Positions 1-26,029 of a DNA stretch of 26,029 nt are shown one piece after another; positions within the stretch are counted from its first letter, which is position 1; each line of letters begins with the position of its first letter. Where the stretch lies: positions 1-26,029 of IMG/VR virus record IMGVR_UViG_3300028917_000452. One strand, given 5' to 3'. Source of the DNA: a virus. The translations under genes and the position numbers were made by a program. The notes below the pieces were generated by a model, which was given only the letters and a program-made list of their open reading frames with translations, ran no database searches and was not told where the DNA came from.

Positions 1-23
1 TGCAGGTAATAAATATTCTTCAT

Positions 24-248
24 CTATTTATAATAAATCAAACACATTACGAGTGCATCAACTATATCATCATGTGCCCCATTTGGATTTGCCTTTGAAA
101 AACCTAATTCATCAAGTTTAGTTTCAATTTTTTCAATTTTTTCTTTTGCTTCTTCAAAAAATTTCCTCATAGCAGTCGCATCTAATTTGTTTAATTTATC
201 TAATGCACATTTTGCCGATTCATCATAATATTTTTTATCTTTTATCAT
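24..248 (-). CDS. Small protein with terminase-nuclease-like C-terminal motif
   Basis: A 74-residue protein with a good ribosome binding site (GGAGG, 6 nt before the ATG). The middle (about residues 20-50) is charged and helical and could form a coiled coil. The C-terminus reads GAHDDIVDALVMCL, which resembles the last acidic motif (HDDxVDAL) of the RNase-H-fold nuclease domain of large terminase subunits. The rest of a terminase is absent: the reading frame opens with its own start and is far shorter than a 400-600 residue terminase. It may be a stand-alone small phage protein or a reused terminase tail. It is the last gene of the leftward replication arm seen here. The coding call is fairly firm; the function is unknown. 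Confidence 0.6.
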   Translation of the reverse strand: MIKDKKYYDESAKCALDKLNKLDATAMRKFFEEAKEKIEKIETKLDELGFSKANPNGAHDDIVDALVMCLIYYK

Positions 249-323
249 TTATTTCCTCCAATCAAAAGAACATGATATAACATTGTTTATAAATTTGCAA
301 CTTTTTTCATAAAATTAATAAAT

Positions 324-389
324 TTATTTTATCGGGCGTAAAAACGCATTTAAATGGCCTCTATGGCATTTTTTATGCCTACCCGCCAT
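324..389 (-). CDS. Possible tiny basic protein (21 aa)
   Basis: An ATG-to-TAA frame of 22 codons on the same strand as its neighbours, in the 204-base gap between two leftward genes. The product is rich in Lys, Arg and His. The upstream AGG is only a weak ribosome binding site. The same stretch holds short inverted repeats (GCGT/ACGC at 336-347 and GGCAT/ATGCC around a T5 loop at 365-379), so it could instead be an untranslated structured spacer or a weak terminator. Low confidence as a gene. Confidence 0.2.
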   Translation of the reverse strand: MAGRHKKCHRGHLNAFLRPIK

Positions 390-452
390 AATGATATTAC
401 CTATCTGAAAAAATTAAAATTTGATACATTTTCTCGCCTGTACAGCTTGATT

Positions 453-635
453 TTAATGATAACCAAGCCGAGTCTTTCCTCGATAAGGATATAAAGGGCA
501 AAATCTACAAGTACAATCTTTTGGGTGAGTTTCATAACCCAAACATTCAGTACAAAATAATTTAATTGCTAACTGACGAGTTAAATTTACATGTTTTGTA
601 TCGCCATCACGGGTATTAATTATATGCTTTTTCAT
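453..635 (-). CDS. Small Cys-rich phage protein (CPLYPYR type)
   Basis: A 60-residue protein with Cys28-x2-Cys31 followed by Cys41-x-Cys43-x2-Cys46 and then PLYPYRGK. This arrangement (KCxxC ... CxxxxCPLYPYRxG) recurs in small proteins of many phages of proteobacteria and Firmicutes, and the cysteines probably bind one zinc ion. Its biochemical role is not known to me. The ATG overlaps the stop of the helicase-loader gene (TCATGA) and has GAGGG just upstream, so it is translationally coupled to the replication genes and probably belongs to the same leftward transcript. Confidence 0.7.
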   Translation of the reverse strand: MKKHIINTRDGDTKHVNLTRQLAIKLFCTECLGYETHPKDCTCRFCPLYPYRGKTRLGYH

Positions 636-1231
636 GATTTTCCCTCAAAATTAGGACTAAAATGCTGATCCCAAGCTTCTTGACCATATTGACTTATAAT
701 CCATGATTTATATTCTGAAGTAGTTAAATCCCCACATTTAGCTCTTATTAATCTCGCTGGATTTAATTGAGGCATATGAAATTGAACTCCTTGCTGTACT
801 TCTTCACATAATGCACCATAAATTCGTGCAAATTTGGAATATAAAGTTGCATCATCCAAATATTTCCAATCATAAATTTTTTTGCGGGTATAGTAAATAA
901 TAGGATGTTTATAATTTTCAATTTTAGCTAATTCAAAAGCTCGCTGAGTATCAATTAAATTAAAGGCTAAAAATCTAAAACGTGCAATAGTAGGTACATA
1001 TGGTTCTTCATTTCGACATCTATCCAAAGCTATTTTAATTTGTTCATCATTTAAATCCCTAATACCTTTCATCCAATTATTAACAACTAAATCATAACTA
1101 TCTTTTGAAGTAATACTTTTATTGAATGATGAATATAATGCCATAAAGATAGCAACAATCTTCTCAGCGCTTTGTCGTCTATTTTTGATTAAAATAGATG
1201 TCCATTCCTGTTTTTGCTGTTCTATTTGCAT
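632..1231 (-). CDS. Lambda P-like helicase loader
   Basis: A probable replication protein that brings the host DnaB helicase to the phage origin. The start chosen here is the ATG at 1231, giving 199 residues, because it has a strong GGGAGA ribosome binding site 5 nt upstream; an upstream start at 1309 would add 26 residues and lacks one. About residues 25-95 carry the pattern of the phage lambda P family: a helical segment (FMALYSSF), then WMKGIRDLNDEQIKIAL, a Cys-Arg pair, and the PYVPTIARFRFLAF element. The gene overlaps the end of the O-like initiator by about 50 bases in another frame, the same O-P order as in lambdoid phages. Similarity is judged by eye and is distant. Confidence 0.65.
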   Translation of the reverse strand: MQIEQQKQEWTSILIKNRRQSAEKIVAIFMALYSSFNKSITSKDSYDLVVNNWMKGIRDLNDEQIKIALDRCRNEEPYVPTIARFRFLAFNLIDTQRAFELAKIENYKHPIIYYTRKKIYDWKYLDDATLYSKFARIYGALCEEVQQGVQFHMPQLNPARLIRAKCGDLTTSEYKSWIISQYGQEAWDQHFSPNFEGKS

Positions 1232-2054
1232 TTTTAATCTCCCATATTCGATTATAATGTTTACTTGGTCCCAAAAATGTTTTCGCCATATAAACATATT
1301 TAGTACCAATTATATTTTCCGCCTCACAATATTTGCGATATCGCAAACATCCATCAATTATTTTTTGATGATCTTCTCCTTCTCGTAATCGTGCTTGCCA
1401 TTTTTGTTGAGCAGTGAACCAATCATCACTTGGCGAACGATTAGGATAATTTGATTTAAAAAACTCAAAATTTGAATCAATTTTGGTTTTTTTCTCTTTT
1501 CTTTCTTTTTTATATTTTTCTTTCTTTTCTTTTTTATATATATATATAGTATTTAGTAGGGTCGGATTTTCCGACTTTCTTGCAAAGTCATTTACAAGAA
1601 AGTCGGATTTTCCGACTTTTTCACATGAATTAAGTCGGATTTTCCGACTTTCTTGTTTTTGATTTTGCAACAAAGTCGGATTTTCCGACTTTTTTGTAGG
1701 AATTAAGTCGGATTTTCCGACTTTCTTGTTTTCAGCTTTTTTATTTTTATGTCGGATTTTCCGACTTTTTTGTAGTGTAGGCTTATCTGTAATAATCCAT
1801 TCATATTGTCTTAGATCATCTCGATATTGAGAACAAATATAACCAGCATTCTCTAATTCATTAAAAATTCTAAATATTTTATCTCGTTTAGTATGAGATG
1901 TTACAAAATGCTTTTTTTGGATTTTCCAATCAGAAGGATAGGATAATAATTCAATTAAAATACCACGCGCTTCATATGAAATAGTACGATCTCGTAATAA
2001 ATTATTCGAAAATAAAGTATAGTTTTCACTAACTTTTGTTCGCAGAATTACCAT
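1179..2054 (-). CDS. O-like replication initiator containing the origin iterons
   Basis: A 291-residue protein. Residues 1-95 look like a winged-helix DNA-binding domain of the phage replication type (sequential helices around RTISYEARGILIELLS and TKRDKIFRIFNELENAGYI). Residues 95-165 are a low-complexity linker whose DNA contains six iterons (1561-1765). A Lys/Glu-rich stretch (about 170-190) matches the AT-rich tract. The C-terminal 95 residues (FFKSNYPNRSPSDDW, then a TKYVYMAKTFL element) resemble the C-terminal domain of many phage replication proteins. This is the lambda O plan: the initiator binds repeats within its own gene, and a P-like loader follows. The ATG at 2054 has a weak ribosome binding site overlapped by an inverted repeat (2058-2072), suggesting autoregulation. 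Confidence 0.75.
   Translation of the reverse strand: MVILRTKVSENYTLFSNNLLRDRTISYEARGILIELLSYPSDWKIQKKHFVTSHTKRDKIFRIFNELENAGYICSQYRDDLRQYEWIITDKPTLQKSRKIRHKNKKAENKKVGKSDLIPTKKSENPTLLQNQKQESRKIRLNSCEKVGKSDFLVNDFARKSENPTLLNTIYIYKKEKKEKYKKERKEKKTKIDSNFEFFKSNYPNRSPSDDWFTAQQKWQARLREGEDHQKIIDGCLRYRKYCEAENIIGTKYVYMAKTFLGPSKHYNRIWEIKNANRTAKTGMDIYFNQK
1481..1560. other. AT-rich tract, probable origin unwinding element
   Basis: An almost pure T/C run on the plus strand followed by an alternating TATATATATATA stretch, directly abutting the iteron array. In lambdoid origins a comparable AT-rich element beside the iterons is where the duplex opens. It is translated as a Lys/Glu-rich linker of the initiator. 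The role is inferred from position and composition. Confidence 0.55.
1561..1765. repeat. Six-iteron array, probable phage replication origin
   Basis: Six exact copies of GTCGGATTTTCCGAC start at 1561, 1602, 1634, 1675, 1707 and 1751. Each is an inverted repeat (GTCGGA/TCCGAC) around TTT, and most are flanked by further A and T pairs. Start-to-start distances are 41, 32, 41, 32 and 44 bp, close to whole helical turns (4, 3, 4, 3, 4). A higher-order unit of 73-76 bp, two iterons each, is repeated three times (from 1561, 1634 and 1707). The array lies inside the initiator gene and beside an AT-rich tract, as in lambdoid origins. Confidence 0.8.
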
Positions 2055-2057
2055 ATT

Positions 2058-2072
2058 ATTACACCATGTAAT
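2058..2072. promoter_or_regulatory. Inverted repeat over the initiator ribosome binding site
   Basis: ATTACACCATGTAAT has perfect 6-base arms around a 3-base centre and ends 4 bases upstream of the initiator start codon (2054, minus strand), covering its weak ribosome binding site. It could be a protein operator or an RNA hairpin limiting initiator translation. Confidence 0.35.
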
Positions 2073-2125
2073 TTTATAAATCCAATTTTTCCAAAACTAA
2101 GAAAGGATCACATCCATATCCATAT

Positions 2126-2140
2126 TAACTTATAAAGTTA
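2126..2140. promoter_or_regulatory. Inverted repeat, possible operator
   Basis: TAACTTATAAAGTTA has 6-base arms around ATA and lies in the 110-base gap between the HTH gene and the initiator gene. It has the same 6-3-6 geometry as the iterons and the 2058 repeat but a different sequence. In this AT-rich DNA a chance match cannot be excluded. Confidence 0.25.
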
Positions 2141-2164
2141 GCACAAATTATAAACTTACTAAAA

Positions 2165-2395
2165 CTATTTTTTTAATAACGCAATATCCTCATTTAATTT
2201 TGCAATATTTTCATTACACCGATCGTACAATCGATGCAATAATGCAAACTCATGAGTTTGAGTAAAACTTTTTTCAGAATAATTCCAATACCGAACAGTA
2301 GTTATATTAAGATCAACAAGTCGTGCTATTTGATAATAAGTAAGATCATATTTTCTCATTATATCTTTGATTTTTGTATGTTTTTTATTTTTCAT
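2165..2395 (-). CDS. Small helix-turn-helix regulator
   Basis: A 76-residue protein if it starts at the ATG at 2395, preceded by GGCGGG 7 nt upstream. An ATG at 2410 or a TTG at 2422 are alternatives. The first 35 residues read as a helix-turn-helix (IMRKYDLTYYQIARLVDLNITTVRYW would place two helices around a short turn), followed by a helical, charged tail. It lies immediately downstream of a leftward promoter that is back-to-back with the rightward early promoter. That is the usual place for a Cro/CI-like control protein of a phage, so it probably regulates one or both arms. Not assignable to a named repressor. Confidence 0.6.
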   Translation of the reverse strand: MKNKKHTKIKDIMRKYDLTYYQIARLVDLNITTVRYWNYSEKSFTQTHEFALLHRLYDRCNENIAKLNEDIALLKK

Positions 2396-2432
2396 TATAA
2401 AACCCGCCATAAAATTTAACAAAATTTAGCCC

Positions 2433-2461
2433 ATTATAAATCAAAATTTCAAAAATCTCAA
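2433..2461 (-). promoter_or_regulatory. Leftward sigma70-type promoter
   Basis: On the minus strand TTGAGA (2461-2456) and TATAAT (2438-2433) are separated by exactly 17 nt. The predicted start near 2426 lies about 30 nt before the HTH gene ATG at 2395. It would drive the HTH gene and the replication genes to its left. Confidence 0.6.
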
Positions 2462-2469
2462 AAAAAATA

Positions 2470-2498
2470 TTGAATTTATATAAAATATATTATATAAT
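2470..2498 (+). promoter_or_regulatory. Rightward early sigma70-type promoter
   Basis: TTGAAT (2470-2475) and TATAAT (2493-2498) with a 17-nt spacer. Its -35 box is only 8 bp from the -35 box of the leftward promoter, so one regulator bound between them could control both. It reads into the Sak4-like gene. Confidence 0.6.
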
Positions 2499-2570
2499 TC
2501 GCTTAATTTTCATTTAGAATAAGATGAAAAGAGGGTATTTTTCTATTAATTTGACATGGAGAACATGGAA

Positions 2571-3425
2571 ATGAATAATCTTTTTCAAAAAGCTTCAAAA
2601 AAACAATCTAAACTTCGGTGTGCAATTTTTGGTCCTAGTGGTTCTGGCAAAACATTTACAGCATTGCGAATAGCAACTGGAATAAAAGGTACAATTGCTT
2701 TAATTGATACTGAACGAGGTTCTGCTTCAAAATATGCTGATCATTTTGTATTTGATGTAGCTGATTTAAATAATAAAGATATTAATAATTATATTGAATA
2801 TATAAATAATGCATCTGATTACGATATTCTTATTATTGATTCACTTACACATGGTTGGCAAGAATTAATAGAAGAAGTAGAAAAGTTAGCCCAAACAAAA
2901 TTTAGAGGTAATACATGGTCTGCATGGAGTTATGGAACTCCTAAACAACGAAAATTAATTAATGCTCTTTTATTTTTCCCAGGCCATATTATTGCCACTA
3001 TTCGCTCTAAAACTGAATGGACATCTGATGTTTATGTTGATGGGAATGGAAATAAGAAAACAAGACCAACACGTGTAGGTTTAGCTCCTGAACAAGGGAA
3101 AGGAATTGAATATGAATTTGATATTTTATTAGAAATGAATATTGATAATTTTGCTACGATTATTAAAGATCGAACAGGTAAATTTCAAGGTAAAATTATT
3201 GAAAAACCTGATGAAAATTTTGGAATTGATTTAATTGCATGGCTTGATGAAGGTGAAAAACCTTCTGATAATATTACTATGTTAGTTGATAATATTAATA
3301 CATTAATTGATCAACACAAAATTTCTTCTGAACAAATAAATTTATGGTTAGAGAAGGGAAATGCTTCCCAACTAAATGAACTCAAATTGAATACATTACA
3401 GGCAATTATACAAAAATATTCTTAA
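2571..3425 (+). CDS. Sak4-like recombination ATPase (AAA_24 family)
   Basis: A 284-residue P-loop ATPase. Counting from the ATG at 2571, the Walker A motif GPSGSGKT is at residues 21-28 and the Walker B strand ILIID ends at Asp90, followed by SLTHGW. The layout with the later NALLFFPGHIIATIRSK segment matches the phage ATP-binding protein family PF13479, which includes Sak4-type single-strand annealing or recombination mediators. It would act on phage DNA with a single-strand binding protein or resolvase; a RusA-type resolvase lies in the same operon. Two upstream in-frame ATGs (2556, 2565) exist, but the GGAG at 2558-2561 is well spaced only for 2571. It is the first gene of the rightward early operon. 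Confidence 0.75.
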   Translation: MNNLFQKASKKQSKLRCAIFGPSGSGKTFTALRIATGIKGTIALIDTERGSASKYADHFVFDVADLNNKDINNYIEYINNASDYDILIIDSLTHGWQELIEEVEKLAQTKFRGNTWSAWSYGTPKQRKLINALLFFPGHIIATIRSKTEWTSDVYVDGNGNKKTRPTRVGLAPEQGKGIEYEFDILLEMNIDNFATIIKDRTGKFQGKIIEKPDENFGIDLIAWLDEGEKPSDNITMLVDNINTLIDQHKISSEQINLWLEKGNASQLNELKLNTLQAIIQKYS

Positions 3426-3443
3426 TCACATGTGGAGTTTAAT

Positions 3444-3614
3444 ATGAATAATATAATTATAAAAAATGGGAATGAAGATTTATATTTTTCAACTAATTTA
3501 AGATATGTTGATTTTAATTCTTCAACATATAAAAACAATAAAAATTATAAAGATTTATTAATAACTTTAACTAAATCTTATAATGCATATAAAACAAAAT
3601 TCAAGAGGGTATAA
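3444..3614 (+). CDS. Small hypothetical protein (56 aa)
   Basis: A 56-residue Asn/Lys/Tyr-rich protein with no motif I recognise. The ATG at 3444 is chosen because GGAG lies 6 nt upstream; an in-frame GTG at 3432 would add four residues. It sits 18 bases after the ATPase gene and 2 bases before csrA, whose ribosome binding site lies within its last codons, so it is part of the early operon. Confidence 0.5.
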
Positions 3615-3616
3615 AA

Positions 3617-3814
3617 ATGTTAATTTTAGGCAGACGCTTTGGCGAATCAATTATGATTAATGATGATATTAAAATAACGGTTTTAACACCTGTTAATCAT
3701 GGTAAATGCATCAAAATCGGAATTGAGGCTCCCAAGGAAATTTCAGTACATCGTGAAGAAATATGGCATAAAATTCAATGTCAGAAACATTCTGAAGATT
3801 CTATAAAAACATAA
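3617..3814 (+). CDS. csrA: CsrA-family RNA-binding translational regulator
   Basis: A 65-residue CsrA homologue. The N-terminus [18 protein letters not shown] matches the first strands of bacterial CsrA, and [13 protein letters not shown] matches the C-terminal strand that carries the RNA-binding arginine (Arg46 here, Arg44 in Escherichia coli). The loop between the second and third strands (about residues 24-30) is two residues longer than in E. coli CsrA. The family binds GGA in the loops of mRNA leaders as a dimer and usually blocks translation. A phage copy could redirect host carbon or virulence control, or time phage gene expression. It has a GAGGG ribosome binding site within the end of the preceding gene. 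The identification is secure; its targets are unknown. Confidence 0.93.
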
Positions 3815-3831
3815 AAAATAAATGGATTATT

Positions 3832-4197
3832 ATGAGTAATAAAAATTTTGATTGTGAAGTCGAAGAAAGTTCAGGAAATGTATTTAAAGATATTGGCCTT
3901 CCTAATCCTGAAATAGAATTATTAAAAGCTAAATTAATGCATAAAATCAATCATATTATTAAAAATTCAGAATTAAGCCCATATAAAGTAATAAAAATTT
4001 TAGATACTCTTCCTTATAGAATATCTGCTTTAAAACAAGATAAATCTAATAAAAATCTTAAAGTATATGAAATCGTTTTTTCTAAACGAAAATCAATTAC
4101 ATTAGAAAAATTATTTGTTTCTTTATTCAAATTAAGCTATGACATAGATATTACAATAAGTAAAGGGAAGGGTGAATTAAAGGTTAATAAATGCTAA
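3832..4197 (+). CDS. HTH_37/HigA-type antitoxin-like regulator, no toxin partner
   Basis: A 121-residue protein. Residues 13-45 (SSGNVFKDIGLPNPEIELLKAK, here quoted only in part: GNVFKDIGLPNPEIELLKAK) match the start of the XRE-type DNA-binding family found as HigA/NigA-like antitoxins (PF13744, COG5606). The LSPYKVIKILDTLPYRISAL segment takes the helix-turn-helix position and SITLEKLFVSLFKLSYDIDI the C-terminal helix and strand. In toxin-antitoxin pairs a RelE/HigB-like toxin gene precedes such a gene; none is here, since the upstream gene is csrA. It may therefore be an orphan regulator or an anti-toxin decoy. A Lys/Asn-rich insert (about residues 65-85) is longer than usual. Confidence 0.7.
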   Translation: MSNKNFDCEVEESSGNVFKDIGLPNPEIELLKAKLMHKINHIIKNSELSPYKVIKILDTLPYRISALKQDKSNKNLKVYEIVFSKRKSITLEKLFVSLFKLSYDIDITISKGKGELKVNKC

Positions 4198-4215
4198 CAA
4201 ATCGATTCAAATTTA

Positions 4216-4233
4216 TATGAGAAAAAGTTCTAT
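4216..4233 (+). repeat. 18-bp direct repeat, copy 1 (copy 2 at 4591-4608)
   Basis: TATGAGAAAAAGTTCTAT occurs exactly twice: 3 bases upstream of the resolvase start codon and again near the 3' end of the same gene (4591-4608). This looks like a scar of local duplication or recombination; the upstream copy may be a leftover 3' end of an earlier resolvase copy. Confidence 0.5.
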
Positions 4234-4236
4234 TAA

Positions 4237-4653
4237 ATGAATAAAATACTAAATATTACAATTCCAGGAATTCCAGTTCCCAATAATACTAAAATAAGTA
4301 AATATAGATTTTATAAGCCTAAAAAAGTAAACGATTACAAAAAATATATTCAGCTAGAAGTTCAACAATATATGCGAAAACATGCTCTCAAATGCTCTCA
4401 AGAGCCGATTTATATGATTTTATGGATAGGGCTGCCCGTTCCTACCAGTTGGAGTAAAAAACGTCGAGAAATGGCTTTAAAGGGCGAAATAAAACACAAA
4501 ACTAAACCTGATGGCGAAAACTTTGCAATCTTAATAAAAAATGCTTTACAGAACATCGTTTATAAAAATGATTCGCAAATTTGTGTATATTATGAGAAAA
4601 AGTTCTATGTAGAACATCCTTATGTAAAAATTACAATTAAAGAGGTGAAATAA
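4237..4653 (+). CDS. rusA: RusA-type Holliday junction resolvase
   Basis: A 138-residue protein of the RusA family (PF05866), dimeric nucleases that cut four-way DNA junctions and help process recombining phage DNA. The N-terminal strand ITIPGIPVPN, the KPDGEN motif (residues 90-95) and YKNDSQI (109-115) are in the order and spacing of the family. In E. coli RusA the acidic residues Asp70, Asp72 and Asp91 bind metal: these align with Asp92, Glu94 and Asp112 here. The catalytic lysine (Lys76 in E. coli) aligns with Ile98. The Asp-to-Glu and Lys-to-Ile changes may lower or alter activity. The start has no clear ribosome binding site. It lies downstream of the Sak4-like gene, consistent with a recombination module. 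Confidence 0.82.
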   Translation: MNKILNITIPGIPVPNNTKISKYRFYKPKKVNDYKKYIQLEVQQYMRKHALKCSQEPIYMILWIGLPVPTSWSKKRREMALKGEIKHKTKPDGENFAILIKNALQNIVYKNDSQICVYYEKKFYVEHPYVKITIKEVK

Positions 4654-5093
4654 TGAATAGAAATTTTATAAATAGATTTAAATTTCGAGCTTGGTCGCCA
4701 CAATTAGCAACAATGACAATTCCATTAGAATATAATGAGGAATTTATTACTCTTCAAGGTGCAATACTCATGCAATCAACAGGAATATGTGATAAGAATC
4801 ATAAACTGATTTATGAAGGAGATATTTTGTTATTACCAGATATATTAGAAGATGGTAATTTACCTGCTGCAGTAGTTTTTAAAAATGGTGCTTTTGGAGT
4901 ATCAATTTCAGAAGCGACAGGAGGATTATATAAGCGTTTTTATTCTTTTGATGAATTTGATGAATTATTTAATGAAATAGCAGATGATTGTTTTAAAGAA
5001 ATAGAAAATATTGGAAATATTTTTGAAAATCCTGATAAAATACCAGAGAAAGATGTAGAATATATTCAAAAAAAATACTTTGATTTACAATGA
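4653..5093 (+). CDS. YopX-family phage protein
   Basis: A 146-residue protein with the YopX signature (PF09643): KFRAW at residues 10-14, MQSTGICDKNHKLIYEGDIL at about 40-60, and a following beta-rich segment. YopX proteins are common small phage proteins with an SH3-like beta barrel fold and no settled function. The start codon overlaps the stop of the resolvase gene (TAATG) and has GAGGTG upstream, so translation is coupled. Residues 105-140 are an acidic helical extension (FDEFDELFNEIADD) that is not part of the core family. Confidence 0.8.
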   Translation: MNRNFINRFKFRAWSPQLATMTIPLEYNEEFITLQGAILMQSTGICDKNHKLIYEGDILLLPDILEDGNLPAAVVFKNGAFGVSISEATGGLYKRFYSFDEFDELFNEIADDCFKEIENIGNIFENPDKIPEKDVEYIQKKYFDLQ

Positions 5094-5386
5094 AAACAGA
5101 TACAAAAATTATAATTAAAAAACGATTTGTCTTCTTACCGCGAATTTGCAAGAAATGCTTTTTTAAATATTGGTTTGCTCCAATATATCACGTTAAATTC
5201 TATGGCAAATGGATACTTTATCCGAATGCTAAAAATTTATGTGATTGTTATAGAAATTATATAGATTATTATTTATGCCTAAATTGTATTAAATTAGAAG
5301 CAGAACTTAGTAATCTTTCAATAAGAGAATATATTCAAAAAGAAAGTAAAATTTTATTAGATTCTTTCGGAAAAAAAGAAAAATGA
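5090..5386 (+). CDS. Hypothetical protein with paired cysteines (98 aa)
   Basis: A 98-residue basic protein with a Cys-Lys-Lys-Cys pair near residue 20 and further cysteines in LCDCY and CLNC in the second half. The two Cys-x2-Cys/Cys-x-Cys sites suggest a zinc-stabilised fold. The family is not recognised. It overlaps both neighbours by ATGA (5090-5093 and 5383-5386), so it is translated as part of the early operon. Confidence 0.55.
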   Translation: MKTDTKIIIKKRFVFLPRICKKCFFKYWFAPIYHVKFYGKWILYPNAKNLCDCYRNYIDYYLCLNCIKLEAELSNLSIREYIQKESKILLDSFGKKEK

Positions 5387-5823
5387 GTTTTGAAGATATT
5401 AGATATAAATATAATACCTCAGAAAAATTGATGGAATATTTTAAAGAATATTACTTAACATATCGAAAAGAACAGCTTTATAGTTTAAGCAATGAATTAT
5501 CTGAATATTTTAATGATTTAAATAACAAAATTTTCGATTTGAAAATTAATCTTAAAAAAGATTATCTTCTTAAAAAAATATCGTTTGATTCATGGGAGCA
5601 CTATCATATTGCACTCGACTTATCAAATCATAAGTTAAATAAAATAAAAGATATTCCAAGATTTATAAAAACTTCTATTGAATGGAATGATTATCTTGGT
5701 GGTGTAAGAGAAATATATATTTATGATAATTTAGATGATTTTATATGGTCGTTTAATAAAATAGAAAAAGATTTTAATGATTTAAAAATGGAGATAAATT
5801 ATGATAACAATAAAAGAAACTAA
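5383..5823 (+). CDS. Hypothetical acidic helical protein (146 aa)
   Basis: A 146-residue protein rich in Lys, Asp, Tyr and Leu, predicted by eye to be mostly helical (about residues 10-85 and 105-145). There are no transmembrane segments or recognisable motifs. Its ATG overlaps the previous stop (ATGA), which supports real translation. The function is unknown. Confidence 0.55.
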   Translation: MSFEDIRYKYNTSEKLMEYFKEYYLTYRKEQLYSLSNELSEYFNDLNNKIFDLKINLKKDYLLKKISFDSWEHYHIALDLSNHKLNKIKDIPRFIKTSIEWNDYLGGVREIYIYDNLDDFIWSFNKIEKDFNDLKMEINYDNNKRN

Positions 5824-5854
5824 ATCAATTATATATGCGTATATTCAAAGGTAA
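5801..5854 (+). CDS. Possible 17-residue micro-ORF
   Basis: An ATG with GGAG 7 nt upstream (5790-5793) opens a 17-codon frame that overlaps the end of the preceding gene and stops just before the next one (ATG at 5861). The good ribosome binding site is the only support. It may serve to couple translation to the membrane protein gene. Confidence 0.25.
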   Translation: MITIKETKSIIYAYIQR

Positions 5855-5860
5855 ATCTTA

Positions 5861-6064
5861 ATGCTTAAATTTACTTTCAAATCGACAGGATTTTTAGGGT
5901 TATTAACGATACTATTTATTGCTTTTAAATTAACTCATATAATACATTGGTCATGGTGGTGGGTTTTGGCACCCCTTTGGGTACCAACATTTTGCTGGTT
6001 GTTTATAATAAGTTTAATATTAACAGTATTATTTATAATGCGAATTAATTCTGATCGGTGGTAA
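5861..6064 (+). CDS. TM Fragile-X-F-like phage membrane protein
   Basis: A 67-residue protein with two hydrophobic segments (about residues 9-25 and 40-60) separated by IIHWSWWWVLAPLWVP. This Trp-rich hairpin is the hallmark of the small phage proteins annotated as transmembrane Fragile-X-F. It should sit in the inner membrane as a helical hairpin. Its role is unknown; such genes are usually in early or accessory phage operons, as here. It lies 3 bases upstream of the methyltransferase gene. Confidence 0.75.
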   Translation: MLKFTFKSTGFLGLLTILFIAFKLTHIIHWSWWWVLAPLWVPTFCWLFIISLILTVLFIMRINSDRW

Positions 6065-6067
6065 TTA

Positions 6068-7243
6068 ATGAAATGGCATAATGAAAAGCGCAAATTATCG
6101 GAATTAAAGCCAACAAAATATAATCCGCGTAAATTAGATAAAAAACAAGAAGATGATTTAACAAAATCACTTACTTCATTTGATTTAGCTGATCCTCTTA
6201 TAATCAATAAAAATAATATAATTATTGGTGGTCATCAACGTTATAAAATTCTCAAAAAAAAGGGAATAAAAGAAGTTGATGTCCGTGTTCCAGATATTGA
6301 ATTATTAGAAAAACAAGAAAAAGAACTCAATTTGAGATTAAACAAAAATATTGGAGATTGGGATTTTGATTTATTAAAACAATTTGATTCAGAATTTTTG
6401 TTAGATATTGGGTTTACAATAGATGGATTAAATTTTGAAATTGAAAAACCTCAAGAAATTATTGAAGATGAATTACCTCAAAATATAGAATCTAAAGCTA
6501 AACTTGGCGATTTATTTGAATTAGGCAGACATCGATTATTATGTGGGGATTGTACAATTGCTGAAAACGTTCAAAAATTGATACAAAATGATATATCAAA
6601 ATTAATGATTACTGATCCTCCATATGGTGTAAATTATGATCCAGAATGGCGAGATGGTTATGGGTTAAATCTGGGGAATAGAAGAAAAGGCATAGTCAAT
6701 AACGATAATATTTATGATTGGTCTATAATTTATGATTTATTTAAACCTCAAATAGTTTATATTTGGCATTCAGGTAAATTTACTTCTTTCGTAGCTGAAG
6801 GATTAATTAATTCAGATTACGATTTAATTTCCCAGATTATTTGGTATAAACAGCATTTTGTATTATCACGTGGAGATTATCATTGGCAGCATGAACCATG
6901 TTGGTATGCGGTAAAAAAAAAATGTAATCATAATTGGCAAGGTGCACGAGATCAAGCAACTATTTGGGAAATTAAAAATAATAACTTTGGTAATCCTCAC
7001 CGTGAAGAAAGTTGGGATCATAGTACTCAAAAACCAATGGAATGTATGGCCAAACCTATTTTGAATAATTCAAAAAAAGATGAGATAATTGTTGATCCAT
7101 TTCTTGGGACTGGAACAACTTTAATTGCTGCAGAGCAGCTTAACCGTATTTGTTATGGAATGGAAATAGAACCTAATTATGTTGATATAATTATTGCAAG
7201 ATGGGAACAATTTACAGGACAAACAGCAAAATTAATAAATTAA
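6068..7243 (+). CDS. ParB-domain / DNA amino-methyltransferase fusion
   Basis: A 391-residue protein. The N-terminal 90 residues are a ParB/Srx-like domain (YNPRK at 18-22 and GGHQRY at 54-59). The rest is an adenine-N6 or cytosine-N4 methyltransferase: the catalytic DPPY is at 183-186 and the S-adenosylmethionine-binding FLGTGTT at 345-351. The catalytic motif precedes the cofactor motif, the beta-class order. Fusions of this kind are common in phages and prophages. No restriction enzyme gene lies nearby, so it is an orphan enzyme that probably methylates phage DNA to evade restriction or regulates transcription. The target sequence cannot be read from the gene. The TAA/ATG spacing to the previous gene is 3 bases. 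Confidence 0.88.
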   Translation: MKWHNEKRKLSELKPTKYNPRKLDKKQEDDLTKSLTSFDLADPLIINKNNIIIGGHQRYKILKKKGIKEVDVRVPDIELLEKQEKELNLRLNKNIGDWDFDLLKQFDSEFLLDIGFTIDGLNFEIEKPQEIIEDELPQNIESKAKLGDLFELGRHRLLCGDCTIAENVQKLIQNDISKLMITDPPYGVNYDPEWRDGYGLNLGNRRKGIVNNDNIYDWSIIYDLFKPQIVYIWHSGKFTSFVAEGLINSDYDLISQIIWYKQHFVLSRGDYHWQHEPCWYAVKKKCNHNWQGARDQATIWEIKNNNFGNPHREESWDHSTQKPMECMAKPILNNSKKDEIIVDPFLGTGTTLIAAEQLNRICYGMEIEPNYVDIIIARWEQFTGQTAKLIN

Positions 7244-7260
7244 ATTAGAGAGGTAAAATT

Positions 7261-7572
7261 ATGAAATTAATTAATATTTTAGCAAAACTTTGTTCAATTA
7301 ATTCTTTAATAGATTCAATTATTAATATTAGTGAATTAATTGTAAAAAAGACATCAAATAAAATCGATGATTTCTTGTTATCTTTAATAAAATTAGGTTT
7401 TCAAATGCAAAGAAATGGCGCTTCTCTTAAAGAGATTAGTATGAAATTATTAATAGTAATTATTAAAGATACTGTTAATGCAGCAGATAATAAATTAGAT
7501 CAACATGATGCGGATCAAATTATGAAAATTTTAAATGAAAAGGGATTATTAGAATTTTTGAAATTAAAATAA
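7261..7572 (+). CDS. Hypothetical helical protein (103 aa)
   Basis: A 103-residue protein with a good GAGAGG ribosome binding site. The Leu/Ile-rich N-terminal 50 residues and an all-helical appearance are the only visible features; the final 30 residues (DQHDADQIMKILNEKGLLEFL) look like a small helical hairpin. It is the last gene of the rightward operon and its stop lies 2 bases from the stop of the convergent leftward gene. No hairpin terminator is visible at this junction. The function is unknown. Confidence 0.55.
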   Translation: MKLINILAKLCSINSLIDSIINISELIVKKTSNKIDDFLLSLIKLGFQMQRNGASLKEISMKLLIVIIKDTVNAADNKLDQHDADQIMKILNEKGLLEFLKLK

Positions 7573-7574
7573 TT

Positions 7575-8084
7575 TTAAGTCTTTGGATATATACTTAATT
7601 TTTCTAATTGATTAATTTCTTTTGAAATAAATTTCTCAGTTTGTAAAATTACTTCAAATGATTTAAAAAATGCAAAATGAGAATTTGTAAGGTTATTCAA
7701 AAATTTATTTAAGATAAGCTGAATAGTTAATTTAAAATTATCAAGTATGCTTAAATTTTCTTTTTCTTCTTGTTGATATTTTTCTAAAGGCTCAATAATC
7801 CCTTTAATTATTATATGAGAAGTTCTTCTTGTAAAACTTTCAATATCAAAATATTTAGTATTATCAGCAATCCATAATAAGTCAGTTAATTGTAAAACTG
7901 TTTGAGTACATGAATTTATAATAAGAAAATACCAATAAGGTATTTCTTTAGATTCTTTATAAGATAATTCCTTTACTGGTTCAATTACCATTTTAGTAAC
8001 GGCATCTTCAATATCATATATTAAAATGTTAATACTTTCATCAAAGGCTTCATGAGGAGATTTTTTTAACTTCAGTTTTGACAT
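7575..8084 (-). CDS. Hypothetical protein at the end of the late operon (169 aa)
   Basis: A 169-residue protein, helical throughout by eye. The ATG at 8084 is preferred; an in-frame TTG at 8099 would add five residues and overlap the upstream gene. A moderately hydrophobic stretch (residues 45-75, including YWYFLIINSC) is interrupted by polar residues, so membrane insertion is doubtful. As the last gene after the endolysin and a small membrane protein it may belong to the lysis group, but nothing in the sequence proves this. Confidence 0.55.
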   Translation of the reverse strand: MSKLKLKKSPHEAFDESINILIYDIEDAVTKMVIEPVKELSYKESKEIPYWYFLIINSCTQTVLQLTDLLWIADNTKYFDIESFTRRTSHIIIKGIIEPLEKYQQEEKENLSILDNFKLTIQLILNKFLNNLTNSHFAFFKSFEVILQTEKFISKEINQLEKLSIYPKT

Positions 8085-8085
8085 T

Positions 8086-8325
8086 TTATTTCTTTTCAAA
8101 AATATAATTATCTATTTTTATTGTAATATAATCTAATTTTTTACATATATTTGCTAATTTAACATTTATTATGTTTTTTGAACTCTGCAAATCATTAACT
8201 TTATAATCAAGTTGTTTTATTGCTTTATGAAGACAGGAACACCAATATGCAAGGCCAACAATAATTAATATCTCAATAATGGTAAGACCAGCATTTCGTA
8301 AAATCTGTAAAATTAACTCATTCAT
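8086..8325 (-). CDS. Small single-span membrane protein, possible holin or inner spanin
   Basis: A 79-residue protein with one strong transmembrane segment (about residues 12-30, LTIIEILIIVGLAYWC) followed by a 48-residue helical, probably coiled-coil tail. Its ATG overlaps the endolysin stop (ATGAATGA). Position directly after the endolysin and this topology fit either a holin or an inner-membrane spanin subunit. No outer-membrane lipoprotein spanin partner was found nested in it, so the exact lysis role is open. Confidence 0.6.
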   Translation of the reverse strand: MNELILQILRNAGLTIIEILIIVGLAYWCSCLHKAIKQLDYKVNDLQSSKNIINVKLANICKKLDYITIKIDNYIFEKK

Positions 8326-8800
8326 TTAAAATATATTTTTTATAATTTTCAATAAATTTTATTACTGTTCCTTTGCCTTCTTCAGTATTATAATATTTTT
8401 TCCAATAAACAGCCATTGCTTCAATATCATTAAATTTTGGTAATCTTTCTGGAACTGTTAAATATTTTACTCTAGCCATTGCGCATGCATAAAAATGATT
8501 GTTTATTAAATTTTGAGGAACTGAACAATTTTTATCATAAAAGCTTAAAACTTTAGTTTTTAGGGCAGCCCGATAATTCAAATAATCATTAAATAATGAA
8601 TCATACGTGAATAGTTCCATTTGCCATAGTCCATATGCTCCATTTAAACTATCTAACTGATAGCCAATTTGTCTAATTCTGAACAAATTACTTTCAACAG
8701 CAGCGGTTCCTAATAATAGTTGAATTGCTGCATCACTTCTTTTATTTAAATGAATTAAAACAGGTTCAATAATATATTTTTGTAAATGAATAGCTTTCAT
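8318..8800 (-). CDS. Phage endolysin, lysozyme/transglycosylase-like
   Basis: A 160-residue protein resembling small phage proteins with a lysozyme-like fold. The key features are LLLGTAAVESN at residues 28-38, where Glu36 takes the place of the catalytic glutamate, GAYGLWQME about 18 residues later, a conserved YACAMARVKYL segment, and the YWKKYYNT element near the end. It would cut the peptidoglycan glycan strand at the end of infection. There is no signal peptide, so export would need a holin; a small membrane protein overlaps its 3' end. The start overlaps the stop of the fibre gene (TAATG). The assignment rests on motif pattern, not alignment. Confidence 0.65.
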   Translation of the reverse strand: MKAIHLQKYIIEPVLIHLNKRSDAAIQLLLGTAAVESNLFRIRQIGYQLDSLNGAYGLWQMELFTYDSLFNDYLNYRAALKTKVLSFYDKNCSVPQNLINNHFYACAMARVKYLTVPERLPKFNDIEAMAVYWKKYYNTEEGKGTVIKFIENYKKYILNE

Positions 8801-9714
8801 TATTTATTTAATCCTCGTAATCCAAAACCAATAATGCCAATACCAGGACCATTAGAAGATGTATATTGACATGTATGACTAGTTGCTGTTGCTGTTCTAT
8901 CTGCAAAAGCTAAACGAGCAGTTGAAAAAGTAGCTCGTGGATGTTCGACAAATGGAGCAGTTACAGTAAAGGTGCCAATATCAAAATCATCAAATCCTAA
9001 TCCTATAACATCATCATTTATAGAACAATTTTGAATTGTTATTGATTGTGGATTATTTGACATATCTGCAATTGTATGAATTGTTTCAAATGCATTTGTC
9101 TGATTAACATTACTATAAATTCCCCAAACAAATCCAATATTACTAGCAGCAGGTGTATTTACAAATGTTATTGTAACTGAATGCGGATATCCATCTGATA
9201 TGCCAATTAAATCTCTTTCAAGCATAAAATAAAAATCCATACTATTATTACCCCATGTTAAATAAGCCGTTGGTATATGACGCATTGATATTCCATCATA
9301 TTTAACATCTGACCAAAGAGCATTAGGAGTAGTATTATCAGTTCCAATACCTAAAATCACAATTCGATTAGTTCCGTTATATAATGTAAATGTAGGTGAA
9401 AGTATTCCAGAAACTTGTGCCCATCCTGTTGCTACTGTATCTATAGGAGTCAAAGCTCCATTTCCTAAAACTTCCCAAGTCGTTCCATTATAATAATAAT
9501 AAGCATTTTCATCAATATCATAAACAATTAAACTTGGTGCTGGAGTACTTATTGCATTTCTTTGAGCAGTTGTCATTCTTGGCAAAAGAACACCTTTATC
9601 AGTACTATCTACTTGAAAAACAGCACTAGTATCTAAAGTAGTACCATTAATAAGACCAGAAGGACTTTCTAATTTATCACTAATTTGAGTTTGTTCTGTA
9701 CGTATTTTAGTCAT
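8800..9714 (-). CDS. Tail-fibre-like protein with LPRMTTAQRN module
   Basis: A 304-residue protein. Residues about 35-85 contain the STDKGVLLPRMTTAQRNAI segment and the VYDIDENAYYYYNGTTW segment, a pair common in tail fibres and other surface repeat proteins. The remaining 220 residues are beta-rich, Gly/Thr/Asn-rich and unlike anything I recognise, so they may form the receptor-binding tip. It has a GAGG ribosome binding site and lies 10 bases after the larger fibre gene and directly before the endolysin. It is probably a receptor-binding or fibre-tip protein of the contractile tail. Confidence 0.65.
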   Translation of the reverse strand: MTKIRTEQTQISDKLESPSGLINGTTLDTSAVFQVDSTDKGVLLPRMTTAQRNAISTPAPSLIVYDIDENAYYYYNGTTWEVLGNGALTPIDTVATGWAQVSGILSPTFTLYNGTNRIVILGIGTDNTTPNALWSDVKYDGISMRHIPTAYLTWGNNSMDFYFMLERDLIGISDGYPHSVTITFVNTPAASNIGFVWGIYSNVNQTNAFETIHTIADMSNNPQSITIQNCSINDDVIGLGFDDFDIGTFTVTAPFVEHPRATFSTARLAFADRTATATSHTCQYTSSNGPGIGIIGFGLRGLNK

Positions 9715-9724
9715 TTTATTTGCC

Positions 9725-11476
9725 TCAGGTATAATTTATTTGAATACCTAAATATAATATATTACCCATATAATTTTCATCTACTCGTAAACAACATCTA
9801 TCACCAGCTTGAATATTATTATATAATTTTCCTGATTCTCCAGATTCACTATCAAGATCACTAAGAACAACTTCTACAAATTTATTAGTTTCTGTACTCC
9901 AATTTGGATAATAATTAACAACTGCTTGACTATGAGTATTTCTATCTTCACCTGTTTGACCATAATATAATTCAAAACGTAATAAAGGAGTGGGAGGTGG
10001 TGAATTAGGTAAAACTGCTAAAGCTAATAATTTTATTGAATTAGTACTTTGATAATCATCTGGAACTGTCCAAGTAAATCTGATGATCGAACCACCACTA
10101 CTATAAACCCCCACATAATTTTCATAAAGACTTGAAGCAGGATACATTAAACTAAAAAATGCAGATTTCGTTTTTGCTTCAGCTCCTAATAAATAATTAT
10201 AATGTGCCACTAATTCATCAGTAGTTTTTAACGTTAATCCATTTGGATCAAGCCATGTTAAAGCTGTTCCTGTATAAGTATAATCAATCCCATTACGTAG
10301 ATGAGTAGTATGGTTTAAAATTAATGTTAATGTTGCATCATCTATAGGAGTTTGAGATAAAGTAAATGCTGTTTGGCCATCTGAAGTAACTGGCAAAACA
10401 TCTTTTACTCCAGTTAAATTTGTAGAAGGATGTGCATTAATTAAATCTTTTACTTCTTTTATATCTGGAATTTCTGTATCTGTTTCTGGAAATGTAGGAT
10501 GAGAAGCATAATGTAATATAGGATCAATTATACTGCCACCGCCTTTTAGTGAAAACCTATAAAGTGTTCCTGTAAAACCAGAAAAATTAGCTCCTTCAGT
10601 ATTTGAAGCTTGTAAATATAAAACTCCTCCACCAGTAAAAACAACATTTGTAGCATCTTTGGCAGACAGATATAATGTTGATCCAGTTTCTACTTCTACT
10701 GTATTTTTAAGAACATCAGTAAATATATAACCTATACTATTATCAATAACCCTAATAGAATTATCACCTATTTTCGGATTAAAATATCTAATATCAGCAA
10801 CTAAAGTGCCTCCGCCAGTAATATCCAACATTAAATTAGTGCCCGTTCCAATTCCAGTTAAACTATTAGCATAAAAATATGCCAATCCTGATCCTTCTTT
10901 TATAACACAAATTGTGCCACCGAATGTTTCGGCATCATTAATTATCACGGATGTATTTGAATATAATTTATTGCTGCCAGCAGAAAAATTTGTATGGCGA
11001 AGATCAAGATTTATCCATTCATGAGATAAAACAAAACTAGATTCTTCATGAGCATCTGGGTTAAATATTGTATAGCGCTTATTAGCTAGGGGAGTTTGAG
11101 CAAAAGCAAGACTAATTCCATAATTAGTAGTTGCTACAGCTTCTGCTCTACATAATCCAGAATTTGTATCACTGCCATGAGATCCCACATGATAAATTTG
11201 AGATTCTGGCGGACAAGCAAGACTACCAATAAGACTTTCAACAAATATTCTTGTTGCAGCATCTTGAGGATTTATCGGGTCTAATAAATTTGTTATTCCA
11301 AAACTTTGTGCATCTAAATTAGCATATAATTTTTTTGTAAAAGCTTTTTTTGAATTTAAACCACTAATTTTTTTGTTTTTTGTTCCTGCAGCATCTCCAG
11401 GACGCACTGCAGTTAATAAATCAGTATCATTTATATCTGTAATTTCTGGCAATCCACTTATCGGTTTATCTGGCAT
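9725..11476 (-). CDS. Large tail fibre protein (583 aa)
   Basis: A 583-residue protein. The N-terminal 60 residues (ISGLPEITDINDTDLLTAV and a following ISGLNSK) resemble the virion-attachment region of phage fibres. Residues 60-95 (LDAQSFGITNLLDPINPQDA) are a short fibre-like element. The central 250 residues are Gly/Thr/Asn-rich with regular beta strands, suggesting a beta helix or a trimeric shaft. The C-terminal 150 residues form a separate globular-looking domain. It is probably a host-recognition fibre. A GGAG ribosome binding site lies within the last codons of the preceding 50-residue gene. Confidence 0.7.
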   Translation of the reverse strand: MPDKPISGLPEITDINDTDLLTAVRPGDAAGTKNKKISGLNSKKAFTKKLYANLDAQSFGITNLLDPINPQDAATRIFVESLIGSLACPPESQIYHVGSHGSDTNSGLCRAEAVATTNYGISLAFAQTPLANKRYTIFNPDAHEESSFVLSHEWINLDLRHTNFSAGSNKLYSNTSVIINDAETFGGTICVIKEGSGLAYFYANSLTGIGTGTNLMLDITGGGTLVADIRYFNPKIGDNSIRVIDNSIGYIFTDVLKNTVEVETGSTLYLSAKDATNVVFTGGGVLYLQASNTEGANFSGFTGTLYRFSLKGGGSIIDPILHYASHPTFPETDTEIPDIKEVKDLINAHPSTNLTGVKDVLPVTSDGQTAFTLSQTPIDDATLTLILNHTTHLRNGIDYTYTGTALTWLDPNGLTLKTTDELVAHYNYLLGAEAKTKSAFFSLMYPASSLYENYVGVYSSGGSIIRFTWTVPDDYQSTNSIKLLALAVLPNSPPPTPLLRFELYYGQTGEDRNTHSQAVVNYYPNWSTETNKFVEVVLSDLDSESGESGKLYNNIQAGDRCCLRVDENYMGNILYLGIQINYT

Positions 11477-11482
11477 TTGTTA

Positions 11483-11635
11483 TCACTCCAAAAGAATAAA
11501 ACTACCATCTTCTAATAAATAATCATTTCCATCTTCAAGTAATAAATTAAATACATCTTCTGAACCACCTTCACCTAAACGATTAATAATTAAATTTATT
11601 AGCAAACGATCTACAATTCTATTATCGATTTCCAT
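11483..11635 (-). CDS. Small LLLEDG-repeat protein (50 aa)
   Basis: A 50-codon frame between two fibre genes. The product ends with three copies of a short acidic repeat (LLLEDGND, YLLEDGSF, ILLE). Small proteins with such LLLEDG-YLLLEDG tails are found next to tail fibre genes in other phages; I know of no established function. It fills the space exactly, 8 bases after the upstream stop, and its end contains the GGAG for the large fibre gene, so it is probably translated. Confidence 0.6.
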   Translation of the reverse strand: MEIDNRIVDRLLINLIINRLGEGGSEDVFNLLLEDGNDYLLEDGSFILLE

Positions 11636-11643
11636 AAGTTTAC

Positions 11644-11946
11644 CTATGAAAATAACATTACATTAACATTGCTAGCACCTGTAGCTCCTGTTAATGTAGC
11701 TCTAATTAATTCACCTATTCCAATTTTTATAATATATAATGCTTTATTTTCAGTAAATGATGAAGGATTACCTCCAAAACTACCCATAATCCATGTGGTG
11801 CCATTATCAGGTGAAAGTTCAATATTTACTGTACCTCCTCCAAAATCTTCTGCCCATATATCTAAGGCCATTCCTGCCCCTAATCCTTTATATGGTTCAC
11901 CTTCTGTATTTACTGAAACATTATCTAATAATTTATAATATGGCAT
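11644..11946 (-). CDS. Small beta-rich fibre-region protein (100 aa)
   Basis: The ATG at 11946 is chosen because GAGG lies 9 nt upstream and it clears the preceding gene; an upstream start at 12012 would overlap it. The protein has WAEDFGGGTVNIELSPDNG and a C-terminal LTGATGASNVNVML segment. This pattern (strand, SPDGGTTW, VRATLTGATGAS) recurs in small phage proteins encoded beside fibres. It is probably a virion or fibre-associated beta-sandwich protein; the exact role is unknown. Confidence 0.6.
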   Translation of the reverse strand: MPYYKLLDNVSVNTEGEPYKGLGAGMALDIWAEDFGGGTVNIELSPDNGTTWIMGSFGGNPSSFTENKALYIIKIGIGELIRATLTGATGASNVNVMLFS

Positions 11947-11959
11947 TTTTTTTACCTCG

Positions 11960-12604
11960 TTATGTATATGGAGTTGTTGGCCATCCTGTTTCATAATTAT
12001 ATGCTTCAACATCTTCGACTGTAGTTAAAGCATTTATGGCTGCCTCATGAGTATCAAAAGCCTTATCGACTTCATAATAAAAATCTATAAGATGATCCAC
12101 TAAATCCTCTAATTGCGATAAATTAAAAGATACTTGAGTAGCATCTTCATCTTTTACATAATAACCACCTGGAACACTTCCATCACGATCAAATTTTTGA
12201 TATTCATGATTAATTTTTTGGAAAAAACTATCATCTGAAAAATAGGTATCAGAGTTATAAATAACCTTTTCTAATTTTTTATTATGAGAATATGCTGCTG
12301 TTTCAGTTATTTTAATTATTTTAGCTTCAGGTAAAGTAGGAGTTGGATTCAAATATTCTTCATAAGCAGCTTCATAGGTTGCTTTATTAGATATATATGT
12401 ATCTCCATCTGTATAAGGAAGACCTCCATCTACTTGTGTTTGTCCATCGCTAAGAATATGTGATGCAGGAGATTGAACATAATCTCGTGAAATATATGGA
12501 ACGGGTAATTCATATGTCGGTTCTTGTAATTCAAAAAATGCTAATGGAAAAAATACATCATCAATAATGATATGGTTATCTGGATGGTGTCTAAAAGTAC
12601 CCAT
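11960..12604 (-). CDS. Fibre-region protein with DUF4376-like C-terminus
   Basis: A 214-residue protein with a strong AGGAG ribosome binding site. The N-terminal half is rich in Pro, Tyr and Asp without a clear motif. The last 65 residues (VSFNLSQLEDLVDHLIDFYYE, then EAAINALTTVEDVEAYNYETGWP) resemble the helical DUF4376-type domain seen in tail fibre assembly and short tail fibre proteins. Its position directly after the collar fibre supports a role in fibre assembly or as a fibre component. The domain match is weak and judged by eye. Confidence 0.5.
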   Translation of the reverse strand: MGTFRHHPDNHIIIDDVFFPLAFFELQEPTYELPVPYISRDYVQSPASHILSDGQTQVDGGLPYTDGDTYISNKATYEAAYEEYLNPTPTLPEAKIIKITETAAYSHNKKLEKVIYNSDTYFSDDSFFQKINHEYQKFDRDGSVPGGYYVKDEDATQVSFNLSQLEDLVDHLIDFYYEVDKAFDTHEAAINALTTVEDVEAYNYETGWPTTPYT

Positions 12605-12615
12605 ATTATTTTCTC

Positions 12616-13896
12616 CTATATTTTAATAAATGTATTTCGGAAATGTGTAGGCTGCATATTATTATGTGGCCAACTTGAACCACTTAAATTAGTTCCAGAT
12701 TCTTTTGCATTACTTCCACTAGCAAATCTATCTATTCCTGCTGCACCACTTAAACCTGAATATGTAGTAGTATGAGCATGAGCAGGCATTTCACTAGTAG
12801 TTAAAAGATGATTTTCCTCACCCACATTATCACCTAATGCTCGTGCTGTTAATCCTAAACCAGTACCAGCACTTCCTTCTACTCTACTAGCTCCTAAAGG
12901 AAGTCTTAAATTTTTATTAGCATCAAAATCATCATTTCCATTCGCTCCTCGTCCTCCCGAGACTGGACATTTAGCATCAGATTGTTGATTCCATAAAAGA
13001 ACAAATAAAGCCCTTAATTCATCACCGTTATAAGTTCCTCCTGAAATTTTAGCAAGAGTATAACCGTCATTCATTAATAACCAACCAGCTTTAGATGCTG
13101 CATAAGATTGTATGGTATCTCCTGTACTAACTCCTCCTGCGGAATCTGGTTTACTTTGAAGATAAAATTTATCAGCACTAACAGAATAAATAAATACATA
13201 TGGAACTCCGGCAAGCAATTCCGCACCTAATAAAACTCGATTATCTAAATCCAATATTTGTTTTGCACCTAAACTATTTAAATTTAAAGTAGAATCGCCA
13301 GTATTTTCATTAGTAATTTTAATATAAACAGTCATCCCATCTTTATACGCAGTAATAATTGGAATTAAATCTGTTTCATAAGTGTTCACACTTCCTGTAT
13401 CTATTGCATATGAATAGGAATTATGTTGAATATCTTTTTTGGTTGCAATTGGAGTTGACCAGACAAGTTCAAAAATATCTAAAGTGCTAATATATTGTAT
13501 TTCAACTAAAGCATCTTCAGTTAAATCACCCACTTCTAAATCATCCGTTCCATTATTTTTCTTGATAGTTTTTACGCCAATACTATTAATATTAACTGTT
13601 GATGCTCCTGTATTAGTATTTCCGACTTTAAATCTAGCTCTCAATCCATCTGAATAAATTATTGGCGGTTTTTTACTATCAGGAACTTGTAAAACATAAG
13701 TATCTGCTGTTCCTGTATCTTCATAATAATCACCTTCTGCAGCATAAATAGCAGCAGCTTTTGCTAATTGAAATACATCAGCTTCTGATAAAGTTTGACT
13801 AGTTGAAAGAATTATATTTTTTGTTTCATCATATAAGGTATTCCATTCAGAAGCATCTAAAAAATCACCATTAACTTTTTGCGGGATATCTTTCAT
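12616..13896 (-). CDS. Tail-collar-domain fibre protein
   Basis: A 426-residue fibre. Residues about 60-150 and 166-250 are a tandem duplication: each begins DTG-x-x-x-TY and contains NTG-x-STxNxNSxGxK. Residues 258-340 match the phage tail collar domain (PF07484), with GWLLMNDGYTLAKISGGTY and a later NLRLPLGASR. The C-terminus has MPAHAH (370-375) and HNNMQPT (411-417), the histidine-bearing pair typical of collar-type fibre ends. It would be a short tail fibre or host-binding fibre on the baseplate. It is the first fibre gene after the gp48 homologue, the same place as fibre genes in Mu-like phages. A 14-bp palindrome overlaps its start codon. Confidence 0.82.
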   Translation of the reverse strand: MKDIPQKVNGDFLDASEWNTLYDETKNIILSTSQTLSEADVFQLAKAAAIYAAEGDYYEDTGTADTYVLQVPDSKKPPIIYSDGLRARFKVGNTNTGASTVNINSIGVKTIKKNNGTDDLEVGDLTEDALVEIQYISTLDIFELVWSTPIATKKDIQHNSYSYAIDTGSVNTYETDLIPIITAYKDGMTVYIKITNENTGDSTLNLNSLGAKQILDLDNRVLLGAELLAGVPYVFIYSVSADKFYLQSKPDSAGGVSTGDTIQSYAASKAGWLLMNDGYTLAKISGGTYNGDELRALFVLLWNQQSDAKCPVSGGRGANGNDDFDANKNLRLPLGASRVEGSAGTGLGLTARALGDNVGEENHLLTTSEMPAHAHTTTYSGLSGAAGIDRFASGSNAKESGTNLSGSSWPHNNMQPTHFRNTFIKI

Positions 13897-13928
13897 AATA
13901 TTATGAACTCATAATTAATTTAATTATG
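13893..13928. promoter_or_regulatory. Two adjacent palindromes at the collar-fibre start
   Basis: TCATAATATTATGA (13893-13906) is a perfect 14-bp palindrome that includes the start codon of the collar fibre gene. CATAATTAATTTAATTATG (13910-13928) is a 9-1-9 inverted repeat just upstream of it in the 60-base gap after the gp48 homologue. They may form RNA hairpins over the translation start or be protein-binding sites. AT-rich composition makes chance palindromes more likely. Confidence 0.35.
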
Positions 13929-13956
13929 AAAATACTATCGTTATTTGGATGATGTG

Positions 13957-14610
13957 TCAATCGTTACTATAACGAAATACAACACGCGTTTCTGCAGGTT
14001 TTAACTTAGTAAAAAGACAGCGTAAAACTCCAGTATCATCTAATCCAAGTAAAATAGGAAATTGAGCAGGAAAAACACTAGATGGCCTTAAACGATCTTT
14101 AAAAATTACAACCCATGTAAAACGAATTTGTTTTGCACTTGCACCTAATAAAATCGGAAATTGCATCGGAAATACTCCATGTGAAGTACCCGTTTCGATT
14201 TCAATATCAAATCCCAAAAAACAAGCTAAAAAAATAAAATCTTCTTGTGTTTGTACATTTGATAAAGCTAACTTAGCAATTATTTGCCGTCTACGCATAT
14301 CTAATGATTTACCTTCAACTTTAAAACAAGTATCTGGGATACCTAATGCCCTTTCCCATTCAGTTAAAAGTGCATCAGTTGTCCATATATAATAATCATC
14401 AGCTAATTCTTTTAATTTATTTTCTATTTTAATAATTTCAGTAGAAACACCTGTTAAAAATTTCCTTAAATTTGAATCTTCAATATTTTTCGCGCGATAA
14501 AATTCGCCATTAGGTAAATAATTTGCTAATGCTTGTGTATTGGCAATTAAACTATATTTTAAATAGCGATCTTGCGGAGGAATTATTTGTATAGTACAAT
14601 TAGTTGTCAT
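13957..14610 (-). CDS. Baseplate protein, Mu gp48 / DUF2313 family
   Basis: A 217-residue protein of the YmfQ/DUF2313 family (PF10076), which includes Mu gp48, a baseplate wedge component. Features are LANYLPNGEFYRA at residues 28-40, the helix around WTTDALLTEWERALGIPD at 76-93, and RRRQIIAKL at 106-114. An 11-residue motif VFPxQFPILLG is repeated at 146-156 and 179-189. In Mu-like phages this gene directly follows the gp47 homologue; here the gp47 homologue ends at 18639 and 4 kb of opposite-strand cassette lies between. No ribosome binding site is visible and a promoter -10 box lies only 7 bases upstream, so the mRNA may be leaderless. Confidence 0.82.
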   Translation of the reverse strand: MTTNCTIQIIPPQDRYLKYSLIANTQALANYLPNGEFYRAKNIEDSNLRKFLTGVSTEIIKIENKLKELADDYYIWTTDALLTEWERALGIPDTCFKVEGKSLDMRRRQIIAKLALSNVQTQEDFIFLACFLGFDIEIETGTSHGVFPMQFPILLGASAKQIRFTWVVIFKDRLRPSSVFPAQFPILLGLDDTGVLRCLFTKLKPAETRVVFRYSND

Positions 14611-14616
14611 TCATCT

Positions 14617-14625
14617 ATTATACCA
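14617..14625 (-). promoter_or_regulatory. Extended -10 promoter restarting the leftward genes
   Basis: On the minus strand TGGTATAAT is an exact extended -10 element (TGnTATAAT). No good -35 box is present 17 bp upstream, which such promoters do not need. Transcription would begin at or within a base or two of the gp48-homologue ATG (14610). It would supply the fibre and lysis genes with transcription independent of the tail operon interrupted by the cassette. Confidence 0.5.
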
Positions 14626-14732
14626 ATTTCTTGTTTTCTGAAAAGATAGAGAGGTTTTTATTATTAATTAATTTAATTGTAATATTTGCCATATAAGAAA
14701 ATTACCTGGATGTAACTCTATCAAAGTAAGAA

Positions 14733-14767
14733 AAGCCCGATATTCGCAAAATGAAAATATCGGGCTT
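14733..14767. terminator. Bidirectional-looking hairpin terminator
   Basis: AAGCCCGATATT (14733-14744) and AATATCGGGCTT (14756-14767) form a perfect 12-bp stem with an 11-nt loop. A T-rich stretch follows on the plus strand (ATTTCATTTTTTCTTC), and TTCTTACTTTG follows on the minus strand. It lies between the leftward gp48 gene and the rightward cassette promoter. The most useful role would be to stop leftward transcripts that run antisense through the cassette. Confidence 0.8.
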
Positions 14768-14792
14768 ATTTCATTTTTTCTTCTAAAAAATG

Positions 14793-14821
14793 TTGCATAT
14801 TTATAAAAATATTTATATAAT
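14793..14821 (+). promoter_or_regulatory. Cassette promoter
   Basis: TTGCAT (14793-14798) and TATAAT (14816-14821) with a 17-nt spacer, reading into the accessory cassette. The predicted start near 14828 falls inside the first of two inverted repeats, leaving a leader of about 80 nt before the first ATG. Confidence 0.7.
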
Positions 14822-14824
14822 ACG

Positions 14825-14874
14825 AATGTAATAATTTAAAACTATTACATTTATGGATAATCTTAAGGATTATC
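14825..14874 (+). promoter_or_regulatory. Two inverted repeats at the cassette transcription start and leader
   Basis: AATGTAATA (14825-14833) pairs with TATTACATT (14843-14851), and GATAATC (14856-14862) pairs with GATTATC (14868-14874). Both are perfect and lie immediately downstream of the -10 box. They could be operators for a repressor acting at the start site or leader hairpins affecting mRNA stability. No riboswitch class is recognised. Confidence 0.5.
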
Positions 14875-14907
14875 TTAGTTTTAATTAAATTATTTAAGGA
14901 GATTATA

Positions 14908-15105
14908 ATGAATAATAAATCTAACATTTATCATCGACCTCGATCTTGCTCTAACCTTAATGCGAATAGTTATTTAATAGCTATTCGCAAACTTAATGAT
15001 CGAACAGAACACGAAAAATTTATAAATGATGCTGAATGGTATGCATTTAATGAATATGATCGTTTTTCATCATTAAGAGTATCAGAAACTGAAATATTTG
15101 GTTAA
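14908..15105 (+). CDS. First cassette gene, hypothetical (65 aa)
   Basis: A 65-residue protein with a strong AAGGAGA ribosome binding site 6 nt before the ATG. It is polar, with Arg/Asn/Ser-rich ends and a FINDAEWYAFNEYDRF centre. No motif is recognised. As the promoter-proximal gene of the cassette it should be well expressed. The aromatic, acidic centre is loosely reminiscent of the tiny paralogues further on (a helix with Asp/Glu, Ala and aromatic residues), but this is not strong enough to call homology. Confidence 0.6.
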   Translation: MNNKSNIYHRPRSCSNLNANSYLIAIRKLNDRTEHEKFINDAEWYAFNEYDRFSSLRVSETEIFG

Positions 15106-15116
15106 GGAGAAAAATT

Positions 15117-15188
15117 ATGAATACATATAAATTTGATAATGCCAAAATATGTAAAATAACAACAAAACAATTAGGAGAACAATTGTGA
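15117..15188 (+). CDS. Truncated member of the tiny LGE-tail family (23 aa)
   Basis: A 23-residue frame with AAGGAGA upstream. Its C-terminus ICKITTKQLGEQ is identical to that of the 49-residue gene at 16824, and the underlying DNA is identical for 37 bases (15147-15183 and 16932-16968). The N-terminus keeps only MNTYKFDN, so about 25 codons have been lost in frame. Its stop overlaps the GTG start of the first HEAT gene (GTGA), and its TTA-GGA-GAA codons provide that gene's ribosome binding site. It may persist mainly as a translated leader. Confidence 0.55.
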   Translation: MNTYKFDNAKICKITTKQLGEQL

Positions 15189-15619
15189 ATATAGAAGAAA
15201 AAAATAAACTCAGAGTTATTGACTCTTTGATAAAAACTCTCGACGATAAGTATTCATCAGAGGTCCGCGCTAGCTCCGCAGAGGTTTTAGGAAAGCTAGG
15301 ATATGCTGAGCGGAAGGTTATTGATGCTTTGATAAAAGCTCTCGGGGATCAGTATTCTTGGCAAGTCCGCGACCGCGCCGCAGAGGCTTTAGGAAATCTG
15401 GGACATGCTGAGCCTCACGTTATTGATGCTTTGATTAAAGCTCTCGGGGATCAGTATTCAGATGTCCGCGCCCGCGCCGCAGAGGCTTTAATAAAGCTGG
15501 AACATACTAATCCAAGAGTTATTGATATCTTAATTGATGCCACCTTACATCCTGAGTCAAAAATCCGTAAAAATGCCGTAGAGGCTTTAGGGAAGCTAAA
15601 ATATTCAAAAGAGAATTAA
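15185..15619 (+). CDS. HEAT-repeat protein 1 (4 repeats)
   Basis: A 144-residue protein of four helical HEAT-like (PBS-lyase type) repeats, each about 31-35 residues, of the form DALIKALGDQYSxxVRARAAEALGKLGHAEPxV. The GTG start is supported by the same sequence context (AATTAGGAGAACAAT then NTG AAT) at the starts of the other two HEAT genes. HEAT solenoids bind other proteins; no enzymatic residues are seen, and the PBS-lyase label refers only to the repeat fold. Codons in the VRARAAEAL segments are GC-rich (CGC, GCC, CTG), unlike the surrounding genes. The last repeat has diverged (HPESKIRKNAVEALGKL). Cytoplasmic; partner unknown. Confidence 0.85.
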   Translation: MNIEEKNKLRVIDSLIKTLDDKYSSEVRASSAEVLGKLGYAERKVIDALIKALGDQYSWQVRDRAAEALGNLGHAEPHVIDALIKALGDQYSDVRARAAEALIKLEHTNPRVIDILIDATLHPESKIRKNAVEALGKLKYSKEN

Positions 15620-15629
15620 TTAAGAAGAA

Positions 15630-15726
15630 AATTAGGAGAACAATCATGAATGTAGAAGAAAAAAATGAATCGAAAATTATTGAATCTTTGATAAAAGCTC
15701 TCGGCGATCCGTATTGGCAAGTCCGT
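15630..15726 (+). repeat. 97-bp exact direct repeat (second copy 16954-17050)
   Basis: The ribosome binding site, start codon and first 27 codons of HEAT gene 2 are identical over 97 bases to those of HEAT gene 3. Identity this long, including synonymous positions, indicates recent duplication or gene conversion. Confidence 0.9.
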
Positions 15727-16479
15727 GCCAATACTGCAGAGGCTTTAGGAAAACTGGGACATGCTGACCAGCAGCTTTTAACCCAGGTTACTGAATCTTT
15801 GATAAAAGCTCTCGAGGATGAGGAATCAGATGTCCGCGCCAACGCTGCAGAAGCTTTAGGAAAGCTGGGGCACGCTGAACCGAAGATTATAGATGCTTTG
15901 ATAAAAACTCTCGGTGATCAGAATGCTTGGCGAGTCCGCGCCAGCGCCGCCGAGGCTTTAGGAAAGCTGAAGCATATTGAGCCACAACTTTTAACCCAGG
16001 TTACTGAATCTTTGATAAAAGCTCTCGAGGATGAGGATGAAGACGTCCGCACCCGCGCCGCAAAGGCTTTAGGAAAGCTGGCAGAGACTTTAGTAAAGCT
16101 GGGACATGCTGACCCGCAGCTTTTAACCACGGTTATTGAATCTTTGATAAAAGCTCTCGACGATAAGGATGAAGACGTCCGCGCCAGCGCCATAGAGGCT
16201 TTAGGAAAGCTGGCAGAGGCTTTAGTAAAGCTGGGACATGCTGACCCGCAGCTTTTAACCCCGGTTATTGAATCTTTGATAAAAGCTCTCGGAGATCAGT
16301 ATTCTTGGCTAGTCCGCGCCTACACTGTAGAGGCTTTAGGAAAGCTGGGACATGCTGACCAACAGCTTTTAACCCCTGTTATTGAATTTTTAATAAAAGC
16401 TCTCGGCGATCCGTCTTGGCGAGTCCGCGCCAACGCTGCAGAGGCTTTAGGAAATCTAAAATATTTAGAGGAGAATTAA
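15646..16479 (+). CDS. HEAT-repeat protein 2 (7 repeats)
   Basis: A 277-residue protein built of seven HEAT-like repeats with an 8-residue charged cap (MNVEEKNE). Two repeat lengths occur: a short form of about 32-38 residues and a longer form with an extra LAETLVKLGHADPQLLT or LAEALVKLGHADPQLLT helix (repeats 4 and 5). Residues in the turn before VR vary strongly between repeats (PYWQ, EESD, NAWR, DEDED, KDED, YSWL, PSWR) while the helices are almost identical, which points to a variable binding face. It shares exact DNA blocks with HEAT gene 3 and has the same C-terminal ending as HEAT gene 1 (LKYxxEN). The ribosome binding site is TTAGGAGAACAATC. Confidence 0.87.
   Translation: MNVEEKNESKIIESLIKALGDPYWQVRANTAEALGKLGHADQQLLTQVTESLIKALEDEESDVRANAAEALGKLGHAEPKIIDALIKTLGDQNAWRVRASAAEALGKLKHIEPQLLTQVTESLIKALEDEDEDVRTRAAKALGKLAETLVKLGHADPQLLTTVIESLIKALDDKDEDVRASAIEALGKLAEALVKLGHADPQLLTPVIESLIKALGDQYSWLVRAYTVEALGKLGHADQQLLTPVIEFLIKALGDPSWRVRANAAEALGNLKYLEEN
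15750..15841 (+). repeat. 92-bp exact direct repeat (second copy 17320-17411)
   Basis: One whole HEAT repeat (GHADQQLLT through ESDVRA) is identical at the DNA level between HEAT genes 2 and 3, although it is the second repeat in one and the last in the other. This supports repeat shuffling rather than simple whole-gene duplication. Confidence 0.9.
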
Positions 16480-16481
16480 TA

Positions 16482-16661
16482 ATGAATATAGCTGAATTAG
16501 AAAAGAAAATTCGACAACAAGAAAATGAAATAGATTATTTATTAGACATTAAAGAAGAAGCCGATATTTTAATAGAAATAACGAACGATCATTATGAAAG
16601 ATTAGAAGCAGCCATAAAAGCATATGAATTATGGGAAAAGGAGATTAAAAATGACAAATAA
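16482..16661 (+). CDS. Small coiled-coil protein (59 aa)
   Basis: The ATG at 16482 is preferred, with GGAG upstream inside the end of HEAT gene 2; the longer frame from 16416 overlaps HEAT coding sequence. The 59-residue product is highly charged and has heptad-like spacing of Leu/Ile (LEKKIRQQENEIDYLLDIKE), so it should form a coiled coil. No family is recognised. It may dimerise or pair with a cassette partner. Confidence 0.6.
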   Translation: MNIAELEKKIRQQENEIDYLLDIKEEADILIEITNDHYERLEAAIKAYELWEKEIKNDK

Positions 16662-16680
16662 ATATTACAAGGAGAAATAA
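16651..16680 (+). CDS. Possible 9-codon minigene
   Basis: An ATG preceded by AAAAGGAGA opens a 9-residue frame whose last codons (AAG GAG AAA TAA) form the ribosome binding site of the next gene, which begins at the very next base (16681). It overlaps the end of the coiled-coil gene. It is probably a coupling leader or a decayed gene. Confidence 0.3.
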   Translation: MTNKYYKEK

Positions 16681-16821
16681 ATGAAAACATATTATGTAGT
16701 TGAAATACCTTTCGTTAGATTTTTTACTGATTCTTTTGAAAGAGCAATTGAAGAACAGCAAATGATTGCCGAAATGACTGGAAAAACTCCAAATATTTCT
16801 CAAATTGAATTAGGAGAATAG
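16681..16821 (+). CDS. Tiny LGE-tail family protein A (46 aa)
   Basis: A 46-residue protein beginning MKTYYVVEIPF, with a helix TDSFERAIEEQQMIAEMTGK and the ending QIELGE. It is paralogous to the next gene (MKLYILENPY, then DSLERAVKAARYFEEEN and the ending KQLGEQS): same N-terminal strand, same D-S-x-E-R-A helix, same LGE end. A strong AAGGAGA ribosome binding site lies 4-5 nt upstream. The codons for LGE (TTA GGA GAA) serve as the ribosome binding site of the following gene. The function is unknown; the strand-helix layout suggests a very small alpha/beta domain. Confidence 0.65.
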   Translation: MKTYYVVEIPFVRFFTDSFERAIEEQQMIAEMTGKTPNISQIELGE

Positions 16822-16823
16822 CG

Positions 16824-16973
16824 ATGAAATTATATATTTTAGAAAATCCATATTTACCATTTGAATATAGTTTTGATTCATTAGAACGAGCTGTTAAAGC
16901 AGCTCGATATTTTGAAGAAGAAAATAATCTTATATGTAAAATAACAACAAAACAATTAGGAGAACAATCATGA
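16824..16973 (+). CDS. Tiny LGE-tail family protein B (49 aa)
   Basis: A 49-residue paralogue of the preceding gene, with the DSLERAVKAARYFEEEN helix and the C-terminus ICKITTKQLGEQS. Its TGA overlaps the ATG of HEAT gene 3 (ATGA), and its LGE codons form that gene's ribosome binding site, so the two are translationally coupled. The same 37-base 3' end occurs before HEAT gene 1, where the rest of the gene has been lost. The repeated pairing suggests the tiny protein and the HEAT protein act together or are inherited as one unit. Confidence 0.68.
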   Translation: MKLYILENPYLPFEYSFDSLERAVKAARYFEEENNLICKITTKQLGEQS

Positions 16974-17452
16974 ATGTAGAAGAAAAAAATGAATCGAAAA
17001 TTATTGAATCTTTGATAAAAGCTCTCGGCGATCCGTATTGGCAAGTCCGTACCAATGCTGCAGAGGTTTTAGGAAAGCTGGGACATGCTGACCCGCAACT
17101 TTTAACCATGGTTATTGACTCTTTGATAAAAGCTATCGGCGATTATAATTCATCTTCTGTCCGCGCCCGCGCCGCCGAGGCTTTAGGAAATCTGGCAGAG
17201 GCTGAGCCGCAGCTTTTAACTCTCATTGTTGATTCTTTAATAAAAGCTCTCAGTGATCAGGAGTGGGGAGTCCGCGACTGCGCCGCAGAGGCTTTAGGAA
17301 ATCTGGCAGAGACTTTAGTAAAACTGGGACATGCTGACCAGCAGCTTTTAACCCAGGTTACTGAATCTTTGATAAAAGCTCTCGAGGATGAGGAATCAGA
17401 TGTCCGCGCCAGCGCCGTAGAGGCTTTAGGAAAGATAATAGAAAAAAAGTAA
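16970..17452 (+). CDS. HEAT-repeat protein 3 (4 repeats)
   Basis: A 160-residue protein of four HEAT-like repeats. Its first 27 codons are identical in DNA to HEAT gene 2, and its last repeat is identical to the second repeat of that protein. The two middle repeats differ, with variable turn residues YNSSS and QEWG before VR. It ends LGKIIEKK, unlike the LKYxxEN ending of the other two, so its 3' end was either cut or replaced. It is coupled by ATGA overlap to the tiny LGE-tail gene upstream. It is expected to be a cytoplasmic binding scaffold; the partner is unknown. Confidence 0.86.
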   Translation: MNVEEKNESKIIESLIKALGDPYWQVRTNAAEVLGKLGHADPQLLTMVIDSLIKAIGDYNSSSVRARAAEALGNLAEAEPQLLTLIVDSLIKALSDQEWGVRDCAAEALGNLAETLVKLGHADQQLLTQVTESLIKALEDEESDVRASAVEALGKIIEKK

Positions 17453-17453
17453 T

Positions 17454-17609
17454 ATGAAATATAAAATTTGGGAATTTATTGCTAAAGGTTTATTTATTAC
17501 AATATTAATTCTTAATGGATTTTGGATTTTTAATCATTTATGTTATTGCAATAAACATATTAAATATATAAATTATGAGGTAAAAAATAATGATCGATTT
17601 ATTTACTAA
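17454..17609 (+). CDS. Small single-span membrane protein (51 aa)
   Basis: A frame of 51 codons starting one base after the HEAT gene 3 stop. Residues 11-28 (KGLFITILILNGFWIFNH) form one transmembrane segment, followed by a Cys-Tyr-Cys and a basic tail. It overlaps the next gene by 20 bases in another frame. No ribosome binding site better than AAAAAAAG is seen, so translation may depend on coupling to HEAT gene 3. The function is unknown. Confidence 0.5.
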   Translation: MKYKIWEFIAKGLFITILILNGFWIFNHLCYCNKHIKYINYEVKNNDRFIY

Positions 17610-17883
17610 AATTTTTATAACTATAATTATAGTTATCTTATTAAGTTTTATTCCAACAATCTTTTGGATAAATACAAATACAAATTTTCCTCGTGCTTTA
17701 CATATTTTGCGCGAAAATGGATATCGTTATATTGAATATACGGGATATAAATGGTTTAAATGCGCTCATGAAGATTGGTCACATACAGGTTTTATTGCTA
17801 CAAATATAATAACTCATAAACGAATATCGGGGACTATATGTTGCGGTTTGATTTTTAAAAATTGTACTATTAGGTTTGATTAG
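17590..17883 (+). CDS. Membrane-anchored phage small protein (HTGF...CxGLxFKxxTIRF type)
   Basis: A 97-residue protein with an N-terminal membrane segment (about residues 7-26, KIFITIIIVILLSFIPTIF) and a soluble domain containing GYKWFKCAHEDWSHTGF and a C-terminal ISGTICCGLIFKNCTIRF. I recognise the latter pattern (HTGFxA ... GxVCxGLxFKxxTIRF) from small hypothetical proteins scattered across phages. The function is unestablished. The topology suggests anchoring in the inner membrane. It has a GAGG ribosome binding site about 8 nt before the ATG, within the upstream gene. Confidence 0.7.
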   Translation: MIDLFTKIFITIIIVILLSFIPTIFWINTNTNFPRALHILRENGYRYIEYTGYKWFKCAHEDWSHTGFIATNIITHKRISGTICCGLIFKNCTIRFD

Positions 17884-17933
17884 AATGAAATTATTTTACA
17901 AAAACCAATTAATAATGAAGAGGAGAAATAATT

Positions 17934-18137
17934 ATGCTTTCCCCATCAACTTCTGATTTTGTTATATTATTTATAATTATTAGTATTATTGCTTTTTTTA
18001 TTATTATAGCTTTATATGCAATTTGTAAAACAGCAATAGCCGAAGAAAAGGCTACGAGTTATTTAGCTCATAAAGAAGATGAACGAAGAAAAAAGTTAAA
18101 AGAAGAAAAAAAAAGAAATGAAAGAATCAACTCATAA
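17934..18137 (+). CDS. Single-span membrane protein with basic coiled tail (67 aa)
   Basis: A 67-residue protein with one long hydrophobic segment (about residues 9-32) and a Lys/Arg/Glu-rich cytoplasmic tail (KEDERRKKLKEEKKRNER). A GAGGAGA ribosome binding site lies upstream. The last 20 bases overlap the next gene. The topology resembles small holins or spanin-like proteins, but it lies in the cassette and not beside the endolysin. The role is unknown. Confidence 0.6.
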   Translation: MLSPSTSDFVILFIIISIIAFFIIIALYAICKTAIAEEKATSYLAHKEDERRKKLKEEKKRNERINS

Positions 18138-18330
18138 TTTTGTTAAAGGATGGAAAAGTTTAATGGTTTTTTCTCTCCATGATTTTGATGAATTACCTAT
18201 AGAAACACCTGAGGAACGAATGAATAAAATAACAAAAAGAATTAAAAATGCTTTTGAAAAAGCATTTGGTGAATTAGATACTGAATATAAACAATTGGAG
18301 AAAAATAATGAAAATAAAGAAATTAATTGA
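18118..18330 (+). CDS. Hypothetical charged helical protein (70 aa)
   Basis: A 70-residue protein, helical and charged in its second half (PEERMNKITKRIKNAFEKAF). It overlaps the preceding gene by 20 bases and the next by 23 bases. Its last seven codons, ending ENKEIN, lie in the 23-bp direct repeat and are the same as the end of the next gene. No family is recognised. Confidence 0.5.
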   Translation: MKESTHNFVKGWKSLMVFSLHDFDELPIETPEERMNKITKRIKNAFEKAFGELDTEYKQLEKNNENKEIN

Positions 18331-18628
18331 GGAATTAACAAAATTAAATCCTGAAGAGAAAGTAACTGATATGACACTTAATTGTCTTCCTCATGCAAGA
18401 TATTCAGTCATATCTTTAACAGAAGCAACAATACAAATAATGAATGTTTTCAATCGAGAAGAATTGGCTAAAGCCAAGCCTGTAATAGGTGTCATTGCTT
18501 ATGATAAGGTTGAAAATGTTTATTATTATTATGATAGCAATGGTTGGCAAAAAATAGATTCAAAAGATGATTCAATTTTTATAATAGAAAAATTAGGAAA
18601 AAAAGATGAAAATAAAGAAATTAATTGA
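18308..18628 (+). CDS. Last cassette gene, with a fibre-like YYYY...W segment (106 aa)
   Basis: A 106-residue protein starting MKIKKLIEELTKLNPEEKV, with GGAG upstream. The second half contains VIAYDKVENVYYYYDSNGW, which aligns with LIVYDIDENAYYYYNGTTW of the fibre gene at 8800-9714 (about half of 22 positions identical). The N-terminal 25 residues resemble small phage proteins that begin with a short helix followed by NPExKV. It ends KDENKEIN, encoded by the second copy of the 23-bp repeat. The function is unknown; the shared segment hints at surface or fibre ancestry. Confidence 0.6.
   Translation: MKIKKLIEELTKLNPEEKVTDMTLNCLPHARYSVISLTEATIQIMNVFNREELAKAKPVIGVIAYDKVENVYYYYDSNGWQKIDSKDDSIFIIEKLGKKDENKEIN
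18308..18628 (+). repeat. 23-bp direct repeats bracketing the last cassette gene
   Basis: Exact copies lie at 18308-18330 and 18606-18628, beginning ATGAAAATAAAGAAATTAAT. In one frame each encodes ENKEIN-stop (the end of a gene), and in another the start MKIKKLIE. The second copy therefore opens a vestigial 13-codon frame (18606-18647) where a further gene would begin. This fits loss or gain of whole genes by recombination between such junctions. Confidence 0.85.
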
Positions 18629-18638
18629 AAATTTAAAA

Positions 18639-19952
18639 TTAGACTGACCATTGAATATCCCCTAAAATTGCTATTTCACGAGTAGCAATAGAAATATTAC
18701 CTGTAGGAGTACTTAATGAGAATGCTCTTACAAATTGCCCTGTTTCTGGATCAATTGTTTGATAAATAGCAGACCTATAACCATCTTCCGCTAAATCAAT
18801 GCCTACTTCTGGAACTTCTTTAAAAAATTGTTCTAAATTAGCCTCAATAGCATTCCTCATAGCAGTAGTATCTGGGTCTAATAAACTAAATGTAAAATTA
18901 ACTATAACAGGAGTTGGTGCTAAAACAATTAAATCTACATCTTCCATTTCAACAGGTTTTATTGTTAATAATAAATCTTTAACTTCATTTATTTCTTCAG
19001 CATTTGGAATTGGATTTTCATCATTATCTCGCATAAAAAGAACTTCGCATTGCCCAGCATCTGGTGTAGCACTTGCCACAAAAACACGAGTAACACCAGG
19101 TTGAGTTTTTGCCTTAGCTTCAATATCGGCAACACTAAAATGTGCAATTGGATTTTGATAAGCATCAATATAACGATTACGATATTGATCATCAGTTTCA
19201 GCATCAGCTCCACCTGATAATCCTTCATATTCTGTATAAGCTGTCGAATCAATTCCTGCTATTGGAGTAACTAATGTTAAAGCATTTCCTCCATCAACAT
19301 TAGTTGCTAAACCAAAATCAATTGAACTTAAATTTAAATCTGCAAATGTGGCTGTTGATTGTATTGTTCCTGTAGCAGGCGTTGTAGGAGTTCCTGTCAT
19401 TTCATATTGAAATGTTTTTAATCCAGTAACAATGATTGAAGCTGTAATATTATATTCTGATTGATCGGCTCCACTTATAGTTACATTAAGATTTGAGGCA
19501 TAATTATGTTCAGATAATGTCGTTACTGTTGCAGTTGTTCCATTTCTAACAATTGAATCAACATTTATAGTATATTCCGTAATTTTATAATCATCATTGG
19601 TTGAATACTGCTTTCCATCTGCAGTTTGTAATGATGTATCAACAGGAATAACTGTATCTAAAATTCCTGTTGCATTCGCTTTTCCTTTTGCACCAAATGC
19701 AGGATTTATTGTAATGCCTTTAAAATTTCCCCATCTCTCAGCAAAATCTCCCGATGCAGTATCAGGAAATAATTCATTTTGTAAATCTTGAATAACTGAA
19801 TAAAGATCAAATATAACTCCACTATAAGCAATTATTAATGTCCAGATAAAAGAAGCTCTTAAAAATGGATCACTATTTGGCAACTGATTTTGCACATCAG
19901 TTTTCATACGATTAGATATTTCAGTTCGGCTTTCTGGATATATTAAACTCAT
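18639..19952 (-). CDS. Baseplate J-like protein, Mu gp47 family
   Basis: A 437-residue baseplate wedge protein (PF04865). Typical features are the N-terminal region to GDFAERWGNFKGI (residues 68-80), ATGILDTVIPVDTSLQTADGK at about 94-114, and GGADAETDDQYRNRY at 247-261, followed by the C-terminal beta and helical part. An extra module of about 70 residues (roughly 128-196, Thr/Asn-rich, with SIVRNGTTATVTTLSEHNY) interrupts the usual core. It is one of several wedge proteins around the tail spike that transmit sheath contraction. It ends 11 bases from the convergent end of the cassette with no visible terminator. The gp48 partner resumes only at 14610. Confidence 0.9.
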   Translation of the reverse strand: MSLIYPESRTEISNRMKTDVQNQLPNSDPFLRASFIWTLIIAYSGVIFDLYSVIQDLQNELFPDTASGDFAERWGNFKGITINPAFGAKGKANATGILDTVIPVDTSLQTADGKQYSTNDDYKITEYTINVDSIVRNGTTATVTTLSEHNYASNLNVTISGADQSEYNITASIIVTGLKTFQYEMTGTPTTPATGTIQSTATFADLNLSSIDFGLATNVDGGNALTLVTPIAGIDSTAYTEYEGLSGGADAETDDQYRNRYIDAYQNPIAHFSVADIEAKAKTQPGVTRVFVASATPDAGQCEVLFMRDNDENPIPNAEEINEVKDLLLTIKPVEMEDVDLIVLAPTPVIVNFTFSLLDPDTTAMRNAIEANLEQFFKEVPEVGIDLAEDGYRSAIYQTIDPETGQFVRAFSLSTPTGNISIATREIAILGDIQWSV

Positions 19953-19961
19953 TTAAAATTC

Positions 19962-20420
19962 TCAAATAAATGTATTATCCCATATTGAATAATACTTTGA
20001 TTCTACTATATTCTGAGATCGTATAAAATCGATTCTTATAATTAATTTTGTCTTATCAATGCCCTGATATTCAGCATTAACATCAATTTTTTCTAAATAA
20101 CCATCATCAATAAACCATTGAAAAGCATTTTGGGTATATGTTATTGAATTATTTAATGTTTCTTGTGTAGTACGTGCTTGTGATAAAAGCCATAATTTAG
20201 AACCAATTTCAAATTTATCAAAAGGCAATAATAAATTGCCCCACCATCCTCTTTGTAACTCAGGTTTTGGAATTTCACTATCGGCAGCACGTTTTTCACA
20301 CATTAATGTCATATTAATTGCCGTTTCAAAACCATCTGTTTTTTTGAAATCACCATTAACAAATGATATATCCCAATAATCTTTATCTGTTTTATTTAAT
20401 GCTATATCTATATCAGCCAT
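19962..20420 (-). CDS. Baseplate protein, Mu gp46 family
   Basis: A 152-residue protein of the phage GP46 family (PF07409). Characteristic segments are WDISFVNGDF near the start, the ETAINMTLMCEKRAADSEI helix region, and QRGWWGNLL (about residues 57-65). It is a baseplate wedge component comparable to T4 gp25-type proteins. It sits 9 bases upstream of the gp47 homologue, as in Mu-like phages. Confidence 0.88.
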   Translation of the reverse strand: MADIDIALNKTDKDYWDISFVNGDFKKTDGFETAINMTLMCEKRAADSEIPKPELQRGWWGNLLLPFDKFEIGSKLWLLSQARTTQETLNNSITYTQNAFQWFIDDGYLEKIDVNAEYQGIDKTKLIIRIDFIRSQNIVESKYYSIWDNTFI

Positions 20421-20428
20421 TTATTTCT

Positions 20429-20953
20429 CTATGTTGATGTATTATTGCCAGAACCAGTTATAGTGCCTGTCTCAGTTCCAACAGTCACTTCATCACCTAA
20501 TCTAGCTATTTTATTTCCTCCTTGTCCTAAATTAACTTGAGTGGCATCGATATTAAAATTATCACATTTAAAATCAATATCACCTGTTGTTGTAACATTT
20601 ATTTTGCCTTTTCCAATAATTTCAATATTACCATCCTTATCAAATTTTATGTATGTTTGCGTTTTAGGACTACCAACTATTACTTCACCTTCTTTCAAAT
20701 TCTTGAATCTCTCATCCTGAGAAAATCCAATTACTGCCCGATTTTCTTCAATTCCTTGTATATTAAATAATAATAATTTTGTTTTTAAAGGTAAATGAAC
20801 AGATAAACCATATGGCGAAATAACTTGTACATTCGCTGTTTTACCTAAAAATGATGCTTGTGTTAAAGCTACTTTTTGATTATCTTCAATAGTACGAGAT
20901 ACATAAGCATATTTAATTAAATTAGCTAATTTAGTACAAATTGCATTTAACAT
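20429..20953 (-). CDS. Baseplate spike protein, Mu gp45 / gpV-like
   Basis: A 174-residue protein of the phage baseplate assembly protein V type. The N-terminal half is the OB-fold-like region (VQVISPYGLSVHLP, then GIEENRAVIGFSQDERFKNL). The C-terminal half is a repetitive beta segment (IKFDKDGNIEIIGKGKINVT and onward) that would form a trimeric triple-stranded spike. The tip ends TETGTITGSGNNTST and lacks the His-x-His iron site found at the tip of some spikes. It overlaps the gp44 homologue by one base. Confidence 0.85.
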   Translation of the reverse strand: MLNAICTKLANLIKYAYVSRTIEDNQKVALTQASFLGKTANVQVISPYGLSVHLPLKTKLLLFNIQGIEENRAVIGFSQDERFKNLKEGEVIVGSPKTQTYIKFDKDGNIEIIGKGKINVTTTGDIDFKCDNFNIDATQVNLGQGGNKIARLGDEVTVGTETGTITGSGNNTST

Positions 20954-22062
20954 TATTCTTGTTCCTGTTTATCAAAATATACAGGTCCTTGTGGCTCTTC
21001 ATTTTGTTTTTTTTCTGGTCTTTCCACTTCTAATGTAAATGCATCGGCGGTTACTAATTTCAAAACCGATTGCGAGCCTAAACTTAAAGAAAAATTATAT
21101 TGTACTTGTTCTATTAATAATGTTGAATTTATATTACTAAATTCATCAATAACTTGCACAAAATATGCAGGCTGCCAAATGATTTTATCATTAACAGGAA
21201 TAAATCCTTGAACTGTACAATTATATGTAAAAGCTTGTGATCTTCTAAAATTAGCTTCCCATTGTGCTCTTGTTTTTGCTTGTTCTTCACCTAATAATGC
21301 TTGTTCTGCAATAAAATTATAAATTCTACTATTTCTTATTTCATTATCATAAATTAATTTTTTTGGCACATTAACTGCAGTATCAACATCAAAATAAACA
21401 ACGCTATCATTTGTTTGTGATCTTACAATATAAGTATGATAACGTTTACTATTATCATAAGTTACATTTGCAGATTTTATTGTTAATTGTGTTATTTCAT
21501 CTAAAGATAAAATTGTTTTATATTTGTTTTTCAGGTCAGACCTTCTAAATAAAATATTCCCATCGCCAGTAGTTGTTGCTAATACATGTTTTTTCCGTGC
21601 ATATTTTTCAATTAAATCAAAAGCCTTTATCCCTATTTCACCACTTTCTAATTCTCCTTTTTGAAAAGGACTTAATGGAACATTACTCGAAACAGTGATA
21701 TTTTTAATATTCAATTTATTTAATACTTTTTTTGCTATATTTTCTAATGTATAGGGAGCAGTAAATTCAATATCTTCCGCTAATGTACTATCAACTATAT
21801 CTGCAGTTTTATCACGACCAATTACATTTATAACATGTGATGTCGAATCATAAGTAATATTAAGTTGTTCAATAAAGCCATTTATAATGACTGTATTTTC
21901 TACTCTTATTTTACATCGTTGACCTATTTTTATTGGGAAATGCCGTTGTTCATCCCAAACTGTAACAAAAGAAAATTTACCGCAAAAATCTGTTAAGGAT
22001 TTAGTAACAGATATCTCAGTAAATCCTGTGTAATTAACTCCATTAACTTCTAGTGTAATCAT
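20953..22062 (-). CDS. Baseplate hub protein, Mu gp44 / gpD-like
   Basis: A 369-residue protein. The N-terminal half (residues 1-100) is a beta-rich domain, with RCKIRVENTVIINGFIEQLN and VINVIGRDKTADIVDSTL typical of Mu gp44 and the related T4 gp27-like hub family. It forms the trimeric hub to which the spike attaches. Order after the gp43 homologue and overlap by ATGA match the Mu tail module. Confidence 0.87.
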   Translation of the reverse strand: MITLEVNGVNYTGFTEISVTKSLTDFCGKFSFVTVWDEQRHFPIKIGQRCKIRVENTVIINGFIEQLNITYDSTSHVINVIGRDKTADIVDSTLAEDIEFTAPYTLENIAKKVLNKLNIKNITVSSNVPLSPFQKGELESGEIGIKAFDLIEKYARKKHVLATTTGDGNILFRRSDLKNKYKTILSLDEITQLTIKSANVTYDNSKRYHTYIVRSQTNDSVVYFDVDTAVNVPKKLIYDNEIRNSRIYNFIAEQALLGEEQAKTRAQWEANFRRSQAFTYNCTVQGFIPVNDKIIWQPAYFVQVIDEFSNINSTLLIEQVQYNFSLSLGSQSVLKLVTADAFTLEVERPEKKQNEEPQGPVYFDKQEQE

Positions 22063-23261
22063 GCCGATAAAATCCTAATTTTACCTTTTACAAATAAAGG
22101 ATTTGCAATATCATTTAAATTAATAATTTCTTGATAATTATCAATATTATTATAATATTTATAAGCTAATATAGTTATCGGAATGGTTTTTGTTTCAATT
22201 TCACTAATTTTATTAATAGTAATTTGCAAATTTTCGAAGAATAAACGTACCTCATCTCTAATATCATTAATTTCATTAAATAATAATTCACTTAAAAAAT
22301 TAGTTTGGTTATCTAATAATCGTTGATAATTATTTTCTAAAAGTGCAGTCATTTGATTCAAATCTAATTCATCTTTATATTCCAAATTAATTGCTGAATC
22401 ATACATATTAATAAGAGCCAAAGAATTAATAGAACCATTTAATAATTTACGATTATTATCGCGTTCAACTAATTCTGTTGTTTTTCGTTCAATAGGATTA
22501 TCAGTTTCACCAAAACCAAAAATTTTCTGGTTAGCATTAAATCTACCTTGTTCTGTATTAGCTAATTCATCGAATTGTGCAAATAAATTCGTAATACTTT
22601 CAGACAAATTTTCTGAATTTTGTGGTAATTTGTAAATATTTCTATTGAATTCTTCTAAATCATTATGAAAAAAATCTTTTTTATTACCAAACGATGTTAT
22701 CGTTTTGCTAATAGCAGAAAATAAATCATACAAATGAATTAATTGTGTTGCAGCATTATCAATATTTCTAATAAAATTTATTACCCATTCGGCATGTAAA
22801 TCATCTTTAACAAAATTATAAATCGAATCATAAATACGATTAATTAATGATTTATTTTGACCTGTCGATGCGGGATAGATATTTGGACTTGCTTCAACAA
22901 AACTCATCTCGAATGTTGTTACATTTATTTCTGTAATATTATCGCGTTCTGTAAATGTTAATGGAACAGCATTAATTGCTCCATAAAATGGATGAATTAA
23001 CAAACCGATTCCTTCTGTATTTAAAGCATCACGTAATCTTTTCTTTTTTATTTCATAATCAATAGTTGATCCATAAGTTCCGAATATTTGAGCCGTTATT
23101 GTAAAAGTTCTTAAATTTCTGCCTAAATCTTCAACGTAGCGGTTATCTTTCTTGGGAAATTCATGAATAACTGTTTTTCTGCCACTAGTAGTATCTAATG
23201 ATTGGAAATAAAATTCTGCGCCTCTAAAGCTTCCTGTATATAGTCTTTGTAGTGTTGACAT
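22059..23261 (-). CDS. Mu gp43-like protein with DNA-circularisation N-domain
   Basis: A 400-residue protein. Residues 1-100 match the DNA_circ_N domain (PF07157): GSFRGAEFYFQSLDTTSGRK, VIHEFPKKD, and LRTFTITAQIFG. Despite its name the family is a tail or baseplate protein in Mu-like phages. The rest (100-400) is mostly helical and Asn/Glu-rich without a recognised motif, and probably contacts the tape measure or hub. It starts 3 bases after the tape measure stop. Confidence 0.85.
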   Translation of the reverse strand: MSTLQRLYTGSFRGAEFYFQSLDTTSGRKTVIHEFPKKDNRYVEDLGRNLRTFTITAQIFGTYGSTIDYEIKKKRLRDALNTEGIGLLIHPFYGAINAVPLTFTERDNITEINVTTFEMSFVEASPNIYPASTGQNKSLINRIYDSIYNFVKDDLHAEWVINFIRNIDNAATQLIHLYDLFSAISKTITSFGNKKDFFHNDLEEFNRNIYKLPQNSENLSESITNLFAQFDELANTEQGRFNANQKIFGFGETDNPIERKTTELVERDNNRKLLNGSINSLALINMYDSAINLEYKDELDLNQMTALLENNYQRLLDNQTNFLSELLFNEINDIRDEVRLFFENLQITINKISEIETKTIPITILAYKYYNNIDNYQEIINLNDIANPLFVKGKIRILSA

Positions 23262-23264
23262 ATA

Positions 23265-24908
23265 TTACCTCGACATAGCCATATTTTGACCTAAATTAAT
23301 ATTCATTTCTCCTGAGCTTTGAGTTGCAATACTTTTAATTAAATTTTCTCGATCATGAACATTAATATCTAATGTAGAATGAACTTTTGTAGCAGGCCTT
23401 GCATGTTCTATAATTGGGCTAACTCGAGTTGCTTGTGGTGGATTTATTTGCATATAAGTTCCTCTTCCTTTTGCAAGTTCATTATGAAACCATCTAAAAG
23501 CATGTACTACACTATCAATTATATCTTTAACAATTTTAAATTTCCGATATAAAATCGGTAAAATAGTAATTAAAGTTATTATAAGGCCAATAGGACCCAA
23601 AATCCCACGCCATAAAAATCTAAATGATGTTCCTATAGCTTTAATTACAACTGCTACAATTCCCATTTTTTGTAATACAAATAAAACAACAGCAATATGC
23701 CCCAATGCAATACTAAGCGGACCCAATCCCGCAAGTAATGCTAATGCAATAACAATAAATTTTTTAGTTGAAGAACTAGAATTGGCCATTCCTAAAACCC
23801 ATTTGGTAATAGCTTGAATAACTTTTATAAAAGTAGGTTCAAATCGACTAATAAATACTATTCTTACATGTTCGAGAGCAGCTCGTAAACGATAAAATGA
23901 ACCAATCAAACCTTTCATTTGTGCTTCAGCAACTGTTTGTGCAAGCCCCCCCGATTCTTTTAATTTTTTAGTAAGATCAGCAAGAGCATCCGAACCTTGT
24001 GCAACTAATTTTGACATCAATGGTCCAGCACGAGCACCGAATAATAATGCATATCCCGCTCCCGTTACTTGTTCTCTTCGCAATTCTTTCAATATATATA
24101 CTAAATCAAGTAATTTTCCATGCTGATCCGTAAAAACTAAATTGTGTTTTTTCATTTGTTTCATTGCATCTGCACTTGGTTTTATCATTTGAATCATAGC
24201 TCGCGCAAAAAGTCGACCTGCAACACCACCAGTAAATCCTGCATTAGCTAATAAACCTAATGATGCTGCTGTTTCTTCAAAACTAACACCTAACCGAGAA
24301 CCATAAGGTCCAACTCTCCTCATAGCATCGCCTAAGGCTGTTAAATCAGTTTTTGTATTAGTAAAAGTTGCAGTTAATACATCATTGACACGAGTTAATT
24401 GATCGGCTTTTAAATTATATCCAGCCATAATATTTAATACAATATTTGCTGCTGATCCCATATCTAATTGTGCTGAAGCAGCTAATTGTAATACTTTTGG
24501 TAAAACTGAAATTATTTCACCAGTATGTTTACCTGCCAATCCTAAAAATACTTCCGCTTGTGCTACTTGACGCGCTGAATATTGAGTTTTAGCACCCATA
24601 TCAATTGCTGCTTGTTTTAATTGATCTAATTGTTTTGCATTAGACTTTGTTACAGCCCCCACCATATTCATTGATTTTTCAAAATCAAGAAATGTTTTAG
24701 TAGCCAACCCCCCAAAAAGCAGAATAGGAGCAGTTGCTTTTAAAGTCATACTTCGGCCAAATCTTCCTAATTTTTCACCTGCCATTTTCATTGTATTTCC
24801 TAATCGATTAATTTTTTCAGTAGTAGTAGTAATTTGTTGATTAAGTTTATTAGCAACCCCACTAAATCGATCAACAGCTTCAAAAGTATAGGAAACACTA
24901 AAAGACAT
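23265..24908 (-). CDS. Tail tape measure protein, TP901 family
   Basis: A 547-residue tape measure protein. Residues 70-330 match the TP901-type core (KTFLDFEKSMNMVGAVTKSN, then YSARQVAQAEVFLGLAGK, then SFEETAASLGLLANAGFTGG). Residues 375-455 form several hydrophobic segments that are thought to help DNA passage through the host membrane. At about 0.15 nm per residue the tail would be roughly 80 nm long; this is an estimate from the usual rule. Its ATG overlaps the stop of the frameshifted tail chaperone (TAATG), the standard gene order. Confidence 0.93.
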   Translation of the reverse strand: MSFSVSYTFEAVDRFSGVANKLNQQITTTTEKINRLGNTMKMAGEKLGRFGRSMTLKATAPILLFGGLATKTFLDFEKSMNMVGAVTKSNAKQLDQLKQAAIDMGAKTQYSARQVAQAEVFLGLAGKHTGEIISVLPKVLQLAASAQLDMGSAANIVLNIMAGYNLKADQLTRVNDVLTATFTNTKTDLTALGDAMRRVGPYGSRLGVSFEETAASLGLLANAGFTGGVAGRLFARAMIQMIKPSADAMKQMKKHNLVFTDQHGKLLDLVYILKELRREQVTGAGYALLFGARAGPLMSKLVAQGSDALADLTKKLKESGGLAQTVAEAQMKGLIGSFYRLRAALEHVRIVFISRFEPTFIKVIQAITKWVLGMANSSSSTKKFIVIALALLAGLGPLSIALGHIAVVLFVLQKMGIVAVVIKAIGTSFRFLWRGILGPIGLIITLITILPILYRKFKIVKDIIDSVVHAFRWFHNELAKGRGTYMQINPPQATRVSPIIEHARPATKVHSTLDINVHDRENLIKSIATQSSGEMNINLGQNMAMSR

Positions 24909-25081
24909 TATTTATTTACCTCTTTTTCAATTTCTTTATTTATTTTAGCAGCATGTGCATTTAATTGATAGAGTTCAGGAATAGGCATTGATTGAAGATC
25001 AGTATAGCTCAATGCACCTTTATAAAAAACCATTAAACAAGAGATCAGATAATCTAACGATTCATTTGATTCTTCATCCAT
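24908..25081 (-). CDS. Frameshift extension of the tail assembly chaperone
   Basis: An open frame of 57 codons in the -1 frame relative to the upstream chaperone gene, running up to the tape measure start. It is open through the slippery site, so the main product is expected to be a fusion of 148 residues of the upstream frame, four junction residues and these 57 (209 residues in all). The segment YTDLQSMPIPELYQLNAHAA has the look of the second part of such chaperones, which holds the tape measure protein during tail assembly. An internal ATG at 25081 exists but lacks a good ribosome binding site. Confidence 0.78.
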   Translation of the reverse strand: MDEESNESLDYLISCLMVFYKGALSYTDLQSMPIPELYQLNAHAAKINKEIEKEVNK

Positions 25082-25536
25082 GAAGGAAAAATAAAATTTG
25101 CGATATATTCTCCTAGCAATCGCTCTTCATCATCTATTGAAATTTTTTTAAGAATACCATCTGTAAGATTAATCTTACCATCTACTATACAACAACCATT
25201 TAATAATAATCGTTCAAAAAGTGCCATATATTCAACCATATCAATATCAGACATAAATAAACCAGTTAAAATCCCTTGTCCATCAATTTCATCATCAATT
25301 TCATTTGTTTGATTTTGATTGTTATTAGTTATTTCTTCAGTAGTTGAACTTTTCAAGCGCGCTTGTGCTTCAGTCATTCCTTTCAACAAACCTTGACGTA
25401 ATCTAAATGTTTCATTTCTATGAATATTTGCGGGAGCGCGTAAAATTAATCTTTTAGTTTTTTTTGCATCGCCTGAATCAGAATAATCAAGCTCTTCATT
25501 TAAAATAAATTCAAATTCTTTTTTAAAATTTTTCAT
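25054..25536 (-). CDS. Tail assembly chaperone, short form
   Basis: A 160-residue protein between the tube and the tape measure genes, the position of gpG-type chaperones. The N-terminal half (KRLILRAPANIHRNETFRLRQGLLKGM) and the acidic, Gln/Asn-rich linker followed by a helical end (LFERLLLNGCCIVDG, then LLGEYIANFIF) fit the family, which is poorly conserved in sequence. The frame ends 13 residues after the slippery site. The short form binds the tape measure only through the extended form in known systems. Confidence 0.8.
   Translation of the reverse strand: MKNFKKEFEFILNEELDYSDSGDAKKTKRLILRAPANIHRNETFRLRQGLLKGMTEAQARLKSSTTEEITNNNQNQTNEIDDEIDGQGILTGLFMSDIDMVEYMALFERLLLNGCCIVDGKINLTDGILKKISIDDEERLLGEYIANFIFPSWMKNQMNR
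25093..25099 (-). promoter_or_regulatory. -1 frameshift slippery site AAATTTT
   Basis: On the minus strand the heptamer A AAT TTT fits the canonical X XXY YYZ pattern in exactly the reading frame of the upstream chaperone gene (codons AAT TTT for Asn147-Phe148). Slipping back one base enters the open downstream frame. Such sites lie between the two parts of the tail chaperone gene in most long-tailed phages. Confidence 0.72.
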
Positions 25537-25545
25537 ATAAAACTA

Positions 25546-25935
25546 TTAAATAGTAGGTTCACCATGAAATTCAAGTTCAATCGTACTATCATGTCCAAGA
25601 GCTACATCATAATCAGTAATTAAAGCACAAAATCTAAATATTCTATTAAAATTTAATTGATTATCTAACAGCTCAATTACATTAGCATTTTTTAAAACTT
25701 TCCAGCCTCGTGCTAATTCAAGATAAGGAACATCAGAATAAATTGTAAATTTGATCTTTGAAAAATTTGACTCTACATTTTCAGTATAAACTGATTCTAT
25801 TGCTCCGCCACCACCGCTTCTAATTCTGATAGTTTGAGCTCCAAATCCTTCAGTATATGAAACTGAATTTGGAGTTACTGTAATGTGAATATTATTTACT
25901 ATAACTGTTGGATTTGCGAGTGCTATTATTGCCAT
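25546..25935 (-). CDS. Tail tube protein
   Basis: A 129-residue beta-rich protein directly upstream of the tail chaperone, the place of the tube protein (Mu gp40 analogue). The sequence shows alternating strands (NNIHITVTPNSVSYTEGFG; FSKIKFTIYSDVPY; STIELEFHGEP at the end) and lacks long helices except one, fitting the small tube fold that stacks as hexamer rings inside the sheath. Identification rests mostly on size, composition and gene order; an exact family name is not claimed. Confidence 0.72.
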   Translation of the reverse strand: MAIIALANPTVIVNNIHITVTPNSVSYTEGFGAQTIRIRSGGGGAIESVYTENVESNFSKIKFTIYSDVPYLELARGWKVLKNANVIELLDNQLNFNRIFRFCALITDYDVALGHDSTIELEFHGEPTI

Positions 25936-25945
25936 TTTTCACCTC

Positions 25946-26029
25946 TTAACTATTTGTAGAAAAAGACAATTGCATTGGGATTTCTATCTTACGCAATTGA
26001 GTAACAATTGGAGTTTTCATTGTTATTAA
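25946..26029 (-). CDS. C-terminal end of an upstream gene, probably tail sheath (partial)
   Basis: An open frame that enters from the right edge of the window and ends with a TAA at 25946, 10 bases before the tube gene. Only 27 codons are inside the window (ending QLSFSTNS). In Mu-type tail modules the sheath gene directly precedes the tube gene, so a sheath C-terminus is the best guess. The visible residues do not prove it. Confidence 0.45.
   Translation of the reverse strand, partial: LITMKTPIVTQLRKIEIPMQLSFSTNS

Follow-up and report, generated by a model that had tools for sequence, protein, structure and literature searches.

A probable lambda/RepA_N-type replication origin embedded in a phage initiator gene

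Results

The initiator gene and its surroundings

The window, by which we mean the whole stretch of 26,029 nucleotides analysed here (IMG/VR virus record IMGVR_UViG_3300028917_000452), carries on its minus strand a gene for a phage replication initiator of 291 amino acids (1179-2054), within which the probable origin lies. The product is assigned by profile to PHROG 270 (replication initiation protein; E 1.1e-17 over aa 11-279, most of the protein) and to PHROG 4707 (E 4e-14), and has no Pfam match at E 0.1, including to Phage_rep_O (PF04492) and RepA_N (PF06970). An N-terminal winged-helix (wHTH) domain (aa 1-95; 1770-2054, minus strand) is indicated by alignment, by an AlphaFold model and by fold matches, and is predicted to bind the repeats described below. 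In the model the pLDDT of this domain is mostly 84-97 and its predicted recognition helix comprises aa 57-70, the linker spanning the repeats is of low pLDDT and disordered, and the C-terminal domain is helical. Among the solved structures nearest in fold to the wHTH domain are the RepA_N N-terminal domains 4pql (VIA-align Z 8.0), 4pt7 (7.5) and 5kbj (7.2) and PLE RepA 4ro3 (7.7). The matches to RepA_N are modest, in that common folds score likewise and Foldseek E values are not significant. The C-terminal domain (aa 195-280; 1215-1472, minus strand), putatively partner-binding, matches PHROG 26426, 18526 and 3729 and is common to O-like proteins of Klebsiella, Escherichia and Burkholderia phages, each of which is encoded upstream of a DnaC-like gene.

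The next ORF, which overlaps the initiator gene (632-1309, minus strand), encodes a P-like helicase loader (PHROG 109, E 2.2e-7), and upstream on the same strand is a gene for a small helix-turn-helix regulator (2165-2422, minus strand) with a weak match to a transcriptional repressor (PHROG 14341, E 1.7e-4). The GC skew of the window tracks gene strand and marks no origin.

Six iterons and an adjoining AT-rich tract

All six exact copies of the 15-mer GTCGGATTTTCCGAC lie within the initiator ORF, starting on the plus strand at 1561, 1602, 1634, 1675, 1707 and 1751 and spanning 1561-1765. Elsewhere in the record the 15-mer does not occur at three or fewer mismatches, bar the same six sites on the opposite strand, and with about 8e-6 copies expected from base composition, chance is excluded as the source of the repeat. 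Each iteron is a dyad, GTCGGA-TTT-TCCGAC, whose arms measure 6-9 bp in the different copies. In gene order, on the minus strand, iteron 1 (1751-1765) encodes SRKIR, iteron 2 (1707-1721) VGKSD, iteron 3 (1675-1689) SENPT, iteron 4 (1634-1648) SRKIR, iteron 5 (1602-1616) VGKSD and iteron 6 (1561-1575), which adjoins the AT-rich tract, SENPT. The original prediction, that the distances of 41, 32, 41, 32 and 44 bp each leave remainder 2 on division by 3 and that the encoded peptides cycle twice from N to C terminus in the order given, is borne out by a recount and by the ORF translation.

It had also been proposed that a higher-order unit of 73-76 bp is repeated, and this unit is real: the two-iteron segment at 1591-1659 is 91% identical over 69 nt to that at 1664-1732 at a shift of 73 bp, and a third unit is looser (73/76). 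As 3 does not divide 73, the duplicated DNA is translated in another frame into a different peptide, and other changes must have restored the reading frame. Since the duplication copied the 41- and 32-bp spacings together, only two or three of the five spacings are independent, the chance probability of a constant non-zero remainder is about 0.07-0.2 rather than 2/243, and the constancy may still be due to chance. The further suggestion that the distances are near whole helical turns is weak, since with 10.5 bp to the turn they amount to 3.9, 3.05 and 4.19 turns, and helical phasing fails as a family property, the relatives' spacings of 14-16 bp being off whole turns.

Beyond the last iteron in gene order lies an AT-rich tract (1479-1556; 86% A+T, 78% pyrimidine on the plus strand) that codes for the lysine-rich stretch YIYIYKKEKKEKYKKERKEKKTK and is a candidate unwinding element. 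The least stable 40-mer of the initiator ORF begins 13 bp past the last iteron.

The dyad and the AT-rich tract recur among relatives

Scans of the viral_contigs and genome_contigs sets with the whole protein found no close relatives of the window initiator. Starting from an alignment of the wHTH domains of 12 phage initiators, we collected 195 initiator genes, of which 147 are non-redundant, and some 220 relatives were compared overall; they share ancestry, and the counts given here are therefore not fully independent, kinship being handled by the stated clustering alone. In the post-wHTH regions of the 147 non-redundant relatives a GGA-N3-TCC dyad occurs 164 times, against 18.9 expected from codon shuffles, and when the rule is relaxed the count is 263 against 38.5, with at least two sites in 74 genes. 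The window iteron is by its sequence a member of this dyad class. Averaged over the arrays of 64 relatives, A+T content rises 0.17-0.19 over the gene mean at 20-60 bp past the last iteron and is flat upstream of the first, and in 56 of the 64 genes the least stable 40-mer starts between -10 and +120 bp from the array end, where 10 would be expected.

Exact arrays of the same 15-mer are found in the linkers of proteins of several families: Phage_rep_O (loci L009 and L010), RepA_N (L036), HTH_36 (L023) and PHROG 270/391 (L007). The L011 protein is very similar to the Phage_rep_O proteins of L009 and L010, and close variants of the 15-mer with the same core occur in L016 (RepA_N) and L021 (HTH_36). 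At L381 (536-598) three copies of the 15-mer, with intervals of 23 and 25 bp, fall outside all long ORFs of the gene strand, 26 bp past the stop codon of a 110-aa wHTH ORF (PHROG 270, E 1e-4), and are followed by an AT-rich stretch; this array apparently persists untranslated, and the wHTH-only ORF looks as if it were an initiator minus its C-terminal part.

We note two further occurrences of such dyads. The gene at L018 (4961-6001, minus strand) contains two copies of the TTCGGAAATTCCGAA dyad, and its product has a C-terminal DnaA_N domain (PF11638, E 5e-14), a pairing that is unusual for an initiator. Two contigs from a single Alistipes MAG (L035, 6592-6674; L037, 6783-6906) carry the palindrome three or four times at exactly 41-bp intervals; no recognised initiator ORF surrounds these copies, and they are left out of the support. 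Our literature search did not find the 15-mer in paper text in connection with an origin, and turned up nothing specific on a phage iteron class of this kind.

Iteron spacing is not tied to the reading frame

Among the relatives, neighbour spacings of up to 60 bp are most often 15 (69 cases), 30 (17) or 45 bp (7), followed by 14, 16, 25, 32, 41, 44 and a few others. When a single gene is taken from each cluster at 60% identity, 24 of the 31 arrays keep the frame and seven rotate through frames, stepping by 14, 16, 25, 32 or 41/44 bp; a further, held-out set has 23 in-frame arrays and one that rotates. Spacings other than multiples of 15 leave remainders 0, 1 and 2 in 5, 7 and 14 cases respectively, five of the 14 being supplied by the window itself, and the window spacings of 32-44 bp exceed the unit length of 14-16 bp that is typical of its PHROG family. 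Alignment of relatives, the check proposed with the original prediction, did not find strict rotation at remainder 2 to be kept: the arrays are mostly in frame at 15 bp, and otherwise step by 14, 16, 25 or 32 bp. A conserved remainder-2 rule was accordingly rejected, since remainders are mixed both in these relatives and in lambda (2, 0, 2). What is general is the freedom of iteron spacing from reading frame.

We also note that L007 (9884-10063) has six exact copies of the 15-mer at a perfect in-frame period of 33 bp, encoding VGKSD every time, which is, at the level of sequence, the opposite solution to the rotating array of the window.

The DNA is conserved for itself, and the protein has a preferred frame

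In-frame units were chosen from the protein alone, as E/D-N/K/E-P at 5- or 10-residue steps. The 4-fold synonymous base preceding an ENP-type unit is G in 86% of cases; the figure for the rest of these genes is 27% (Fisher 2e-38). The last base of the Pro codon forms a Watson-Crick pair with its partner across the dyad in 115 of 168 units, against 71.5 expected from the marginals. Constrained synonymous sites and covariation across the dyad argue that the DNA is conserved for itself. Together with the out-of-frame duplication in the window, the lambda-like position of the AT-rich tract and the L381 array outside a long ORF, they uphold the proposal that it is the DNA and not the peptide that is kept.

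The accompanying claim that the linker simply tolerates the repeat is overstated. Of the in-frame arrays, those of 44 genes are read in the ENP frame and those of 11 in the GKS frame; the RKI frame is never used. Where TA precedes GG, which would place a TAG stop in the ENP frame, the GKS frame is used in 6/6 arrays, against 5/49 of the other in-frame arrays, and where the GKS frame would read the loop as a stop codon, the ENP frame is used in 12/12. The pattern across these genes points to a frame preference of the protein that yields to the DNA.

Residue 57 covaries with the iteron flank

In 64 genes the base before GGA could be compared with the wHTH residues: C accompanies Arg or Lys at position 57 in 31 of 35 cases, and T accompanies Ile, Leu or Val in 21 of 25. 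Position 57, the first residue of the recognition helix predicted in the AlphaFold model, has the highest mutual information of all columns (z 5.7; 3.4 for the runner-up), and of 20 non-overlapping pairs of relatives with different bases, 15 have the expected residue change and none the reverse. The prediction was fixed before new loci were fetched and was tested on 24 held-out arrays, in which basic residues go with C and T in a ratio of 10:2 and aliphatic residues in a ratio of 1:3 (p 0.063 as registered; p 0.006 for basic versus non-basic); held-out sister pairs divide 6:0 in the expected sense. With one gene per 60% cluster, Arg versus other residues gives a Fisher p of 0.001 in the training set, and basic versus non-basic falls short of significance (p 0.24) in the held-out set, which is small. 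The window, with R57 and base C, fits the pattern, and the outer flank base x1 correlates weakly with wHTH residues. The covariation between residue 57 and the iteron flank is, on these comparisons, supported but not settled.

Discussion

The locus is best read as a replication origin of the lambda/RepA_N type embedded in its own initiator gene, in which the wHTH domain would bind the iterons, the AT-rich tract would open and a loader would be recruited; we put the probability of this reading at about 0.88. Of what had been claimed for the locus, the origin-type iteron array in an initiator gene stands, and strict rotation as a kept property does not.

The resemblance to the lambda origin in gene O is one of layout: in both, dyad iterons lie mid-gene, an AT-rich tract follows directly and the gene for the loader (P in lambda, the P-like ORF 632-1309 in the window) comes next. 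The annotated lambda iterons, spaced at 20, 24 and 23 bp, fall in frames 0, 2, 2 and 1, so that more than one frame is used, as in the window. The iteron sequences differ (ATCCCTCAAAACGAGGGA in lambda, GTCGGAAAATCCGAC in the window), the window spacing is longer and is variable, and by these searches the window initiator falls outside Pfam Phage_rep_O. RepA_N initiators (pSK41, pTZ2162) and PLE RepA have a wHTH N-terminal domain that binds iterons, and such domains are among the nearest solved folds to that of the window protein, at a modest Z. RepA_N iterons are described as inverted repeats that converge on a poly-A tract (PMC7145576), and the window 15-mer is identical in the RepA_N-type gene of L036 and closely similar in L016; the window protein, however, has no RepA_N Pfam match, and the PLE iterons lie in a non-coding region whereas those of the window are in coding sequence. 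By profile the protein belongs to PHROG 270/4707, and its wHTH relatives share linker GGA-N3-TCC iterons followed by an AT-rich tract, although these are mostly in frame at 15 bp and the window array rotates at 32/41/44 bp. That origin DNA can dictate the linker of an initiator is a phenomenon already known from pSK41 Rep. The four Rep boxes that this protein recognises through its N-terminal domain sit mid-way along the gene that encodes it, and the central domain encoded by the origin is a dispensable linker that can be deleted (PMC5703833); in lambdoid phages gene O carries 4 or 6 iterons, and the six of Stx phage origins add 13 residues to O (PMC7466680).

By analogy with these systems, the winged-helix domain would bind the six dyad iterons as dimers, and the resulting complex would strain the AT-rich tract 13 bp past the last iteron until it opens, the C-terminal domain and the P-like loader then bringing in the host helicase. 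The linker peptide encoded by the iterons would be a flexible by-product. If the iterons are read by the protein as double-stranded DNA, their spacing is free of the reading frame, and the SRKIR-VGKSD-SENPT rotation would reflect two or three remainder-2 spacings, partly copied by the 73-bp duplication.

Plasmid iteron arrays often serve both control and origin, and the window iterons could be handcuffing or autoregulatory sites, for copy-number or promoter control, rather than the origin proper. Six copies exceed the four of lambda, and in Stx phages with six, only four are bound efficiently (PMC7466680), which would leave room for such a role. The array, however, is mid-gene, away from the promoter and joined to an AT-rich tract, and we regard a purely regulatory function as highly unlikely. 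Even less probable in our estimate is conservation for the protein, in which a pentapeptide-type repeat would give the linker its function and the DNA repeat would be a side effect. The in-frame 15-bp units of most relatives (24/31 clusters), with ENP preferred to GKS and RKI unused, are what one would expect from it, but identical DNA copies in the window encode different repeats, synonymous positions are under constraint and vary in concert across the dyad, arrays at 14, 16 and 32 bp rotate frames, and frames differ among relatives, those with TAG in the ENP frame being read in the GKS frame in 6/6 cases.

The remaining alternative, that the dyads are mRNA hairpins or intrinsic terminators on the opposite strand, seems to us the least probable of all. 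Terminator-like features (a stem, a 3-nt loop and a T-run) are predicted on the plus strand for three of the six, but mispaired flanks have no excess of G-U-type pairs on either strand (10 vs 17) and an Rfam search gave no match; this reading also leaves unexplained the near-constant AT-rich tract that follows, and covariation with a wHTH residue would not be expected from it.

An origin embedded in the initiator gene would make the window a clear instance, found in nature, of a DNA element that prevails over protein sequence, and the relatives show how such a conflict may be settled, the peptide favouring one frame and the DNA shifting it where a stop codon would arise. The residue 57 covariation suggests that origin specificity may be readable from sequence in a very large family of phage and mobile-element initiators. 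We see a nearly even chance, tilted slightly against, that the O-like, RepA_N and HTH_36/PHROG 270 proteins form one recognition system with a shared GGA-N3-TCC core, in which residue 57 reads the preceding base pair, Arg or Lys reading C:G and Ile, Leu or Val reading T:A. If so, origin specificity could be predicted, and compatibility groups perhaps inferred, from the initiator sequence alone.

Three other features of the window deserve mention. A phage-encoded CsrA-family regulator (3617-3814, plus strand; PF02599, E 7e-21) lies beside the replication and recombination genes. At 6068-7243 (plus strand) a DNA methylase (N6_N4_Mtase) is joined in a single protein to a weak N-terminal ParB_N-like match. 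Among the tail genes are three ORFs with HEAT-like repeats (15185-17452, plus strand), in a stretch with a GC content of 33-40% compared with about 30% in the remainder of the phage.

Follow-up and report, generated by a model that had tools for sequence, protein, structure and literature searches.

Accessory cassettes of phages are known to supply proteins for host takeover and counter-defence, but many of their genes are small orphans without a testable mechanism. Moron and other accessory loci of prophages, as described in the parts of PMC7067206 and PMC4378225 available to us, lie between genes that adjoin in related phages, stand antisense to the lytic genes and partly differ from them in base composition. 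Repeat-protein genes are likewise known as phage cargo from the eukaryotic association module of phage WO (PMC5062602, in the available part). The locus described here, in a 26,029-nt viral sequence (IMGVR_UViG_3300028917_000452; hereafter the window), resembles the moron loci in all three respects and differs from them in being a multi-gene block of ~4 kb with HEAT-solenoid cargo and with a promoter that is a candidate, known from sequence alone.

The block separates two baseplate genes on the minus strand, a gp48-like wedge gene (13957-14610; 217 aa; Phage_Mu_Gp48 PF10076, 9.3e-19; phrog_203, 7.5e-30) and a gp47-like Baseplate_J gene (18639-19952; 437 aa; PF04865, 2.2e-40; 52% identity over 440 columns to the product of L011, the nearest relative by gp47). 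Together with the GP46 gene upstream of gp47 (19962-20420), these gp46, gp47 and gp48 homologues are all intact and in normal order and orientation. An earlier note on this DNA had described the gp47-gp48 pair as split by an opposite-strand block of about 4 kb. Indeed, the gap measures 4,028 bp and holds 12 ORFs, all open and all on the plus strand (14908-18628), with Shine-Dalgarno-like leaders seen by eye at 10 of the 12 starts. The cassette genes begin at 14908, which refines the start of 14733 given before, and are preceded by a hairpin at 14723-14777.

This junction is closed in nearly all relatives. Among the 86 relatives' loci fetched and the window, 77 yielded both genes, and in 75 of these gp47 and gp48 touch (gap -35 to +48 nt); upon clustering at 90% gp47 identity they are adjacent in 66 of 68 clusters. 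The two exceptions are the window and L005, the latter bearing tail-fibre and desaturase genes unlike the window's cargo; with this single other occupied junction and its different content, the proposal that the junction is a cargo hotspot was not upheld. L011, which is the nearest relative also by gp48 among eight relatives aligned, has no insert. Since both flanks of the window resemble this same relative and keep their order, a simple chimeric join as the source of the window was rejected. The adjacency count leaves out L007-L010, where the first threshold gave no gp47 ORF, as well as L004, L006, L036, L042, L071 and L077, which had gp47 but no gp48 match, five of these six ending within 257 nt of gp47; in L096 gp48 was present and gp47 unmatched, and L094 and L011 are one contig. 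L095 and the dropped L006, scored after the 77-locus count, have gp47 and gp48 adjacent with no insert, L006 through a weak gp48 match (1.9e-4). Antisense gene runs elsewhere near tail genes were seen in 17 of 82 other loci (greedy ORF calls, a crude form of gene calling), so that an antisense block is not in itself a rarity.

None of the 12 cassette proteins matched any of the 6,904 ORFs of the 86 relatives' loci (blastp, E<=1e-2), the gp47 query used as a control in the same search matching 119 times, and HEAT_2 was present in 0 of 47 relative records. The counter-possibility named in the earlier note, that relatives all keep the cassette genes as conserved structural genes, was thus tested and did not hold in these loci. 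Comparison with the relatives shows, at the level of sequence, that the cassette is an insertion. Its position next to gp47 and gp48 could still mean that this phage in particular uses the HEAT proteins as components of its tail or baseplate, or as assembly chaperones, and keeps their genes among the baseplate genes on that account, and L005 illustrates that tail-fibre genes can occupy the same junction. However, the cassette lies on the opposite strand, its products are unmatched in the relatives, and the HEAT genes differ in composition (see below). As the earlier note had it, no recognisable tail part is encoded: beyond HEAT models, the best matches are to phrog_902 and, for HEAT-B, to phrog_37949 (function unknown; 8.1e-6), the remaining PHROG matches of the 12 ORFs are weaker than the latter, and a tail-assembly-chaperone PHROG comes no better than 0.035. 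We consider a tail role of this kind highly improbable, and a structural gene as the main reading was rejected on the grounds of strand and of the missing matches in relatives. The closed junctions, the lack of a match in any relative and the outlying HEAT composition instead bear out the description of the cassette as a moron-like accessory insertion rather than conserved tail.

Profile matches confirm the three HEAT-repeat genes noted before, all on the plus strand: HEAT-A (15185-15619; 144 aa, 4 repeats; HEAT_2, 5.9e-26; GC3 0.37; GTG start), HEAT-B (15646-16479; 277 aa, 7 repeats; HEAT, 4e-46; GC3 0.41; a predicted alpha-solenoid) and HEAT-C (16970-17452; 160 aa, 4 repeats; HEAT, 1.9e-27; GC3 0.39; ATG start). 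With GC3 values of 0.37-0.41 versus 0.02-0.25 in 27 other window genes, they are compositional outliers. The nine small cassette ORFs share the composition of the phage, so only 3 of the 12 cassette ORFs look foreign, and the differing composition of morons is found in the three HEAT genes only. The GC3 values suggest a foreign origin of the HEAT genes from a higher-GC source, or else an unusual composition that has been retained.

The leader and start of HEAT-C are identical to those of HEAT-B at 187 of 207 nt (90%; repeat D5), and at the DNA level the HEAT genes have been duplicated together with their translation-start leaders. In addition, a 23-aa mini-ORF (15117-15188, plus strand), whose stop overlaps the HEAT-A GTG, has its last codons in common with the 16824 gene (repeat D6). 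Such partial copies, the mini-ORF and a recurring start of the 18308 gene, would fit neutral or decaying cargo, that is, an accidental insertion being lost, and the identity between HEAT-B and HEAT-C can mislead assembly and so produce an artefact at repeats. We regard either origin as very unlikely, given that every cassette frame is open and most have a Shine-Dalgarno-like leader, that pN/pS between HEAT repeats is <1, and that both flanks resemble L011 in preserved order.

The predicted model of HEAT-B is a seven-repeat solenoid (pLDDT 87.9, pTM 0.85), and its best solved-structure matches, by sequence (8.6e-62) as well as by fold, are artificial alphaRep binders. Comparison of the model with 4xl5_C gave TM 0.72/0.81 and an rmsd of 2.1 in Foldseek, and a Z of 25.4 over 219 residues with 45% identity in VIA-align. 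AlphaReps are consensus HEAT-like proteins, and a best match of this kind is therefore expected of any consensus-like HEAT array. By prediction, the HEAT proteins form short alpha-solenoids with a sequence and fold near those of alphaRep binders, the fold judged for HEAT-B only. When the alphaRep binding positions 18, 19, 22, 23, 26 and 30 (given in the available part of PMC3754942) were placed by eye on the window's HEAT repeats, variation between repeats was enriched at these positions (entropy averaging 1.47 bits against 0.68; P=0.0145 by permutation). Position 26, however, hardly varies, and the most variable columns include two (-3 and one in helix 1) that lie outside the alphaRep set. 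A test for positive selection on the binding face gave no sign of it: pN/pS at the alphaRep positions (0.63) is no higher than in the framework (0.65), and diversification by selection is therefore not supported. The window's HEAT arrays resemble alphaReps and the natural repeats behind them in sequence and predicted fold and, less clearly, in enrichment of variation at binding positions; they differ in being phage-encoded, in spacing their repeats at 33-45 residues versus ~31 in the aligned alphaRep chain, in the almost fixed position 26, and in that binding is putative here. The codons at one variable HEAT position resemble, by eye, derivatives of an AAC-like template, which raises the idea of a diversity-generating retroelement that we do not claim.

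Relatives of the HEAT proteins were not found in viral contigs (N-terminal profile patterns, six exact peptides and one degenerate pattern), in genome contigs (profile scan, N-terminal patterns only) or in phage records at E<=1e-5; because the scans used N-terminal, exact-peptide or single degenerate patterns, more distantly related HEAT proteins may have escaped them. Two matches at E<=0.001 came from predicted structures of viral proteins, the better one (4.5e-5) to a pithovirus protein; A0A6J5NW00, a repeat protein from an uncultured phage, came next at 7e-3. HEAT matches occur in 43 plasmid records, all at <60% identity and many from free-living bacteria and archaea. The best of these plasmid matches carries a NACHT-domain annotation (36.8%, 2e-19), and PADLOC, run on 10 of the 12 cassette ORFs, matched the HEAT proteins partially, to HEAT-like parts of larger defence models (best 1.3e-15). 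These matches might indicate decoys, HEAT-only proteins that pass for the HEAT sensor array of a host defence protein (NACHT or another) and titrate away the phage signal or partner. However, many HEAT arrays would match at 36.8% identity, the NACHT-annotated match is a 373-codon gene among transposases, and we judge the PADLOC matches generic; a decoy function appears very doubtful to us. In the literature searched by title and start of abstract, a scope with subscription journals mostly outside it, no description of HEAT-repeat morons was recognised, and the available part of PMC11309003 has ankyrin but no HEAT-repeat phage genes. The suggestion that a module of this type has not been described holds in a narrower form: morons and antisense accessory loci are known and relatives of the 17590 protein occur in many phage records, but no close alphaRep-like HEAT array was found in another phage in the searches made.

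The small ORFs, all on the plus strand, include those at 14908-15105 (65 aa; no family), 16482-16661 (59 aa) and 18118-18330 (70 aa), the latter two with no confident family, and one at 18308-18628 (106 aa), for which relatives were sought and none found and around whose start the DNA recurs at 18588-18636 (repeat D11). The tiny coupled paralogues of the earlier note correspond to ORFs of 46 aa (16681-16821) and 49 aa (16824-16973; its stop overlapping the HEAT-C ATG), which are indeed adjacent and which look paralogous by eye, with repeat D12. Three ORFs had been taken for small membrane proteins, and their best 19-residue hydropathies are 1.95, 2.71 and 3.49. Two are well supported, a 97-aa protein (17590-17883) with an N-terminal hydrophobic helix and a C-terminal phrog_902 domain (2.7e-12), and a 67-aa protein (17934-18137) with a strongly hydrophobic stretch (3.49) and a charged tail. 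The third, a moderately hydrophobic 51-aa protein of no family (17454-17609; 1.95), is doubtful, because gp47 (1.76) and the fibre (1.77) come near it in the same calculation.

Proteins like that at 17590 occur in 965 phage records (tblastn), and one matching phage gene, annotated as similar to T4 gp39.1, adjoins goF, cef and motB. The modest model of the 17590 protein (pLDDT 74.9), a helix followed by four strands, had no PDB match at E<=0.001. L090 and L091 also carry relatives; the proteins of these two loci and of the window share their C-terminal domain with the phrog_902/T4 gp39.1-like family and add the N-terminal hydrophobic helix. The L090/L091 cassette likewise has a small membrane protein of this family beside repeat-protein genes within a structural operon, but it follows a head-morphogenesis gene and encodes ankyrin and low-complexity repeats, not HEAT. 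Its ankyrin protein would also suit a symbiosis module, in which the phage of an intracellular bacterium encodes repeat proteins acting on the eukaryotic host, a role proposed for the ankyrin proteins of phage WO, whose eukaryotic association module is a precedent. The low GC of the window points the same way, as does its methyltransferase, best matched, in the two collections searched, by plasmids of Candidatus Megaera (Rickettsiales; 48% over its length). However, the host signals conflict, because the best match of the AAA gene is a Leptospira plasmid (58.5% over residues 10-236); moreover, the methyltransferase alone of 37 window proteins matched the two Megaera plasmids, and the plasmid matches of the HEAT proteins extend to the many free-living organisms mentioned above. 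The cassette also differs from the phage WO module in having HEAT instead of ankyrin/TPR repeats and no latrotoxin-like or similar domain in Pfam scans. On these grounds we think a symbiosis module rather unlikely.

We tentatively favour, while stopping just short of calling it probable, an accessory module in which the HEAT solenoids act as putative binders of host proteins. The block is a multi-gene, moron-like insertion, antisense and placed precisely at the gp47-gp48 junction of a phage whose tail is of Mu type. Each HEAT protein may bind one or more host proteins via its face of variable positions, which would block or sequester the target or keep it close to the operon's own membrane proteins. 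The opposite strand and the T4 39.1-like gene make it probable that cassette expression is separate from that of the late tail operon and takes place early in infection or, should the phage be temperate, in the lysogen. Among the proteins scanned in the window, which is a fragment, no integrase or repressor family was found. The net effect could be interference with the host, the exclusion of other phages or counter-defence. A bolder and in our view unlikely version is that the cassette is a recombining repertoire of natural alphaRep-like binders, its leader-HEAT units copied and reshuffled in one operon, and their differing faces inhibiting or tethering proteins of the host or of rival phages, the membrane partners coming from the same operon; if true, phages would possess in nature what scaffold libraries provide in the laboratory. 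The cargo is a predicted engineerable binding fold, and because the fold is predicted and candidate contact positions are named, a HEAT partner can be fished out directly.

Rfam gave 0 matches at the gathering threshold. The hairpin between gp48 and the cassette (inverted repeat I4) is terminator-like in both directions, with ~-20 kcal/mol per strand, and is absent from the terminator-scan list; no strong terminator was seen after the cassette, the strong hairpin standing on the 5' side only. A candidate promoter read from the plus strand, TTGCAT-N17-TATAAT (14793-14821; TATAAT at 14816), has a weak -35 and is absent from the scan list, and promoter-like sites (30 vs 31.7 in shuffles) are not above chance. 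Two palindromes 3' of this candidate (14826-14874, plus strand) may be an operator or 5' leader hairpins; an operator shared with other phage promoters was rejected, the palindrome having a single site in the window. The interval 14611-14907 holds three palindromic sites (P=0.08 vs first-order Markov simulations).

Both the gp47 homologue (18639–19952) and the gp48 homologue (13957–14610) of the window are intact on the minus strand, separated by a gap of 4,028 bp within which plus-strand genes run from 14908 to 18628. This junction was compared with those of 86 distinct loci, comprising eight viral loci from a first scan and the best 80 of 183 relatives from a profile scan, with two loci common to both. 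With the window added, a gp47 ORF was found in 83 loci and both genes in 77; in 75 of these 77, the ends of gp47 and gp48 lie between 35 nt of overlap and 48 nt apart, and merging near-identical gp47s leaves adjacency in 66 of 68 clusters. Among the six loci with gp47 only, the contig ends within 257 nt of gp47 in five, while in the sixth (L006) a weak match reveals that gp48 is adjacent after all. The two junctions that are not closed are those of the window and of L005, in which 5,555 bp of same-strand genes, two of them encoding fatty-acid desaturases and one a Peptidase_S74 fibre, separate gp47 from gp48; a glycine-rich ORF also lies in this cargo (L005 1268–6802). The nearest of the compared loci by gp47 (L011, 52%), whose gp48 is also the closest to that of the window among the eight aligned (50%), has the gene order gp46-gp47-gp48-fibre without the insert, as does L095.

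A search of all 86 loci (6,904 ORFs) gave no match to any of the 12 cassette proteins but 119 to gp47, used as a control, and HEAT_2 matched none of 47 relative records selected from among the loci, many of these records being fragments. A role of the cassette as a tail part is rejected by the tests made, given its opposite strand and the lack of matches in the relatives' loci. The earlier note had proposed a moron; as morons are described in PMC4378225 and PMC7067206, the whole cassette has the position of one, and the HEAT genes alone have the composition. GC3 is 0.37–0.41 in the three HEAT genes versus 0.02–0.25 in 27 other genes tested, which marks them as compositional outliers, although Ala/Arg-rich repeat codons could contribute.

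Because of its strand, we infer that the cassette is expressed independently. Upstream of it lie a strong hairpin (14723–14777) and a candidate promoter at 14816 (TATAAT with a weak −35), followed by two palindromes. Promoter-like sites are not in excess (30 versus 31.7 in shuffles), nor was an excess over chance found for the three palindromic sites (P=0.08).

HEAT-A (15185–15619), HEAT-B (15646–16479) and HEAT-C (16970–17452) encode four, seven and four repeats, respectively, spaced by 33–45 residues. HEAT-B and HEAT-C are identical at 187 of 207 nt across the leader and start. Each HEAT gene is preceded by a short ORF, whose stop overlaps the HEAT start at HEAT-A (GTGA) and HEAT-C (ATGA), or, at HEAT-B, by the last codons of that ORF only. 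The similar leaders and the short ORF or its remnant at every HEAT gene show that leader-HEAT units were duplicated in place. That the block is instead neutral or decaying cargo, or an assembly artefact at repeats, seems to us quite improbable.

Among the HEAT proteins, HEAT-B alone is confidently predicted to form an alpha-solenoid (pLDDT 87.9, pTM 0.85). Of solved chains, the one closest to it in sequence belongs to an alphaRep, an artificial HEAT-like repeat binder (8.6e-62); for HEAT-C, a synthetic fusion protein comes first and alphaReps next. AlphaReps also lead the fold matches of the HEAT-B model (4xl5_C, TM 0.72/0.81, rmsd 2.1), although, alphaReps being built on a consensus, a good match to them would be expected of any consensus-like HEAT array. 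In structural alignment the top six hits have Z scores of 24.4–25.5 and Integrator, huntingtin, PP2A and armadillo proteins at most 22.5, on a scale where helical repeats give high values generally.

PMC3754942 gives positions 18, 19, 22, 23, 26 and 30 as variable in alphaReps, and we mapped this set by eye onto the HEAT repeats of the window. Entropy at these positions averages 1.47 bits, compared to 0.68 elsewhere (15 repeats, 25 columns; P=0.0145); position 26 is nearly invariant, and two of the most variable columns fall outside the set as given there. Selection for change at the mapped positions was not seen by pN/pS (0.63, versus 0.65 in the framework). The pattern of variation fits a binding face. 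That the cassette holds a natural repertoire of alphaRep-like binders appears unlikely. At one variable HEAT position (within 15185–17452), almost every codon looks, by eye, as though it could come from an AAC-like template altered at one or both A bases.

Of the remaining cassette proteins, that starting at 17590 combines an N-terminal hydrophobic helix with a phrog_902 (T4 gp39.1-like) domain and has matches in 965 phage records (tblastn), in one of which the gene hit carries a note of similarity to T4 gp39.1 and neighbours goF, cef and motB. Full-length relatives occur in L090 and L091, in a cassette (L090 2609–5485, L091 521–3417) with genes on both strands within a head-gene operon, downstream of a head-morphogenesis gene and accompanied by an ankyrin protein, a low-complexity protein (of AKS repeats) and an HTH protein on the opposite strand; being near-identical, these two loci count as a single independent parallel. 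Hydrophobicity is strong in the 17934 protein and moderate in the 17454 protein, and searches with the 18308 ORF found no relatives. The start of this last gene (18290–18338) is repeated at the right edge of the cassette (18588–18636), adjoining the gp47 stop.

The predicted function with the best support is that alphaRep-like solenoids bind host proteins, alongside small membrane proteins encoded in the same operon. Our best explanation, a tentative one that falls a little short of an even chance, is a moron-like accessory insertion whose HEAT solenoids bind host proteins. Exclusion, counter-defence, host interference and symbiosis were considered as its purpose, and none is singled out.

The window, a metagenome-collection virus record of 26,029 bp, is classed as linear, a class that often represents a fragment. 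It carries replication genes, an early plus-strand block (AAA ATPase, RusA, YopX-like and DNA methyltransferase genes) and a long minus-strand tail module (tape measure, DNA_circ_N, and gp44-, gp46-, gp47- and gp48-like genes); no integrase or repressor family was found among the window proteins scanned. The closest relatives of the methyltransferase (6068–7243) in the two collections searched are on Candidatus Megaera plasmids (48%; best phage match 38.7%), which match only this one of 37 window proteins, and the closest relative of the AAA ATPase (2556–3425) is on a Leptospira plasmid (58.5%), so that these putative host hints conflict. Inside the replication-protein ORF, two 69-nt direct repeats (1591–1732; 91% identical), each containing the palindrome AAGTCGGATTTTCCGACTT twice, look like origin iterons in a lambda-O-like gene.
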